Assembly (NCBI GenBank): GCA_036984305.1
Contig: BQWY01000001.1
Location: forward strand, 3,245,501-3,309,500
Reading direction: 5' to 3'
DNA length: 64,000 nucleotides
Source: Nitrospira sp.
Lineage (GTDB): Bacteria; Nitrospirota; Nitrospiria; Nitrospirales; Nitrospiraceae
Below, one piece after another: positions 1 to 64,000 of this stretch (position 1 is the stretch's first letter; the number at the start of each line of letters is the position of its first letter). The position numbers and the translations under genes were made by a program. The notes beneath the pieces are model-generated. The model was not told the origin of the DNA and ran no database searches. It saw only the letters and a program-made list of their open reading frames with translations.

Positions 1-1104
1 CGGCCCGATGTCCTACCGACGGACGAGGGTATGATCATTACCGAACTCGACTCCGTTCCCGGAGGAATCGGCCTGACCGGCGCCTTGGGTCGGCTCTATG
101 CGAGCCACGTTGAAGGCAAACCGGCGATCGCAGGCGGCCCGGACGGTATGGTCGAAGGTTTCGGACGGATGGCACAAAGTCTACTGGCACCGGAGGGTGG
201 ACTCACGGCCATCGTGGTGTCGGAAGAAGCCAAAGAGTATCGTCCCGAGATGCAGTGGCTTTCGAACGCCCTCTCCCGGCAAGAGGTTGAATGCGTCTGC
301 ATCGAACCGCGGGACGTACGATTTACCGAGGATGGACTGTGGGCGCTCGTCGGGGGACGGGAACAGCCCATTCGCTTGCTCTATCGGTTCTTTGAGCTCT
401 TCGATTTGAAGAACGTCCCAAAGACCGAGCTGGTCATGTACAGCCTGAAGAAAGCGCAGGTCGCGGCAACTCCTCCATTCAAACCCGCGCTGGAGGAAAA
501 ACTCGCCCTCGCGCTCTTTCATCATCCGGTGCTGTCGTCCTACTGGCGCCGCGAACTCGGTGACGAAATCATGACGGCTCTGTCTGCCGTATTTCCCCGA
601 ACGTGGGTACTGGACCCTGCTCCACTACCTCCGACCGCCGTGATCCCCGATTTGACAATCGGCGGGAACCCGGTCACCGACTGGCAGCAGGTGAGCCAGG
701 CAGGGCAGCGGGAACGGCAGCTGGTCATCAAACCGTCCGGCTTTTCGGCACTTGCCTGGGGGAGCCGAGGCGTGTCGATCGGGCACGACATGCCGCAAAC
801 GGAGTGGGCCCAGGCGCTCAAAGGGGCCCTCGGATCGTTCGACACATTGCCCCACGTCTTGCAGCATTTTCATAAGGCGCGATCCATCTCGATGTCCTAC
901 TTCGATCCGGATGGGAACCGTCTGGTGCCGATGCAAGGGCGGGCGCGACTCTGTCCTTATTATTTTGTCGTCGAGGATCGCGCCGAACTCGGAGGTATCC
1001 TGGCCACCGTCTGCCCGGCGGACAAGAAAATCCTCCATGGGATGCGCGACGCCATCTTGGCGCCCTGTGCGGTCGTACCCGGTGACCAGTCTGGTGATCA
1101 GTAA
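1..1104 (+). CDS. ATP-grasp-like protein, 5' end outside the window
   Basis: The reading frame is open from the first base, so the N-terminus lies upstream; 367 residues are visible. Motifs FTELDSVPGG-like (ITELDSVPGGIGLTG), TPPFKPALEEK and IKPSGFSALAWGSRGV resemble circularly permuted ATP-grasp proteins of unknown substrate, in which Lys of IKPSGF would bind ATP. An internal ATG at 31 exists, but the sequence just upstream (RPDVLPTDEG) continues the same frame and looks coding. It opens a plus-strand series running to 6876. The substrate and reaction are unknown; the family assignment comes from motif memory only. Confidence 0.7.
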   Translation, partial: RPDVLPTDEGMIITELDSVPGGIGLTGALGRLYASHVEGKPAIAGGPDGMVEGFGRMAQSLLAPEGGLTAIVVSEEAKEYRPEMQWLSNALSRQEVECVCIEPRDVRFTEDGLWALVGGREQPIRLLYRFFELFDLKNVPKTELVMYSLKKAQVAATPPFKPALEEKLALALFHHPVLSSYWRRELGDEIMTALSAVFPRTWVLDPAPLPPTAVIPDLTIGGNPVTDWQQVSQAGQRERQLVIKPSGFSALAWGSRGVSIGHDMPQTEWAQALKGALGSFDTLPHVLQHFHKARSISMSYFDPDGNRLVPMQGRARLCPYYFVVEDRAELGGILATVCPADKKILHGMRDAILAPCAVVPGDQSGDQ

Positions 1105-1189
1105 GGAGTGAACGGTGAGAGCCAAGAGATCGATAACAAACCCTTCGCCGTCCCCATTACTGTTCGTATCTTTCGCCTAGCCCACTATC

Positions 1190-1420
1190 ATGCTGACGCT
1201 CTATCACGTTGCATGGTGCCCCGAATGTGCGGTAGTCAGGGACAAGCTCGAAGCGCGGAACCTGGCTTATGAAAGCGTCATCGTACCGGATTTCCGTCCG
1301 ATGCGCCGTCAGGTCATCGACGTGTCGGGACAAAGCTTCGTCCCCGTCCTCACGGACGGAGACACGGTGTTGACTGAGACGTCCGATATCCTTGACTACT
1401 TGGAGCGCGTCAAGCCCTAG
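1190..1420 (+). CDS. glutaredoxin/GST-N-like small thioredoxin-fold protein
   Basis: A 76-residue protein that fits one thioredoxin fold. It starts with a beta strand (MLTLYHV), followed by a dithiol motif WCPEC (Cys10 and Cys13), the cis-Pro stretch FVPVLTDGD and the glutathione-site-like TETSDILDYLE. The last motif is typical of glutaredoxins and of the N-terminal domain of glutathione S-transferases. It probably works as a cytoplasmic thiol-disulfide reductase. It lies 85 bases after the ATP-grasp gene and 30 bases before the KamA gene, so it is probably co-transcribed with both. Confidence 0.85.
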   Translation: MLTLYHVAWCPECAVVRDKLEARNLAYESVIVPDFRPMRRQVIDVSGQSFVPVLTDGDTVLTETSDILDYLERVKP

Positions 1421-1450
1421 CCCCGGCAGGGGCGAACCAAAGGAGTGCCT

Positions 1451-2638
1451 GTGGAAGAGTGGAGACGTATCCTGGCGGACAGCATCGTGAAGCCGAAAGA
1501 CCTGGCCGAACGATTCGGGCTCGACGCCGCTGAACTGGAAGCGATCGCCGGCCCCTATCCGATGCGCATCACACCCACCGTGTTGTCGACGATCAAGAAG
1601 AAGGGCGACGCCATTTGGAAGCAGGTCATCCCAGAGGCCGAAGAACTGGCCGATCTCGATGCGGTCGACGACCCGCTCGAAGAAGACCTCATGAGTCCGG
1701 TGCCACACCTCGTGCATCGCTACCCAGACCGCGTGCTGTTGATGGTCACGAATCAATGTCCGATCTACTGCCGATTTTGCACGCGAAAGCGGCTCGTCGG
1801 AAAACCCGGCTTCCTCAAGAAGGGTGAATTAGACCGGGCCATCGCGTATTTGCGCGTGCATACCGAAGTCCGCGACGTCATTTTGTCGGGAGGTGATCCC
1901 TTGCTGCTTCCGGATCATCTCCTGGAGCGGATCTTGAAGGCCCTGCGGACCATCCCGCACTTGGAGTTGATTCGAATCGGCTCGCGCGTGCCTGGGACGC
2001 TGCCTCAACGGATCACGCCCAGACTCTGCGAGATTGTGAAGAAGTACCATCCGCTGTACATGAACCTGCATTTCAATCACCCCGATGAATTAACCCCTGA
2101 AGTCAAAGCCGCATGCGGGATGCTTGCCGATGCCGGCGTACCGCTCGGCGCGCAAACGGTGCTGCTCAAGGGCGTGAACGACGATCCGGAGACCATGAAG
2201 CGCCTGGTCCACCAGCTCTTGCTGGCACGGGTCAAGCCGTATTATCTCTATCAGGCAGACCTGACCAAAGGCACGAACCATTTCCGCACCTCGGTTGAAA
2301 CGGGCATGGAGATCATCAAGGCGCTGCAGGGGTATACCAGCGGGATGGCCGTTCCCCACTTTGTCGTCGACGCTCCTGGAGGCGGCGGAAAGATTCCTGT
2401 GCTCCCGACCGATTATCTTGTTCACCTCGATGAGGACGGTGCCGTGCTGAAAAACTACGAAGGCAAGACGTTCCACTACCCGCAGCCAAACGGGAGACGC
2501 GAACTGCCAATGGTCGCCTCCGCCAACGGCTATGGGCCGGACGACCCCTATGCCGCATGCGGCGACAGTTACACCGGGAAAGGCGAGAGCTTCTCCGTAT
2601 GGGGCAACAGCTGCGGAGGAGACTTCGACGACCTGTGA
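1451..2638 (+). CDS. kamA: KamA-family radical SAM aminomutase (lysine 2,3-aminomutase-like)
   Basis: A 395-residue radical SAM, PLP-dependent aminomutase. The [4Fe-4S] cluster motif CPIYCRFC (CxxxCxxC) lies near residue 103 and is followed by the SAM-binding GGDPLLL. C-terminal cysteines occur in CGDSYTGKGESF and NSCGG. Length fits the KamA family (about 400) rather than the shorter EpmB (about 340). GTG codons lie at 1445 and 1451; AGGAG at 1441-1445 overlaps the first and is spaced five bases from the second, so 1451 is preferred. No beta-lysine acetyltransferase (AblB) lies next to it, so beta-lysine osmolyte synthesis is not shown. Lysine versus glutamate specificity cannot be read here. 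Confidence 0.88.
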   Translation: MEEWRRILADSIVKPKDLAERFGLDAAELEAIAGPYPMRITPTVLSTIKKKGDAIWKQVIPEAEELADLDAVDDPLEEDLMSPVPHLVHRYPDRVLLMVTNQCPIYCRFCTRKRLVGKPGFLKKGELDRAIAYLRVHTEVRDVILSGGDPLLLPDHLLERILKALRTIPHLELIRIGSRVPGTLPQRITPRLCEIVKKYHPLYMNLHFNHPDELTPEVKAACGMLADAGVPLGAQTVLLKGVNDDPETMKRLVHQLLLARVKPYYLYQADLTKGTNHFRTSVETGMEIIKALQGYTSGMAVPHFVVDAPGGGGKIPVLPTDYLVHLDEDGAVLKNYEGKTFHYPQPNGRRELPMVASANGYGPDDPYAACGDSYTGKGESFSVWGNSCGGDFDDL

Positions 2639-3792
2639 GCACCCGCACACGCACGTCCGGCATCCTGCCCTATCAGGAGCTCAAGCAACTCATCGCCCGG
2701 GGCGCGATCGTATCCGACGTATCGTTGGAAGATCGCCAACTCCAGCCGGCCAGTCTCGATCTTCGCCTGGGCAAGAAAGCCTACCGGCTGCTGGCCAGTT
2801 TTCTGCCTGAACAAACCGAGATGACCAGCCGTTTGAACGTGCTGGATTTCTACCAGTCCGATCTCGTGATGTACGAAATGGACTTGACCGGGGGCGCGAT
2901 CCTGGAAAAGGGCCATGTGTACCTCGTTCCCCTCCTCGAGCGGTTGGCGCTGCCTTCCCATTTGCGCGCACGCGCCAATCCCAAGAGCACAACGGGGCGC
3001 CTGGATATTTTCACCCGCGTGGTGACCGACTTGAACACCGGCTTCGACGAAATACGCCCGGGATATCGAGGGCCGCTCTATCTCGAAATCGTCCCACGGT
3101 CGTTTACGATCAAGGTCAAAACCGGTCAGTCACTCAATCAAATCCGATTCGTCCAAGGCCCCGCCGCTGTGTCGGATACCCGCCTGCGGGAGCAACATCG
3201 CATCAAGCCGCTGGTGTTTCAGAACGTGACCGACACCTCGCCGGTACCGTCGCGCGAACTTCGCGTGGACCGCGGTTTGTTCCTTCGCATTGACTTGAAG
3301 GGTGTCGAGCGGGGCAATCGATCGGTGATCGGTTACCGTGCCAAGAAGAATAGCCATGTGATCGACCTCTCCAAGGTCGGACACTACGCGGCGGCGGACT
3401 TTTGGGAGCCGATCGTACGACAGCGGAGCGAGGGACTGCTCCTGGAGCCCGAGGAATTCTATATCCTGGCGTCCAAGGAACGAGTCTCTGTGCCGCCAGG
3501 GTACGCCGCAGAAATGGTCGCCTACGAAGCCGCATGCGGCGAGCTCCGGACACACTACGCCGGGTTTTTCGATCCAGGCTTCGGCTACGGCCGGAGCGGC
3601 GAGATTTCCGGCACGCAAGTGGTGCTGGAGGTGCGGCCGCATGACGTCCCCTTCCTCATTCACGATGGACAAACGTTCTTCAAGGTTGTATATGACCGCA
3701 TGCTGGCGACACCATCGCAACTCTACGGCGCCACACTCGGTTCGTCGTATCAACGGCAAACGCTGACCCTGAGCAAACATTTCAAGGTGTGA
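2635..3792 (+). CDS. dcd: two-domain dCTP deaminase (2'-deoxycytidine 5'-triphosphate deaminase)
   Basis: A 385-residue cytoplasmic enzyme predicted to convert dCTP to dUTP for thymidylate synthesis. The dUTPase/dCTP deaminase core appears twice: PASLDLRLG and RANPKSTTGRLD in the first half, ELRTHYAGFFDPGFGYG in the second. That is twice the length of E. coli Dcd (about 193), as in the long Dcd forms of alphaproteobacteria. Start: GTG at 2635 overlaps the kamA stop in GTGA, with GGAGGA at 2615-2620. The frame is open back to 2557, but that part is an Arg-rich shadow of kamA. Translational coupling to kamA is likely. Confidence 0.88.
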   Translation: MSTRTRTSGILPYQELKQLIARGAIVSDVSLEDRQLQPASLDLRLGKKAYRLLASFLPEQTEMTSRLNVLDFYQSDLVMYEMDLTGGAILEKGHVYLVPLLERLALPSHLRARANPKSTTGRLDIFTRVVTDLNTGFDEIRPGYRGPLYLEIVPRSFTIKVKTGQSLNQIRFVQGPAAVSDTRLREQHRIKPLVFQNVTDTSPVPSRELRVDRGLFLRIDLKGVERGNRSVIGYRAKKNSHVIDLSKVGHYAAADFWEPIVRQRSEGLLLEPEEFYILASKERVSVPPGYAAEMVAYEAACGELRTHYAGFFDPGFGYGRSGEISGTQVVLEVRPHDVPFLIHDGQTFFKVVYDRMLATPSQLYGATLGSSYQRQTLTLSKHFKV

Positions 3793-3803
3793 GGACCGTG
3801 TAC

Positions 3804-4193
3804 GTGACGGAACCGCATTCGCCCCCATCGCCTCCTGATCGCCCTCGCGACACCAGAAAATCGACGGGCGATCATGCCATGCGCGTCCCCGGCCTGATGG
3901 CCGGAACCGCGCTGATGTTCATCGGCTTTCTGAACATTTTCCTATCGATCAGCGGTGGTTTCGAAATCAACGTAATGCCGGTGCTGTTGTACTTCGCGGG
4001 CCTCGCGATGTGGGCCAATGCGACGGTGGAAAATCCGACCATCCGGTATTCCGTCATGGCCTTCGCCATCGTCGGCGCCCTGGGGTTCTACCATTTCGGA
4101 GAAGTCCTCTTTTGGCACAAGCAAGTCATCTTCTGGTCGACGGTCGTCATGGTCATGTTCTTCATGTTCAAAACCGCGCGCCCGGGAGACTGA
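3804..4193 (+). CDS. small integral membrane protein, function unknown
   Basis: About 129 residues with four hydrophobic segments: LMAGTALMFIGFLNIFLSI, NVMPVLLYFAGLAMWANA, SVMAFAIVGALGFYHF and VIFWSTVVMVMFFMF. They follow a hydrophilic proline-rich N-terminus, and no enzymatic motif is seen. GTG 3804 has GAGGA at 3791-3795 with eight-base spacing. A GTG at 3789 overlaps the dcd stop (GTGA) and an ATG at 3879 sits just before the first membrane segment, so the start is open. It lies between dcd and a glycosyltransferase gene in the same run. Confidence 0.7.
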   Translation: MTEPHSPPSPPDRPRDTRKSTGDHAMRVPGLMAGTALMFIGFLNIFLSISGGFEINVMPVLLYFAGLAMWANATVENPTIRYSVMAFAIVGALGFYHFGEVLFWHKQVIFWSTVVMVMFFMFKTARPGD

Positions 4194-4200
4194 TGGCGGC

Positions 4201-4923
4201 ATGCGCGGGATGTCCCCGACGGTGGCGGTCATCATCCCGACCCTCAACGAAGCCACGACCCTTCATGCGACGCTCCAGTCAGTCCGTACGCTTGGATTTA
4301 CTGAGTGCCTGGTCGTGGATGGTGGCAGTACCGACGGCACTCCTGAGATCGTCCGCGAGTTGAGCCATGCCGCCTCGGGAGACTGCATGAGTCCGCTTCG
4401 TCTCCTCACGTGCATCCCAGGACGCGCACAGCAAATGAACCTGGGCGCCGAGCAGAGCGCAGCGCAGATTTTGCTCTTTCTCCACGCCGATACACGTCTT
4501 CCCTCCGATGCCCTTCAGGCCATTGTGAGCGCGATTTCCGATCCCGCGTGCGTGGGCGGTCGCTTCGATGTCCAGTTCGATCGCCGCACCGGGTGGAGTC
4601 GTCTTATCGCCGCATTCATGAATCGGCGCTCTCGCTGGACCGGCATGATGACCGGCGATCAGGCGATGTTCGTTCGGGCCGGGATCTTCCGCCAACTCGG
4701 CGGGTTCGCGCCCATTCCCCTGATGGAAGATCTCGAACTCAGCCGTCGCCTCAAGCGCAAGGGTACTATCGCCGCCCTTCACACATCCGTCACCACATCC
4801 TATAGGAGATGGGAGCAAGAAGGGCCAATCCGTACCATCCTGCGTATGTGGACACTACGCCTCTTGTATTGGCTCGGAGTAAGTCCGGGGACACTGGTCC
4901 GGTATTATCGGTTCGTCCGCTGA
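4201..4923 (+). CDS. TIGR04283-type family 2 glycosyltransferase
   Basis: A 240-residue GT-A fold transferase. It shows the nucleotide-sugar motifs VIIPTLNEATTL and VVDGGSTDGTPEI, the metal-binding HAD segment LLFLHADTRLP and the acceptor-side motif MEDLELSRRLK. The family is called transferase 2, rSAM/selenodomain-associated, and is linked in databases to arsenosugar synthesis. ATG 4201 follows GGGAGA by about ten bases; ATG 4210 is an alternative. It is paired with a TIGR04282 gene at 4979, the usual partner. The radical SAM partner (ArsS-like) is not in this window, so the sugar product is unknown. Confidence 0.82.
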   Translation: MRGMSPTVAVIIPTLNEATTLHATLQSVRTLGFTECLVVDGGSTDGTPEIVRELSHAASGDCMSPLRLLTCIPGRAQQMNLGAEQSAAQILLFLHADTRLPSDALQAIVSAISDPACVGGRFDVQFDRRTGWSRLIAAFMNRRSRWTGMMTGDQAMFVRAGIFRQLGGFAPIPLMEDLELSRRLKRKGTIAALHTSVTTSYRRWEQEGPIRTILRMWTLRLLYWLGVSPGTLVRYYRFVR

Positions 4924-4978
4924 ACCGACAGCATTGACGATGCCCCCTGCTCGACGCCACCAACCTCCCGTGACCCGG

Positions 4979-5701
4979 ATGCCGACTGACTCCGCGGTGG
5001 TGATCTTCGCCAAAGCACCAACTCCAGGCCTCGTCAAGACACGGCTATGCCCCCCGCTTGCGCCTGACGAGGCCGCGACGCTTCACGGCAGTTTCGTCCT
5101 CGACACGCTGGAGCGCGCGAAAGCGGCCGCGACGACACTGACCCCTTCGTTCGACCGCTACCTCGCCTGTGCGCCGTCCTCGACCCTTACCTTTTTCAAG
5201 ATCATGGAAGAGCGGCAAGGGGTTCGCCTTCTGGCTCAAGACGGGGATGACCTCGGGGCACGGATGAGCCATGCCGCCAACAGTCTGTTCGCTCGAGGCT
5301 ACGCTCGGGTCGTGGTCGTCGGCACTGACACCCCCACGCTTCCGATCGAACGCTACCGACAGGCTTTCGCGGTACTGGATCAGCACGACGTGGTGTTGGG
5401 CCCGTCCGTCGACGGGGGGTATTATCTCATCGGCCTGCGTCGGCCGGCGCCCGCTTTGTTTACCGAGATCCCTTGGTCGACCGAACGAGTCCTTGCCTTG
5501 ACCCGGGAGAAAGCCGACACTCTCGGATTGACGCAGGCTCTGCTGGAACCATGGCGCGACGTCGATACGATCGACGATTTGCGCGCGCTCATCGACGACT
5601 ATATCGCCGACGCCAAGCGACCAAAGTCGGGGCGCGCCTTTTCGCAGCGTACAGCAGGAGTTTTACAACTGCTCGCGAAACGACTACAGTCGAGAGCCTA
5701 A
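4979..5701 (+). CDS. TIGR04282-type glycosyl/nucleotidyltransferase (CofC-like fold)
   Basis: About 240 residues. The nucleotidyltransferase signature VIFAKAPTPGLVKTRL lies at the N-terminus, followed by VVVVGTDTPTLP and GPSVDGGYYLIGLR (substrate and metal site). It is the standard partner of TIGR04283 proteins (transferase 1, rSAM/selenodomain-associated). Start candidates are TTG 4934, ATG 4940 and ATG 4979, none with a strong ribosome site; 4979 places the family motif closest to the usual N-terminus. It probably transfers or activates a sugar for the same modified metabolite or glycolipid as its neighbour. Confidence 0.8.
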   Translation: MPTDSAVVIFAKAPTPGLVKTRLCPPLAPDEAATLHGSFVLDTLERAKAAATTLTPSFDRYLACAPSSTLTFFKIMEERQGVRLLAQDGDDLGARMSHAANSLFARGYARVVVVGTDTPTLPIERYRQAFAVLDQHDVVLGPSVDGGYYLIGLRRPAPALFTEIPWSTERVLALTREKADTLGLTQALLEPWRDVDTIDDLRALIDDYIADAKRPKSGRAFSQRTAGVLQLLAKRLQSRA

Positions 5702-5712
5702 AAGGACGAGTC

Positions 5713-6447
5713 ATGGACAAGCACGTGGCATTGATCACCGGCGGCGCCAAGGGCATTGGCCGCGGGATTGCCCTCGACCTGGCCGATCAGAAGTGGAACG
5801 TGGCGATTTGCTACCGCACGAGCGAACGGGCGGCCGCGGACACGGCGGCAGCCATCACTTCACGAGGCGGCGAAGCACTCGCGGTCCGCAGCGATGTGTC
5901 CGACGCGGTCGCGGCCAGGGACCTGGTGGCACAGGTGGAGCGAAAATGGGGCCGCATCGACGCGTTGATCAATGCCGCCGGCCCCTATCATCGAGTCAAC
6001 TTGTTCGACGAGTCCGTTGAAGGTTGGAAGGACATGTTCGACGGCAATCTGCATCCGATTTTCTATCTTGCGCAAGCCGTGGCGCCCGGCATGAAGGCAA
6101 GGAAGTCGGGCCGCATCGTGAGCTTCAGTATGGCCAATGCCGACCAGATGGTCGCGCAGCCTGACGTGACCGCGCACTACATCGCAAAAGCGGGCGTGCT
6201 AATTCTGACCCGGACGCTCGCGAAACTGCTGGCCCCTCATGGCATCACGGTGAATGCCGTTGCGCCCGGCTTTATTGATTCCGGCAGCGCCCCTCCGGGG
6301 GAACTGGCCGGAATGACGAAGCGAATACCGGCGGGATACATCGGGTCCGTCGACGATACGGTCGCGGCCGTCCGATATTTGCTGAGTCCCGAGGCCCGCT
6401 ACGTCAACGGGGCCAACATTCACATCAGCGGTGCCTGGGGGATATGA
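5713..6447 (+). CDS. SDR-family NAD(P)-dependent oxidoreductase (FabG-like)
   Basis: A 244-residue classical short-chain dehydrogenase/reductase. The Rossmann motif TGGAKGIG is at residues 9-16, NAAGP at 87-91, catalytic Tyr156 and Lys159 are in YIAK, and PGFIDSG follows. Ser139 is the likely catalytic serine but lies 17 residues before the Tyr instead of 13, indicating a short insertion. ATG 5713 follows AAAGGAC by seven bases, 11 bases after the TIGR04282 gene. The frame is open to 5473 but the upstream part shadows the previous gene. The substrate is unknown; a pteridine, sugar or acyl carbonyl would fit. Confidence 0.87.
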   Translation: MDKHVALITGGAKGIGRGIALDLADQKWNVAICYRTSERAAADTAAAITSRGGEALAVRSDVSDAVAARDLVAQVERKWGRIDALINAAGPYHRVNLFDESVEGWKDMFDGNLHPIFYLAQAVAPGMKARKSGRIVSFSMANADQMVAQPDVTAHYIAKAGVLILTRTLAKLLAPHGITVNAVAPGFIDSGSAPPGELAGMTKRIPAGYIGSVDDTVAAVRYLLSPEARYVNGANIHISGAWGI

Positions 6448-6471
6448 CGAGACGACTCATCGGGAGGGAGT

Positions 6472-6876
6472 ATGGACTCGACGGTTGACCGAGAGCACCA
6501 TCGTCGGTTTCTTCAAGCATTCCAGCGGGAACACCTGACGTGCGGAATGGGCGGGTGCCAGGGACCTCTGGAAGTCACGGATATGACGATGCCCCAGGCG
6601 AAAGTGAAAACGTACGAAGCCGTGTGCACGCGTTGCCACCGCTCGGAAACCATCATGGGCAACGAACAGACGTCGCCACCGTGGGACATCGGCTCCGTCA
6701 CGATGATGGCGGAGGCCCATCTCCTCCACGATCAACCGGCCTGTCCTTTCGATGACACGCCGATCACGTTTACCTCGTTGCCGAATCCGCGTCGCAAAGC
6801 ACGGTATCGACTGTCGTGCGCGTACTGCGGACGTACCACCGAGATGGACTGGCCGCCCCCCGAAGCCAAAATGTAA
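6472..6876 (+). CDS. Cys-rich zinc-ribbon-like hypothetical protein
   Basis: A 134-residue soluble protein with several metal-ligand-like pairs: TCGMGGCQG near the start, CTRCHRSE in the middle and CAYCGRTTEMDW near the C-terminus. The CxxC pairs suggest one or two zinc ribbons. ATG 6472 follows CGGGAGGGAGT. It is the last gene of the plus-strand run and lies 24 bases after the SDR gene. I do not recognise a named family, and no catalytic motif is visible. Confidence 0.72.
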   Translation: MDSTVDREHHRRFLQAFQREHLTCGMGGCQGPLEVTDMTMPQAKVKTYEAVCTRCHRSETIMGNEQTSPPWDIGSVTMMAEAHLLHDQPACPFDDTPITFTSLPNPRRKARYRLSCAYCGRTTEMDWPPPEAKM

Positions 6877-7204
6877 GCAATACGTGTTAGGCCCGGCCGC
6901 ATTGAATTCCACTCGGTGATGGCGGTCGCGAACGAACTGCCGGACGGAATGAATTCGATCACGGCTACGTGTGCGTACCGCAAGACCTTGCCCTTTGGCA
7001 ATACTCACGGCCCCGGCAGATATAGGGCGCGCTTTTCGGTGGGGTGATGGGACGCAGAGACGGCGACGCACCAGCACGGTCTCTCATGGCATCCCATTTC
7101 ACATAGCGACACCACGTCTAGCAGTTACCCGGACCAGTTCGAATACAGGCTCATGTCAGCTGTATCGGCGGGCAACCCGCTGCGGACTGGAAGGCATCCA
7201 CCGT
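6877..7204. other. 328-base gap without a convincing gene
   Basis: This gap separates converging transcription units. The plus strand holds only a 42-codon frame from 6918 with no ribosome site and no family resemblance. The T-loop-like string GTTCGAATAC near 7137 has no matching stem, so no tRNA is called. No clear terminator with a T tract was found. Confidence 0.5.
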
Positions 7205-7528
7205 CTATTGGCCGAACGCCTTCTTCAGCAGCGGCTCCATTTCACCCTTGGCTGCCATGGGATCGAGAATGTCCGTGTCCCCGTAGAACTGTCCGTCGAT
7301 AAAGACTTTCGGCAAGGTCGGCCAATTCGTCATTTTCGTGAGTGCTTCACGTTTGGCGGGTTGCGACAGCACATCCACCACTTCATAAGGATATCCGTAC
7401 CGGTCGAAGAACTGCATAGTTTCCCGCGTAAAACCACACATCGGCATCTGCTTGGTTCCCTTGCCATAGACCAAGATCTTGTGGGCTTTGATCTCTTGCT
7501 CGATCTCTTGCTGGATTGGATCTGTCAT
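7205..7528 (-). CDS. grxD: monothiol glutaredoxin, Grx4 type, with CGFT active site
   Basis: A 107-residue Grx4-family protein. Members bind a glutathione-ligated [2Fe-2S] cluster as a dimer and pass it on with BolA partners. Visible motifs are KGTKQMPMCGFT (active Cys31), WPTLPKVFIDGQF (cis-Pro) and GDTDIL. The usual CGFS motif is CGFT here. The ATG at 7528 follows AGGAGGAG by five bases. The gene is 11 bases downstream of bolA on the same strand, supporting a Grx4-BolA complex for Fe-S or iron sensing. Confidence 0.93.
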   Translation of the reverse strand: MTDPIQQEIEQEIKAHKILVYGKGTKQMPMCGFTRETMQFFDRYGYPYEVVDVLSQPAKREALTKMTNWPTLPKVFIDGQFYGDTDILDPMAAKGEMEPLLKKAFGQ

Positions 7529-7539
7529 CGCTCTCCTCC

Positions 7540-7779
7540 TTATTGCTCGTCCGGGGTCTTTGCCGTCAATTCGAGCGCGTGGATGCGGCCGTCTTTGAGT
7601 GGAGCATCCAAGGCCTGGTAAATCATGCGGTGCCGGTCCAGAAGCGACTTCCCGGAAAAGTGCGACGAGACGACGACGACCTTCAAATGATCCATCGTCC
7701 CGGTTTTGTCCGAGACCGTCACGATCGCATCCGGCAAGCTCATTCTCACGTGGTTGGTCAGGGCGTCTGGAGTTATCAT
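7540..7779 (-). CDS. bolA: BolA-family protein (IbaG/BolA type)
   Basis: A 79-residue protein with the BolA fold. VVVVSSHFSGKSLLDRHRMIYQAL contains the conserved F-x-G-K-x-x-x-x-R-H helix-turn region, and GRIHALELTAKTP forms the C-terminal strand. BolA proteins ligate Fe-S clusters together with monothiol glutaredoxins. The frame is open upstream to 8148, but AGGAGG about 11 bases before the ATG at 7779 and the family length fix this start. It precedes the Grx4 gene in a two-gene operon. Confidence 0.92.
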   Translation of the reverse strand: MITPDALTNHVRMSLPDAIVTVSDKTGTMDHLKVVVVSSHFSGKSLLDRHRMIYQALDAPLKDGRIHALELTAKTPDEQ

Positions 7780-8579
7780 CGCACAGGAAACCTCCTTCTT
7801 CACAAATTTCGCGCGTCGAAAAGGTATCGTATCACGGCCAGGGAACTCAACCACATGGCTATCCGTCCATTTATCCCCCAATAAGCTCGTTCCATGGGCC
7901 GGACTTGCTGGATATTTCTTCGCAGGCCGAATCTCCAGGACCATCCAGAGTCGTCCGGCATTATACCCGTCCACATGGCATCTCCGTATCTCTTCGTCTC
8001 GGTCTGTATCATAGTTGATACTATATCCGTTTGGATCTGGGATCGTACGACCGTGGGGACACCGCCCAGGCAGACAGTATCTGATTGATTTGGCGTCACT
8101 GTCTCGAAAACGCATCCATATTTTCGGTAGGCATCCACCTCGTGGCACTTCAGTTGCTCTATGCAGCGACGTCCGAAGGCACGCACCACTACAACAAAAG
8201 AGAAGACCGGAACGAAGTCCATGGTAGTAACGCCCGACTCACTGACTCTCACGGCTCTGTTGATCGTCCTCGCATCTTGCTGGATGGCAGCACGGTTGTG
8301 GTAAGCGGGACGAGTGGTGCGTTCCCCCAGCATCCGAAAACGGAGTGGCTCCTGCATGGTGGTGGATTTCAACCAACTCTGGTGGATATGGGCCATGACG
8401 AGGACACTGTGCATAGTGCGCAATTTGAGCGATTACAGGCGGATGTGGCGACCAAGCATCCGGATCCTAGCGGCATTGATTTTGCTGTTCTGTACTAGCA
8501 TTACATAGCACGCGGCCATCGCCAGTGTGATGAACATGACACGCATCGCGGTCCGTACAACATCAATAGGAGGGATGCC
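7780..8579. other. 800-base stretch without a recognised gene
   Basis: This is the longest unassigned stretch in the window. It separates the bolA-grx operon (minus strand) from a receiver-protein gene (plus strand), so it must hold both promoters. It looks richer in A and T than its surroundings. Open frames exist on both strands (minus 7800-8423; plus 8085-8498), but their composition is not protein-like and no domain is recognisable. Two short plus-strand frames end in hydrophobic helices: 27 codons at 8221-8304 and 50 codons at 8356-8508. Neither has a strong ribosome site. It may be a decayed gene or a long regulatory region. Confidence 0.5.
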
Positions 8580-9017
8580 ATGACCGAGTATAAGTCAGAC
8601 CTGATGTTCGGAGCCTCTACCGGAAACGGACGAGTCCTGGTCGTGGACGACGAGCCGGACATTCGAAAGGTGGTCCGGATGACGCTTCAAAAGGCCGGGT
8701 ACGATGTCCTGGAAGCGGAGAACGGCGAAAAGGCGATCGAAATCATCAACAGCGGAGAGAATCGCGTCATGCTCGACGTGCTGGTCTGCGATATCCGCAT
8801 GCCAAAGATCAATGGGGTCGAGGCGATCGCGTACTTCCGCCAAAACTACAAGAGGGTACCGATCATCGTCTTGACCGGATTCCCGGACACGGAAATGGCA
8901 TCGGCTTTCCTCCGGGACGGCGGCATTGTCGATTACTTGGTCAAGCCCGTGGAAGGCGAGAAACTGAAGGCCGCCGTGGCCCGCGCGATGGACCAGCGCG
9001 AGGTCGCACACCTGTAG
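8580..9017 (+). CDS. single-domain response regulator (CheY-like receiver)
   Basis: A 145-residue protein made of one receiver domain and no output domain. It has the acidic pocket VVDDEPD, a phospho-acceptor Asp in LVCDIRMPK, the switch Thr in IVLTGFPD and the conserved Lys in YLVKPVEG. ATG 8580 follows AGGAGGG by five bases. It lies upstream of two histidine kinase genes and probably acts as a phospho-relay partner or by protein contact. A strong hairpin at 9039-9081 separates it from the next gene. Confidence 0.93.
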   Translation: MTEYKSDLMFGASTGNGRVLVVDDEPDIRKVVRMTLQKAGYDVLEAENGEKAIEIINSGENRVMLDVLVCDIRMPKINGVEAIAYFRQNYKRVPIIVLTGFPDTEMASAFLRDGGIVDYLVKPVEGEKLKAAVARAMDQREVAHL

Positions 9018-9038
9018 CCTCTCCGTCGCATCCCTCTC

Positions 9039-9081
9039 CGCCGGTGCGAGGACGTCACTATCAAGTCCTTCCGCACCGGCG
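9039..9081. terminator. strong hairpin between receiver and kinase genes
   Basis: The arms CGCCGGTGCG (9039-9048) and CGCACCGGCG (9072-9081) pair perfectly and continue with AGGAC/GTCCT (9049-9053/9065-9069), leaving an 11-base loop and a two-base bulge. No T tract follows, so it may be an attenuator or RNA-stability element rather than a classical intrinsic terminator. Confidence 0.6.
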
Positions 9082-9122
9082 AGGGTACGTTCAGGGACGC
9101 CAGGCTTCGCGGAGCGAGCCGC

Positions 9123-10163
9123 ATGACGTTGATTGCGGACCACACGACCCCCATCACGATCGTCATTCTCGGTGCCGGGCGCGGCGGGACGAGCTTTCTG
9201 GAGCTCCTCCGACACCTCCGGGGCGTTCGCATAGCCGGAATCGCCGATAAACGGCTCGACGCGCCGGGGCTCCAACGAGCCGCGGACCTGAACATTCCGA
9301 TCAGCTATGATCTGGAACCCCTGATCGAAGCCCCGGATATCAACCTCATTCTCGATGTCACGGGCGACCCCAGTGTCGAGCACGTCATCAGACGGCATAA
9401 GTCGCCCGCGACGGAGACACTCAGTGGATCGGCAGTCCGCCTGCTGTGGCAACTCGTGCAACACGAATCCCAGCTGCAGGCGGAGATCTCCCATGCGGAC
9501 AAGCTGGCCTCCATCGGTTCGTTCGCGGCCGGCATCGCACATGACATCAACAACCCCCTCTATTTGATCCTTGGCCTGGCGGAGGACTTGATGGAACAGT
9601 CTGACCCGGCCGTGATCAAGGAGCATGCCCGCGATATCATTGCGGCGGTCAAGCGCACGAGCCGGATCTGCACGGATTTGACGCGCTACGCACGACGCGA
9701 CCGGGACGGCACAACCGGGACGAGCGACATCCACGTGAAACTGGACGAGGCACTCAAAATCGCCCGGTATGCCTTGCTGTTCCAGGACATGACCGTCAAA
9801 CTCGCGTACGACGCCAAACACCGATTGGTCCGCGCGACACCCGACGACGTCCTGCACATGTTCGTCAATCTCATTACCAATGCCATCCATGCCATGGACG
9901 GGCACGGCGTCCTGACTCTGAGCACGCGAGATCGAGACGGCATGGTCGAGGTTGGCATTGCCGACACCGGCAGCGGGATTCCTCCCGACGTACGCGAGCA
10001 CATATTTGACGCCTTCTTCACGACCAAGGAGCCCGGGAAAGGCACCGGCCTGGGGCTTTATAATGTAAAAACGATACTGGAAAAGATCGACGGGACCATC
10101 GCCGTGGAGAGCGAGGTGGGAAAGGGCACCACCATTCACCTCCGGCTACCCGCTGTGTCGTAA
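9123..10163 (+). CDS. sensor histidine kinase with N-terminal Rossmann (NAD-binding-like) domain
   Basis: A 346-residue cytoplasmic kinase with no membrane segment. Residues 10-110 form a dinucleotide-binding-like domain (VILGAGRGGTSFLELL, VAGIADKR-like IAGIADKRLDAPG, LILDVTGDPSVEHVI). The HisKA H-box follows (GIAHDINNPL), then the N-box (LITNAIHAMDG) and ATP lid (DTGSGIPPDV, FDAFFTTKEPGKGTGLGL). In place of a PAS or Cache sensor the protein carries a nucleotide-binding fold, which suggests sensing of NAD(H) or a related cofactor; this is inference. The likely partners are the upstream receiver protein and the downstream kinase. Confidence 0.88.
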   Translation: MTLIADHTTPITIVILGAGRGGTSFLELLRHLRGVRIAGIADKRLDAPGLQRAADLNIPISYDLEPLIEAPDINLILDVTGDPSVEHVIRRHKSPATETLSGSAVRLLWQLVQHESQLQAEISHADKLASIGSFAAGIAHDINNPLYLILGLAEDLMEQSDPAVIKEHARDIIAAVKRTSRICTDLTRYARRDRDGTTGTSDIHVKLDEALKIARYALLFQDMTVKLAYDAKHRLVRATPDDVLHMFVNLITNAIHAMDGHGVLTLSTRDRDGMVEVGIADTGSGIPPDVREHIFDAFFTTKEPGKGTGLGLYNVKTILEKIDGTIAVESEVGKGTTIHLRLPAVS

Positions 10164-10206
10164 GTCGCACCGGGCCGTCCCGCAATTCACCGCCCGCACG
10201 AATCGT

Positions 10207-12678
10207 ATGACGACACCGGCCGACGTGTCCCCTCGCCCGCGCAGGTTGGGGCTCAAGGGTAAGCTCATCGTCTCCATGTTGCTGGTGGGGATCATCCCTC
10301 TCCTCGCGGGCTTGATTCTCGCCTTCCTGCAAGGATCTCAAGAGATCCGCGACGTCAGCGGAGAAAGTTTCAAGGCACTGGCGATCGAGGCATCCCGCAA
10401 GCTCGACTTGCTCGTCGCCGAGGAGGTCGCCCGCACCTCTCGCATTGCGTCGGATCCCGCCGTCATCCAGATGTTGGAGCAGCACCGCGACGTTCTGCTG
10501 GCACTCTCAGTGGAGCAGCGAGCCGCCATGATGGCGCGCGCGCTTGCCGAGTGGGAATCTCAGAATCCCGAGGCCATTAAAACGGTGACGGAACATCCAC
10601 TCAGCCGTCTCCTCCAGGAGCATTTTTCCGGAGCGCGGAGCGAGCGCGATCAGTTGCTCCCCCACGTCGTGCGCGCGGCGACGAGGATGTTGTATCTCAC
10701 CGACATCCAGGGCCAGCTCGTCGCCTCGCTGACGACCATGCCGCCGTTTTCCAACGCCGAGGCGGTCTGGTGGCGAGGAGCTTTCAACCGGGGCGTCGGC
10801 CGCCTGTACATTGAGGATCTGCACTTCGACGAGCGGCTCAAGACCTATGTGGTTAGTATCTCGGTTCCAATCATGGATAGTCTCCGGTACGAAGCCGTCG
10901 GTGTGCTGCATCGCGTGATCGATGCCAAAGAGTTTTTTTCCCCCTCCACGCATCCGATTCGATTTGGGAAGACCGGGCATGTCATGCTGATCGACAGCCA
11001 CGGCACAGTGCTGAGCTGTCCGATCTTGCCAACGGGTGTCAAGTTGTCCGATCCCTCCATTATCCCCCTCGTAACCTCGATGGAGCCCGGATGGGTGCAG
11101 GCCCCCAGCGATGGGCATGGAGGCACAAGCAAGTCCATCATAGGTTTCTCGCCGCTTCCAGAGACGAGTCGAGCCACCAATGGTTCCATGCAGGGAGGCG
11201 GCTGGCACACGTTCGTCTGGCAAAGTTCGGAGGAGCTGTTCGCACCCGTTAAACACCTCTTCACGTGGATGTCGATTTTCGGCACCCTGGCCTTGGCTCT
11301 GTTGGGGGCACTGGGAGCATTTGCGGCTGGCCGGATCGTCACGCCGGTCCGTAATCTCCAGGCAGCCGCCCGCGCCATCGGTCGCGGCGAACTGAAAGAA
11401 CCGATCGTCGTGCAGACCGGAGACGAAATCGAAGACCTTGCGGATGAAATCAACCGCATGAACGCCCAGATCGAGCAGTCCTTCGCTGGGCTCGAATCGC
11501 AAGTCGAGTTGAAAAGCCAAGAGGTGCAGATCCTGCAGCGATCCACCGACCAGATCCTCGACGCCGTGCCAGCACCCATTTTTCTGTTGGACCATGAGAT
11601 GCAGGTCCACTACATGAATCAGGCCTCCCGGCAAGCCTTCGCACTGGCAGACACGGGCGGCCGCAGTCCGCAGTTGTTCGAACTACTCCAGCTTCCCGCG
11701 TCGGCCCAAGAGCGGCTCTCGCGGGAACTGGCCATCCTCGGCAACGGGCACGCCGGCGGATCAACTCACCTCCCGGTGGCGGACCGACCCGCGGCCGCAC
11801 GAGACCCGCTGGCTCAGTCGGCACGACAGGAAGAGCCTTCGGCGCGGCGCGAACTGCAAATCGGCAGCGTCGTCTACCGATATGAATGGTTTCCATTGGC
11901 GGCGCGCGGTGCCGGACAGGCTCATGTCGGCCTGGTCCTCCGGAACGCGACCGACGAGAGCCGGCTTCAGGATCAATTGATCGAGGCGGAGAAGAGCGGC
12001 AGTCTCGGCGTCCTCACCGCGGGTATTGGGCATGAACTCAACAACCCATTGTTCGGCATTCTCGGCCTCGGGGAAGCCATTCAGCATGAGACCAATCCCG
12101 ACCAGGTCAAAGAGTTTGCCAAGAACATCGTCCAACACGGCAAGCGCATGGCATCGATTATTCGTGACTTTACCGGTGTGAGCCGGGCGGATGCGCAAGA
12201 GCGCACGGTCCCGGTTGATCTGGCTGCTCAACTGGACCAAGCCATTTCCATGGTTCAACGGGCGACACCGGACTGGCAGGTCGAAATACAACGGGAATAT
12301 GGTGCGGTTCCGGCCATCCAGGCGGTACCGGAGGATATTCAACAGGCGTTGGCCAACGTCCTGTTCAACGCAGTCCAAGCGATGAAGGGCCGTGGGCAAC
12401 TGACGCTTGGAATTCAACGCACGCCACTGTTAATTCAGCTCTCGATCACCGATTCGGGCCACGGGATCGCGTCACACCAGTTGGGAAAAGTCTTCGACCC
12501 CTTTTTCACGACCAAAGAACAGGGACAAGGAAGCGGACTGGGGCTGACCATTGCCCGACGCCTCCTGATGAAGAGCGGGGGGCACATCCGTCTCGAAAGC
12601 GTGCAAGGTCAAGGGACCACCTGTCTCATCACGTTTCCCATGCCCAAAGATGCTCCACGCAAAGAGGTGGCGCCATGA
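10207..12678 (+). CDS. membrane sensor histidine kinase: Cache-HAMP-PAS-HisKA-HATPase
   Basis: An 823-residue kinase. A first membrane helix lies near residues 18-40 (SMLLVGIIPLLAGLILAF), followed by a roughly 300-residue periplasmic Cache-type sensor and a second helix (FGTLALALLGALGAFAAG). HAMP comes next, then a PAS domain starting at QILDAVPAPIFLLDHEM, the H-box GIGHELNNPLFGIL, the N-box VLFNAVQAMKGRG and the ATP motifs DSGHGIAS and FDPFFTTKEQGQGSGLGL. It overlaps the next gene by ATGA. Linkage to a soluble kinase, a receiver and a heme protein suggests one pathway. The ligand is unknown. Confidence 0.92.
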   Translation: MTTPADVSPRPRRLGLKGKLIVSMLLVGIIPLLAGLILAFLQGSQEIRDVSGESFKALAIEASRKLDLLVAEEVARTSRIASDPAVIQMLEQHRDVLLALSVEQRAAMMARALAEWESQNPEAIKTVTEHPLSRLLQEHFSGARSERDQLLPHVVRAATRMLYLTDIQGQLVASLTTMPPFSNAEAVWWRGAFNRGVGRLYIEDLHFDERLKTYVVSISVPIMDSLRYEAVGVLHRVIDAKEFFSPSTHPIRFGKTGHVMLIDSHGTVLSCPILPTGVKLSDPSIIPLVTSMEPGWVQAPSDGHGGTSKSIIGFSPLPETSRATNGSMQGGGWHTFVWQSSEELFAPVKHLFTWMSIFGTLALALLGALGAFAAGRIVTPVRNLQAAARAIGRGELKEPIVVQTGDEIEDLADEINRMNAQIEQSFAGLESQVELKSQEVQILQRSTDQILDAVPAPIFLLDHEMQVHYMNQASRQAFALADTGGRSPQLFELLQLPASAQERLSRELAILGNGHAGGSTHLPVADRPAAARDPLAQSARQEEPSARRELQIGSVVYRYEWFPLAARGAGQAHVGLVLRNATDESRLQDQLIEAEKSGSLGVLTAGIGHELNNPLFGILGLGEAIQHETNPDQVKEFAKNIVQHGKRMASIIRDFTGVSRADAQERTVPVDLAAQLDQAISMVQRATPDWQVEIQREYGAVPAIQAVPEDIQQALANVLFNAVQAMKGRGQLTLGIQRTPLLIQLSITDSGHGIASHQLGKVFDPFFTTKEQGQGSGLGLTIARRLLMKSGGHIRLESVQGQGTTCLITFPMPKDAPRKEVAP

Positions 12679-13277
12679 CGTCGCATCTCCGATCACTGTA
12701 CGTGCGAAGCTTCGGTTTCGCCCTGGCTGCTCTTCTGTGTTTGCCGACCGCATCCCTGAGGGGAGCCTCGAAAGACGCCGCGCTTTTGCCAGTGCTCGCT
12801 CCCGAGCGAGTCGCCGACTTTCTGCATGCCATCATCGAAGCCGATCGTAGTTTCTACACCTCGCAAGTGGTCAATCGCATGCAGGAACGCGGCATCATTC
12901 GCGCCACGGAGCACTGGGAGAATGACGGCACGCTCCCCCTCCCCGCCCAGTTTCTGCAGCACTCGGGACAGATGGTAGCGGAGCAAGGCAGCGGGATTCG
13001 ATTTCGACTGATCGGTTTGTACCCGATCAATCAGAAGAACAGTCCCGCCACGTCGTTCGAACGAAAAGCGCTCGAGTCATTTTCGTCGGCACCGTTAGAA
13101 CCAACCAGGGGTGTCGTCGCGAGCGGGAAGAAGCGGTACTTTCAGGCGATCTATCCGGATCGGGCCATCTCCGCAGCGTGTGTCAGTTGTCACAATCAGC
13201 ATCCGCTCAGCCCCAAACGGGATTTCAAGCTGAACGACATCGTCGGCGCGATCGCGATCACGATACCGCTGGAATAA
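12675..13277 (+). CDS. secreted DUF3365 (Tll0287-like) heme-binding protein
   Basis: A 200-residue exported protein. An N-terminal signal peptide (FALAALLCLPTASLRG) is followed by a DUF3365-type sensor-like domain and a single c-type heme site CVSCHNQHP near residue 177. DUF3365 is a PAS-like fold found in heme redox sensors. The start ATG overlaps the kinase stop codon in ATGA, which indicates translational coupling. It could present the periplasmic redox or gas signal to the kinase encoded just upstream; this role is inferred from context. Confidence 0.87.
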   Translation: MTSHLRSLYVRSFGFALAALLCLPTASLRGASKDAALLPVLAPERVADFLHAIIEADRSFYTSQVVNRMQERGIIRATEHWENDGTLPLPAQFLQHSGQMVAEQGSGIRFRLIGLYPINQKNSPATSFERKALESFSSAPLEPTRGVVASGKKRYFQAIYPDRAISAACVSCHNQHPLSPKRDFKLNDIVGAIAITIPLE

Positions 13278-13296
13278 TCGGCCCCATGGACGGTGA

Positions 13297-14448
13297 TTAC
13301 GCGGCGGGAGTTGCGGCGGCGGGCGGCGCGCCCTGGTATTCTTCGCGATAGATCTGCAGGGCCGTGAGGAGCAGGGCCACGACAATCGGCCCCAGGAAGA
13401 CTCCGATCACACCGTAGACGGACAGGCCACCGAGTACGCTGAAGATCAACAGAAAGACCGGTATCTTTGCCTCTTGCCCGATGAGCATGGGTCGGAGGAA
13501 CTGATCGACCGTCGACACGACGCCGCCGCCCCACAACAGTAAGGCCACTCCCTTCCAGGTGGGCCCGGCCCACAAGAGCCACATCCCAAGGGGAACCCAC
13601 ACCAGAGCAGTCCCTCCAAACGGTAACGGAGCGAGGATCGTCGTGAGGGCGGTGAGCCCGACCGGCATCGGTGCACCGAGCGCGAGATACGCTAACCCCG
13701 CGAGCACCCCCTGTACGATCGCGGTCACCACCACCCCCTTGACGACCGCGCGCATCGTCTGGTCCAGTCTGGAAAAGATCTTGGCCTTGTGCGATGCATC
13801 GAGCGGGACCAAATCGTACAAGCCGGCAACCAATTCGCGTCCATCACGGAAAAAGAAGAACAGCGTCACGATCATGATCAGCGTATTGGCCACGAATGCG
13901 AACACGTTCCTCACGAACCCCGTCAGGCTGCCGACCAGGAATTGACTCATGGTATTAGCGCTGGAGATCAGCGCATCGCCGAGGTTGCCTTCCACGTCCT
14001 GTCCCAGCCGAGCCACCACTCGCCCCATCAGTCTGCCGATCAAGGGCAACTGCTCCAGTTCCTGAGGAAGACGCTCCAGCCCTCCGCTGGCGACCCACTC
14101 ACGAATCGCCACTTCCGACGCTGCAGCTTCGCGCACGATGACGATTCCCGTCCAGACAAGCGGCAAGACCCCCAGCAGCATGATGCCGAAGGTCAACAGA
14201 CCGGCTGCGAGCGAGACCCGCCCGCCCAGTTTGGCGGTCAGCCGCGTATGAAGCGGAAACATCAGATGCGCGAGGATCGTGGCCCATACCATCGCGAGTA
14301 GAAAGGGCCGAAACATGAGCGCCAGTTGATAGAGCAGGAACAGGAGGATGCCGAAAAAGACCAGCGCGAAGATTTGTTGGCGTGAGACTATGGGGAGTCG
14401 CGTATCCAAGGCAGTACGTACATTACAAAAACCCTTGTCGATTGTCAC
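13297..14448 (-). CDS. AI-2E family permease (PerM/YdiK-like)
   Basis: A 383-residue inner-membrane protein with about eight hydrophobic segments. The opening pair is IFALVFFGILLFLLYQLAL and PFLLAMVWATILAHLMFPLH, and the family-typical C-terminal part contains LPFGGTALVWVP and FLRPMLIGQEAKIPVFLLI. Family members include AI-2 exporters, Na+/H+ antiporters and proteins of unknown substrate. The N-terminal 20 residues are hydrophilic and an internal start is possible. It converges with the DUF3365 gene, with only 19 bases between the stops. Confidence 0.88.
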   Translation of the reverse strand: MTIDKGFCNVRTALDTRLPIVSRQQIFALVFFGILLFLLYQLALMFRPFLLAMVWATILAHLMFPLHTRLTAKLGGRVSLAAGLLTFGIMLLGVLPLVWTGIVIVREAAASEVAIREWVASGGLERLPQELEQLPLIGRLMGRVVARLGQDVEGNLGDALISSANTMSQFLVGSLTGFVRNVFAFVANTLIMIVTLFFFFRDGRELVAGLYDLVPLDASHKAKIFSRLDQTMRAVVKGVVVTAIVQGVLAGLAYLALGAPMPVGLTALTTILAPLPFGGTALVWVPLGMWLLWAGPTWKGVALLLWGGGVVSTVDQFLRPMLIGQEAKIPVFLLIFSVLGGLSVYGVIGVFLGPIVVALLLTALQIYREEYQGAPPAAATPAA

Positions 14449-14588
14449 GCGGGAGCGACGTTTGCGCAGGGAGCCACCGTCGTCACGAACGCGGGCCGCC
14501 CCGTGAGACTCTCTGGAAGCGGAGCCGAACGGTCCAGCCGTACGGCCCGCGCATCAGAGGGACCCGACTCGGTCACGGTCAGATCGAC

Positions 14589-14816
14589 CTACCACAGATC
14601 AGGCTGTGGAGAGTTCCCATAGGTCATGAGTCGGTTGTATGACAGAGCGCATTCAGGGCAGAAGGCCTCGGACATGAAGAGCTCGGAGGCGCTGGCCTGA
14701 TAACGTTTGAGGTATGTGACCATGTCGCACCATTCATGGCCAGCCGCTCCATCCCAATGCTCGTCCTTTATTTTTCGACACAGAGAGCACGTCATTACGA
14801 TATGTATGCCCGGCAT
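14589..14816 (-). CDS. small Cys-rich protein (CxxC pairs), unknown function
   Basis: A 75-residue soluble protein with two paired-cysteine motifs, TCSLCRKIKD and FCPECALSYNRL, plus EWCDM between them. It resembles short zinc-ribbon-like proteins often found beside signalling genes. The frame is open to 14840, but AGGAG six bases before the ATG at 14816 sets the start (MPGIHIVM). It lies 119 bases downstream of the next small gene on the same strand and could share its transcript. Confidence 0.72.
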   Translation of the reverse strand: MPGIHIVMTCSLCRKIKDEHWDGAAGHEWCDMVTYLKRYQASASELFMSEAFCPECALSYNRLMTYGNSPQPDLW

Positions 14817-14935
14817 ATCGTTCTCCTGCCAAATCGGCAAACAGGTTCCATTGATAGTCAGTGTCGTGTTCAGAACGAATTCGACGAGGCCGCTCCACGC
14901 CGAGACCTAGACCGAACCGACATGCTTCGGTTAGG

Positions 14936-15223
14936 TTACGATGTCGCCGCGCAACAGGGTGGACGGAAGAGAAGACCTTCCGCAAGCATGTCGGGGGCGC
15001 GGGAAGAGGGATAGGATCGCGTCATACGCAGCACCGAAAATGAAACGAGTTCTTTCCAGGTGGGGATCGACAGATCCTCGAGAATTTGTCCCTCGAACGG
15101 ATCCTCTGGCACCTCCAGGCACCACATCGACGAGGGTACGCCGAGCACCTGCATGAAGACGCCGAAGCAGAGCAGTCCGATGCATAGGATCCGAAGGCTG
15201 CGTCGCCATTGCTCGAATCGCAC
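14936..15223 (-). CDS. small protein with signal-anchor-like N-terminus
   Basis: A 95-residue hypothetical protein. The N-terminus is basic then hydrophobic (RFEQWRRSLRILCIGLLCFG), like a signal peptide or anchor. The rest has no recognised domain and ends in a Cys-Cys-containing tail. The frame is open to 15280, but a near-consensus promoter covers that part (15249-15277), so translation must begin downstream. GTG 15223 has GGAGG seven bases before it. Promoter, ribosome site and signal-like sequence together support a real gene. Confidence 0.6.
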   Translation of the reverse strand: MRFEQWRRSLRILCIGLLCFGVFMQVLGVPSSMWCLEVPEDPFEGQILEDLSIPTWKELVSFSVLRMTRSYPSSRAPDMLAEGLLFRPPCCAATS

Positions 15224-15248
15224 CGCTGGACCTCCCTGAGGCGAGCGG

Positions 15249-15277
15249 ATCATATTTCGCATGCCACACTTTGTCAA
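15249..15277 (-). promoter_or_regulatory. sigma-70 promoter TTGACA-N17-TATGAT
   Basis: On the minus strand TTGACA (plus 15272-15277) and TATGAT (plus 15249-15254) are separated by exactly 17 bases. It is the best match to a housekeeping promoter seen in the window. The start of transcription would fall near 15242, about 19 bases before the GTG start at 15223. Confidence 0.75.
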
Positions 15278-15345
15278 CACAGCGAGCAGCCTAGGGGAAA
15301 CTATCTGGCCTCATTGTACGTAGTTGAAAAAACCGAGCGAGACGC

Positions 15346-17631
15346 TCACAAGCCAAAGGTGCGTTTGAATCGCTCCCACAATCCACCGCCGTGCACTTCG
15401 CAGTAGACGGTCGGCTCCGTGCCTTGTATGAAGACCTCGACCACTTTCTCGGGGCAGCGGTCAGTTGCGAGTTGACCGGTATGCGGATCGATCTCCACGC
15501 TCATGACGCCGGAGGGAATCGCAAAATCGGGAGACGCCGCCGGAATCACCTGCCGGGCCAACCGCGCCCAGATCGGCAGCGCCGCCTGGGCCGCGCTCAG
15601 TTTCAGCTCATGCCCGTCGTCGAATCCGATCCAGATGCCGATCACGTACTCGGGCGTGTACCCGATGAACCAAGCGTCCCGGTACCCGTCCGTCGTACCG
15701 GTCTTTCCCGCGACAACCGCGGTCAAGCCTAATGCGCGCGCCTTTGTAGCGGTTCCGCGATCGACAACCCCCTTGAGCAGAGACGTGACCAGGTACGCGG
15801 CCTGGGGGGACACCACTTGATGGCGCTCTCCGATCGCGTGCCACAGAGGATCGCCCTCTTCGCTGACTACTTGCCGAAGCGGGGTCGGGGACGTTGCAAT
15901 GCCCTCATGAGCCAGCACGGCATATCCGCTCACCATTTCGAGCAGCGACACGGAGGAAGCGCCAAGAGCCAGGGTCAAATTTGCATCCAATGGACTCCGA
16001 ATACCTAGCTGCCGGGCGACGTCCGCCACGCGCCTGGCGCCCAGCTTATGCGCGACCCGCACCACCGGCACGTTCAGCGAATGTTCGAGCGCCTCGCGCA
16101 CCGTGACCTTTCCTCGGAACTGCCGATCGTAATTTTGGGGAGACCATGATCCGGCGCCGGACTCGAAGGCCACCGGCTCGTCAAGCAGCGTTGTGGCGGC
16201 CGTGATGGGCCCCGTCTCGTCGCCGTATTGTCCTTCGAACGCGGCTAAATAGACGAACGGCTTGAAAAGAGATCCCGGCTGGCGCTTCGCCTGTACGGCT
16301 CGATTGAATTGACTGAGTCTGTAGTCGCGTCCCCCCACCATGGCCAACACTTCGCCCGCACGCGGGTCCATCACCACCAGGGCGCCCTGCAAAGGCTCGT
16401 CGTCACGCTTGAGTATGGGATAGGCGGCTTCCAACTGCGTCAGACCCTGCTGCAATGAGTCGGCGGCCAACCGCTGCAGCACCGGATCGAGCGTCGTGTA
16501 CACCTTCGCACCGGACGGGATCTGGAGACCACCGCTTTCAACCTGCGACAGCAGGTAATCCACGAAGTATGGGGCGTCCGCCACCACATGCTGGAGGGGA
16601 AACACCTGGACCGGACGATCGACCGCCGCGCCCCACTCCTCACCCGTCAACTTCCCAGTATCGCGGAGCCGGCCAAGCACAATATCGCGGCGTCGCTTGG
16701 CCAGATCCTTATCCCTCAGCGGCGAATACGTATTCGGCCCCTTGATCAATCCCGCGATCAGAGCGACCTCTTCGATCGACAGGTCGTCGACCTGCTTGCC
16801 GAAATAACTCTGAGCAGCCGCCGCCACCCCGTAGATCCCTACCGACCCGGCCTGCCCGAGATAAATCTCGTTGAGATAGCCCTCGAGGATTTCGTCCTTG
16901 CTATACTTCATCTCGAGTACGAGCGAGGCCACGGCCTCCTGAAATTTTCGGGTCAGAGTCCGTTTGGGAGAGTAAAAAAGATTTTTGGCCAACTGTTGCG
17001 TGATCGTGCTCCCTCCCTGCACCACGCCTCCGCGTACCACATTCGCCACGACGGCGCGTCCAATAGCGATGGGATCGATCCCGGGATGCCAGTAGAATCG
17101 ATGGTCCTCCACCTCCAAAATCGTGTCGACCAGCAACGGGGGAATTTCCCGGAGAGGCAGCCACGTGCGTACTTGGCGCGACACGCCTCGCAATCCGCTG
17201 ATCAGTTGCGGCTCGAGTGCGGCGCTCACCAGTCTCCCGTCCTGAACCGGCGAGGACAAGCCCGTGATGCGCCCTCGGTCCAGCTGTAGACGAACCCGCT
17301 CGGCCGGCACATGAAGGTCCTCCTGGCCATGCAAATACAGATCAAGCGCCGACCCGCTCACGCGATACTCGCCCGGGTGGCTCGGACCTTCGGATACTTC
17401 CCGGTACCCGAGCCGGCTCAATCGTTCCAGCAGATGCGTCTCGGCGATCGATTGTTCGGGCTTCAGCGGAAACGGGGCACCATAAATCAAGAGTGGCGGG
17501 TGTTCCTCGCCCTTTGGTAAGGTCAGCGTCGTGACAAGGTAGAGGCCATAGCACGCAAACGCGAGAACCGCGGCCAAGACGGGACCACCGAAGAGGAAGA
17601 AGACACTCTGTCGAACCCTACGACGGGCCAC
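15346..17631 (-). CDS. mrcB: class A penicillin-binding protein (PBP1B-like transglycosylase/transpeptidase)
   Basis: A 761-residue bifunctional peptidoglycan synthase. An N-terminal membrane anchor (VFFLFGGPVLAAVLAFACYG) precedes a UB2H-like region. The GT51 domain has EDHRFYWHPGID (catalytic Glu), GGSTITQQLAKNL and EILEGYLNEIYLG. The transpeptidase domain has the SxxK motif in RQPGSLFKPF, SxN in EHSLNVPVVR and KTG in GKTGTTDGYRDAWF. It acts in the periplasm on lipid II. It is divergent from degQ, with 204 bases between the start codons. Confidence 0.94.
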   Translation of the reverse strand: MARRRVRQSVFFLFGGPVLAAVLAFACYGLYLVTTLTLPKGEEHPPLLIYGAPFPLKPEQSIAETHLLERLSRLGYREVSEGPSHPGEYRVSGSALDLYLHGQEDLHVPAERVRLQLDRGRITGLSSPVQDGRLVSAALEPQLISGLRGVSRQVRTWLPLREIPPLLVDTILEVEDHRFYWHPGIDPIAIGRAVVANVVRGGVVQGGSTITQQLAKNLFYSPKRTLTRKFQEAVASLVLEMKYSKDEILEGYLNEIYLGQAGSVGIYGVAAAAQSYFGKQVDDLSIEEVALIAGLIKGPNTYSPLRDKDLAKRRRDIVLGRLRDTGKLTGEEWGAAVDRPVQVFPLQHVVADAPYFVDYLLSQVESGGLQIPSGAKVYTTLDPVLQRLAADSLQQGLTQLEAAYPILKRDDEPLQGALVVMDPRAGEVLAMVGGRDYRLSQFNRAVQAKRQPGSLFKPFVYLAAFEGQYGDETGPITAATTLLDEPVAFESGAGSWSPQNYDRQFRGKVTVREALEHSLNVPVVRVAHKLGARRVADVARQLGIRSPLDANLTLALGASSVSLLEMVSGYAVLAHEGIATSPTPLRQVVSEEGDPLWHAIGERHQVVSPQAAYLVTSLLKGVVDRGTATKARALGLTAVVAGKTGTTDGYRDAWFIGYTPEYVIGIWIGFDDGHELKLSAAQAALPIWARLARQVIPAASPDFAIPSGVMSVEIDPHTGQLATDRCPEKVVEVFIQGTEPTVYCEVHGGGLWERFKRTFGL

Positions 17632-17742
17632 GTCGAGACTCCATTCCGCACGCCGGTGTAGAATACGGCAATGTCTTCGAGAATGCGACGGAATCCGGCT
17701 CCGCCGTAGTACCGGACCTCCCGAGCTGCGACGGACTTCTTC

Positions 17743-17770
17743 TTGACTCCATGGGAAAGTGTCTTAGAGT
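17743..17770 (+). promoter_or_regulatory. probable sigma-70 promoter of the DegQ/HtrA gene
   Basis: TTGACT (17743-17748) and TAGAGT (17765-17770) are separated by 16 bases, in the gap between the divergent PBP and protease genes. Transcription would start near 17777, about 60 bases before the ATG at 17836. Confidence 0.5.
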
Positions 17771-17835
17771 AGGTGACAGCCAATCGTAGCGTACACGATC
17801 CATTGTTTCACCCGAAAGGCAGGTTGAACGACCCT

Positions 17836-19344
<1,509 letters not shown>

Positions 19345-19656
19345 GACGGGCCGGTCCCCCTCGCCCCCATCGGGGCGAGGGGACATCCGGCCTGCTGCGG
19401 TCCCTGGCGTGCCGCGTCGCCCACAAGAACGCCGTCTCTTCAGACGTCTTACCAATCCACCATCCCCAAAGCCGTGATGATCCGCCGAGACGCGAACGTT
19501 CACTCTCTCCGAGGAGGGCACTCGACGTTGTCTTGGTCATCGACCGACACAAGGGCGCACGCCAGCCCGATGGCCTCGTCGGAGACGACCCCGAAACTTG
19601 ATGGGTGAATCAAACCGTGATCGCAATGATACCGGACTCGGAGGGAGAGCCCAGGC
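19345..19656. other. 312-base gap without a gene, containing a hairpin
   Basis: This region lies between the converging degQ and PilZ genes. It starts with the hairpin at 19354-19384. Short frames on both strands (for example minus 19325-19552) have no ribosome site or recognisable domain. Nothing else was seen. Confidence 0.5.
19354..19384. terminator. hairpin downstream of degQ
   Basis: The right arm GGGGCGAGGGGAC (19372-19384) pairs with the left arm from 19354 to 19367 with one bulged C, giving 13 base pairs and a four-base loop. It begins ten bases after the degQ stop codon. No T tract follows, so it may mark the 3' end or block exonucleases rather than terminate on its own. Confidence 0.55.
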
Positions 19657-20043
19657 TTAACGGGATCGTTTGGCGGCCAACTCCATAAACTTCCACAGGC
19701 GCCATTCTTCCGCGGGGGACAATCGTGTGAACTCCAATCCGAACATGTGGTCCTGTACCCAGCGCACGGTACCTTCCTCCACACTCATTGGGGATGTCTG
19801 CTTGGGCAACCGCAGGTTCATGGATAATCGATCGCCCGGCTTCAGATCCGTTTCACCCAACACCTTGACTCCGGTCATCGACAAATTGAATACGATTCCC
19901 AACCCCGGATCGTCTCTCCCGAACCATCGACGGATCCCGCGGTGCGCAAAAGAACAGGCAAAAGGAGCGCGTAATCGAACGCGTGGATGATACCGGAGTT
20001 CGGCAGGCGACCATTCGACCTCTGACACGGGACCCTGGGCCAT
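19657..20043 (-). CDS. PilZ-domain protein (c-di-GMP receptor-like)
   Basis: A 128-residue protein with a PilZ domain. The c-di-GMP-binding arginine motif is RYHPRVRLRAPF and the second motif is NLSMTGVKVLG (an N/DxSxxG form). PilZ proteins bind cyclic di-GMP and alter motility, polysaccharide output or attachment. The frame is open to 20178, but the ATG at 20043 (MAQGPVSEVEW) starts just before the domain. A diguanylate cyclase is encoded at 20822-22921, only one gene away, so the pair may work in the same circuit. Confidence 0.87.
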   Translation of the reverse strand: MAQGPVSEVEWSPAELRYHPRVRLRAPFACSFAHRGIRRWFGRDDPGLGIVFNLSMTGVKVLGETDLKPGDRLSMNLRLPKQTSPMSVEEGTVRWVQDHMFGLEFTRLSPAEEWRLWKFMELAAKRSR

Positions 20044-20216
20044 AGCCCCAACTGTACACCAGGATCCTAGCGGAAGGGCAACCATTTTCTCGATCGCTCG
20101 GATAGCACTCCGCGATCCCTGGCAGCGGTAGAGCGGTCCGGGCGGCGGATCGGGGGCTGGCCTCTCGGACGATCTCATGATAGCGTACCAGCAGGTAGGA
20201 GAATCGATAGACGCCT

Positions 20217-20738
20217 ATGGCACCAGCCATGACCAGATCCCAGCGGACAGGACATCGCGGCGATCCTACGCATGCAGCGCCTATGGTAGGTTTGCTGTGC
20301 ATCGGGCTGATCGTCATAGGACAAACCGCCCATGCAACCGAGAGCCAGGTACCTTGGGAATGCAGCAACTACAGCGAGGGCGCCCAGGTTCGGTGCATGC
20401 AGGCCTTGATCGAGGTCCAAAGGGAGCAAATCGGAAAGCTACAAGGCGAGATCAACGCGCAACAGGGAGCGATGGGACAACTGAAGGAGCAGGTGGAGCG
20501 TCAAGCAGCGACCACGGCGGATCTTCAGCATCAGCTTTCCCGGTCGCCGGCAGTGGTTCACACGGTCCCCCCCCTTTATACCTACCCGCCCGGCATCGGT
20601 GTCTATCCAGGCATCAGCCTGTACCTCGGCCGTCACAGGGGGTTTGGGTACGGACCATATCTCGGGTATCGCCCCTTTATCGGCTATGGATACCCTTCCT
20701 TCGGCCCTTGTCGTCGGCACTGGCGCGGATGTTGGTAG
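20217..20738 (+). CDS. secreted coiled-coil protein with Gly/Tyr-rich tail
   Basis: A 173-residue hypothetical envelope protein. A signal peptide (MVGLLCIGLIVIGQTAHA) leads to two cysteines (WECSNY, RCMQAL), then a heptad-rich stretch from IEVQREQIGKLQ to LQHQLSRS that should form a coiled coil. The tail is rich in Gly, Tyr and Pro (YGPYLGYRPFIGYGYPSF). ATG 20217 or the internal ATG before MVGLL could be the start. It is divergent from the PilZ gene. I do not recognise the family, and a structural surface role is a guess. Confidence 0.75.
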   Translation: MAPAMTRSQRTGHRGDPTHAAPMVGLLCIGLIVIGQTAHATESQVPWECSNYSEGAQVRCMQALIEVQREQIGKLQGEINAQQGAMGQLKEQVERQAATTADLQHQLSRSPAVVHTVPPLYTYPPGIGVYPGISLYLGRHRGFGYGPYLGYRPFIGYGYPSFGPCRRHWRGCW

Positions 20739-20821
20739 GCCTGGGCTACGCGTCGGGAAACCGACGAATATTGGAGTCGTGACAGAAAGCAGGAGATCGT
20801 GTCGTTGCAGTTCCCGGCTCG

Positions 20822-22921
20822 CTAGCTCGCGAGCGTATCAAGCCGAGCGTCGATTCGCGGCGGTCCCACTTCAATCCGATTTCGCCCACTCCGCTTGGCT
20901 CGATACAGGGCTTCGTCGGCGACTTCCACCAACACCTTAGGGCTCGTCGGTGCTGTGCCGAACCACGTCGTCACCCCGATACTGACGGTGACGTGGAACG
21001 ATCCGGCCGGACGGCTAAACGGATGCTCTTCGATCGTACGTCGCAACCGTTCCGCCAGCTGAGAGGCCGCCACAGGTCCGCATTTGGGTAACACCAATAA
21101 GAATTCTTCGCCACCGACGCGCCCCATCAAGTCGTATGGTCGTACGACATCGCGAATTCGGTTCGCCGTGTCCAGCAGAACTTGGTCGCCTGCCCCATGC
21201 CCATACGTATCATTGACCGCCTTGAAGTGATCCAGATCCGCCAGCAGCACCGACACCGGTTCAGTCGATCGCTGTCCGCGCTCAAGTTCCGCCTCCAGCC
21301 CTTCGAGAACGGCGGAGTGATTGAGCAGGCCCGTGAGAGAATCGTGCGTGGCCTGCCGTTTGGCATGGGCCAGTGCCTGGAGGTTTTCCGCTGCAACCCC
21401 GGCCTGGGCCGTCAACGCCGCCACCACCTGCTCATCGAGGTCGGAGAATACCGAGGGCTGTTCGTCGGAAACGGCTTTGTTGACCAAGCACAGCGTACCG
21501 AACAGACGTCCGTGGGCGCGAATGGGAGATCCCAGAAAGGCGGACACTTGAGGGAGCGGTCCCGGGAATCCCACCGCCGCGAGATGATGGGAAAGGTTGG
21601 CAAGCCGGACCGGACCCGTTTCGTGTGTTAGTCTTTGGAACAAGACGGCCCCGATAGGAGACTGTTCGATTGACTGCAGCAACTCCTGATGCGGTCCCTG
21701 ATTGATGACCTGCACGAGCCGTGTCCCGGACTCGTCGAAGAGCCCGATGACGGCCGATTCGGCTCCCGTATCGCGCCGTACGATGGCCAAGAGTCGGCGA
21801 CACATGTCATCGAGATTTTGCGACTCGGTCAGCGATCGGGCGCCCTCGACCAGTGCGTGTAGCGATTCGATATGGCGATGCAACGACTCTTCCGACATCG
21901 TCGCTCGAATCGTCTGACGGGCCCCGAAGCGCTCTAGCTGTTTGGCGGACCAAAGCAGCAGTCCAATCATCGGTCCAGCAATCGACAGACCGCCAAGCCC
22001 AAGCCGCCACAAGAGAGCGGTAATTGGAGCCCGAACGGTCGAGAGATCGACCCGCACCAGGACACCCCAGCTGAGGTTGGGCAGATGAACACCTCGATTC
22101 GTATGGGCATAACCGGTGATAACCTGGAGATGCCGCCGGGCATGTGTTTCTTCAGCATACCCGGGAGGCTCCTCCATCACGGCCATCGCACTGGGTACTC
22201 TCAAGACTTGGAGATTCGCATGCCCTTCTTGTCGCAGCAGTGAATCGGCGAACAACTCACCCGATTCGGAAAGGAGCACATACTCGATCTGAGCTTCAGC
22301 CCCCCATTGCTGCTGTAGAGCCGCCACCGTGCGACGGAGCAACCCCTCCAGCAGGAGTAGATCCACCCACCCTGCCACGACGCCTCGGACGCGTCCATCG
22401 GCCAGAAGGACGGCTGACGCAAACGATACCGCCATGCTGCCGCCGGCCTCGAGGGCCCGCCCAGGGTCCTGCATCACAACGCCATGATGTGCCTTCGCGG
22501 ACCGAAACCAGCGCGTTTGCTCGACGGGTCGTCCGACCCATTCTGGATCGGTGGCGGCAATCACGCGGCCGTTGGAGTCGGCCATGAGGAAGCTGGCATA
22601 TACCGTATGGGCAGACTGAAGACGGAGTAACTCCGCCGTCATCGCTTCTCGGTCGTTCCCTTGCAGCACTTTCGATTGGGCCACGATCGACACGTCGCCG
22701 TACCGCTCCTCGAGGAGGGCATCGATCTTTTGTGCGCCCGATGCGGCGGCCTGCGCCACCGTATGTCCTGCCGCTTCGACGAGCCGCCGCTCGATGATCG
22801 AGAGACTGATCCCTGCACCAATGAGACTGACCAGTGTTAGCACGATGCTGGACCACACGATCCAGCGATAGGTTCGCCGCTCGGTCGAAGGTCCCACGAC
22901 CGCTGTCACAGCACGTCCCAT
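20822..22921 (-). CDS. membrane diguanylate cyclase: Cache-like sensor, GAF, GGDEF
   Basis: About 699 residues. A membrane helix (IVWSSIVLTLVSLIGAGISL) is followed by a periplasmic Cache-like sensor, a second helix near GLGGLSIAGPMIGLLLW, a GAF domain (ESAVIGLFDESGTRLVQV) and a GGDEF domain. The active site reads RVGGEEFLLVLP. An inhibitory site RPYD lies exactly five residues before GGEEF, so product feedback is expected. It makes c-di-GMP from two GTP. The frame is open to 23083; ATG 22921 (MGRAVTAVV) is chosen because the upstream part has no domain. Confidence 0.9.
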   Translation of the reverse strand: MGRAVTAVVGPSTERRTYRWIVWSSIVLTLVSLIGAGISLSIIERRLVEAAGHTVAQAAASGAQKIDALLEERYGDVSIVAQSKVLQGNDREAMTAELLRLQSAHTVYASFLMADSNGRVIAATDPEWVGRPVEQTRWFRSAKAHHGVVMQDPGRALEAGGSMAVSFASAVLLADGRVRGVVAGWVDLLLLEGLLRRTVAALQQQWGAEAQIEYVLLSESGELFADSLLRQEGHANLQVLRVPSAMAVMEEPPGYAEETHARRHLQVITGYAHTNRGVHLPNLSWGVLVRVDLSTVRAPITALLWRLGLGGLSIAGPMIGLLLWSAKQLERFGARQTIRATMSEESLHRHIESLHALVEGARSLTESQNLDDMCRRLLAIVRRDTGAESAVIGLFDESGTRLVQVINQGPHQELLQSIEQSPIGAVLFQRLTHETGPVRLANLSHHLAAVGFPGPLPQVSAFLGSPIRAHGRLFGTLCLVNKAVSDEQPSVFSDLDEQVVAALTAQAGVAAENLQALAHAKRQATHDSLTGLLNHSAVLEGLEAELERGQRSTEPVSVLLADLDHFKAVNDTYGHGAGDQVLLDTANRIRDVVRPYDLMGRVGGEEFLLVLPKCGPVAASQLAERLRRTIEEHPFSRPAGSFHVTVSIGVTTWFGTAPTSPKVLVEVADEALYRAKRSGRNRIEVGPPRIDARLDTLAS

Positions 22922-23275
22922 GACCGAAGCAATTCCTGGTTCGGCAATCGACTCAGCACGCACAGCAAGGATCCGACTACCGTATGATGAATCCGAGATT
23001 CCGGCAAGCAATTCAACGCGTTCAAGCTGAGCCGAACCTTCGGCCAAAATGGACGTTGTCGTTGAACCCCCAGTGAGCGCCAACGAAGACCGGATCCCTC
23101 GCCAACCAGAAGCTGATTATTAAATGGATGAAGCGACCCGGCAGAATGACCGGCAGTGGGGGATCTATCGAGACACGTCCCTCTCTCGCCTCCGGCAGGG
23201 ATTATGAGGGGACTTTGCAGGCGATTCGTTATGGGGTTGTGGACAGGCGGGGAATGGGCATCAGCATCAGCACGT
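22922..23275. other. 354-base gap, 5' region of the cyclase gene
   Basis: It contains an in-frame extension of the cyclase reading frame to 23083 that I do not consider coding. It also holds a short direct repeat CCGGCAG-N5-CCGGCAG near 23130-23155. Nothing else was recognised. Confidence 0.4.
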
Positions 23276-24118
23276 TTAGCCTCGGAAACCTTGTTTGAGC
23301 ACGCGCCGATAGAAAGACGGATTCAACCATCGGTTACGCCACGGCTTGAGGCGAGTGGCCGCGCTGATCCGATCCTGCATGACCTTGGGGTGCCGGCCTC
23401 GGAAATTCTTCAGAATGCCGTAATCGGGAAACTGCGCGTCCTCCTCAGCCCATGCATCAATTCGCTCTTCGGTTAGCCGATCTCCTTCGTGGCGACGAAT
23501 TTGATACCGTCGCTTCTCCTTCAGCGCCTCCGGACGGCGCGCATACCCATAGTGGTATACCGTAGCGGGGATCCGGGGTCCCACCGAAGGGGAATTCTTG
23601 ATGACGCCCGGGAGACCCTCCACCTCGAAATCGAACCCATCAATCGCGGAACGCACTCTCCCATTCGGACGCACGATGCGTGTCGCACGATGATACATCC
23701 ATGGATCAACACTCCAGTAGTCGCCCTTAAAATGCAACACGCGGAGGACCAAGGCCTGCACATCCTGCTGCGGCAGATATTCTTGCATGGCGCTCCGAAT
23801 CACGGGAAGGTCATCTTCATGGATCACCTCATCCGCCTGCAGACACACGGCCCAGTCTCCCGTGCACTGCGACAGTGCCACATCCTGTTGAATCCCGAAC
23901 AACTTGCCATCCGTCTTCAGGCTGTCGTCCCATACCGTTTCGACGATCTTGATCTTCGGTGACCCGATGGAGCGAATGAGATCCAGCGTTTCATCCTCGG
24001 ATTGCCCAACATTCACCACGTACTCGTCAACCAGAGGGAGAAGCGACGCCATCGACTCGAGAATCGGAAAGTCATATTTAATGGCGTTTCTGATCAGTGT
24101 GAATCCGCTCACTCGCAT
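23276..24118 (-). CDS. family 2 glycosyltransferase-like protein
   Basis: A 280-residue protein. It opens with SGFTLIRNAIKYDFPILES, the usual N-terminal strand and helix of this GT2 subgroup. GQSEDETLDLIRSI and the metal-site segment CLQADEVIHEDDLP follow; Asp and Glu in QADE would hold the cation. The later half has the acceptor-binding HRATRIVRPNGRVRSA. The frame allows a GTG two codons earlier, but GGGAG lies five bases before the ATG at 24118. No other glycan gene is adjacent, so its acceptor is unknown. Confidence 0.85.
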   Translation of the reverse strand: MRVSGFTLIRNAIKYDFPILESMASLLPLVDEYVVNVGQSEDETLDLIRSIGSPKIKIVETVWDDSLKTDGKLFGIQQDVALSQCTGDWAVCLQADEVIHEDDLPVIRSAMQEYLPQQDVQALVLRVLHFKGDYWSVDPWMYHRATRIVRPNGRVRSAIDGFDFEVEGLPGVIKNSPSVGPRIPATVYHYGYARRPEALKEKRRYQIRRHEGDRLTEERIDAWAEEDAQFPDYGILKNFRGRHPKVMQDRISAATRLKPWRNRWLNPSFYRRVLKQGFRG

Positions 24119-24563
24119 AGACACTCCCTTCTTTCGTGACCACTCTCAATCGTCAGGACGGGTTGCACTTGGCTCGCGGGGTGTGCAGGATCGCCGGTCA
24201 CCCTCCTGTGGGTCAGTACCGATTCATCACCACCGTGTGACCGTCCGGCTGGTGGAGTCCCGTCACCGGTTGACTACCGGCCCTCACGTCAGGCGGACCT
24301 GACGACTTCAAATAGAAATCGCCTTGAAGAGCCGAGGGGATATTCACTCCAGGCCGGCTCGCTCGCACAGTTCCGTGCAAATTTTGTCGTGAACGTGTCC
24401 ACCTCTGAACGATCGTGCGGCAAAAGATGGCCGGAATAATACGCTAAACAGCATCGGAAGCGATACCCATTCAGCGAGTAAGCACCCGTAGGATTCCAGA
24501 GATTCGAGAGGGGGTGCTACGAAAGGACGACCAGTACACGCACATGGACGACAACCGTCGTAC
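24119..24563. other. 445-base gap without a gene
   Basis: It lies between the glycosyltransferase start and the phosphatase stop, both on the minus strand. A plus-strand frame at 23904-24302 is mostly antisense to the glycosyltransferase and has no domain. It must hold the glycosyltransferase promoter, but I could not pick a convincing -35/-10 pair. Confidence 0.4.
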
Positions 24564-25169
24564 TCAGCGTTCGGCTCGGGAGACCCGGTCCAGGGGAAGA
24601 CCCCACGGACCCTGTCTGGTTGCGATCAATCGCCAAAACGTACGGTCCATTGCACTGGTCTCGGTTCCAAGGAATGCGGGAAGGTGTCCGTAATAGAAGG
24701 ACAATTGCTGGCTTGCCACCTCGACAGATGACCGATCGAGGGCAACGAGATAGAGTGCAGAAACCAGCGACGTTCGATCGGCTCCGGACTTACAGTGAAT
24801 GAGGATCGGTTTGGGCGACTCTCGAAGAATGGTCACAAGTTGCCCGATCTGCTCGGCGGTGAGTTCCCGGCTGGCCGTGATCGGATAATCGTACAGACGA
24901 AGGCCGAGCCGATGAGCCACCTCAACCTCGTCCTGGTACCATTGACTCCCGTGATTAGGGCCTCTGAGATTGAGAACGCTCTTGATGCCATACCGCCGTT
25001 CGGCTTCCATGAATTCGGAGCCGCTCAACTGTCGGGAGCGATAGACCTGTTGTGGAGAAACCTCATGGAAGTTTCCTTCTTCCCACCGGTAGAATCCGTA
25101 AGCTGTTGGGCCGGCCAGCACGGTCGCGAGAGTGAAGGCCAGGAGGCGGGATGGGCGTCTGCGAATCAT
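24564..25169 (-). CDS. dual-specificity/tyrosine phosphatase-like protein, membrane-anchored
   Basis: About 201 residues. An N-terminal hydrophobic segment (LLAFTLATVLAGPTAYGFYRW) suggests export or anchoring with the catalytic domain outside. The phosphatase loop is HCKSGADRTS, matching HCxxGxxR with Cys as nucleophile. The upstream motif VYRSRQLSGSEF is typical of the bacterial DSP/PTPMT-like group. Start: ATG 25169; a TTG at 25247 extends the frame but would overlap the divergent gene start. The substrate is unknown; a phospholipid or phosphoprotein is possible. Confidence 0.82.
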   Translation of the reverse strand: MIRRRPSRLLAFTLATVLAGPTAYGFYRWEEGNFHEVSPQQVYRSRQLSGSEFMEAERRYGIKSVLNLRGPNHGSQWYQDEVEVAHRLGLRLYDYPITASRELTAEQIGQLVTILRESPKPILIHCKSGADRTSLVSALYLVALDRSSVEVASQQLSFYYGHLPAFLGTETSAMDRTFWRLIATRQGPWGLPLDRVSRAER

Positions 25170-25246
25170 TCTTACCGGAAGCCTTACTGTGCCGTGAGCC
25201 AGTGCTTGAATTGCAATAGTATATATGGGAATTATTTCCCAAATCA

Positions 25247-26083
25247 ATGCCTAGCACCCAAATTATAGCATTGCGGGCTGCCATCCAAGCCTTACTCCGA
25301 CCGCTGATCCGAATTTGCCTGCGAAACGGATTATCGGCGAAGGCGTTCTTCGAGCTGGCCAAGCAGGTCTACGCGGCCGTGGCCTCCGAGGAATTCGGCA
25401 TCGACGGAAAACCAGCCACGACCTCGCGCGTCGCGATCCTCACCGGACTCACACGGAAGGACGTCCAACGAGTCCTCGCAATGGACGCCCCCGACTTCGC
25501 CGGGAATGATGACCAATACAACCGGGCCGCGTGTGTGATCGGTGGTTGGCTCAAGGATCCCGACTTCGTGACTGACCGAGGACATCCAAGCCCCTTACGG
25601 ATCAACGAGGGCACGGCTTCGTTTTCACATTTAGTCAGGCGGTACAGCGGCGACATGCCCAGTCGAGCCATGTTGGATGAACTGATCCGTGTGGGGGCCG
25701 TCAAGCACTTGAAGGACGGGCGGGTGTGCCTGATGACAAGGGGCTACGTACCGGAGAAAGGTCCTATTCAGAAACTTGCCATTCTTGGCATGGACACGGC
25801 TGATCTCATCGCGACGATCGAACACAACCTGTATGCCAACCCGAAGCATCCTCGATTCCAGCGCAAGGTCATGTACGACAATGTGCCTACAGAGGCGGCG
25901 AAGGAATTTCAGGCCGTTGCCGCTGCGCGCGGGCAGGAGCTGCTAGAGGCATTGGACCGCTGGTTAGCTCACCGGGATCGGGACGTGAATCCTGCGGCAC
26001 GAGGCTCCGGGCGCATGCGAGTCGGCTTGGGGCTCTATCACTTTCAGGAATCGGTCCGTGACCAGAAGGGGCCTTCCACATGA
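25247..26083 (+). CDS. DUF6502-family protein
   Basis: A 278-residue soluble protein. The N-terminal part LLRPLIRICLRNGLSAKAFFELAKQVYA followed by TSRVAILTGLTRKDVQRVL looks like a winged-helix or HTH region, and the C-terminal half has no catalytic motif. This matches the DUF6502 family, whose function is unknown. Its stop overlaps the start of the DUF5666 gene in ATGA, so the two are translationally coupled. A role in regulating or handling the exported partner is inference only. Confidence 0.8.
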   Translation: MPSTQIIALRAAIQALLRPLIRICLRNGLSAKAFFELAKQVYAAVASEEFGIDGKPATTSRVAILTGLTRKDVQRVLAMDAPDFAGNDDQYNRAACVIGGWLKDPDFVTDRGHPSPLRINEGTASFSHLVRRYSGDMPSRAMLDELIRVGAVKHLKDGRVCLMTRGYVPEKGPIQKLAILGMDTADLIATIEHNLYANPKHPRFQRKVMYDNVPTEAAKEFQAVAAARGQELLEALDRWLAHRDRDVNPAARGSGRMRVGLGLYHFQESVRDQKGPST

Positions 26084-27555
26084 GATGGCGACATGCAGCG
26101 TCCGCTGTGTCGCTTCTCTGGCCCCTCCTCGTGACGACGTCGTGCGGACCAGGCGCGCAAGAGGGGGGCGGTATCGGCGGCACCGGAATCGTCGCGGGGG
26201 TCTCTTCCGGCCCCGTGACGGGATTTGGCAGCGTGTTCGTGTCGGGCGATGAGTACGACACAGCATCGACCTTTTTTACCGTGGATCGCATCGCGGGAGC
26301 CACGCAAGACCAGCTCAAGAAGGGCATGATCGTACTGGTCGAGGCGACGCTCTTGGAGAACACCGATACAAAGGAAATATTGGAGCGCACCGCAGACCGC
26401 ATCACGTATTCAGATTCCATTGAAGGCCCCGTGCAACAGATCGACGCGGCCGGCAAGATGTTGACCGTCCTCGGACAAACTGTCCTCGTGACCGATGCGA
26501 CGATTATCGATGAAGCAGTCCCCGGCAGGAATCTCACACAACTTCGGCCAAACGTGGACGTTCTCGAAATCAGTGGATTCGTCGTGGGAGATGGCGCACT
26601 CGTCGCCACGCTCATTGATCGCAAAAACGGCCCCCCCGACTATGAACTCAAGGGCTTTGTCAAGAACCACGATGCCGGAGCCGAGACATTTGAAATTGGA
26701 AATGTGACGATCGATTATGCCGGAGCCGACATCTCGATGATGCCGCCCCCTGGGGGGAATGCCTGGAACGCTCTGTCGGTACACCTCCTTGGCAATACGT
26801 TTTTGGCTGACCCAAGCGGAGAAGGAGGCGGCCGTTTGCATGTCTCCTCGGTGGGGCAAGATTCTATTGGGGTACAAGAGAGCACGCGGGCCGAAATCGA
26901 GGGGTTTGTCACACGGGTCGTCGATTCCTCGAGCTTCCTGGTCGGGCAGGTTCGCGTGCAATTCGACACCCACACCGTATTTGAAGGCGGCGTCTCAGCG
27001 GACATCAGTCCCGGCGTACGGGTGGAGGTCGATGGCGTTCTGACGGGCGAGGTCCTGGAGGCTCAGCGGATTGAGTTGAACAATGGCGTCAAGCTGGAAT
27101 CGAACATCTCTGTCATAACCTCGTCCGATGGGATCTCAGGCACCCTCTTGTTGGCTGGCTTGTTCGGAACCATCATCCACGTGAACTCACACACCCAAGT
27201 CCACGGCGTTGGGGATGTGACCAGCTTGAACCAACTGGCGGCCGGGGATCATGTGACCGTCCGCGGCGAATCCTTCGGCAGCGAAGTGCTTGCCACGGAG
27301 ATTACCAGACAGTCTCCGAGCGGCAACAGGGCGTTGCAGGGGCCCACGGTCTCGTCGTCGGATCCATTACTGACCATCCTCGGTACAACCATAGACACCA
27401 GCGCGTTACCCGATTCCGCTTTCCGACGCGTCGACGACGCACCGATCGGACGGGCGACATTCTTCGCCTCGGTATCACCAGGCGTCATCGTTGAGGTGGA
27501 GGGTCTGGAATCGGGCGACACGATACGTTGGCTGGAAGCAGAACTTCAGCAATGA
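26080..27555 (+). CDS. DUF5666-repeat exported protein (probable lipoprotein)
   Basis: A 491-residue exported protein. The signal sequence VSLLWPLLVTTSCGPG suggests a lipoprotein cysteine. A Gly-rich linker (GGGIGGTGIVAG) leads to several DUF5666-like beta-barrel repeats with motifs such as GSVFVSGDEYDT and TVLGQTVLVTDAT. The recurrent phrases GFVVGDG and GVRVEVDG mark repeat boundaries. It is translationally coupled to the DUF6502 gene. DUF5666 has an OB-like fold and no known enzyme activity. Confidence 0.82.
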   Translation: MRWRHAASAVSLLWPLLVTTSCGPGAQEGGGIGGTGIVAGVSSGPVTGFGSVFVSGDEYDTASTFFTVDRIAGATQDQLKKGMIVLVEATLLENTDTKEILERTADRITYSDSIEGPVQQIDAAGKMLTVLGQTVLVTDATIIDEAVPGRNLTQLRPNVDVLEISGFVVGDGALVATLIDRKNGPPDYELKGFVKNHDAGAETFEIGNVTIDYAGADISMMPPPGGNAWNALSVHLLGNTFLADPSGEGGGRLHVSSVGQDSIGVQESTRAEIEGFVTRVVDSSSFLVGQVRVQFDTHTVFEGGVSADISPGVRVEVDGVLTGEVLEAQRIELNNGVKLESNISVITSSDGISGTLLLAGLFGTIIHVNSHTQVHGVGDVTSLNQLAAGDHVTVRGESFGSEVLATEITRQSPSGNRALQGPTVSSSDPLLTILGTTIDTSALPDSAFRRVDDAPIGRATFFASVSPGVIVEVEGLESGDTIRWLEAELQQ

Positions 27556-27641
27556 CCTCACAGGAGGGTGTCACGTCGTCACATGAGCGCCGCATCTACA
27601 TGTCGCCGGCGGCGATCACGACGCCAATATATACTATGGCA

Positions 27642-28592
27642 CTAGCCCAACGGGATCCGAGTCTTATTTTGCGCCAGCCATCGTTCGAACGATTGCAGCG
27701 AGGGATTAAGGCTGCGGGACACGTCGAGGGGGCGGACGCCACAAAACATCTCGTTGAAGTCATGTTTGAATTGAAACATATTTCCCAGGTCGTCGGCTCC
27801 GGGAAATCCAAGATTTCGGTAGGCCTCGAATGACATTGCCTGATGGTGCACCGTCTGACCCAGGGCGTTGCTCAGCGCCATCGCCATCTCGGCTCCCGTC
27901 AAATGGTCGCCGGCTACACCCACGGTTTTCCCGATATACTCGCGGCCGTTCTTGAAAATGCCGTAGGCGCACTTGCCGATATCGTCAACCCCAATGCCCG
28001 GCAGCTTCTTGTCGCCCATCGGCAGGGTGAACACCAGCTGTCCATCGGAACGTTTTTTCGGTCCCATACCAAAAAAGATAAGGTTCTCCCAATAGAAGGA
28101 CGTGAGCAAGAACGTCGTCGGCACTCCCAGCCTGGTAAACACGGCGTCGGCCTCGCCTTTCGCGTCAAAGTGCGGCACCTTATACTTGCCCATCAGCGTC
28201 GGCATGCGTGCATCGCTGAGGGGTACCCATCGTCGAGTGTCCTCCAACGTGGACCAGATCACATGATGCACACGGGCGTCTTTCGCCGCCTGCGCCATCA
28301 TCGCGGCCTGGGCCAATTCCTTTTCCGGAGAAAAGTGCTCCCAAAAATTCGTGAGACAGAATGCACCGTAGACCCCCTCAAACGCTCGAGCCAGCGTGAG
28401 TGGGTCGTCCAAATTCGCGGCCACCACCTCCGCGCCCAGCGCCTCCAACGCCTTGGCCTTCTCGGATCGAGGGTCGCGGGTCAACGCGCGCACCGCATAT
28501 CCGCCGCTTCGATCATTAATGATCGCCCGCACGAGGCCGCCGCCTTGTTGTCCCGTCGCTCCCACCGCCGCGATCACTTTCTTGTCGCTCAT
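27642..28592 (-). CDS. NmrA/HSCARG-like NAD(P)-binding protein
   Basis: A 316-residue Rossmann-fold protein of the NmrA group of atypical SDRs. The dinucleotide motif is VGATGQQGGGLVRA near residues 10-23, followed by VRALTRDPRSEKA, typical for NADPH preference. The catalytic SDR Tyr-x-x-x-Lys is not evident, as in NADP-sensing members such as HSCARG. ATG 28592 follows GGGAGGTGAGCA. It could act as a redox-sensing regulator or a quinone reductase; the sequence does not decide. Confidence 0.87.
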   Translation of the reverse strand: MSDKKVIAAVGATGQQGGGLVRAIINDRSGGYAVRALTRDPRSEKAKALEALGAEVVAANLDDPLTLARAFEGVYGAFCLTNFWEHFSPEKELAQAAMMAQAAKDARVHHVIWSTLEDTRRWVPLSDARMPTLMGKYKVPHFDAKGEADAVFTRLGVPTTFLLTSFYWENLIFFGMGPKKRSDGQLVFTLPMGDKKLPGIGVDDIGKCAYGIFKNGREYIGKTVGVAGDHLTGAEMAMALSNALGQTVHHQAMSFEAYRNLGFPGADDLGNMFQFKHDFNEMFCGVRPLDVSRSLNPSLQSFERWLAQNKTRIPLG

Positions 28593-28977
28593 TGCTCACC
28601 TCCCTATGTCGGCGCTTCGTATGCCCTCGTCACGATGATCATCAAACCAACCTTCGTCCCCTTGCTGTCGCCCCCGAGACGAACGCATCTTCCCACCATT
28701 GCCGGTAGGCCCGCAATCGTTTCAAGGGAGCCGTATGACCCACCCATGAGCGCGCCCAGTCTCCGGGCGCTTACAGCAAGAGACACGCCAGAGTTGGTTA
28801 CGACTGGAGGGTTGTGTATCCTGTGCACCATGTGCATCAAGCGGCGTCTCGGAATCCGCGCCCACTCGGCGGCCTCCGCATCTTCGCGATCACAGGGCCA
28901 GCAGACACGTCAGGCCTTAGGGGCACACCATCTCCCGCGCGCGCTGTCGCGATATTGTGCCGCCGCCACCATCGTAC
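28593..28977. other. 385-base divergent intergenic region
   Basis: It separates the NmrA-like gene (minus) from the antiporter gene (plus) and should carry both promoters. An inverted repeat GCGCCC-N7-GGGCGC lies at 28752-28770. Frames crossing it on the plus strand show no domain. Confidence 0.4.
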
Positions 28978-30879
28978 ATGGCTAGTGCACACGCCGGTCT
29001 GACCTTATCCATTGCGTTGGCGGCTGGCGTCGTGGCTCAATCGCTCGCCCGCCATCTCCATGTTCCGAGCATCGTCCTTCTCCTCGCACTCGGAGTGACC
29101 TTGGGACCCGAGGTGCTCGGATGGGTCAATCCGAACGCCATGGGACAAGGGCTCGTCGATCTCGTTGACTTTGCCATTGCCATCGTCCTCTTTGAAGGCG
29201 GACTGAATCTGCAGGGCTCGCGTCTGCGGCGGCAGGAGACACCCATTCGCCGTCTCGTGACCTGGGGAGCGCTTCTGACTCTAATCGGCGCCAGCCTCGT
29301 GGCCTACTTGATCCTCGATTGGCCGGCAAACCGTTCAATACTGTTCGGGAGCCTGGTCGTCGTCACCGGCCCAACGGTCGTAGCTCCGTTGGTCCGAGAT
29401 ATGCGTTTACGGCCTCATCTCCGGACCATCATCGAGGCAGAGGGCGTGCTAATCGATCCGATCGGAGCGGTCCTGGCGATACTCGTCCTCAACATCGTCC
29501 TTTCGCCGGCCGCGGGCACGTTGGCCACTGAATTGTATTTACTCAGCATGCGGCTGGGTTTCGGCGTCGTGGCCGGCATCATCGGCGGCTACATCATCGG
29601 CGCCTCCCTCCGCTGGTCTGGCCTGGTTCCGCACGGATTCACGAACATTTTCACCCTCGCACTGACGTACGCGCTCTTCCAAGTTTCGGATCAGGTGGTG
29701 CACCAAAGCGGGATCCTGGCCGTCACCGTGGCCGGCATCGTAGTCGGTAACTTTGGCACGCACGTGGATCGAGACTTGCGAGACTTCAAAGACCAAATGA
29801 CGGTCATGCTGGTCGGACTCTTATTCATCCTACTGGCAGCGGACCTACGGTGGAAGGACATCGTCGGCTTGGGTGCGGCCGCATGGTGGTCTGTGGCCGC
29901 GCTGATCTTGGTGGTCCGCCCGGTCAGTGTATTCCTTTCGACCTACGCCTCCGGTCTCGCCATGAAAGAACGCGTGTTCCTGGCCTGGGTCGCCCCACGA
30001 GGGATTGTCGCGGCCGCTATCGCCTCGCTCACCGCAGAGGCCATGCGGCGCGAAGGGTTGGAAGGTGGCGACGCGCTATGCGCGATGGTGTTCCTGACGA
30101 TCGGCATGACGGTCCTGCACGCCGGCGCATTCGCCAGATTGATGGCGCACGTTCTCCACTTGCGGCTTCCGAAGCGGGAGACGGTCGCCATCCTCGGCGT
30201 GCGCGAATTGAGTTTGGCCCTGGCGAAGGAGCTGAAGAAGGGTGGAACTCCCATCGTCTTTATCGATTCAGACGCCAAACACTGCCGACTGGCTGAGGAG
30301 GCAGGGCTTCCGGTGATTTTCGGAGACGCGTTGAACGAGCGCATCCTGGTCCGTGCACAATTCGACAGCGTCGAGACGGTCGTCGGGCTGACTGAAAACG
30401 ATCATTTCAATAGCCTGTTCGTCACCCATGCACGCACCCTTTTCAAAATCCCCAAGGCCTACATCGCCGTAGAGAGTTTGGATGGACAGACTCCTCCCGC
30501 ACACGTTCGCCAGGCGAATGCGGAGGTGCTCTTCGAGGGACCACACGACGTCGGACGCTGGAACGTACGCTTCCGCCACGATGGCGTCGACATCGCGGAG
30601 GTCATCTACACGGACCCACCGAAAGCGCCAATGGCGGCCGAGGACAAGCCCTCAGAGGGCAAGCGATCCCCGAGTCGGTTCGGTGAGCTATGCATCCTTC
30701 TCACTGTCCACGACGGCAAGCGTGCCGTCCCCATGCGGCTTGGGTATATACCCAAGAAAGGCGATCGAGCCTCCGTGGCCATCCATAAGCTCGATCGTGA
30801 AAAAGCCTGGGACCAGTTGCGACAGCAGGGATGGATACCACCGTCATCCGACTCACCGGCGGAGTCGCCTCCCACATAG
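28978..30879 (+). CDS. CPA1-type cation/proton antiporter with RCK (TrkA-N-like) domain
   Basis: A 633-residue membrane protein. Residues 1-400 hold about 12 membrane helices (LSIALAAGVVAQSLA, LVDLVDFAIAIVLFEGGL, VVTGPTVVAPLVRDM, EGVLIDPIGAVLAILVL). VVTGPTV and the Asp of EGVLIDP are where CPA1 proteins bind the ion. A cytoplasmic Rossmann/RCK domain follows (VAILGVRELSLALAKEL, IVFIDSDAKHC, TVVGLTENDHFN), expected to gate transport by nucleotide. ATG 28978 (MASAHAG) is preferred over GTG 28957. Likely Na+ or K+/H+ exchange. Confidence 0.9.
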   Translation: MASAHAGLTLSIALAAGVVAQSLARHLHVPSIVLLLALGVTLGPEVLGWVNPNAMGQGLVDLVDFAIAIVLFEGGLNLQGSRLRRQETPIRRLVTWGALLTLIGASLVAYLILDWPANRSILFGSLVVVTGPTVVAPLVRDMRLRPHLRTIIEAEGVLIDPIGAVLAILVLNIVLSPAAGTLATELYLLSMRLGFGVVAGIIGGYIIGASLRWSGLVPHGFTNIFTLALTYALFQVSDQVVHQSGILAVTVAGIVVGNFGTHVDRDLRDFKDQMTVMLVGLLFILLAADLRWKDIVGLGAAAWWSVAALILVVRPVSVFLSTYASGLAMKERVFLAWVAPRGIVAAAIASLTAEAMRREGLEGGDALCAMVFLTIGMTVLHAGAFARLMAHVLHLRLPKRETVAILGVRELSLALAKELKKGGTPIVFIDSDAKHCRLAEEAGLPVIFGDALNERILVRAQFDSVETVVGLTENDHFNSLFVTHARTLFKIPKAYIAVESLDGQTPPAHVRQANAEVLFEGPHDVGRWNVRFRHDGVDIAEVIYTDPPKAPMAAEDKPSEGKRSPSRFGELCILLTVHDGKRAVPMRLGYIPKKGDRASVAIHKLDREKAWDQLRQQGWIPPSSDSPAESPPT

Positions 30880-30970
30880 TCCAAGCGCACAAGTCTCTCC
30901 GCACCGCGATTCCTACTCGACGCACAGGCGGCCGTGGAATCGATGTAGACAACCCTGTAGGCGGTCCCGA

Positions 30971-31402
30971 TTAGCTCGAAGGCTGAATATCGAGGACCTT
31001 AACGTCGAAATGCAGGGTCTTGCCGGCAAGAGGATGATTCAGATCCAAGACCACAGTCTCGTCCTTCACCTCTGCCACTCTTGGAAACACCGCCTGCCCA
31101 TCGGGCCCCTCGCCCTGCAAGCTGACCCCCACTCGCAACGCCTCGTCGGGAATGCGAGACTTCGATACCTCAAAACGCCCCTCTGGCTGAATGTCCCCAT
31201 AACCGTCCTGTGGGGCGACCGTCACCCGCTTCACCTCACCGATCCGCATGCCCTCCAGTCCACGCTCAAGCCCGGAAATAATCTCCTGCTTCCCATGCGT
31301 GTAGGTCATGGGGGCTTCGCCGACATTCGATTCGACCAAAGCCGAATCGTCGAGCCGAAGCGTATACTCCACCGATACGACTAGCCCCTCCGAAACAACC
31401 AT
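30971..31402 (-). CDS. slyD: FKBP-type peptidyl-prolyl isomerase, SlyD-like
   Basis: A 143-residue protein with the FKBP core split by an insert-in-flap domain: VVSVEYTLRLDDS, QEIISGLERGLEGMRIGE, the flap insert around APQDGYGDIQPEGR, then DLNHPLAGKTLHFDVKVLDI. It catalyses proline isomerisation and acts as a chaperone. Unlike E. coli SlyD it has no His/Cys-rich metal-binding tail. ATG 31402 follows AGGGGG by four bases; the frame is open to 31432. It converges with the antiporter gene. Confidence 0.9.
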   Translation of the reverse strand: MVVSEGLVVSVEYTLRLDDSALVESNVGEAPMTYTHGKQEIISGLERGLEGMRIGEVKRVTVAPQDGYGDIQPEGRFEVSKSRIPDEALRVGVSLQGEGPDGQAVFPRVAEVKDETVVLDLNHPLAGKTLHFDVKVLDIQPSS

Positions 31403-31588
31403 GATACCCCCTTTCGATCGCCGCGAGTGCACAGATGCGGACTACCTGATCTCAAAGGCACCACCCCCAACTTTTTCAATACGTGCACATACGTTCACCC
31501 TATCGAGGACGTACATTTACCAGCCGTGCAGCGACCGGATCCAACGATACCGTCACGTGGAACGATTCGACACGCGTGGGTCAACTGA

Positions 31589-32428
31589 CTAGAGCCCGAT
31601 CGACTCGATGCGCCCGACCTCTTCTGGTGACAAGGTAAACCGGTCACATTGCAGATCGTCGCGCATGTGCTGCGGATTCGTCGTGCCTGTCAGTGGCAAC
31701 ATCCCAACTTGCATGGCGAACCGAAAGACGATTTGCGCCAACCCGGTCCCGTGTCGAGCCGCCATGGCACGGATCTCGGGGTCGACGAAGACCTCGCGAT
31801 TGGCGGTCAGGAGCGAAAAGCCCTGGTAGATAATCCCGTGAGCGCGGCAGATCGCGCGAACCTGCCGGTCCCATCCCCACGCCGCATAACACCGATTTTG
31901 GACCACCATCGGCTTGTGCTTCGCCTTCGCACACAGCGTCTCGAGTTGTTCCGCGGAGACATTACTGATACCGATCATACGGACCCTTCCTGATTCATAG
32001 ATCGCCTCGATCGCCCCCCACACCTCCCAATCCTCCCGACCCAGTCCACGACGGCTGTAGGGCCCATGCAGTACATACGAATCCACGGTATCGGTGTGCA
32101 GATGCGCGAGCGAGCTCTCGAACGATTGAGCCACCTGCGTCGCCAGAGGAGCCCGCGCGTCGTAGGGCGTTCTGTGATCCTGTCCATCAAGAGGGGTAAA
32201 CTTGGTTTGTAGAAACAAACGGTCTCGTGGAACACCGCGCTTCGCGAGGGCACTCAACGCCTCGCCAACGCGTCCCTCATCGTAGTGGACGAGCTGATTC
32301 GCCGTATCGATCGCGGTAAACCCCGCTTCCACAGCCTGCTCGACCAGAACAGTCGTCGCCTCCTTTTTCCAGGCCGTGCCGTACATGAACGAGGGAACGG
32401 AAACCTGATTGTATGCCACCAATGACAT
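31589..32428 (-). CDS. aldo/keto reductase family protein
   Basis: A 279-residue TIM-barrel oxidoreductase. The family pattern includes FTAIDTANQLVHYDEGRVG (catalytic Asp; the usual Tyr position reads N-Q-L-V-H-Y), LFLQTKFTP (catalytic Lys), DSYVLHGPYS (His) and IGISNVSAEQLE (NADPH-site region). GAGGG lies seven bases before ATG 32428; the frame is open to 32527. It reduces aldehydes or ketones with NADPH, and the physiological substrate is unknown. It sits alone among small envelope genes. Confidence 0.88.
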   Translation of the reverse strand: MSLVAYNQVSVPSFMYGTAWKKEATTVLVEQAVEAGFTAIDTANQLVHYDEGRVGEALSALAKRGVPRDRLFLQTKFTPLDGQDHRTPYDARAPLATQVAQSFESSLAHLHTDTVDSYVLHGPYSRRGLGREDWEVWGAIEAIYESGRVRMIGISNVSAEQLETLCAKAKHKPMVVQNRCYAAWGWDRQVRAICRAHGIIYQGFSLLTANREVFVDPEIRAMAARHGTGLAQIVFRFAMQVGMLPLTGTTNPQHMRDDLQCDRFTLSPEEVGRIESIGL

Positions 32429-32590
32429 GCGTGTGCCCTCCCCGGACAACCGACCATTGTCGATATCCCGGACCCTACGCGGCTGGGCGCGGGAGGTCAA
32501 GATTGGTTTTATGAGCATTGAAAACACGGCGATCGCAGTCGTCCCAGCGGACCATCCTGCAATCGATAGGATCGTGCTGCGTGAAAGTCC

Positions 32591-33175
32591 TCAAAACAAG
32601 GGATGGTGGGGAGCGGAAGCAAAGGGCGCTGAAGTCGGAGCGTCGCCGGCGTTTCCTAGAAACCGCCATGCGCCGTGGTCTTTGACCAGGTAGTGCACCT
32701 CGTGAAACCAGCTGTCGAGGGTGATGGCTTTGCCGGTTCTACGTTCCGTTCCATATAACCCGCCGGTGCAGGTCACCTCCGCACGCAGTTGGCCTTCGTC
32801 ACGGATGAGTTGAATGTCCGAGAACAAATGGGTGGACGACACGCCTCGATAGTGCTCGAACACTTCGGTCCAAATCCGCCTGACGTCGGCATGCTTCAGT
32901 CCATGGTAGTTGAAGGCCTTTGCGTAGAACGTCATCAAGGCTTCGAGGTCCTGTGCGTTCACGGCCGATTCAGTCCGTCCGAACGCGGCCAAGATTTCCT
33001 TGACCGTGGGGTCGTCGGCCACCGAACCCTTGCCCGTAACGGCAGCACCTCCCTCACGCGTCAGGGTGGCATCCGGCAGAAGCTGGACGACCGCCCCTGC
33101 ACCGGCTGCAAATAATCCGCACGCGAAGACGGCACCCACCGCCCCCGCGCATATCGCTCTTTTCCATCGTTGCAC
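32591..33175 (-). CDS. exported NTF2-like (SnoaL/DUF4440-type) protein
   Basis: About 194 residues. With GTG 33175 as start (AGGGAGAG just upstream) the N-terminus is a signal peptide (AICAGAVGAVFACGLFAAGAGAV is the hydrophobic core). The mature part has the NTF2-like pattern: a helix with ILAAFGRTESAVNAQDLEALMTFYA, then strands ending in WFHEVHYLVKDHGAWRF. Such domains bind small ligands or act as scaffolds; no catalytic residues are clear. ATG 33229 and 33259 would extend the frame without a signal peptide. Confidence 0.75.
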   Translation of the reverse strand: MQRWKRAICAGAVGAVFACGLFAAGAGAVVQLLPDATLTREGGAAVTGKGSVADDPTVKEILAAFGRTESAVNAQDLEALMTFYAKAFNYHGLKHADVRRIWTEVFEHYRGVSSTHLFSDIQLIRDEGQLRAEVTCTGGLYGTERRTGKAITLDSWFHEVHYLVKDHGAWRFLGNAGDAPTSAPFASAPHHPLF

Positions 33176-33350
33176 CGCCGACTCTCCCTTCTGCGCTCCA
33201 ATCGATTGACCCCGTCCACGATCGATCATTGGCCGGGGCGGCTCGACGTGAAAACACATCGTTATGACAGCTGCTCAATCATACATACGGAATGGTGGAC
33301 TTCGGTTTCCCTGAACAACCAGTTCCGGTCCCGATTTCGAGCGACGAGAC

Positions 33351-34547
33351 TCAGCACACCGCATACCGACCCTGCGCCAATGCCCGGCAGAAAGTTCCTA
33401 GTCTCGAAAAGGCCAGGTCGACTCGACGCTGGATTCTCGGCCGAACCGCGTCAAGAGTCGCCTCGCGGGTCAATGTCACCGTGACAACCACGCTGTGCGG
33501 CGACGCAATCGGCTTGCCGATTTGACTCGTCATCCACACCGTCACGTCGTACAAGCCGGGCACATGAGCATGAATATCTTCCGCCAGCACCTGCGCCAAC
33601 ACATTGTAGATTTTCCCCACGTGGGCCATGGGGTTCTTGCCGGCCGCCGCTTCGGCACTGGCCGGGCGATGAAGCGAAATCACCCGGCACACGCGATTTC
33701 CTCGTCCAACCTCGCCGGAATCTCCCGCTTCCGCCGAGGTGCCCAAGAGAGTCAGGTACGCACCGGCCGCGCCGTGACCGGGCCTATCCAGCATGTTGAG
33801 GCAGACGTTCGGGAAGTAACCCCCTTCAACCTCACGTCTCACAAAATCCCCAGCGACTCGAGTGACCGACGCCTTTCGCTTGAAATATTCGGACTCCCTT
33901 CTGATCAGGGGAGCCAGAAACGGCATCGCGATGGTGACAGCCAATTCTCTGCCTGTCCGAACGCCCAGAACTTTTACGTCTTGCCCCGTGTCCGGGAACT
34001 CCTTCTTAAAAGTCGGACCGTTCAGGAACTGCTCGACCTGGAACACCAGCCGCTCAGTGGGTGTCATCGGGGCGTACCCCACGGTGGCAGACGTGTCATT
34101 GGCCACTGGTTCCCGGTATCGCTCTGCCACCGACTGCAACTCCTCCGACGTCGGCCGTAACTCCACCTCGAATTCGACATCCTGGACCGGATTGATCAGA
34201 GGCAGATGCCGTTTGAACGTCCTCTTGGCGATGTCTTTCACCAGGATGCGCCTCTTCCGCCAAACCAACGTGGCGCGATCGCCCATGACAAGCCGCATCG
34301 GCACCAGCATCGCACCTCTTCCAAATCGGACATCGACCTGTCCGGCCACCAACATCCCCTTGTCGGCGTTGAAATGAAGCACTCGGCCACAGGTCTTGAG
34401 ATAGGCTTGCGACAGTCCCATCGCGACAGACTCCATGACGAGATCGCAAATCGTATCGGGATGGCCCAGGCCCTTCCGCTCGACGATCTCGACCTCATCT
34501 TCTCCGAGAGGATCTCGTTGAGACTCAAGAATCAAGGGCACGATCAT
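33351..34547 (-). CDS. archaeal-type S-adenosylmethionine synthetase (methionine adenosyltransferase)
   Basis: A 398-residue enzyme predicted to make S-adenosylmethionine from ATP and methionine. It matches the archaeal MAT family (COG1812), not bacterial MetK: EVEIVERKGLGHPDTICD at the N-terminus, LHFNADKGMLVAGQ, NDTSATVGYAPMTPTE, DTGQDVKVLGVR and LGTSAEAGDSGEVGRGNRV. The length agrees with archaeal enzymes (about 400). ATG 34547 is preferred; a TTG at 34598 extends the frame. It is divergent from the pcm-like gene, which needs SAM as methyl donor. Confidence 0.9.
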   Translation of the reverse strand: MIVPLILESQRDPLGEDEVEIVERKGLGHPDTICDLVMESVAMGLSQAYLKTCGRVLHFNADKGMLVAGQVDVRFGRGAMLVPMRLVMGDRATLVWRKRRILVKDIAKRTFKRHLPLINPVQDVEFEVELRPTSEELQSVAERYREPVANDTSATVGYAPMTPTERLVFQVEQFLNGPTFKKEFPDTGQDVKVLGVRTGRELAVTIAMPFLAPLIRRESEYFKRKASVTRVAGDFVRREVEGGYFPNVCLNMLDRPGHGAAGAYLTLLGTSAEAGDSGEVGRGNRVCRVISLHRPASAEAAAGKNPMAHVGKIYNVLAQVLAEDIHAHVPGLYDVTVWMTSQIGKPIASPHSVVVTVTLTREATLDAVRPRIQRRVDLAFSRLGTFCRALAQGRYAVC

Positions 34548-34847
34548 GTCGTCACACAACTCCGCCTCGAGTGAAACAGCAACGGCGATGCCACCCAACT
34601 CAACCGGAAGATCTCACTCTCTGCGACGGTTTGTGTAGAAGCAAGAACAGACACGACGTTTTTACTGGGGCAGCATGCCACAATGCCCAACGCCGTGCTG
34701 TTCGAAAGCGCTACAGATGGCGAATAAGTTGAGTGTGAGTCCTTCAACCCTGTTGAGCGAATCCCTGGCACTATGTTTGCGCACTGCAAGCCTGACCGAA
34801 TCCAAGGTATTCCATTGGAACCCTTCACACGACCCGAGCGACTCCTG
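34548..34847. other. 300-base divergent intergenic region
   Basis: It lies between the SAM synthetase and isoaspartyl methyltransferase genes and should contain both promoters. Plus-strand codons from 34773 are in frame with the methyltransferase but look non-coding. No certain promoter was picked. Confidence 0.4.
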
Positions 34848-35570
34848 ATGCCGGTGAGGGTACTCCTCGTCATCGCATTGGTTGGGCCGGTCTCCTGCCA
34901 TGGGAACGACATGTCGGACCTCTCACGACACGAGCCTACCCGAGAACGCGAGCGTGAACGAATGGTCGAGGAGCACGTGATCCCCAGCGGAGTTCGGGAC
35001 CCGTCCGTCCTGCGAGCGATGCGGCACGTGCCACGTCACCGCTTCGTGCCGGATCGATATGCCGATCTGGCCTATCACGATGAGCCACTCCCGATCGGCT
35101 TCGAGCAAACCATTTCACAGCCATCGTTGGTCGCTCTGATGACGGAAGCGCTGTCGCTGAAAAAAACCGACAAGGTGCTGGAGGTGGGAACCGGTTCTGG
35201 ATATCAAGCTGCCATCCTGGCCGAACTGGCCGGTGAGGTATTGACGATCGAAATCGTGGAACCGCTCGCCCGACAGGCGGAAGCGACGTTGACGGATCTA
35301 GGCTATCGGAACATTCGGGTGCGCGTCGGCGACGGACATACAGGCTGGCCTGAGAAAGCGCCCTACGATGCCATCATGGTGACGGCTGCCCCGGAGCATG
35401 TCCCGCAGCCATTGCTGGATCAATTGGCCGTCGGAGGGAAACTGATTATTCCGGTCGGCCGCCGGTTTCAGACACTCGAATTATATCGCCGAACCTCGGA
35501 AGGCTACGACCGGCACGCGATTACTCAAGTGACCTTCGTACCATTGGTCCGTGGGGACCGCGAGCGATAG
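34848..35570 (+). CDS. pcm: protein-L-isoaspartate O-methyltransferase, probable exported form
   Basis: A 240-residue repair enzyme that methylates isoaspartyl residues using SAM. Motifs: PIGFEQTISQPSLVALM (substrate side), VLEVGTGSGYQAAILAEL (SAM site), VGDGHTGWPEKAPYDAI and GGKLIIPVG. From ATG 34848 the protein begins with MPVRVLLVIALVGPVSCHG, a signal peptide ending in a possible lipoprotein cysteine, which would place it in the periplasm. The internal ATG 34911 would give a cytoplasmic enzyme. Neither start has a strong ribosome site, so location is open. Confidence 0.9.
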   Translation: MPVRVLLVIALVGPVSCHGNDMSDLSRHEPTRERERERMVEEHVIPSGVRDPSVLRAMRHVPRHRFVPDRYADLAYHDEPLPIGFEQTISQPSLVALMTEALSLKKTDKVLEVGTGSGYQAAILAELAGEVLTIEIVEPLARQAEATLTDLGYRNIRVRVGDGHTGWPEKAPYDAIMVTAAPEHVPQPLLDQLAVGGKLIIPVGRRFQTLELYRRTSEGYDRHAITQVTFVPLVRGDRER

Positions 35571-35624
35571 TCAATACGAGCCCCCTGCCGTTTACAGTGA
35601 GAAACGTCCCACATTCCGCCTCGG

Positions 35625-37088
35625 CTACCACCCCAGTTGCCATCGATGTTGGTACTGTTGGAGCATGGCATCCGCCTCCTCCGGTCCCCATGTGGAGGCA
35701 GTATAGAAGTTGATGGGTGTGTCCTCGGTGAGCAACGGATCGTAGAGGCGCCACGCCGCTTCCGTGAACTCGGAACCGACAAAAAGCGTCTGGTCCCCGA
35801 TCATGACATCGCGCAGTAACGTCTTGTACGCATCCGGCAACTGGCCCAGGGCTTCCTCATAATCAAACTGCAGCGCATGCTCGCTCAGTTGAAATGACCG
35901 GCCGGGACTCTTGACGGAAAAACACAGCGAGAATCCCTCGTTGGGCTGCAACGTAATCAGCAGCTTGTTCGACCGTAAACTGCCGGGCTCGAGCGAACGA
36001 AAGACTTGTGTTGGAGCTTCGCGAAACGTCACCGCGACCTGCGTGAGTTTCCGCGGTAGCCGCTTACCGGTGCGCAGGTAGAATGGCACACCCTTCCACC
36101 GCCAGTTATGAATATCCAGCCGCAAGGCCACGTAGGTCTCCGTCGTGGAATCCGCCGGGACCCCTGGCTCCTCACGATAAGCATTGATGCGCTGTCCCCC
36201 AAGGGTCCAGCCTGTGTACTGGCCGAACACGGCGTTCCGGTGTGAGATCGGGAGCACCGAATGCAGCACCTTGAGCTTCTCGCTCTGAATCGCGCCGGAT
36301 TCGAATGAAAACGGCACCTCCATGGCGACCACCGACAACAGCTGCGTCAGGTGGTTCTGCACCATATCGCGCAGCGCCCCGGCCTGCTGATAATAGGCAC
36401 CACGGTGTTCAATGCCCAGGTCTTCCGCCACCGTAATCTGCACATGCTCCACATTGTCGCGATTCCACAGCGCTTCGAAGATCGGGTTGGCGAATCGAAA
36501 CGCAAGCAGGTTTTGCACGGTCTCCTTGCCGAGATAGTGGTCGATACGATAAATCTGGGATTCGTCCAGATAGCGGTGCAGGCGGGTATTCAGTGCGCGG
36601 GCAGAGTGAAAGTCGTGGCCGAATGGCTTTTCGAAGACCACACGCACCCACCCCGTCCCTTTCAGCAATCCCACCTCGTCCAAGGCCTCGATCGCGCCCG
36701 GCACGGTGCCGGGCGGCAATGCCAGATAGAAGATGCGGTTTTGAGGCAAGTCGTGCTCGTGCTCCACACGATGAATATACTCGGCGAGTACCGCATAGTC
36801 CCGAGACTGCCCCTCGCGAATCGTCTGATAGAACAATGTCTGATCACACCATCCTCGTAAGTCGCGCTGAGCTCCCCCTTCGCTTTTGAGGAGCCCTTCG
36901 TACGCCCAGAGGCGAAATCCCTCCTCTCCCATTTCCGGCAACGCGGACCCGACGATCAGAGCTTTTCCCCGTTCCAAGACACCCTGATTGCGCAGGTCGA
37001 ACAAGGCGGGCAGCAATTTTCGCCTGGTAAGGTCGCCGGTGGCCCCGAGGATGACGAATAGATGTGGCTGTATCGAGAATTCGGCCAT
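35625..37088 (-). CDS. zwf: glucose-6-phosphate dehydrogenase
   Basis: A 487-residue enzyme that oxidises glucose 6-phosphate to 6-phosphogluconolactone with NADP+, supplying NADPH. It shows the coenzyme motif LFVILGATGDLTRRKLLPA at the N-terminus, the substrate and catalytic motif YRIDHYLGKETVQNLLAFR and the structural NHLTQLLSVVAME. ATG 37088 (MAEFSIQPH) starts just before the Rossmann strand; the frame extends to 37181 but covers the promoter. No gnd or pgl lies beside it. NADPH for the nearby peroxide defence is a plausible link. Confidence 0.95.
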   Translation of the reverse strand: MAEFSIQPHLFVILGATGDLTRRKLLPALFDLRNQGVLERGKALIVGSALPEMGEEGFRLWAYEGLLKSEGGAQRDLRGWCDQTLFYQTIREGQSRDYAVLAEYIHRVEHEHDLPQNRIFYLALPPGTVPGAIEALDEVGLLKGTGWVRVVFEKPFGHDFHSARALNTRLHRYLDESQIYRIDHYLGKETVQNLLAFRFANPIFEALWNRDNVEHVQITVAEDLGIEHRGAYYQQAGALRDMVQNHLTQLLSVVAMEVPFSFESGAIQSEKLKVLHSVLPISHRNAVFGQYTGWTLGGQRINAYREEPGVPADSTTETYVALRLDIHNWRWKGVPFYLRTGKRLPRKLTQVAVTFREAPTQVFRSLEPGSLRSNKLLITLQPNEGFSLCFSVKSPGRSFQLSEHALQFDYEEALGQLPDAYKTLLRDVMIGDQTLFVGSEFTEAAWRLYDPLLTEDTPINFYTASTWGPEEADAMLQQYQHRWQLGW

Positions 37089-37456
37089 GAGTGTGGACGG
37101 ACATCCGTCACAAAGGCGAGCGTCCACGGAGCGACCGCCACCCGCCGTGTCATACGGAGAACGCTTGTTGCAGTATAACAATACCGCCGGTGGGATTCAC
37201 GGCACGCGCCCAAAAACGGCGTGCGCGATAACGCACATCCTCACAGTACGGAACATTTCGCAACTTAAAGAATACCGATTAGATCCATTACGACGCATCC
37301 GACTTCCTGAACGTACTAGGAGCAATCGCGTCTAAACAGTCGCGTGACGGCATGGTAGTTTTACAACAACGAGAAATAGTGGTGAGGTGTATCTAGGCTA
37401 CCGGCGACTCAACCACATCGCCTGGGAGCGGCCCGCCACGGCATCGTAGGGGGTCC
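37089..37456. other. 368-base divergent intergenic region upstream of zwf
   Basis: It contains the extended -10 element at 37172-37180 for zwf and a stretch richer in A and T from 37250 to 37400, which probably serves the small plus-strand gene at 37457. No other gene was seen. Confidence 0.45.
37172..37180 (-). promoter_or_regulatory. extended -10 promoter element of zwf
   Basis: The minus strand reads TGTTATACT, matching the extended -10 consensus TGnTATAAT with one mismatch. It lies about 85 bases before the zwf start. The -35 position is poor, as is common for extended -10 promoters. Confidence 0.45.
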
Positions 37457-37699
37457 TTGGACGTTCATCTGCAGATTAAGCGTAAGCTTTTGAAGATCCT
37501 GCAGGATCGGGCCGGATGTTGGACCGAAAGCGAATTTAAAGCGATCGACGCAGGAACCTTGCCACTGGAGCCGTATTTAATGGAACTCGTGCAACACGGT
37601 TACGTGTATCACGATCGATACGAACGGAAATACATCCTGACCGACGTGGGCGGCCGGCACCTGGCTGAACTTTCGGCCATGGAGGGACCGGAAGCCTAG
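37457..37699 (+). CDS. small winged-helix-like protein, unknown function
   Basis: An 80-residue protein. LQIKRKLLKILQDRAGCWTESEF and LMELVQHGYVYHDRYERKYILTDVG resemble a compact winged helix: helix-turn-helix followed by a two-strand wing. It starts with TTG at 37457, with TAGGGGG four bases upstream. It ends just before the convergent oxyR gene, which it overlaps by four bases. It may bind DNA, but no target can be named. Confidence 0.65.
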   Translation: MDVHLQIKRKLLKILQDRAGCWTESEFKAIDAGTLPLEPYLMELVQHGYVYHDRYERKYILTDVGGRHLAELSAMEGPEA

Positions 37700-38634
37700 C
37701 CCCCGCTCCCCGACGCCGCGATCGGACCGCCCGTCGACATTTCCAATCCCACAATCTTCAGTGCTCTCACGGTCTGGACCAGTACGTTCAGCGCACGCAT
37801 GCGCCCAAACCCCTTCCGCCATACCAGTCCGATCTGCCGTTCCGGTGTCGGATCCGCAAAGGGCACCGTGGCCAAACGCTTGTGCCGGTATTTGGCGGTC
37901 AACGCGCTGCACGGAAGCACTGTGATACCGAGACCGGAAGCGACCATCTGGCGAATGGTCTCCAACGAATTCCCCTGTACGCCCTCGCGATCGGACCGGC
38001 TCACGTCTGGACACTGATCCAGCACTTGGCGACGAAAGCAATGTCCCGCGTGGGGCAAAATCACTTTCTCCTGCGCGAGACGCTCGACTTCAATCTTCTT
38101 CCGCTTGGCCCAGGGATGCGTGACGGGTACGACGACTCGAAACGGTTCGTCATAGAGCGGCTGGGACTGCGTACCGGGCTCATCGTGCGGGAGGGCCACG
38201 ATGATGGCGTCCAGCGACCCTTGTTTGAGCATGGCATTGAGATTCGCCGTCAGATTCTCCTCGATCTCACAGGGCATAGCTGGGGCACGCTTGTGGAGTG
38301 CGGGGATAAGATCGGGTAAAAGATACGGGCCCACCGTCGCAATGACACCCAGCCGGAACACCCCCGCGAGTTGATCCTTTCCCCGCGCGACAAGGTGAAG
38401 AATCCGCTCGGCCTCTTCGAGTACCCGCTGTGCTTGCTGGACGACCTGGGCACCCAACGGCGTCAAGGTCACCTGGTTCCGGTGTCGCTCGAAGATCGTC
38501 ACATCCAACTCTTGCTCCAGCTTTTGGATTGCCAGACTGAGCGCCGGCTGGGTGACGTAGCAGCGCTCTGCAGCGCGTCCGAAACGGCCCTCCTGCGCCA
38601 CCGCCACGATGTATTTCATTTCCGTCAACGTCAC
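37696..38634 (-). CDS. oxyR: OxyR, LysR-type hydrogen peroxide sensor
   Basis: A 312-residue LysR-family regulator. The N-terminal HTH is EGRFGRAAERCYVTQPALSL. The regulatory domain keeps both redox cysteines at E. coli numbering: Cys199 in HAGHCFRRQ and Cys208 in LDQCPD, nine residues apart, followed by the OxyR-typical SLETIRQMVASGLGITVLP. It should activate peroxide defence when the disulfide forms. The start is GTG 38634 behind AGGAGG; ATG 38619 is possible. It is divergent from the di-heme peroxidase gene, its likely target. Confidence 0.92.
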   Translation of the reverse strand: MTLTEMKYIVAVAQEGRFGRAAERCYVTQPALSLAIQKLEQELDVTIFERHRNQVTLTPLGAQVVQQAQRVLEEAERILHLVARGKDQLAGVFRLGVIATVGPYLLPDLIPALHKRAPAMPCEIEENLTANLNAMLKQGSLDAIIVALPHDEPGTQSQPLYDEPFRVVVPVTHPWAKRKKIEVERLAQEKVILPHAGHCFRRQVLDQCPDVSRSDREGVQGNSLETIRQMVASGLGITVLPCSALTAKYRHKRLATVPFADPTPERQIGLVWRKGFGRMRALNVLVQTVRALKIVGLEMSTGGPIAASGSGG

Positions 38635-38665
38635 TGAGTGGCCGACCTCCTTATGGAATAAGACA

Positions 38666-38695
38666 AATTAATCATAACATAATACATAATTAATT
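38666..38695. promoter_or_regulatory. inverted repeat, candidate OxyR operator
   Basis: AATTAAT (38666-38672) and ATTAATT (38689-38695) are perfect inverted arms 16 bases apart in an A/T-rich island. The island lies about 30 bases upstream of oxyR and within the divergent gap shared with the peroxidase gene. Position and symmetry fit a LysR-type site. Confidence 0.5.
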
Positions 38696-38912
38696 GGAGT
38701 TAACTGTATGGGAAGATTTAAGCTGTATCAACAAGGCGGACCGGAGCAGAAACATGTCGTACGTCGCTCTCGACAACATCCCACGTCTTGCCATCGTTGA
38801 CGGCGCCGGCTGCCGGGCCAGACCATTTCAGAACACCGGGTCGGGGGAGCACAACGAGGTCGACCTGATAACACGACCCCACCGCCCCCACCATCGCGAA
38901 AGGAGATGATCG

Positions 38913-39998
38913 ATGACACGAACTCGCCAGCACAGGAGTCGAGCCTTCGCGGTGGCGACTTTGGCACTCGCGGCTCTTGCCGTATCCTGGCATGTCGCCA
39001 CGGGAGCCCAACCAACTACCGGCAAACCTGCGACCACCTCCGACGCCATTCATCTACCGGAACTCCTGGGACTGGAGAACCCCAACACATACGTGCCGAA
39101 AGACAATCCGTTAACCCGCAAAAAGGTTGAGCTCGGACGGACGCTGTTTTTTGACAAGCGGTTGTCCAAAAATAATACGATCGCCTGCTCGAGTTGCCAC
39201 ATCCCGGCTTTGGCCTTCACCGACGGTCAGGCAGTCTCGTCTGGAATTGCGCACCTCCAGGGTGGGCGTAGCGCACCGGCGGCGATCAACCGCCTCTTTG
39301 CCAAGGCCCAATTCTGGGACGGACGCGCGGCCACCTTGGAAGCGCAATCGATCGGCCCATTCATCAATCCGGTCGAGCATGGGTTCCTTGATCACGACGA
39401 GTTGATCGCCAAACTGAAGAGCATCAACGGATACCGTGCTCTCTTTCAGGAGGCGTTCGGCGGAGAGATTTCCCTCGACGACGTCGGCAAGGCCATTGCG
39501 AGTTTTCAACGGACTCTGTTGTCCGGCAACAGTCCGGCCGACCGCTATGACCTCGGAGGAGAGGAGGATGCCCTGACCCCGAAGGCCCAACTCGGGCTCT
39601 CGCTCTTCCGTGGGAAAGCCCGATGCATGCGATGCCATTCCGGATTTAATTTCTCGGACGAGAAATTTCACAACCTCGGGATCGGCTGGGACACCAATAC
39701 GGTCGATCTCGGTCGGTACTTGGAAACCAAGAACGTAGAGGATCTTAGTGCCTTTAAAACACCTACTCTCCGAGAGATCGCCCGCACCGCACCGTACATG
39801 CACGACGGTCGATTCGGCACGCTGCAGGATGTGGTGGAGTTCTATAACGGCGGCGGCATCAAAAACCCGCATTTGGACAACACCGTGATCCCGCTGAACC
39901 TCACGGAGGACGAAAAGCAGGCGCTGGTCGCCTTTCTCGTTTCGCTGAATGGAGAGGGCTGGCAGCACGTGACCGCGCCCACGGAGTTTCCGCAGTAA
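38913..39998 (+). CDS. ccpA: di-heme cytochrome c peroxidase (CcpA/MauG family)
   Basis: A 361-residue periplasmic enzyme that reduces hydrogen peroxide to water using electrons from small cytochromes. The signal peptide AVATLALAALAVSWHVATGA is followed by the first heme site CSSCHIPALAFTDG, the second heme site CMRCHSGFNFSDE and the distal ligand region APYMHDGRFGTLQDV. GGAGATGATCG precedes ATG 38913. Length (361) and two CxxCH sites match bacterial peroxidases; MauG-like activity is less likely without its substrate gene. The divergent oxyR suggests peroxide induction. Confidence 0.93.
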   Translation: MTRTRQHRSRAFAVATLALAALAVSWHVATGAQPTTGKPATTSDAIHLPELLGLENPNTYVPKDNPLTRKKVELGRTLFFDKRLSKNNTIACSSCHIPALAFTDGQAVSSGIAHLQGGRSAPAAINRLFAKAQFWDGRAATLEAQSIGPFINPVEHGFLDHDELIAKLKSINGYRALFQEAFGGEISLDDVGKAIASFQRTLLSGNSPADRYDLGGEEDALTPKAQLGLSLFRGKARCMRCHSGFNFSDEKFHNLGIGWDTNTVDLGRYLETKNVEDLSAFKTPTLREIARTAPYMHDGRFGTLQDVVEFYNGGGIKNPHLDNTVIPLNLTEDEKQALVAFLVSLNGEGWQHVTAPTEFPQ

Positions 39999-40069
39999 TA
40001 TCGATCTGCCGCCGGTTCAAGGGAGGGCTTTGGTCGATCTCCGCCAGGCCCTCCCCTCCTCCTCAACGT

Positions 40070-40870
40070 TCAGATCGGTCTCCAACCCGCCATCACGCAC
40101 CGTTGCGCCACGAGCGGCAGGAACGTCGTGACATCCTTCGAGACATGGACCATCACCTCATCGGCGAGTCGCGCATCGTCGAAACATTCATACACATCAT
40201 CAAGAAATCCCCCTCGCAGCAACGGGTGATAAAGGAAGGCGTCTCCCGATCCGGTGGCGATCTCCAACGGCCATTCCTCCACGACAATCCGATCCAGGGC
40301 GAGCGAGTCCAACCATATGCGCGCGTCCTGAGCCGAGGGGCGCTCGGCAAGATAGCTCTGGAACCGACGTTGTTCAGCATGAAGACGTCTCGACGTCAAC
40401 TCGCGTTCGATCCGCTGCCAGAGCGAATCGAACGTACCGAGCGATGGAAAGGTCAACACCAATTGCCCGCCCGGTCTTAAGTGCGCGATGAGCCCGCGGA
40501 GCGTGTCATAACGATTTGGGCGAAAAAACATGACGGACAAGTTTCCGGTGATCCGATCGAAACTCGGCCATTCGCTCGGCAGGCCCCTCACATCGGCACA
40601 CTCGAATCGAAGCCACGGCAGGTGCGCGCCCTGTATGGCCCGTGCCCGCGCCACCTGGCCTGCACTCAGATCGACACCCACGACCCGCCCGTTCGGCCCG
40701 ACCTGCTCGGCCAGATAAAACGAGGGAACCCCATGGCCGCATGCCACATCGAGAATCGATAGCCCCGGACGGAGATCCAGATAGTGCAGCAACGCGTCGG
40801 CAAACGGTGTCGACCAGAAATCGTGGCGTGGCAACGGCCACCGCTGCCGGTTCGGACGAGGGGCGGTCAT
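40070..40870 (-). CDS. class I SAM-dependent methyltransferase
   Basis: A 266-residue methyltransferase. Motif I is LSILDVACGHGVPSFYLAEQV, motif II VVGVDLSAGQVARARA, motif IV FDRITGNLSVMFF and motif V region LRPGGQLVLTFPS, as in UbiE-like small-molecule methyltransferases. The frame runs to 41164, but ATG 40870 overlaps the MFS stop codon in ATGA and begins just before motif I. The tight link to a drug-type exporter suggests both act on the same compound, for example modification then export; this is inference. Confidence 0.88.
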   Translation of the reverse strand: MTAPRPNRQRWPLPRHDFWSTPFADALLHYLDLRPGLSILDVACGHGVPSFYLAEQVGPNGRVVGVDLSAGQVARARAIQGAHLPWLRFECADVRGLPSEWPSFDRITGNLSVMFFRPNRYDTLRGLIAHLRPGGQLVLTFPSLGTFDSLWQRIERELTSRRLHAEQRRFQSYLAERPSAQDARIWLDSLALDRIVVEEWPLEIATGSGDAFLYHPLLRGGFLDDVYECFDDARLADEVMVHVSKDVTTFLPLVAQRCVMAGWRPI

Positions 40871-42132
40871 GGCGTGTGCTCCTCGGCTGGCATCGATATG
40901 GGAACCGAGGACGGCGCCGTCGCACGCCACGCAAGGGCGGCCCCGGTCAACAGCATGAGCGCCGACAGGAGAAAGGGGGCGCCGGGGAGGTGCCAGGACA
41001 TCTGGGGGCCGATGAACGCCGCGAACGTCTGCGTAAACACGCTCGGCCCGATCAGTCCGGCAATCCCGCTCAAACTTGCAATCGCGCCTTGAAGCCGCCC
41101 TTGTTCGGTTGGGCTCACTCGTCTGGTCATGAGCGCCTGAGCGGATGGACCCGCCAATCCCCAAAATGCCATAATCGGAATGCCGAGGCAGTAAATGAAC
41201 GGAGTGGGCGCCAGCCCATAGATCGAAAACCCTAGAGCCCCGAAGACCAGCCCGGCCAATAGACTCCGTCGCTCGGCAAACCGCGCGGTAATCGGCCGAA
41301 CGAGCGTCCCTTGCACGACCATCGCGCAGACCCCCACGGCCGTCAATGTCAACCCGACGGCGGAGGGACCCCAGCCATAACGGTAGCCGAGATACAGCAC
41401 GGCAGTGCTGGGCAACACGGCATGCGCGAGGTTCATGAGGAAACCGGAGCTCGCGAGGCCGAACAATTCACGATGCGACCGCAGCAGCGCTAACGAACCG
41501 ACCGGATTCGCACGCCTCCAGGCAAACGGCGTCCGCCGCTCACTCGGCAACGACTCCGGCAACACGAAATAGCCGTAGCAGGCATTCAGAAGACTAGTCG
41601 CCGCCGCACCCCAAAATGGCCAGCGTGGATCAAAGCCGCCCAGGATGCCACCGATCGCGGGACCGAGCACGAACCCAAGGCCAAAGGCGGCTCCCACTTT
41701 GCCAAATGCGGCGGCCCGACGCTCGGGCGGCGTGACGTCCGTGACATAGGCGCCCGCGGTGCTGAAGCTTGAAGCCGCCATCCCCGACAGCATACGGCCC
41801 ACAAATAACCATCCTAAGGTCGGCGCTAACGCCATAAGGACATAGTCCAATCCCAGCGCGAAGTTGGAAAGCAGCACCACGGGTCGACGGCCAAAGCGGT
41901 CGGACAATGCGCCTTGGATCGGCGAGCATACGAACTGCATGAGCGCCCACACCGTGGCCATCAGACCATAGACTTGCGCTGCCCGTGCCGTATCGCCGCT
42001 GAGAAACTGTTCCACCAGCTTGGGCAGGACCGGTATGACGATTCCGAACGATAGCACGTCGAGCGCCACCGTAATCAGGATGAAGAGGACAGCTGCCCGG
42101 CGCGGTGAGGAGGGGTGTTCGGCTTGTGCCAT
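40867..42132 (-). CDS. MFS transporter, TetA-like drug/proton antiporter family
   Basis: About 421 residues with 12 predicted helices. The family signature in the helix 2-3 loop is GALSDRFGRRPVVLL, and motif C in helix 5 is GFVLGPAIGGILGG, typical of 12-helix drug:H+ antiporters. Helix 1 reads LITVALDVLSFGIVIPVLP, close to TetA proteins. ATG 42132 is preferred; GTG 42144 adds four residues. It is upstream of and overlapping a methyltransferase gene and divergent from the sigma-54 activator gene. The substrate is unknown. Confidence 0.88.
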   Translation of the reverse strand: MAQAEHPSSPRRAAVLFILITVALDVLSFGIVIPVLPKLVEQFLSGDTARAAQVYGLMATVWALMQFVCSPIQGALSDRFGRRPVVLLSNFALGLDYVLMALAPTLGWLFVGRMLSGMAASSFSTAGAYVTDVTPPERRAAAFGKVGAAFGLGFVLGPAIGGILGGFDPRWPFWGAAATSLLNACYGYFVLPESLPSERRTPFAWRRANPVGSLALLRSHRELFGLASSGFLMNLAHAVLPSTAVLYLGYRYGWGPSAVGLTLTAVGVCAMVVQGTLVRPITARFAERRSLLAGLVFGALGFSIYGLAPTPFIYCLGIPIMAFWGLAGPSAQALMTRRVSPTEQGRLQGAIASLSGIAGLIGPSVFTQTFAAFIGPQMSWHLPGAPFLLSALMLLTGAALAWRATAPSSVPISMPAEEHTP

Positions 42133-42258
42133 GTGCAAGGCCACAAACCGCAGACCCTACGGATCGCGACGGCCGCTGTCAAATGGAGACAGGCATAGTC
42201 CATACTGGACTTCCAGCCCCTTGCATCCTCGGCTAGGTCGGCTCCATACTCCGTGGAC

Positions 42259-44202
42259 ATGTCGACCCGTTTATCCCCTGAGCCGGCGCCCCTCAACGAA
42301 CTCGAAGTGGACGCGGCCCTACGCGCCATCCTTGAAGGGACCGCCACGGAGACCGGGCACAGGTTCTTCGCGGCACTCGTTCAAAACCTCGCTAAAGCGT
42401 TGGGCACCCATGGTGCCTGGGTCACCGAATATTTTCCCGAGACGCGCCGCCTGCGGGCGCTTGCCTTCTGGATGGACGGCCAATGGGTACACGACTATGA
42501 AATCGATATCGCCGGGACTCCCTGCGAACAAGTCGTCGACCAGGCCCAATTCGTACACATTCCCGACCATATCCTCGACATGTACCCCGACGAAGAAGAA
42601 CTCAAACAGTCGGGGGCGGTTAGCTATATGGGCGTGCCTTTGCAGGACGCCCACGGACGCATCCTCGGGCACCTGGCCGTAATCGATCGCAGACCCATTC
42701 CGCCGGAACCACGCGTCCACGCTATTTTTAAGATATTTGCCGCTCGCGCCGGCGCAGAGCTTCAGCGCCTGAGGGCAGAGGCTGAGGTTCGCGAACGAGA
42801 AGAAAAAGTCGGCCGCCTGCTCGACAGCGCCATGGACGCCATCATAGAGCTGGATGATCACTTGCGAATTACGCGCGTGAATCCGGCGGCGGAGAAAGTC
42901 TTCCGTTGCAAGGAATCCGCACTGGTGGGCCAGGACTTTCATCGATTCGTCGGTCCCGACGACGCGAACCGGTTGCGCAGGCTGATCGCCGAGTTGGATG
43001 CCCGTCCCGAAGGCCAACGGTCCTGTTGGATAGCTGGCGGACTCACCGCGCAGTGCCCGGAAGGTCCGCCCTTCCCCACTGAAGCCACACTCTCGCGCTA
43101 CGAAGCCCATCGTTCGCGCTTTTCGACCCTGATTTTGCGAAACGTTCGCGACCGAGTCGAAGCTGAGCAAACGATCCGATCATTGACCGAAGAAACCGAG
43201 TTGTTGCGGCAAGAGCTACATGCCCTACATGGCGACGCCGAGTTGATGGGTGAAAGCCAGGCGCTACGAGACGTCCTGCAAGACATCAATCAGGTGGCAG
43301 CCACCGATGCCACTGTCCTGATTCTGGGTGAAACGGGGACCGGCAAGGAGCTCGTGGCCCGCGCCGTCCACGCCGCGAGCGCACGCCGGGATCGACCGCT
43401 CGTTACCGTCAATTGCGCCGCGATTCCACCGACCTTGATCGAAAGCGAGTTGTTCGGACACGAGGCGGGAGCCTTCACGGGCGCCACGAAACGGAGGGAT
43501 GGTCGCTTCACCATGGCCGACAAGGGAACCATTTTCCTCGACGAAATCGGTGAGGTGCCGTTGGAGCTGCAAGCCAAACTCCTCCGGGTTTTGCAGGAGG
43601 GAGAGTTTGATCCGGTTGGCAGCTCCACGCGCAAAAAAGTGAGCGTCCGCGTCCTGGCCGCGACGAATCGCGATCTGGAGGGAGCAATCAGGAACGGGAC
43701 GTTCCGCGAAGATCTCTTCTATCGATTGAACGTGTTTCCCATCCGCCTGCCGCCATTGCGAGAACGAGGCGACGATGTGGTGCGGCTGGCATCCGCCTTC
43801 GCTCAACGATATGCCGTGAAGATGGGGCGTGCAATTGCGCCCCTGTCCCAAGGTTGCCGGCGTCGGCTGATGAATTACGCATGGCCAGGCAATGTTCGAG
43901 AACTGCAGAATGTGATTGAGCGAGCAGTTATTACCGCCGCTGATGGCCATCTCAACTTGGATCGGGCCTTACCTGAGGCAATCCCGGCCGTAGCAAGCCG
44001 CACGGACGCAATGGCTGCCCCCCCGTCAGAAATACGAACCGCACAGGAATTCGAACAGTTAGAGCGGGACAATATCCTTCGCGCACTGGCAGCGACGAAG
44101 TGGAAAGTTTCCGGCGAATCCGGCGCGGCGCACCTGCTCGGCATGAATCCGTCCACCCTGACATCCCGCATGAAGGCACTGAATATCCAGAAGCCTCGTT
44201 AG
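42259..44202 (+). CDS. sigma-54-dependent activator: GAF-PAS-AAA+-Fis HTH
   Basis: A 647-residue bacterial enhancer-binding protein. An N-terminal GAF domain (about 20-180) and a PAS domain (about 190-300, [18 protein letters not shown]) form the sensor. The AAA+ domain has Walker [11 protein letters not shown] (near 357), the sigma-54 contact loop GAFTGA (near 405) and Walker [12 protein letters not shown] Fis-type HTH ends the protein. No receiver domain is present, so it is ligand- or redox-controlled rather than phosphorylated. ATG 42259 or GTG 42253 starts it. A sigma-54 promoter follows at 44472, which it probably controls. Confidence 0.94.
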
Positions 44203-44430
44203 ACCACACCTCAAGGCTGCGTGGAGCGTCTGACGGCGTAACTTCAGATTGTGAATGAGGACACGCTTTCCAGCGGTCTGTCCCCGCCTACTCTACTCCT
44301 TCATCCTACTGGAAGGGATGAGTCCGTCACTCAGCGCCCCCTCCTAATCCCGACATTTCGAAAGCCCCGCTTGTGAGATTTCGCAATTTGTGAATTCTCG
44401 TGCCCTACGCTGACTCCTTCTGTTGGTGCT

Positions 44431-44453
44431 AACCGCTGGGATTCACTGCGGTT
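44431..44453. repeat. inverted repeat AACCGC-N11-GCGGTT
   Basis: The perfect six-base arms at 44431-44436 and 44448-44453 are about 20 bases upstream of the -24 element. They could be a regulator site, or a terminator stem for the activator gene upstream. Confidence 0.45.
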
Positions 44454-44471
44454 CTAGGTAGTCGGCCGAAG

Positions 44472-44487
44472 TGGCACCGATAGTGCT
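44472..44487 (+). promoter_or_regulatory. sigma-54 promoter (-24/-12)
   Basis: TGGCACCGATAGTGCT matches the consensus TGGCAC-N5-TTGCW with one mismatch and keeps the invariant GG-N10-GC spacing. Transcription should start near 44497. It directly follows the gene of a sigma-54 activator. Confidence 0.8.
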
Positions 44488-44533
44488 GTAGGGGTGGTGC
44501 ATGAGTAATTGGCAGAACGGGAGAAGGCCTGGC

Positions 44534-44968
44534 ATGACAACGATCCACGATCTCAGCTGGTGGTACTGGTTAGTGACGGCCGTCCTGCTTGCGGCGGGGT
44601 TGTTCCCGTGGCCGGCGGGTCTCGCCCTGGCCATGGCGCTCTGTGCCATCCAAATTGTTCATGTATCGTGGCTGACGCAGGACGTGACCGCATTCCCGGC
44701 GCAGGTGCGGATCGCTTATCTGGTCTTGCTCTTCGCGGGATCCTGGGAGCCGCTGCACTGGATCCACTGGATGCAACTGGCCGGGACGACGGCACGAGTC
44801 GCGGTTGGTTATTGCCTGCTGGCCCGCACCCTTTCTCTCGCCCCCTGGAATCGTACTCAGGCCCTGACGATCGACCTGGTCAAGCGGACGTTCCTCTCGT
44901 TGCAGACGACGGTGCACCCCTGCGGAGCGGTCTTTCGCCGCATGGCGCTCGAGCGGGTGCACGAATGA
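44534..44968 (+). CDS. small integral membrane protein of the sigma-54 operon
   Basis: A 144-residue protein with three to four hydrophobic segments: WWYWLVTAVLLAAGLFPW, GLALAMALCAIQIVHVSWL, IAYLVLLFAGSWEPLHWI and ARVAVGYCLLARTLSL. The C-terminal part has Cys in TVHPCGAVF. I do not recognise the family. An ATG at 44501 would leave only a few bases of leader after the predicted transcription start near 44497, whereas ATG 44534 has GGAGAAGG six bases upstream, so 44534 is preferred. It is the first gene of the unit with OsmC and MddA-like proteins. Confidence 0.75.
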   Translation: MTTIHDLSWWYWLVTAVLLAAGLFPWPAGLALAMALCAIQIVHVSWLTQDVTAFPAQVRIAYLVLLFAGSWEPLHWIHWMQLAGTTARVAVGYCLLARTLSLAPWNRTQALTIDLVKRTFLSLQTTVHPCGAVFRRMALERVHE

Positions 44969-45051
44969 ACTGGATGACGCTTTGCCGGAATGCCGACCGG
45001 CTCCTATTTCGGCAATGGCTGATCAACCACAACCTTCAAGAAGGAGTTCCC

Positions 45052-45621
45052 ATGGCACAGGCAACCATCAGCGCGCTCATTAACGGCGTCAATGTCGATC
45101 AATTGGGAAAAATCGTTAGCGCGGTGCAACAGAGCACCAGCCTGGCGAAGTCACAGTTCCGAGCCACCAACCGATGGATCAACGGCGGACACAATCGCTC
45201 CACGATCCAGGGATTCTATGCCGCAGGGCAGGAGGACACCACACGATCAAAGCCGTTCGTGCTCGATGCCGATGAACCGGCGGTGCTGCTGGGAAATGAC
45301 CAGGGAGCCAATCCCGTGGAATTCGTGCTCCACGCCTTGGCGGCCTGTCTCACGACCTCACTGGTGTATCACGCGGCCGCCCGAGGCATTCGAGTCGAAT
45401 CCATTGAGTCCTCGCTCGAAGGGGACCTCGATCTCCAGGGTTTTCTCGGCCTTTCCGAACAGGTGCGACGAGGCTTCACGCAGATACGCGCATCGTTCAC
45501 GATCACGTCCGATGCCACTCCAGAACAGCTCCAGGAACTGACCACGTTCTCGCCCGTATACGACATCGTATCCAATCCGGTGCCGGTCTCGATCAGCGTG
45601 ACGGCGCAACCAATCACATAG
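45052..45621 (+). CDS. OsmC-family protein
   Basis: A 189-residue OsmC/Ohr-superfamily protein. The core motif GANPVEFVLHALAACLTTSLVYHAA holds the C-terminal reactive-type cysteine. No second cysteine stands in the position used by Ohr/OsmC peroxidases, so peroxidase activity is uncertain and it may belong to the YhfA-like group. The N-terminal extension of about 60 residues (NGVNVDQLGKIVSAVQQ) is longer than in Ohr. AAGGAG sits just before ATG 45052; the frame extends to 44509 but there it shadows the membrane protein. It is the second gene of the sigma-54 operon. Confidence 0.88.
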   Translation: MAQATISALINGVNVDQLGKIVSAVQQSTSLAKSQFRATNRWINGGHNRSTIQGFYAAGQEDTTRSKPFVLDADEPAVLLGNDQGANPVEFVLHALAACLTTSLVYHAAARGIRVESIESSLEGDLDLQGFLGLSEQVRRGFTQIRASFTITSDATPEQLQELTTFSPVYDIVSNPVPVSISVTAQPIT

Positions 45622-45668
45622 ATGTTCCGCGGCTCAACCGCGGAACTTTGCCGCAAGGAGGAAATACC

Positions 45669-46439
45669 ATGAATCGGTTCGTCGCCTTCGCCTACGGAAC
45701 TCTGTGTTATGCGGTTTTTCTCGCCACCTTTCTCTACGCGGTGGCTTTTCTTGGGAACATCGGTCTCGAGCGTACGATCGACGGGCAGGCGACCGCACCA
45801 TTCGGGCAAGCCCTGCTGGTCAATGCATTCTTGTTAGGGCTGTTTGCGGTCCAGCACAGCGTGATGGCCCGGCCCGCGTTCAAGCGAGTGTGGACTCGGA
45901 TCGTACCCAATCCGGTTGAGCGAAGCACATACGTGCTCTTCTCGAGCCTCGCCCTTCTGCTGCTGTTCCATCTCTGGCAACCCATGGGAGGTCTGATCTG
46001 GGAGGTGCACGATCCGTTTGCCCGCGGAGCGATCTATGCCCTCTTTGTTGGCGGTTGGGGCCTGGTGCTGGCGGCCACGTTCCTCATCAATCATTTCGAT
46101 CTGTTCGGCATGCGGCAGGTCTGGCTGTATCTGAGGGGAAGACCGTATAGCCCACTCCAGTTCAAGACACCCGGGCTCTATCGATATGTCCGGCATCCTT
46201 TGTACGTCGGCTGGCTGCTGACCTTCTGGGCGACCCCGACCATGACCGCGGCACACCTGGTATTCGCGTTGGCCACGACCGCCTATATCCTGGTGGCCGT
46301 CCAATTGGAGGAACGGGACCTGATCGAGGTGCACGGGCCGGCGTATGCGGAATACCGCGAGCGGGTTCCCATGCTGGTTCCTAGGTTTCGGCCCTCTCCG
46401 TCGAACGACGCATCCGACAACATCCCGACCGCGGCGTAG
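45669..46439 (+). CDS. mddA: MddA-like methanethiol S-methyltransferase
   Basis: A 256-residue integral membrane methyltransferase of the isoprenylcysteine methyltransferase superfamily. The MddA subgroup pattern is clear: LFAVQHSVMARPAFKRVW, NPVERSTYVLFSSLALLLL, NHFDLFGMRQVWLYLRGR, LYRYVRHPLYVGWLLTFWAT and the C-terminal LEERDLIEVHG. MddA converts methanethiol and SAM to dimethyl sulfide. AAGGAGG precedes ATG 45669. It lies 47 bases after the OsmC gene. The exact substrate in this organism (methanethiol, hydrogen sulfide or another thiol) is not proven. Confidence 0.88.
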   Translation: MNRFVAFAYGTLCYAVFLATFLYAVAFLGNIGLERTIDGQATAPFGQALLVNAFLLGLFAVQHSVMARPAFKRVWTRIVPNPVERSTYVLFSSLALLLLFHLWQPMGGLIWEVHDPFARGAIYALFVGGWGLVLAATFLINHFDLFGMRQVWLYLRGRPYSPLQFKTPGLYRYVRHPLYVGWLLTFWATPTMTAAHLVFALATTAYILVAVQLEERDLIEVHGPAYAEYRERVPMLVPRFRPSPSNDASDNIPTAA

Positions 46440-46506
46440 CGTGGTGAGGCGGGTCTCCAGCCTTGATGGTGGAGCACCCGCCTCAGATCGTTCCCAGGAC
46501 TTGACC

Positions 46507-46662
46507 ATGAGCAACCCAACTTTACAGACGCGGGATCCAACCGAGAACCACCGCTCCTGGTGCTCTCGCCTGGGGGCCGCGGGTTTCTTGTTCTTTCTGA
46601 TTAAAGGATTGCTGTGGCTGGTGGCTCCGGCGTTACTGGCCCTGGTACGCGATTCCTTTTAA
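46507..46662 (+). CDS. 51-residue single-span membrane protein
   Basis: A short protein with one hydrophobic helix (LGAAGFLFFLIKGLLWLVAPALLALV) after a hydrophilic N-terminus. AGGAC lies about eight bases upstream of ATG 46507. It ends the sigma-54 operon and is followed by a hairpin. No family is recognised; it may be a small subunit or stress peptide. Confidence 0.62.
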   Translation: MSNPTLQTRDPTENHRSWCSRLGAAGFLFFLIKGLLWLVAPALLALVRDSF

Positions 46663-46663
46663 T

Positions 46664-46690
46664 TTGGCGCGACCCGTATGGTCGCCCCAA
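46664..46690. terminator. hairpin between the sigma-54 operon and the RND genes
   Basis: TTGGCGCGACC (46664-46674) and GGTCGCCCCAA (46680-46690) form a ten-pair stem with one internal mismatch and a five-base loop, located between converging genes. It could serve both directions. There is no long T tract. Confidence 0.5.
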
Positions 46691-46739
46691 TTCGGATGAT
46701 GTAGGTCGCGGAGCGGCCTCACGTCACGGAGTTGAACCG

Positions 46740-49700
46740 CTAGCTTCGTGTGGGTTCCGGAACCGATGGTTCAACCAACCACGCATAGAGCGTCGGCAGC
46801 ACCACCAGCGTCAGCACGGTGGAGGTGAAGAGTCCGCCGATGACCACTGTGGCCAGCGGACGTTGTACTTCCGCACCGATGCCGGTCGCCAGCGCCAGCG
46901 GCAACAAGCCGAGAAGAGTCGTCATCATGGTCATGATAACGGGACGAAGTCGCAACACGCATCCGTTCACGATCGCCTCACCCGGCGGCTGTCCCTCCCT
47001 CCGCAGCTGATTGATATAGGAGACGAGCACGATCCCATTGCCCACGGCGATTCCGAACAGCAAGATAAAGCCCACGGAGGCCGGCACGCTCAGATATTGC
47101 TGGCTCAACCAGAGCGCCACCACCCCGCCGATCAACGCGAAAGGGAGATTCAAGAAAATGAGCGTCGCGTACCGTACCGAATGGAAGGCCCAGAACAAGA
47201 GAAAGAAAATCAACGCCAACGTAATCGGCACGACGATCATGAGCCGTGCATTCGCCCGCTCCATACTTTCAAAGGCCCCTCCCCAGGTGATCCAATAGCC
47301 TTCCGGGAGCGGCAGGCGCTCGCGGAGCAACCGCCGTCCCTCGTCAACCACGCCTCCGATGTCCCGTCCGACCACATTGAACCCGACATAGATCCGTCGC
47401 TTCACCTGTTCCCGGCTGATGCGCGCGGGCCCCTCACGCATCTCGATCGTCGCCAGCGCGCTCATTGGAATGGGCGCACCAGATGCCGCGCGCACACGGA
47501 TTTCCCCGATTGCGGCCACGCTGTTTCGATATTGTTCCGGAAACCGGAGAGCAAGTTCGAATCGCCGCTCGTTTTCATAGACATGCGTCACCGCCCGACC
47601 ACCGATTGCGGTGGTGACCAACTCTTGCACGTCCGACACGTTGATTCCGAAACGTGCGATTTTCTGACGGTCGATATCGACGGTGAGATAGGGTTGTCCG
47701 GCAATGGGTTCGACCTTGACGTCCTTGACGCCTGCAATGGAGGTCATGAGCGTAGCGATCTGCTCGGCCACCTCGACAAGCACATCGAGATCGTCCCCAA
47801 AGAGCTTGATGGCGCACTCAGTCCGAATCCCGGAGATGAGTTCGTCCACCCGTTCTTGAATGGGCTGGCTCATCAGCACGGAGATACCGGGGATCATCGC
47901 GAGCTTGTTCCGGATGGCCTCGGTCAGCCCGGCTTGTGTACGGGCGGTCGTCCACGTCTGGCGATCACGCAGCGACACGATCGGATCGCTCTCATTCGGC
48001 TCCTCCGGACCGAAGGCGATGTCGGGTCGCCCGATTTTACTGACGGCATGCATCACTTCCGGAAACTCCATCATGGCCTTGTGCGTTTCCTTTTCGATCT
48101 CGATCGACTCAGCCAACGACACGCTGGGCAACCTGACGATTTGGGGCGTTAGCGCGCCCTCCTCCAGGATCGGGATAAACTCGCGTCCGATCCAAGGGGT
48201 CAGCGCCAGACTGACCGCTAAGAGGGTCATCGCTCCCCAGAGGATCACCGTCCGATGCCGCAGGGCCCAGCCCAGGATCGGACGATATCGCGCTTTCATC
48301 CAGTGAGTGAGCACCGTGTCATCGTATTGAGTGCCCCGCAACAAGAGGGAGGCCAGCACCGGCGACACCGTCAGGGTCACCACGATCGACGCGAGCATGG
48401 CCACCACCATCGTCGTCGCCAGCGGTGCGAACATTTTGCCTTCCAAACCCTGCAAGGTCAGCAGGGGCACGAAGACGACGCTGACGATCAGCACGCCGAA
48501 CAAGACCGGGCGGCCGACCTCTCGCGTGGCTTGCAGGATGACGTCACGCCTCGGTCGAGTTCGATTGCCGGAGAGGTGGCGGGCGATGTTTTCCACGATC
48601 ACCAGCGAGCCGTCCGCGATTTGGCCAATGGCAATCGCCAGCCCTCCCAGCGTCATGAGATTCGCCGTCAAGCCGATCTGCTTCATGACGACAAAGGTCA
48701 GCAAGGGAGTGATCAACAGAGATACCGTCACGACGATGGCGCTCCGCAATTGCCCAAAAAAAAGAAAGAGCACCAGGGTGACCAGCAGGGCGCCCATGAC
48801 CAATGCGTTTCGTACCGTCGAGACCGCCGCCCGCACCAATTCGATGCGATCGTAGTACGGCACGATGCGAAGGCCGCTCGGCAGCAATCGGTTGTGCGTG
48901 ATCTGCTCGACCTTGGTTTTGACCGACTCCACCACCTCCCGTGCATTTCCCCCTCGTAGCATGAGCACGGTCCCCGCCACGATCTCGCGCTCGCCGTCGA
49001 GAATCGCGGCGCCATGTCTCACTGCATGGCCGATACGCACTTCCGCCAGATCGCGCACGAGGATCGGAACTCCTTTTTCTTCCTTGACGACAATGCTCTC
49101 GATATCCAACAGGGTTTTGATCAACCCCACGCCCCGCACGATTGCACGGTCCGCATCCCGTTCGAAGACATTGCCGCCGGCATTGGAGTTGTTGTGTGCG
49201 ACGGCCTCGGAGACGTCCCACAGCGTCAGATCGTACTTCCGCAGTTTGGCCGGATCCACCAGCACCTGATACTGCTTGGTGAATCCACCGATGCCGTTCA
49301 CATCGATCACGCCAGGCAGGCTCTTCAGCAAGGGTCGAAGCACCCAATCCTGCAGGGTCCGCTGCTCCGTCAAGTGCCCCTCAGTCGGGCCGCCCGGGCC
49401 GTCCAAATAGTATTGGTACACTTCTCCAAGCCCCGTGGTGACCGGCGCCATCACCGGATCGATGTCCGGCGGCAACTGATCCTTGACCGCGGTCATCCGC
49501 TCCAAGACCAGCTGGCGGGCAAAATAGATGTCCACTTCATCGTGAAAGACCACGATCACTTGCGAGAGCGCAAATTTCGACAAGGACCGGATCTCGGCAA
49601 GGCCGGGCAGTCCGGTCATCTGGAGTTCGATGGGATACGTGATAAATCGCTCCACTTCGACGGGAGAGAGACCGGGCGCCTCCGTGAGGACCTGAACCTG

Positions 49701-49835
49701 AATGTTCGTGACATCAGGATAGGCGTCGATCGGCACCGTCCGGACCGACCAGATCCCGAGCAGGATCCCGAGACCGGCGAGACCCAGCACCAGGATGCGC
49801 TGCTTCAGCGAGAACTCCAGCAGTGCAGAGATCAT
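46740..49835 (-). CDS. HME-RND heavy-metal efflux pump, CzcA/CusA family
   Basis: A 1031-residue inner-membrane pump with the RND layout: helix 1 at RILVLGLAGLGILLGIWSV, porter domain, central helices, second porter domain and C-terminal helices. In the proton-relay helix the segment IAIGQIADGSLVIVEN keeps one Asp and one Glu but lacks the extra Asp of CzcA (DFGIIIDG), resembling CusA. Other motifs are VERFITYPIELQMTGLPG and SQPIQERVDELISGIRT. It exports divalent or monovalent metal; the ion is undecided. It overlaps the adaptor gene by four bases. Confidence 0.92.
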   Translation of the reverse strand: MISALLEFSLKQRILVLGLAGLGILLGIWSVRTVPIDAYPDVTNIQVQVLTEAPGLSPVEVERFITYPIELQMTGLPGLAEIRSLSKFALSQVIVVFHDEVDIYFARQLVLERMTAVKDQLPPDIDPVMAPVTTGLGEVYQYYLDGPGGPTEGHLTEQRTLQDWVLRPLLKSLPGVIDVNGIGGFTKQYQVLVDPAKLRKYDLTLWDVSEAVAHNNSNAGGNVFERDADRAIVRGVGLIKTLLDIESIVVKEEKGVPILVRDLAEVRIGHAVRHGAAILDGEREIVAGTVLMLRGGNAREVVESVKTKVEQITHNRLLPSGLRIVPYYDRIELVRAAVSTVRNALVMGALLVTLVLFLFFGQLRSAIVVTVSLLITPLLTFVVMKQIGLTANLMTLGGLAIAIGQIADGSLVIVENIARHLSGNRTRPRRDVILQATREVGRPVLFGVLIVSVVFVPLLTLQGLEGKMFAPLATTMVVAMLASIVVTLTVSPVLASLLLRGTQYDDTVLTHWMKARYRPILGWALRHRTVILWGAMTLLAVSLALTPWIGREFIPILEEGALTPQIVRLPSVSLAESIEIEKETHKAMMEFPEVMHAVSKIGRPDIAFGPEEPNESDPIVSLRDRQTWTTARTQAGLTEAIRNKLAMIPGISVLMSQPIQERVDELISGIRTECAIKLFGDDLDVLVEVAEQIATLMTSIAGVKDVKVEPIAGQPYLTVDIDRQKIARFGINVSDVQELVTTAIGGRAVTHVYENERRFELALRFPEQYRNSVAAIGEIRVRAASGAPIPMSALATIEMREGPARISREQVKRRIYVGFNVVGRDIGGVVDEGRRLLRERLPLPEGYWITWGGAFESMERANARLMIVVPITLALIFFLLFWAFHSVRYATLIFLNLPFALIGGVVALWLSQQYLSVPASVGFILLFGIAVGNGIVLVSYINQLRREGQPPGEAIVNGCVLRLRPVIMTMMTTLLGLLPLALATGIGAEVQRPLATVVIGGLFTSTVLTLVVLPTLYAWLVEPSVPEPTRS

Positions 49836-51070
49836 GGAGTGGGTTCGACCTTGTCGATCTCCATCTCGGATTTCAGCAAGAATGCACCCCTCGTGACCAC
49901 GAGGTCGCCCTCCTCAAGGCCTTTGACGATCGTGACCATGTCGCCGCGTTCGTCGCCTACCGTAATTCGGCGCGGCTCAAACGAACGATCGTCCTTTTTC
50001 ACAAATACCATCGGCACCATACTCCCATCCTGCACGGCGACACGGGGAATCGTCAGGGCATCTTGCTTCGACCCCGCATAAAGGCGTACGAGAGCAAACA
50101 TCTCGGGTTTAAGCAGCCGGTCAGGATTCCTGACGGTCACGCGCACCTTCATGGTCCGTGTCGAGGGGTCGAGCACGTCGCTGACGTAGGTAATTGTTCC
50201 CGGAAAACTACCGTGTGGATAGGCAGCCGCCACCACCTCGACGCTTTGATCCTGACGCACGAATCGCACGTCCTTCTCCGGCACGTTGGCGACGACCCAG
50301 ACATTGGATAGGTCGGCCACCGTAAACAAGCGCTGCCCCTTCTCCACGATCTCGCCACGCGTAAGGTTGCGCATAATCACACGGCCGTCGAAGGGCGCCC
50401 GGATCGAGACCTCGGGCCGGATCGTTTGCTCCCGCGCGAGGCGCGTAATTTCGGAGGAGGGCACCCCGAGCAGTTCCAGGCGGTTCCTCGCCTCACGTGA
50501 TTCCGCCCTCGCGGTCTTCATGACAGCCTCGCGCCGTTGCACATCCGCGAGGCTCACCGCCTTGGCTTCGTAGAGGTCCACCGCACGCGCATAAAAAAGG
50601 TCGGCCTCGTACTCACGGGCGATTGCTTTGAGATACGCCGATTCAGCCATGCCCAGTTCGGCGCTGTGCAACATCGCGAGGAGGGCCTCCTTCTTGACAT
50701 CCTGCCCGACATCCACCGCCACACGCGTCACACGCCCGGGGATCAGCGGCGTGACCTCAGCGAGTTCGTTCTCATTGGCCTGAACCGCCGCGGGAAACTC
50801 GCGATAGACGGGGAAGGGCCCGCGCGTGACGGGAGCAACCTCAATACGCGCCCGCTGCACTTCCTCGTCACTAAGTTGGATAAGGCCTGAATTCTCCTGA
50901 GAGGAGTGTCCGGGTGAAGATACAGGCGGATCGCCGGGTCGATCACAGGCGGCCCACACAAGCACAACGAGTCCAAAGACCAACAGGGGTTGAGATCGGG
51001 GCACCTGACATCGGACGGCCGATAGGATCGACCTCTCGTGTGCCGTTTGGCTACGTGAATTACTTTTCAT
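49832..51070 (-). CDS. RND periplasmic adaptor lipoprotein (CusB/CzcB type)
   Basis: A 412-residue membrane-fusion protein. The signal LLVFGLVVLVWAACDRPG suggests a lipoprotein with Cys as the first mature residue. The adaptor pattern follows: a barrel-sandwich lip (VTPLIPGRVTRVAVDVGQDVKK), a coiled hairpin (LDLYEAKAVSL-like DLYEAKAVSLADVQRREAV) and a beta-barrel (VIMRNLTRGEIVEKGQRLF). It bridges the RND pump to an outer-membrane channel, but no CzcC/TolC-like gene is next to it. It lacks the Met-rich N-terminus of CusB. Confidence 0.9.
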   Translation of the reverse strand: MKSNSRSQTAHERSILSAVRCQVPRSQPLLVFGLVVLVWAACDRPGDPPVSSPGHSSQENSGLIQLSDEEVQRARIEVAPVTRGPFPVYREFPAAVQANENELAEVTPLIPGRVTRVAVDVGQDVKKEALLAMLHSAELGMAESAYLKAIAREYEADLFYARAVDLYEAKAVSLADVQRREAVMKTARAESREARNRLELLGVPSSEITRLAREQTIRPEVSIRAPFDGRVIMRNLTRGEIVEKGQRLFTVADLSNVWVVANVPEKDVRFVRQDQSVEVVAAAYPHGSFPGTITYVSDVLDPSTRTMKVRVTVRNPDRLLKPEMFALVRLYAGSKQDALTIPRVAVQDGSMVPMVFVKKDDRSFEPRRITVGDERGDMVTIVKGLEEGDLVVTRGAFLLKSEMEIDKVEPTP

Positions 51071-51464
51071 ATTGTCATGCGATTGTGTGCTTCACCGACC
51101 CGGGCGAGATTATAGCCAGCATGTCGCGTGCCGCGCCAATGCTTCAATTTTTTGGACTGAGCACGCGTCGAGAGGACTTTTGCGACGGCAAGATAAAAAC
51201 CGACCGGGGTGAAACGCCACAGTCCAAGATACGCCGTGCGGGTGGAGCCCGGAAAGGAAGGTCGATGAGGAGTATGCCGGTTCGGTCAATGCGCGATGAG
51301 ACGTTACAGAAGGGCTGTACCCTCTCGACGATTTTGAAGATCACGCCTGAGACCGGCGCCCACGTCTCAAGGAGTTGCACGTCCGGCCGCACACAATAAG
51401 CTTCTGGATTTGCTCCGGCTGGATTTTGCGCTTCTGCGCCGGAATTCACGAATGCAATTCCGGC
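51071..51464. other. 394-base region upstream of the RND operon
   Basis: It holds the promoter region of the adaptor gene and a terminal hairpin of the flavoprotein gene (51438-51464). A 44-codon plus-strand frame at 51265-51399 with AAGGAAGG just upstream and a minus-strand frame at 51144-51449 have no recognisable domain and are not called. Confidence 0.45.
51438..51464 (-). terminator. hairpin directly after the flavoprotein gene
   Basis: GCCGGAATT (51438-51446) and AATTCCGGC (51456-51464) pair perfectly with a nine-base loop. The hairpin starts on the base next to the stop codon of the minus-strand gene ending at 51465. No T tract follows on that strand. Confidence 0.6.
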
Positions 51465-52694
51465 CTAATCACTGGCTTTCGACATCGGCGGAAGGCGGAC
51501 GTGCTCGGGTCTGATTCCAAGCCCGATGAGCCGGCTGGGGACGCGCCGCAAGCATGGAAACATCGCCAGCAGTCGCACTGCCAGCGGTACAGGGGTGGAC
51601 TTGTCGTCATGCAAGGCGGGTTGAATCAGCCGACGTTGGATGGCCAACTGAAGCCATTGCGTCATCCGTGTCGGCCAGTCGCGGCGTCGTTGGACGCGCG
51701 CAAGATCGGCACTCGTCAGCCTGTGTTCGAGAAGCGGCGCCGCCAGCGCATTCGCCGCCGCCACCGCATCCTGGATCGCGAGATTGATGCCGACGCCGCC
51801 GACGGGCGACATCGCATGGGCCGCATCGCCGATACAGAGCAGCCCCGGGCAAAACCATTCCCGCAGACGATCGACCTGCACGGTCAGCAGTTTGATCGGA
51901 TTCCAGCTCTCGATTTCGGACGCGCGCTCGGCGGTAAAGGGTGCCAGTGAGGCCACGTCCTTGCGAAATGCCTCCAATCCGCGTCCGTGCACCTGATCGA
52001 GCGTACCCTTGGTAATGACATACCCGCACTGCCAGTAGTCTCCGCGATTCAACATGATAAAAATCCGTCCTCGCTCGAAGCGGCCGATCGGGTCGGTTGG
52101 ATCCGAGGACCGTCTGGTGAGTCGAAACCAGAGCACATCCATCGGCGCGCCGAATTCCCGGACCACGAGACCGGCCTGATCGCGCAGGGTCGAATGCCGG
52201 CCGTCGGCTCCCACCACCAGATCGGCGCGTATCTCAACAGTGTCCTTGGGGGTCGTGGCGATCAGACCGGCTATCCGTTCGCCTTCCCGTATCAAGCTTG
52301 CCGCCTCGGTCTCCATCATGAGATGAAACGCCGGATAGCGCGCGGCCTCACGCGCAAGAAAATTCAAGAAATCCCATTGCGGAATGAAGGCCACGAATTT
52401 GCAGACGGTCGGCAGGGTGCTGAAATCCGCGGTCGTGACCGACACGTCGCCGAAGTGTCCTTTGATGCGCGAGACCCGTTGGTGGGGAAGCGACAAAAAC
52501 CGCTCCAGCAGATTCAGTTCGTGCAACACCTCGAGGGTAGACGGATGGATGGTGTCGCCTCGGAAGTCGCGAAGAAAGTCAGCATGCTTTTCGATAACGA
52601 GCACGTTGACGCCGGCGCGGACCAGCAAGAGCCCCAGCATCATCCCGGCCGGGCCGCCACCAACGATACAGCAGTCAACGTCGAGACGGGTCAT
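51465..52694 (-). CDS. FAD-dependent monooxygenase (UbiH/PHBH-like fold)
   Basis: A 409-residue flavoprotein of group A aromatic hydroxylases. The FAD ADP-binding motif is CCIVGGGPAGMMLGLLL near residues 8-24. The shared FAD/NAD(P)H DG motif is LVVGADGRHSTLRDQAG, and the second FAD motif is CIGDAAHAMSPVGGVGINLAI. Family members hydroxylate aromatic or quinone-precursor substrates with NAD(P)H and oxygen. No partner dioxygenase or ubiquinone gene is beside it, so the substrate is open. ATG 52694 is the only sensible start (MTRLDVDC). Confidence 0.9.
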   Translation of the reverse strand: MTRLDVDCCIVGGGPAGMMLGLLLVRAGVNVLVIEKHADFLRDFRGDTIHPSTLEVLHELNLLERFLSLPHQRVSRIKGHFGDVSVTTADFSTLPTVCKFVAFIPQWDFLNFLAREAARYPAFHLMMETEAASLIREGERIAGLIATTPKDTVEIRADLVVGADGRHSTLRDQAGLVVREFGAPMDVLWFRLTRRSSDPTDPIGRFERGRIFIMLNRGDYWQCGYVITKGTLDQVHGRGLEAFRKDVASLAPFTAERASEIESWNPIKLLTVQVDRLREWFCPGLLCIGDAAHAMSPVGGVGINLAIQDAVAAANALAAPLLEHRLTSADLARVQRRRDWPTRMTQWLQLAIQRRLIQPALHDDKSTPVPLAVRLLAMFPCLRRVPSRLIGLGIRPEHVRLPPMSKASD

Positions 52695-52798
52695 GGAGAT
52701 CCCCGTGCCGGTCCGGCCAGACCGCGGACCGGCTGACCATGGCGCCGTGTGGGCTCCGATCTCACTCCCTTGCTCCCGACATCGGAGGCGGTCTCAGT

Positions 52799-53281
52799 TT
52801 AGCCTGCGGATTGTGCGGATTGCTGCAGCCACTTTTCCAATTGGTCCAGAAACCCGTACTGCCCACGCTGAAGCTTCGTGCGCGCGGTTGCCAGATCGAA
52901 CCAGGCACCGCGATCCACTTCGGGAAATTCTTGGATTCTCCCTGATCTCGGCGGCCACTCCATGGAGAACGTATTGCTCGTGACCGTCGCCGCATCGATG
53001 TCGCCCTCGACCGCCCAGGCGGAAACGACTTTTCCGCTCGCTTGCCTCAACGGCGACAAGGGGGTAAACGTTCCGTCAATAGGAGCACCGGTTTCCTCGG
53101 CGAACTCCCGGCGCGCTGCTGCCAAGTGATCCTCGCCCAGTTCGTAGAGACCTTTTGGGATGGACCAGGCACCATCATCTTTCTTGTCCCAAAACGGTCC
53201 GCCGGGGTGGACCAAAAACACGTCCACCCCGTGATCGCGTTTGCGATAGAGCAGAATTCCCGCGCTCCGTTTCTTCGCCAT
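52799..53281 (-). CDS. NUDIX hydrolase
   Basis: A 160-residue enzyme with a complete Nudix box: GLYELGEDHLAAARREFAEETGA fits GX5EX7REUXEEXGU, with the Glu residues holding the metal. Before it VFLVHPGGPFWDKKDDGAWSIPKG resembles the DR1025/Ap4A-hydrolase-like group active on diadenosine polyphosphates or oxidised nucleotides. ATG 53281 (MAKKRSAGILLY) starts directly before the first strand; the frame extends to 53317. Substrate choice cannot be made from sequence. Confidence 0.9.
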   Translation of the reverse strand: MAKKRSAGILLYRKRDHGVDVFLVHPGGPFWDKKDDGAWSIPKGLYELGEDHLAAARREFAEETGAPIDGTFTPLSPLRQASGKVVSAWAVEGDIDAATVTSNTFSMEWPPRSGRIQEFPEVDRGAWFDLATARTKLQRGQYGFLDQLEKWLQQSAQSAG

Positions 53282-53320
53282 TGTCTCCCTGGGATAGGCA
53301 GTTCCACCAGATTGCAACCG

Positions 53321-54043
53321 CTATTCACGGCGTTGTTGCCGCTTGCACACGATCAGCACCCGTCCATCGGATGGACGGAGGTTTCCACCATAGCCGCGAC
53401 GGATACGGACTCGTAATCCGGCCTCTCGTAACCAGCCAGCCACCTCGCCTGCCTCATACACACGCTGTCGATGGGCTTCCCGCCCTTGCCGCCAGCGGCC
53501 AGCCACGCGCCGAAACGACGTGATCGTACGAATCAGTCGCCCGAACGATCGGCTGATCGCCGTATCCGCAATCACCGACCAGTCCCGTCCCCGGCGGTAG
53601 GTCGTCCGCCGCGCGGTGGCACCGGCGCCGGGGACCACCCGCAAGTCGATGAGACGACGGCAATCGGAGGGACCGTCGAGGTAATTGATCACTTCACCAA
53701 TGGCTGCAACAGCGCGGCAGGACGGAAATCCGCAGCGTGCGAGCGAGACGATTCGAAATCGTGCCAGCGGTGTCCGGCGTCGCGCGATTCGAATCATCGC
53801 CGCCGAGCTGTCGATTCCCAACACCTCATAGCCGGCTCGAGAAAAGACCTTTGATGAGCGCCCTGTGCCGCACCCCAAATCGAGAATCAGTCCACAGAGG
53901 ATTCCAGCCCGGCACAGCAGCAGGACAATTTCGTGCGCGGCCTGCTCCGCGAGCCGGGAAAACCCCCGGTCGTGAATGTAGGCAAGGTCGGCGTGATAGT
54001 TCGGCATGGTGAGCACGGTACGGTTCGGCCGCGTGGCAGTCAA
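53321..54043 (-). CDS. class I methyltransferase, probably damaged in the core
   Basis: A 240-residue open frame. The SAM site is intact (LILDLGCGTGRSSKVFSRAGYEVLGIDSS), and the C-terminal part ITSFRRVAGRWRQ and HRQRVYEAGEVAGWLREAG looks like the end of a small-molecule methyltransferase. Between INYLDGPSDCRRLI and TYRRGRDWSVI about 20 residues of the usual strand with a R-x-L-x-P-G-G motif are missing or replaced by Arg/Ala-rich sequence. The frame stays open, so this is either a divergent form or an in-frame deletion. Start could be the internal ATG of MPNYHADLAYIH at 54007. Confidence 0.65.
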   Translation of the reverse strand: MTATRPNRTVLTMPNYHADLAYIHDRGFSRLAEQAAHEIVLLLCRAGILCGLILDLGCGTGRSSKVFSRAGYEVLGIDSSAAMIRIARRRTPLARFRIVSLARCGFPSCRAVAAIGEVINYLDGPSDCRRLIDLRVVPGAGATARRTTYRRGRDWSVIADTAISRSFGRLIRTITSFRRVAGRWRQGREAHRQRVYEAGEVAGWLREAGLRVRIRRGYGGNLRPSDGRVLIVCKRQQRRE

Positions 54044-54252
54044 GGAGGATCGACGGAGACCACTCCATGAGTCGCCGTCGCCGATGAATTGGCATCGATC
54101 GCCTTCTGCCGGCCTGCCTCATATCGGCGACGATGTGTCCGTCCGCCACCAACCACTGATGGTCCAGTAGGAGGCCGATCTACGCGATCGGCTTGATCTG
54201 CATCGCACGAACAGGCTAGGCTTCGGCCTGGAAATCCCGCTCCATCAGAACC

Positions 54253-55959
54253 ATGGAGGAGGCAGGAGTGCTGCCCATGACCTATCCCACACAGAGTGCC
54301 GTCCTGTTTCTCTGTGGACTCATGACGGTCTGGTTGTCGTCGACCTGCACGATCGCGCTGGCCGATGAGGGGTCCCATTTGTCGCACTCGGGTGACAGTT
54401 CAGCGAACGGTACCCCGCTATTCGATAACCTGGGTTCGCTGCATCTCGCCATTTCGACCTCGTCTCCCCATGCACAACGATATTTTGACCAGGGATTGCG
54501 TCTGGTCTTCGCGTTCAACCATGAGGAAGCGATCAACTCGTTTCAAGAAGCGACCAGACTCGATCCCCAAGCCCCCATGCCATACTGGGGCATCGCGCTT
54601 GCGTTGGGGCCGAACATCAATATGCCGATGGCCCGAGCCGCTGAGATACGGGCCTACGAAGCCATTCACCAGGCTCGCGCCAGGGCCGGTATCGGGACCG
54701 CGCACGAACAGGCCTACATCGAAGCGCTGGCGGTACGGTATTCCGTTGCCGAGAACGTCGAACGTCGGGCACTCGATGCCGCGTATGCCGCGGCCATGAA
54801 GCACGTTTGGGCGCAGTACCCAATGGACGCCACCGCAGGGACGCTGTACGCCGAAGCGCTGATGGACCTGCAGCCCTGGGACTATTGGACGCCGGAAGGC
54901 GCGCCGAAAGGACGCGCCGAGGAGATCGTGTCGACACTCGAGCGAGTACTCAGCCTCGAGCCGGATCATCCCGGTGCGTGCCACTACTATATTCATGCCG
55001 TCGAGGCGTCGGCGGACCCCGGGCGCGCGCTGCCCTGCGCGAAGCGGCTCGCCGGCCTGATGCCGGGGGCGGGGCACTTGGTGCACATGCCTGGTCATAT
55101 TTATCTTCGTCTGGGGATGTATCAGGAGGCGGTCGAACAGAACAAACGCGCGTCCGCTGTCGATCGGGAGTACCTGGCGAACCGAAAGCTGTCCGGCATC
55201 TATCCCCACGGATATTACCCGCACAACGTCCACTTTCTTTGGTCGGCATTGATGATGGAGGGACGCAGCAAGGAGGCGGTGAAGGCGGCTCGGGAGTTAG
55301 CCGACCTGGTCCCCATGCAGGCGGCCGCGAATGAGCCGGCCTTGGAGGAATTCACACCATCCCTCGCCTTCACCTTTGTCCGATTTGGACGTTGGGAAGA
55401 GATCCTCGAGCTTCCCAAACCGCCCGATGAATTGGAACATACGACGGTCATCTGGCGGTACGCGAGGGGAATCGCCTTGGCCGCACTGAAACGATTCGAG
55501 GACGCCCGACACGAACATCACGTATTGGTGGAATGGGCCAAAACGCTTCCGCCAGACCGCATGGTTGGCATCACGCCGGTCACTGACCTGGCCAACATCG
55601 CAGAGCGCGTGCTGGCAGGGGAAATCGCGGCGCGCGAGGGACGCTATGAGAACGCAATCCCGGTCCTTCGAGAAGCGGCGGCACTGGAAGATCGCCTTCG
55701 GTACTACGAGCCGCCGCTCTGGCATATTCCGGTGCGCCATGTGTTGGGTGCCGTGCTGCTCGAGGCGCAACAACCTGCAGAGGCGGAGCAGGCATATCGG
55801 ACCGATCTCCGGCACCATCCCCATAACGGCTGGGCCTTATTGGGGCTACGACAAAGTCTCCAGGCACAGGGTAAAGCCGAGGAGGCAAAGGCGGTCGACA
55901 AAGAGTTTCAAGCGGCGTGGATACGGGCGGATGTGACGCTCACGGCGTCGCGGTTCTAG
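54253..55959 (+). CDS. exported TPR-repeat protein with conserved histidine motifs
   Basis: A 568-residue protein. A signal-like segment (LFLCGLMTVWLSSTCTIALA) precedes about eight TPR-like helical pairs (for example FNHEEAINSFQEATRLDPQAPM and RYENAIPVLREAAALEDRL). Unusual for TPRs, the centre carries histidine-dense motifs: CHYYIHAVEAS, HLVHMPGHIYLRLG and YPHGYYPHNVHFLW. These look like metal or cofactor ligands. Start: ATG 54286 (MTYPTQSAV) is as likely as 54253. The family occurs widely, but I know no proven function. Confidence 0.8.
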   Translation: MEEAGVLPMTYPTQSAVLFLCGLMTVWLSSTCTIALADEGSHLSHSGDSSANGTPLFDNLGSLHLAISTSSPHAQRYFDQGLRLVFAFNHEEAINSFQEATRLDPQAPMPYWGIALALGPNINMPMARAAEIRAYEAIHQARARAGIGTAHEQAYIEALAVRYSVAENVERRALDAAYAAAMKHVWAQYPMDATAGTLYAEALMDLQPWDYWTPEGAPKGRAEEIVSTLERVLSLEPDHPGACHYYIHAVEASADPGRALPCAKRLAGLMPGAGHLVHMPGHIYLRLGMYQEAVEQNKRASAVDREYLANRKLSGIYPHGYYPHNVHFLWSALMMEGRSKEAVKAARELADLVPMQAAANEPALEEFTPSLAFTFVRFGRWEEILELPKPPDELEHTTVIWRYARGIALAALKRFEDARHEHHVLVEWAKTLPPDRMVGITPVTDLANIAERVLAGEIAAREGRYENAIPVLREAAALEDRLRYYEPPLWHIPVRHVLGAVLLEAQQPAEAEQAYRTDLRHHPHNGWALLGLRQSLQAQGKAEEAKAVDKEFQAAWIRADVTLTASRF

Positions 55960-56051
55960 CAAGGCTAGAAGGCCGTCATGGATGAAACAGACGGTGCATC
56001 CCTCGGTTCAACGCTCTCGCCGTTTTGCGTACAACGTAGAGTGACACGCTC

Positions 56052-57377
56052 TCAGGAGATGGGCGAGCCAGGGCTCCCGGACTGCGCGGTTTCCTGCTGC
56101 ATGGCAAGGATTTCCTTCAGTCCCACTTGAATGAGCGCCAGGTTGACCACCCACGCCACAAATCCGAGCATGATGTACTTGAGATAGAACGGCAGGGAAA
56201 ACGGAGCATTCCACGCCATGTGGAGTGCGATGGCCAGTCCGAGAATACGAAGAAAGCGCGGGTCTCGGACCATTTCCACACTGAAGGGCCGATCTCCACG
56301 GACCCGCCACAGCGCGGCGCCGACCATGGACGTCCAGACAATGTGCAAGCCCAGCATACTCAAGAGACCCCGCACGGTAATAACCTCCAGCATCGCCGAT
56401 TGGCCCGCGTTCAAGCCGGTCACCAATGCATATCCCGCAGATTCGAACGCGGAAAACCCTGCGCCGACCGCGGCACCGAACAGCAGCCCGTTGAGCGTGT
56501 AGCGGTATTTGGTCTTGTTGATCAAGAGAAGCAACGCGCCGGCTTTTCCCACTTCTTCCACAATACCGGCGCTCATCGCTCCAAGCCAACTATGCAGATT
56601 CGTCCACTTGAAGAGGAACAACGACAAGGCCAGGGAGGTAATTCCCCCGAGCATGGCCATTTTGACGACTTGATAAAGCGACACATTTCGCGGAACATTC
56701 ATTTCGAAAAAGAAAATCAGTACCGCGAGCGGGATGAGAAATGCCCCGGTCATGATGAGCCCCGGAACCAAATTGGGGTTTTGGAACTCCTTGATCGCAA
56801 GCACGAAACACAGGTACACCAAAGCCGACAAGGTAAACGTCTTGAAGAACACCCACGGCTTCGGCCAATTCGTCTCCACCGCCTCAAGCCGTGGGGTCGA
56901 CGATCGGGTGCCCACCGTGAAGTGCTCTTCGATTTCTTCGTCTGTCCGGGGACGCAACACCTCGGAAAACATTTCGCGTGCGTCGAATCCTTGAATCTTC
57001 TCGACTCCGGCCACCGAACTGATCCGGTCGCTCAAGTCCTCTATCCAGCCCGGCGCCCTCCCGGAAGCGCCCAACGCCACCAGCTGCCATAGCGACCGTC
57101 CGATTCGGACCTGTTGCTGTGGAAGGAGAACGATTTCGGTCGCACGATGCCCATCGATGAAGAGGGGACCTTGGAGAGCCCGGCACAGTGGACGGCCGTC
57201 TCGGATCACGATCGACGCATGTTGGTCAGCGACGTCGGGATCGTCGCTCAAGACGTCGCACTGTCCGGAGCGTCCGATGACGACGGCGCCGTCGCGGATC
57301 GCCACACGTTTTCCCTGATCGGGACCGGAGAGGCAGATGAAGAGCGGGTCGAGTCGAGGCACGCTCTGGAGATCCAT
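56052..57377 (-). CDS. FHA domain fused to PrsW-family intramembrane protease
   Basis: A 441-residue protein. Residues 10-100 form an FHA domain (VVIGRSGQCDVLSDDPDVADQHASI), which binds phosphothreonine. After a linker come about eight membrane helices with the PrsW-family motifs: GIVEEVGKAGALLLL (the EExxK-type motif), GAGFSAFESAGYAL, LHIVWTSMVGAAL and LHMAWNAPF, giving the Glu and His metal-site residues. PrsW cleaves anti-sigma factors in Bacillus. GGGAG lies five bases before ATG 57377; the frame is open to 57554. An ECF sigma/anti-sigma pair is encoded nearby at 58582-59513. Confidence 0.88.
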   Translation of the reverse strand: MDLQSVPRLDPLFICLSGPDQGKRVAIRDGAVVIGRSGQCDVLSDDPDVADQHASIVIRDGRPLCRALQGPLFIDGHRATEIVLLPQQQVRIGRSLWQLVALGASGRAPGWIEDLSDRISSVAGVEKIQGFDAREMFSEVLRPRTDEEIEEHFTVGTRSSTPRLEAVETNWPKPWVFFKTFTLSALVYLCFVLAIKEFQNPNLVPGLIMTGAFLIPLAVLIFFFEMNVPRNVSLYQVVKMAMLGGITSLALSLFLFKWTNLHSWLGAMSAGIVEEVGKAGALLLLINKTKYRYTLNGLLFGAAVGAGFSAFESAGYALVTGLNAGQSAMLEVITVRGLLSMLGLHIVWTSMVGAALWRVRGDRPFSVEMVRDPRFLRILGLAIALHMAWNAPFSLPFYLKYIMLGFVAWVVNLALIQVGLKEILAMQQETAQSGSPGSPIS

Positions 57378-57709
57378 ACCGACTCCCGCTCGGAAGATAA
57401 AGGGGCGCAGCCGGCGGGTAAGATACACGAGGCCGCCCAGAATCTTCAAACCCCCTCCGATGTCGTACGATTCCGTATAGGTGAGGTGGACACCGGAATA
57501 GGCCGTCCCCTGATACCTTGGGCCGCATGGGGGTATTCGGACCGCGACGATCAATGGGCCGGCGTCGGGGGACTGTGCCAGCCAGCGGCGCGGGTACGAA
57601 CCGTCAACGAGCTGAACTCTGGCTCACTGTAACGAGCGGCTCCTGGCACAGCACCGGCAGACCGGTCAGGAGCGCGACTTGCCGAGGACCTGTCAAGTTG
57701 GATCGCGAG
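57378..57709. other. 332-base gap without a gene
   Basis: It contains an in-frame upstream extension of the FHA-PrsW frame (to 57554) without a ribosome site or domain, and the end of the tag gene region. Nothing else is recognised. Confidence 0.4.
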
Positions 57710-58318
57710 CTACTCCATCCGGCGTTTGGACATATGACAATCAGCGGTATGATCGTTCACAAGTCCACAGGCCTGCATGTAGGCATAGATGATCGTGCTG
57801 CCGACAAAACGGAAGCCTCTTTTCTTGAGGTCCTTCGACAGCAGGTCGCTCTCACCCGACGTCGCAGGTACCTCCTCCATCCGCTTCCATCGATTGACGT
57901 TGGGCGCACCGCCGACATAGCGCCAGACATAGGCGTCGAATGAGCCCCATTCCTCTTGTACGTCAAGAAAGGCCTGGGCGTTGGTCACGGCCGCCTCGAT
58001 CTTGAGTCGGTTGCGGATGATGCCCCCCTCGCTCATCAGCCTGGCTCTCTTTTTGGCGTCGAACCGGGCCACTTTCCGGGGATCGAACCCGGCGAATGCC
58101 TCGCGATAGCCTTCCCGTCGAAGAAGAATGGTTTCCCAGGTCAGTCCGGCCTGAGCACCCTCGAGCAGCAGCATCTCGAAATGTTTCCGATCGTCATGAA
58201 CGGGCACACCCCACTCCTCATCGTGATACCGGACAAGATGCGGTTTGTTCCCGACCCATGCGCAGCGCGGTCGATGCTCTGGGGTAGTCAGACCTGCTCG
58301 TACTGGAAGCTTAGCCAT
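57710..58318 (-). CDS. tag: DNA-3-methyladenine glycosylase I
   Basis: A 202-residue base-excision repair enzyme that removes 3-methyladenine from alkylated DNA. It follows E. coli TAG closely: PRCAWVGNKPHLVRYHDEEWG with zinc ligands Cys19 and His32, EGAQAGLTWETIL with the base-recognition Glu, KKRGFRFVGSTIIYAYMQA and the C-terminal zinc ligands in GLVNDHTADCH. ATG 58318 (MAKLPVRAG) is preferred over 58351 because the promoter at 58350-58378 overlaps the longer frame. A palindrome overlaps the -35 box, suggesting regulation. Confidence 0.95.
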   Translation of the reverse strand: MAKLPVRAGLTTPEHRPRCAWVGNKPHLVRYHDEEWGVPVHDDRKHFEMLLLEGAQAGLTWETILLRREGYREAFAGFDPRKVARFDAKKRARLMSEGGIIRNRLKIEAAVTNAQAFLDVQEEWGSFDAYVWRYVGGAPNVNRWKRMEEVPATSGESDLLSKDLKKRGFRFVGSTIIYAYMQACGLVNDHTADCHMSKRRME

Positions 58319-58349
58319 ACCGGCGGATCGGCAAGAGACGTGCAGAGGC

Positions 58350-58378
58350 ACTATAGGGAATCATTGCCACCTTGGCAA
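58350..58378 (-). promoter_or_regulatory. sigma-70 promoter of tag
   Basis: The minus strand reads TTGCCA (plus 58373-58378), a 17-base spacer and TATAGT (plus 58350-58355), each differing from consensus at one position. The transcription start would lie near 58343, about 25 bases before the tag ATG. Confidence 0.75.
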
Positions 58379-58380
58379 TG
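58362..58380. promoter_or_regulatory. palindromic operator overlapping the tag -35 box
   Basis: CATTGCCA (58362-58369) and TGGCAATG (58373-58380) are perfect inverted arms three bases apart. They cover the -35 element and spacer of the tag promoter, which is a repressor-type position. Confidence 0.6.
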
Positions 58381-58581
58381 CTGATTGCTTCACTGCCGCC
58401 GGTAGTCCGGTTCTCCCTGCACTGTGAGAGCCTGGAGATCGACGGCCCGTTCTCTAGGCGGTGGAGCAGACTGCCAGCCGTCTTTCCCCGTACGGCAGGG
58501 TCGAGCTAGACAAGAGGTTGTAAGGATCCTGGCACTCGACCGACGACGTCGTATTGCGTCGACGCAGCGGCTCCAACTAGT

Positions 58582-59232
58582 ATGCCGGAAAAACACGTGA
58601 TGCATCCTGGTTTTCCATCAAGAATCGACACGGAGACGGAGCAGGTGACCCAGGGGGACGCACAGCGCTGGATCGACGAGCACGGGGACTATCTGTACCG
58701 ATTCGCCCTGGTACGCGTCCGCAACCCAGACGTGGCCGAGGACCTTGTTCAGGACACGTTCTTAGCCGCTCTCCAAGGTGTGCATCGAGAGACCGGCCCG
58801 ACGGCGGAACGCCGTTGGATGATCGGCATCATCAAACACAAGATCGTCGATTATTTCCGCAAGAGGGCCAAGGAACCGCTGCACGATGATGATCGATCAG
58901 AGGCACACCCCCTTGAGGACGACTTCGTCGCCGACGGGCATTGGAAACCTGAAGCCGCCCCCTTTCACAGCTGGCCTGACAAGCCGGATGGATTGGTTGA
59001 ACGGAAGCAATTCTGGGATAGTCTCTCCTATTGCCTGAACCGACTGCCTCCCCGAACGGCACAGATCTTCACATTGCGCGAGATGGACGAACTGGAGACT
59101 GAGGAGATCTGCCACCTTCTCCAACTGACGCAGACCAATTTGGGCGTCATCCTTCACCGGGCACGCAAGCAACTCCGTCACTGCCTCTCATCCAGATATT
59201 TCGGCCGCCACGAGGAGACTGCCTCGTCATGA
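58582..59232 (+). CDS. ECF RNA polymerase sigma factor
   Basis: A 216-residue sigma-70 family factor with only regions 2 and 4. Region 2 is YLYRFALVRVRNPDVAEDLVQDTFL; region 4 is LPPRTAQIFTLREMDELETEEICHLLQLTQTNLGVILHRARKQL with the expected HTH. The linker is longer than in most ECFs. The start is ATG 58582 or 58600; neither has a clear ribosome site. The next gene is a zinc-finger protein overlapping the stop (ATGA), consistent with a sigma/anti-sigma pair. The signal is unknown; nearby genes point to envelope or oxidative stress. Confidence 0.92.
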   Translation: MPEKHVMHPGFPSRIDTETEQVTQGDAQRWIDEHGDYLYRFALVRVRNPDVAEDLVQDTFLAALQGVHRETGPTAERRWMIGIIKHKIVDYFRKRAKEPLHDDDRSEAHPLEDDFVADGHWKPEAAPFHSWPDKPDGLVERKQFWDSLSYCLNRLPPRTAQIFTLREMDELETEEICHLLQLTQTNLGVILHRARKQLRHCLSSRYFGRHEETASS

Positions 59233-59513
59233 GCCACCCTTCGCGCTGGTTCCCAACTTGCCGGGATATGTCACGGCTACTGTCCGATGCGATGGATGCG
59301 CGACTGCCGTGGCATGTGCGGGCTCGCATGCACGTCCACCTCCGCATCTGTACGCTGTGCGAAGCGTACCAACACCACCTGGCGCTCCTTCGATCCGTTC
59401 TTCGACATGATGGTGCCCCGCAGATCGCCGATACGACGACCCCGCCACAATCGGGACTGTCCGCCGAGGCGAAGGAGCGGATACGACGCACGCTCGACTC
59501 TTCCCGCTCCTGA
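59229..59513 (+). CDS. zinc-finger anti-sigma factor (ZAS/zf-HC2-like)
   Basis: A 94-residue soluble protein. The zinc motif HLRICTLC (HxxxCxxC) follows a helix with TCRDMSRLLSDAMDARL, matching the ZAS domain of anti-sigma factors; zinc release on oxidation can free the sigma factor. There is no membrane segment. The start overlaps the sigma stop in ATGA, so both are made in a fixed ratio. It probably binds the ECF factor encoded upstream. Confidence 0.85.
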   Translation: MSHPSRWFPTCRDMSRLLSDAMDARLPWHVRARMHVHLRICTLCEAYQHHLALLRSVLRHDGAPQIADTTTPPQSGLSAEAKERIRRTLDSSRS

Positions 59514-59609
59514 CCCGTCTTCGCAATATTTCTTCGTCCCTGTAACGAAGACTCTCCTCGCACGAGAAATCACCATGCGCGCATGAGACCATTCACAAGG
59601 AGGGAATCC

Positions 59610-60071
59610 ATGAAGAGGTTCGCGACATTCGGAATCGCCGGTTTCATGTTGGCGGCCAGTCTCTCGGCTACCTACGCGTTTGCCGGCGACGTGCAGCACA
59701 GCACCCCAGGGATCAGCGGGTATGATCCCGTCTCCTATTTCACAGACGGGAAGCCGATGCGAGGCTCAGGCTATCACGTGACGGAACACGACGGCGTCAC
59801 CTATGCCTTTACCAACGAGAAGCACCGAAAGTTGTTCGCTGAAAATCCGCTAAAATATCTTCCGGCCTACGGAGGCTTTTGCGCCTACGGCGTGGCGGTC
59901 GGCAAGAAGTTCGTCGCCGACCCCGAGGTGTGGAAGGTCGTGGATGGGAAGCTGTACTTGAATCTGGACAAAGGAATTCAAGAAAAGTGGGAGAAAGACG
60001 TTCCCGGCCATATCACAAAGGCCGACGTGAACTGGGCAGACATCAAAAATAAGGCACCGGGCGCCCTGTAA
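59610..60071 (+). CDS. exported YHS-domain protein
   Basis: A 153-residue protein. A signal peptide (FGIAGFMLAASLSATYAFA) precedes a YHS domain: ISGYDPVSYFTDGKPMRGSG, then YAFTNEKHRKLFAENPLKYLP and YGGFCAYGVAVG with one Cys. YHS domains occur in metal-handling proteins and enzymes. AAGGAGGG lies six bases before ATG 59610. It lies 96 bases after the anti-sigma gene and could be a target of the sigma factor; no matching -35/-10 was proven. Confidence 0.87.
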   Translation: MKRFATFGIAGFMLAASLSATYAFAGDVQHSTPGISGYDPVSYFTDGKPMRGSGYHVTEHDGVTYAFTNEKHRKLFAENPLKYLPAYGGFCAYGVAVGKKFVADPEVWKVVDGKLYLNLDKGIQEKWEKDVPGHITKADVNWADIKNKAPGAL

Positions 60072-60086
60072 GCTCGTGAGATCGGT

Positions 60087-60112
60087 CCCGCCGCAGGAAA
60101 TCCTGCGGCGGG
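60087..60112. terminator. strong hairpin between converging genes
   Basis: CCCGCCGCAGG (60087-60097) and CCTGCGGCGGG (60102-60112) pair perfectly around a four-base loop. The hairpin lies 15 bases after the YHS gene and 20 bases after the stop of the converging gene at 60132, so it can serve both. Confidence 0.75.
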
Positions 60113-60131
60113 GCCTCCGGAAGTCAGAACA

Positions 60132-60551
60132 TCAGCGTCGCTTCTCCTGGTAGGTGCCCTTCGGAGCATCCAGGCCCGGTTCGGGTAGTTCCTTGAGCCT
60201 GACCACAGCCTCCGCATCCCCTCGCGAAGTGAGTTGGGCTGCGATATTATCACCGACCCGGGGCAGACCTTTGATATTCGTCTCGGGGGTGACGGTGAGA
60301 TGCACTTCCGACCCGTCCGGTTGCTGAATCCAATAGGATTCTTCGATCCGCACGATCTCGCCCGTGACCGTTCGGCACGGCTCATTCGTGGTACAGTGAT
60401 CGGTCGGAGGGAACTTCACTGATTCCACTGACGCCCCGCCGGAATTTGTCGAACTTTTCGACTGTTTCCCGGAATCGGCCTGTACGTGTAATGGTACTGA
60501 GGCCATCAACAGGATACCGACGGCAACGACGCTGACATACATTCTGCGCAT
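60132..60551 (-). CDS. small exported protein with OB-like beta domain
   Basis: A 139-residue protein. A signal peptide (YVSVVAVGILLMASVPLHVQA) and a Ser/Gly-rich linker lead to a beta-rich domain: TVTGEIVRIEESYWIQQPDG, EVHLTVTPETNIKG and VGDNIAAQLTSRGDAEAVV. This looks like the OB-type fold of DUF5666-like or BOF proteins. Two cysteines in DHCTTNEPCRT may form a disulfide. GGGAGGACG precedes ATG 60551. The function is unknown. Confidence 0.78.
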   Translation of the reverse strand: MRRMYVSVVAVGILLMASVPLHVQADSGKQSKSSTNSGGASVESVKFPPTDHCTTNEPCRTVTGEIVRIEESYWIQQPDGSEVHLTVTPETNIKGLPRVGDNIAAQLTSRGDAEAVVRLKELPEPGLDAPKGTYQEKRR

Positions 60552-60790
60552 AACGTCCTCCCTTGTTCTTGATTAACTTGTGGGCAGCAATCGATCTTGG
60601 TACGCGACTCCTCTCGCCAAGCCGGCATCGGCGCAGGCTGTCCGATGGATCGATACACGCTACCGTCCTTGCTCCAACATGAGATCGATTCCAGTTGCCG
60701 CGTACTGGCGAAATCCCCTGTTGCCCCGATCGGACTCCCATCGCCGGCGCGAAGTCCTCGCTTACGTGTCGCCGCTTACCGGCCTTCTGA

Positions 60791-60967
60791 CTAGGTCACC
60801 TTGCGCGCCACAACCACGCCGGCGACGACAAACACGGCCACGAGAGCCAGGAAAATGTAGAACAGCACCTTCGCGATCTCAGCCGCCCCCGCAGCAACTC
60901 CCGTAAATCCAAAGAATGCAGCGATGAGCGCGATTACAAAAAAAATGGCAGCCCATTTCAGCAGCAT
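60791..60967 (-). CDS. DUF1328 (YtjA-like) small membrane protein
   Basis: A 58-residue protein with two membrane helices: [19 protein letters not shown] and [20 protein letters not shown], separated by AGAAEIAK. This is the DUF1328 family, often stress- or stationary-phase-induced in other bacteria. GAGGGAGGGC precedes ATG 60967; the frame extends to 61228, antisense to and overlapping the catalase gene, and is not used. It is downstream of the catalase gene on the same strand with a 76-base gap. Confidence 0.9.
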
Positions 60968-61043
60968 AGTACAGCCCTCCCTCTGTTCATCGTCGGACCG
61001 GACCTCCCATCCACCATGAAACAGACAGCGAGGCCGCAGCACC

Positions 61044-63242
61044 TCAGGCAACGAGGGCCCCACGGCTCCAGTAGCGGAGCGCTCGACACATCTCGACGAA
61101 GTGCCGCGCGTCCTCCTCTCGCCGCAGACGGATGCAGCCCTCGTCACCCTCCAGATCCGTGACTGCCCGCTCCAGCCAAGGCGACGCCACATCCACATAG
61201 CCGATGAACTTGAAGTGGGCGTAGGCATCGGCGACGAACTCTCTCACCGCGGGATGCTGCGCCAACTCGTCAACGGCATCGGCGGAAGGAATCAGCACGA
61301 CCGCATCGTAGAGGACCGACGGCCCTCCCTCGATCGTCTGGCTTGGAGTGATCGACGACCCGTCGTCTGCCGTCACGCCCTCGATCTTTGGGGCCACGAA
61401 CTCCAACTTCGCGCCTTCCTCCTCCAAAGCGCGTTGAAGCGCGTGGAGAATGTCGGCGTCGGCGCCGTCTGTCACCAAGGCACCGACTTTGCGGCCCTCG
61501 AAGCGTTCCGGTTTGTTCTGAGCGATACTCAACGCCCGGGAGGGAGCCAAATCCTGCCGGGTGGACCGTGTCGTCGCGGCAGGCTCGGGTTTCGTGCTCA
61601 CGCCCAGACCATCGGCCACCCGCTCAGCCAACGCGGCATCGATGTTGAGTAAATGCGACACCATGCGCACCCGGATCGCACTCCGCTGTACCTTGCTGAG
61701 CTCAAAGACGAGGGCGTTGCCGATGTGTGCCCGTTCAATCTCAGTTTGACTGATGTAAAATTGCCGCGCCTGGCTGTAGTGATCCGCAAACGACTCGGAT
61801 CGGACTCGGAGCTTTGGCCCCGATTCCACGGATGCGTGCGAATGAAACCCTCGTTCGAGCGATTCGCGCGGCCCTCCCTCCTCACCCTCCCATGAATTCG
61901 GCTCATAGTTGGCCCTCCCTTTGGGGTTCGTCATCGCCATGTGCCCGTCCTGTTGGAAATGATGAAACGGGCATTTTGGCGCGTTGATTGGGAGGTGCGT
62001 GAAGTTCGGACTTCCCAAACGCTTGAGCTGGGTATCCAAATACGAGAAATTGCGTCCCTGCAGCAGAGGGTCGTTCGAGAAGTCGATTCCCGGCACGATA
62101 TTCTGGGTGCAGAACGCCACTTGCTCGGTCTCGGCAAAGAAATTGTCCACGCATCGATCGAGGACCAGTCGGCCCACGCGACGCACAGGAACGGCCTCCT
62201 CGGGGATGATTTTGGTCGCATCCAAGACGTCGAATTCAAATCGTTCGGCGAACTCCTCATCGAACACCTGCAACCCCAACTCCCACTCGGGAAACTGACC
62301 CGTCTGAATCGCGTCCCAGAGGTCGCGCCGATGGAAATCAGGGTCCGCTCCGTTGATCTTCACCGCCTCGTTCCAGACAACCGATTGCAACCCGAGTGTG
62401 GGCTTCCAGTGAAACTTCACGAATCGGGAGACGCCCTCCGTCGTGATCAACCGGAACGTGTGCACGCCAAAGCCCTCCATGAACCGGAATGAACGCGGAA
62501 TCGCCCGATCCGACATGATCCACATGACCATGTGCATACTTTCGGGAGTGAGCGAAATGAAGTCCCAAAAGTTGTCGTGCGCCGTTTGGGCTTGCGGGAA
62601 GCCTCGGTCGGGCTCCTGCTTGGCCGCATGGATTAAATCGGGAAACTTGAGCGCGTCCTGAATGAAAAAGACCGGAATGTTGTTTCCGACGATGTCCCAA
62701 TTCCCTTCTTGGGTATAGAGCTTCACCGCAAAGCCCCGCACGTCTCGTGCGAGATCACTCGACCCTTTATTGCCCGCCACTGTAGAGAATCGGACGAAGG
62801 CCGGGACGCGTTCACCCGGACGTTGAAACAAGTCAGCCTTGGTCAGATCGGCCAGGCTGTCGTAATTCTCGAAAAATCCATGCGCCCCGAAACCCCGCGC
62901 GTGGACGACACGCTCTGGAATTCGTTCATGATCGAAGTGGAAGAGCTTCTCGCGAAAATGAAAGTCTTCCAACAGGGTCGGTCCGCGGGCTCCGGCCCGC
63001 AACGAATTCTGGTCATCGCCGATCGGAATTCCTTGTTGCGTCGTGAGCGTTGGAACGCCACCACCAGCGACTTGATGGAGTTCGCCTCCGTTCCCGATAG
63101 CCGATTCGCAATCGTCGCTCCGCGCACGATCGACCGAATGCAAGTCGGCCGCAGGCGGCTTTGCGGACTTTTCCGTACCCGCCTCGCGCACGGTGTCCGC
63201 CTTCGATGTCTTCGCGCGTCCCTTCTTCATGGGCTTCTTCAT
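61044..63242 (-). CDS. katE: large-subunit catalase (HPII/KatE type)
   Basis: A 732-residue clade II catalase that splits hydrogen peroxide to water and oxygen. A Lys-rich N-terminal extension precedes the core: catalytic His114 in [13 protein letters not shown], Asn187 in [12 protein letters not shown] and the heme Tyr in [14 protein letters not shown]. After the core comes the C-terminal flavodoxin-like domain ([31 protein letters not shown]) typical of large catalases; E. coli KatE has 753 residues. AGGTGAGGG precedes the ATG at 63242. A nine-pair hairpin lies 76 bases upstream. Confidence 0.96.
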
Positions 63243-63627
63243 TCCCTCACCTTTCCTCGCAAGTCACGGTTGTCACGACAAATGCGAGCGCACGCTTGAG
63301 ATATGTTCCAATCGTCTGCGAGGCGGAGTCTATGACCGCCTCGCGCATATCCTTTAAGTTACACCGGGTTCTCTCTGAACAAGGCCGGGGCTAACCCTAG
63401 TTTCGCGTGCTGGCATGTAGACCTGTATCGATTTATGGGCGGGAACCCGGTTGTCGAAGCCCAATTACTCGGGATAGAGTGAAAGAAAGGAGGGCGGCAA
63501 CAATCCGACACTGATGAACTCAATCGTGATGATGGTGGTCTTCTGCGACGCCTCGCAAGAGGCATTGCTCCCAAGGAGCGATCGCCTCAGATTCATCTCA
63601 GTACACAGGAACCAAGGAGGGCTCGCT
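63243..63627. other. 385-base divergent region upstream of katE
   Basis: No gene is called. The region carries the hairpin at 63318-63344 and the leader of the secreted protein gene at 63628. An in-frame ATG at 63514 for that gene has no suitably spaced ribosome site. Confidence 0.5.
63318..63344. promoter_or_regulatory. inverted repeat upstream of katE
   Basis: GCGAGGCGG (63318-63326) and CCGCCTCGC (63336-63344) pair perfectly around nine bases. Its position 76-102 bases before the katE start fits an operator or a 5'-leader hairpin. Confidence 0.55.
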
Positions 63628-64000
63628 ATGAAGAAGTTGCTCATTCAACACCGCTTCTTCCTCGCCGTTTCATTTGCGACCGCGATAGCCTTTCTCGGCA
63701 CGACGAGGGCTGAATCGGCGCAATGGCTGGCGCCGGCATCGGCGGACCATGTGACCGCCGATTGGGTCAAGCAGATTGAAACCGACCTCTCGAGCAGTCA
63801 GTATCAGGATGTGTTTCTGAGCATTCCAGCGGACACGCCCATTCCGGCCATTGTGCACAATCTGAATCAAGCCAGCCTGGCACTGGCTGACGGCAAGAGA
63901 GAGTACGCCCAAAGCTTCGTGAACGACGCTATTCGCGTACTCGATCGTGGTGTGGCCAAGGGGTGGTACACCCCGTCGGACATCGAACCAGTCAAGGCGA
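63628..64000 (+). CDS. secreted hypothetical protein, 3' end outside the window
   Basis: Only the first 124 codons are visible. MKKLLIQHRFFLAVSFATAI followed by AFLGTTRAESA is a good signal peptide with cleavage after an Ala-type site. The mature part (VTADWVKQIETDL, IPAIVHNLNQASLALADGK) looks alpha-helical, and no family is recognised. AAGGAGG lies seven bases before ATG 63628. It is divergent from katE across a 385-base gap. Confidence 0.75.
   Translation, partial: MKKLLIQHRFFLAVSFATAIAFLGTTRAESAQWLAPASADHVTADWVKQIETDLSSSQYQDVFLSIPADTPIPAIVHNLNQASLALADGKREYAQSFVNDAIRVLDRGVAKGWYTPSDIEPVKA

Follow-up and report, generated by a model that had tools for sequence, protein, structure and literature searches.

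A conserved four-gene signaling operon of Nitrospira carries a Rossmann-type kinase input domain, a candidate NAD(H) reader

The window, that is, the whole 64,000-nucleotide stretch of Nitrospira DNA analyzed here, contains four signaling genes on the plus strand, found where an earlier note had placed them and with matching domains. The genes, the parts of the first kinase, and the neighbors given as context are as follows.

8580..9017, plus strand: RR, a stand-alone receiver, 145 aa (Response_reg E=3.8e-28)
9123..10163, plus strand: HK1, a cytosolic HisKA histidine kinase with an N-terminal Rossmann domain, 346 aa
9150..9476, plus strand: Rossmann-type input domain, HK1 residues ~10–118
9480..10163, plus strand: HK1 kinase core, with H-box HDINNP (residue 140), N-box, and G-boxes
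10207..12678, plus strand: HK2, a membrane histidine kinase, 823 aa (Pfam domains, two transmembrane segments)
12675..13277, plus strand: Tll0287/DUF3365 (sCache_heme) protein, 200 aa, with one CVSCH
7205..7528, minus strand: glutaredoxin, divergent neighbor, context outside the operon, kept in 24/35 loci
7540..7830, minus strand: BolA-like protein, divergent neighbor, context, start approximate, kept in 24/35 loci
13297..14448, minus strand: AI-2E family transporter, convergent neighbor, context, 20/35 loci

Catalytic motifs are intact in HK1, HK2, and RR; HK1 and RR have no transmembrane segments, and HK2 has two. HK1 matches HisKA (7e-10) and HATPase_c (8e-26) in Pfam and carries all HisKA-kinase boxes (HDINNP at 140, NLITNA at 249, FFTTK at 298, and GTGLGL at 307). 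HK2 combines a periplasmic dCache_1 domain (5e-12) with HAMP, PAS_4, HisKA, and HATPase_c. AtoS was the best-scoring match for both kinase cores, but HK1 departs from AtoS/NtrB-type kinases in having a Rossmann sensor and, as partner, a receiver without an output domain rather than a sigma-54 activator. Response_reg is the sole Pfam family above cut-off in RR, a CheY/DivK-like stand-alone receiver in which the Asp, Thr/Ser, and Lys triad is present (phosphoacceptor D within CDIRMP at residues 70–75, LTG at 98, and VKP at 121). Its N-terminal extension (MTEYKSDLMFG..GNGRVL) is conserved, and sequence identity of the whole receiver is 56–92% across all 35 loci. A promoter/terminator scan was uninformative.

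In 35/35 loci from two families, the gene immediately before HK1 is the receiver gene, in the same orientation, so that the two are an invariant pair. HK2 directly follows HK1 in 29 of the 35 loci, and the full four-gene set is found in 27; four loci (L072, L080, L081, and L082) lie on short contigs that end inside or just past the cluster. Another family within the same taxonomic order has this gene arrangement as well (L164). Because both the HK1–RR adjacency and this order recur, the cluster is not a chance arrangement: It is a four-gene signaling operon conserved in the nitrite-oxidizing Nitrospira group.

A link between the operon and nitrite oxidoreductase was considered and rejected, since an NxrB-like gene is also found in several genomes where the sole matches are to the second kinase; PF14711, used as an NxrB probe, had no match in the source genome. 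An assignment of the sister family to Leptospirillum was likewise dropped, as that family belongs to the same order and has NxrB-like genes.

The product of the fourth gene is a Cache protein of the c-type-heme kind (Tll0287/DUF3365 match, 1.6e-21; PF11845, 77.7 bits against a cut-off of 24.1; CVSCH at 169). Its start and the HK2 stop overlap by 4 bp, which makes the translational coupling claimed earlier plausible. The N terminus is hydrophobic, with a maximum mean hydropathy of 1.56, just below the 1.6 line used, and the protein is probably exported. A single-sequence structural model was unusable (pLDDT 37), and the family profile found no match in the PDB. Across 20 aligned orthologs and copies, the mature part has no Cys besides the CxxCH.

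The protein shares CxxCH, the PF11845 match, and the stand-alone form with described sCache_heme/Tll0287 proteins (PMC12889525), but it appears to be co-translated with a Cache kinase and, unlike the redox-type stand-alone members, it lacks the axial Cys. On that account the earlier reading of this arm as a monitor of periplasmic redox state survives as one of two options, NO binding being at least as plausible. The HK2–DUF3365 arm could thus be an NO sensor, the putatively exported heme Cache protein presenting the NO state to the Cache domain of HK2, a proposal to which we give close to an even chance. It draws on the finding that neither the mature operon proteins nor the other genome copies read have a Cys beyond the CxxCH, and on the report that tight NO binding is shown by the Cys-less relative from P. 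azotoformans but not by a stand-alone member with Cys/His ligation (PMC12889525). The same study also tells against it: The NO-type protein described there carries a fused signaling module, the stand-alone members are proposed by the authors as redox proteins, and removal of the Cys from a redox-type protein did not yield NO retention (PMC12889525).

Whichever signal it carries, the heme arm might belong to a separate system, HK1–RR and HK2–DUF3365 merely sharing an operon and HK2 phosphorylating another response regulator. We regard this as the less probable arrangement, though a substantial one: HK1–RR pairs without HK2 and DUF3365 exist in several genera (L071, L074, and L083), and when phosphoacceptor helices are compared, HK1 and HK2 resemble each other no more closely than unrelated kinases of the genome do. 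Against separation stand the tight four-gene order, kept even in the second family, the lack of any other response regulator gene in the conserved operon, and the HK2 core being the nearest, though tied, relative of the HK1 core in the genome.

The input domain of HK1 has the landmarks of a Rossmann fold, with GAGRGG at 17–22, D42 after β2, DVTG at 78–81, and G102; residues 12–88 give sub-threshold NAD-binding matches in Pfam (NAD_binding_3, 0.036; GFO_IDH_MocA, 0.04). Among relatives of the domain, Pfam cut-offs are exceeded by a receiver insertion (GFO_IDH_MocA, 32.4 bits) and, for NAD_binding_3, by a sigma-54 activator (30.5), an MCP (28.2), and a HisKA_3 kinase (26.0). The GxGxxG after β1 is kept across 43 relatives (G17 in 43/43, G19 and G22 in 41/43 each), and position 42, at the end of β2, is acidic in all 43 (34 D and 9 E), a pattern that supports an NAD-type signature. 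Searched against the PDB, the family profile matched acetaldehyde dehydrogenase (7z3s, E 6.7e-5) and Rex (5zz5, 5e-4). An AlphaFold2 model, built from the single sequence and of low confidence (mean pLDDT 60), had as its top Foldseek match the acetaldehyde dehydrogenase 1nvm (1.9e-4), in a list made up mostly of NAD(P)-dependent oxidoreductases in which Gal80p is also present; the model-based and profile-based nearest neighbors agree. The earlier description of a dinucleotide-binding-like sensor domain is borne out by these motifs and matches, and the comparison with NAD-binding folds that it called for points the same way. The catalytic/substrate domain of the dehydrogenases is absent, and the Rossmann domain runs straight into the signaling helix and HisKA. 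Together, sequence and model support a non-enzymatic input domain of the acetaldehyde-dehydrogenase/Gfo-Idh/Rex type, with NAD(H) as the candidate ligand.

The domain might instead have lost dinucleotide binding and serve for dimerization or for docking to proteins, possibly to RR, which we consider unlikely. Such a role would suit its position, which in kinases is beside the phosphoacceptor helix and in fusions is within the receiver; non-glycine conservation, moreover, shows no significant concentration at the pocket among the 43 relatives, and some distant GAF-HK members lack one motif glycine. A pure scaffold, however, would have no need of the motif glycines and the acidic position, which persist in at least 41/43 sequences across very different effectors, and effectors as dissimilar as MCP and GGDEF have no common partner. 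It is equally improbable that another same-fold ligand is bound (NADP(H), CoA, nucleotide-sugar, nucleoside, or SAM), as might be suggested by weak similarity to CoA_binding and to the UDP-sugar-binding PglD_N/NeuD-type domains and by the nucleotide/one-carbon context of the HK3-type paralogs, which adjoin NrdR and SHMT genes. NAD(P)-dependent dehydrogenases and Rex score best among the matches, and the universal D/E after β2 argues against NADP.

A candidate NAD(H) domain of this type is widespread in the group. It is present, as ortholog or paralog, in 117/118 Nitrospiraceae-family genomes at E<=1e-5 and in 183/295 genomes of the phylum, the latter count including a few probable enzymes with weak E-values; L161, a Gfo/Idh enzyme, illustrates that true dehydrogenases can score around E 1e-8 to 1e-10. 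Beyond the phylum its distribution rests on one Clostridia MCP, and the viral contigs searched held no relatives. Fusion partners include HisKA and HisKA_3 kinases (the latter accompanied by a LuxR regulator), sigma-54 activators, GGDEF and GGDEF-EAL proteins, GAF-PAS hybrid kinases, and an MCP. All output partners are sensory effectors, and neither Pfam nor NCBIfam has a dedicated model. Judged from these architectures, the HK1-type Rossmann domain is a portable, family-wide, uncatalogued input module and, being plugged into so many signaling proteins, probably lets cells sense their internal redox or energy state.

In relatives of RR, the Rossmann domain is inserted within the receiver, between β4 and β5, and keeps a remnant of the HK1 phosphoacceptor helix, its "SEKLA" start, which makes the insertion a physical tie between the domain and the RR-type receiver. 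The architecture is unusual, with a putative ligand-binding domain in place of most of the α4 region. We put forward tentatively that the widespread domain directly reads NADH/NAD+ in kinases, receivers, c-di-GMP enzymes, sigma-54 activators, and chemoreceptors, and that in one branch the receiver is doubly gated, by phosphorylation and NAD(H); if so, the sensor of that branch has left the kinase and now sits centrally in the signaling face of the receiver.

For the operon itself, we modestly favor a reading in which the Rossmann domain of HK1 is an NAD(H) reader that signals to RR and HK2 with the c-heme Cache protein supplies a second, envelope-side input. Most likely, the HK1 domain would bind cytosolic NAD(H) and relay the NADH/NAD+ state to the phosphoacceptor helix beside it, whereupon HK1 would phosphorylate or dephosphorylate the stand-alone RR encoded just upstream; the phosphotransfer and the direction of the response are inferred. 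The periplasmic Cache domain of HK2, together with the probably co-translated and exported heme protein, would provide the redox or NO input, and this arm would most simply feed, or converge on, the same receiver.

A close functional parallel is Rex, a Rossmann regulator that reads NADH/NAD+. Rex, however, is a winged-helix DNA-binding repressor dimer, and the HK1-type domain drives kinases, receivers, GGDEF proteins, sigma-54 activators, and MCPs; because the N-terminal winged helix is absent, HK1 may work like Rex but is not a member of it. DmpF/BphJ acylating acetaldehyde dehydrogenase, Gfo/Idh/MocA, homoserine dehydrogenase, and DapB share the fold, the GxGxxG, and the acidic residue, but the HK1 domain spans only ~110 residues before the signaling helix. 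Gal80p, a yeast NADP-linked Gfo/Idh-fold regulator, is a dehydrogenase fold turned regulator; unlike HK1, it still has both dehydrogenase domains and works through binding to a transcription activator. KidO of Caulobacter, an NADH-binding oxidoreductase homolog, controls a two-component pathway (PMC7083601), but as a separate protein rather than a fused input domain. Our literature search did not find direct NAD(H)-pool sensing by two-component systems or c-di-GMP enzymes to be established; in a review of c-di-GMP sensory domains from 2022, the word "Rossmann" does not occur and the oxygen/redox sensor table has no NAD-binding entry. The question is directly testable, because the domain is small, soluble, and portable and has a clear candidate ligand. 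In Nitrospira-type nitrifiers, NADH is costly owing to reverse electron flow. An NAD(H)-wired kinase combined with an envelope heme sensor would, if the proposal is true, be a sensible master control in these organisms.

On our reading of the window sequence, the four open reading frames claimed by the earlier note are genuine and correctly positioned. By Pfam domains they encode a receiver (RR, 8580–9017, +), a HisKA/HATPase_c kinase (HK1, 9123–10163, +), a dCache_1-HAMP-PAS_4-HisKA-HATPase_c kinase (HK2, 10207–12678, +), and a Tll0287-like protein (DUF3365 protein, 12675–13277, +) whose start overlaps the HK2 stop by four bases. Hydrophobic segments number two in HK2 and none in HK1 or RR. 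Apart from its sensor, HK1 is a normal HisKA kinase.

By sequence- and model-based feature tests, that sensor is an NAD-type Rossmann domain, not a dehydrogenase. Residues 1–115 of HK1 alone gave NAD-binding matches below threshold only; relatives of the domain passed curated Pfam cut-offs for NAD-binding families. An alignment of 38 sequences contains 12 invariant columns, including G17, G19, G21, G22, G81, and G102. Across 43 relatives with differing effectors, G17 is retained in 43, G19 and G22 in 41 each, and an acidic residue (D/E) at position 42, the end of β2, in all 43. Conservation centered on the pocket with glycines (P = 0.0005) and was not significant without them (P = 0.37); the case for a pocket thus comes from the glycine motif and the acidic residue. 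Against the PDB, the domain-family profile matched acetaldehyde dehydrogenases, with E values between 6.7e-5 and 1.7e-3, and also Rex, at 5e-4. A single-sequence AlphaFold2 model showed alternating β/α elements, with a pLDDT of only 60; Foldseek with this model nevertheless had acetaldehyde dehydrogenase as its top hit (1.9e-4), then NAD(P)-dependent oxidoreductases and, further down, Gal80p, and VIA-align gave Z up to 8.8, a modest value by that tool's own guidance. Profile and fold search thus agree in indicating the same enzyme family; the dehydrogenase substrate domain is absent from HK1, which is therefore not an enzyme of the dehydrogenase type. The dinucleotide-binding-like domain proposed earlier therefore stands as to motif, profile, and NAD-fold neighbors, whereas dinucleotide binding itself is a prediction.

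Of 118 genomes from the family, 117 encode a relative of the HK1 N terminus and phosphoacceptor-helix start, a count that takes in orthologs (47–65% identity) plus a second, more distant paralog. We compared 35 HK1 loci, of which one (L164) belongs to a sister family. In all 35 the gene immediately upstream, on the same strand, is RR; HK2 follows directly downstream in 29, and the operon is complete with DUF3365 in 27. Four of the incomplete loci (L072, L080, L081, and L082) are from short contigs ending within or just after the cluster. RR identity is unusually high, mostly 74–92%. Because HK1–RR also occurs without HK2 and DUF3365 (L071, L074, and L083), it is the core pair. Divergent BolA and glutaredoxin genes lie upstream in 24 of 35 loci, and a convergent AI-2E transporter gene in 20. 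HK2 appears as two frames in two genera (L070:2926–5403; L080:3–2338), reflecting frameshift, fission, or sequencing error. A conserved 134-residue protein at 6472–6876 contains several CxxC pairs, together with a single CTRCH, and falls in no clear Pfam family; an SDR gene adjoins it in most relatives.

In three Nitrospiraceae genomes and one sister family, RR relatives—recognized from their N-terminal extension (MTExK/MSQxK..MFG)—carry the Rossmann domain themselves. Complete insertions are:

L045:4325–5167, − strand, receiver with Rossmann insertion
L047:3697–4491, − strand, receiver with Rossmann insertion
L151:5145–5939, − strand, receiver with Rossmann insertion

The domain sits between β4 (LTG/MTG) and β5 (DGxxxYxVKP), replacing most of α4, and the receiver Asp, Thr, and Lys are retained (the C-terminal end of a further copy, L046, reads as N and lies outside this comparison). 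The inserted segment ends in ..SEKLA, a remnant of the start of the HK1 phosphoacceptor helix, and in the tree the Nitrospiraceae copies and the HK1 domains cluster together (81/84; support not full); the sensor was therefore probably transferred from HK1 into its own partner receiver. The insertion ties the domain to this receiver and is a hint that the domain, depending on its ligand state, can influence the receiver directly.

The same domain occurs with other effectors, including GAF-PAS hybrid kinases of ~940–1140 residues:

L044:4846–6030 (source genome, contig C1 ~64845–66029; also L048, L051, and L165), HisKA_3 kinase beside a LuxR-type regulator
L155:4228–5538, sigma-54 activator, genome G258
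L154:3658–5028, GAF-GGDEF protein, genome G258
L156:3684–5240, GGDEF-EAL protein, genome G258
L086:4022–4804, cytosolic MCP, the clostridium Acetoanaerobium noterae

The HisKA_3 kinase, a second kinase with the Rossmann domain, lies next to NrdR and serine hydroxymethyltransferase genes, a linkage seen throughout the class. G258 also carries the domain on a HisKA_3-type kinase (L153); the 2.6-Mb L086 record, labeled a plasmid, is probably a chromosome. Phylum-wide, matches at E ≤ 1e-5 occur in 183 of the 295 genomes sampled, the weakest including true dehydrogenases. No Pfam or NCBIfam model covers the domain as a unit, and we found no description of it in a literature collection with incomplete subscription coverage.

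In the most likely mechanism, the Rossmann domain would alter the adjoining helix according to its NAD(H) occupancy and so set HK1 activity toward RR, the sensor working like Rex without being a member of Rex. HK2 and the DUF3365 heme protein would supply a second, envelope-side input, and RR, which has no output domain, would work through protein contacts or a phosphorelay. The operon is most simply read as HK2 converging on RR, a candidate route that the earlier note proposed; comparison of the HK1 and HK2 phosphoacceptor helices gave this route no support.

The source genome (4.35 Mb) is most likely that of a Nitrospira-type nitrite oxidizer, given three same-scoring 434-residue NxrB-like genes (C1:233101, 2394781, and 3494330), a triplet typical of such organisms. 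It holds nine Tll0287/DUF3365 loci. All eight of those read lack the axial Cys, and among the loci are an MCP fusion and a copy at the start of a 716-residue frame. The DUF3365 protein of the operon falls within the recently described sCache_heme family (preprint PMC12889525). Of the members in that preprint, one that stands alone and has Cys/His-ligated heme behaves as redox proteins do; another, fused to a signaling module and lacking the axial Cys, binds NO and is slow to release it. Operon DUF3365 proteins are stand-alone, with no Cys beyond CxxCH, and may sense NO or redox; NO would fit a nitrite-handling organism. The system is a new variant of two-component signaling built on an undescribed input-domain family, and its interest would increase if NAD(H) binding holds true.
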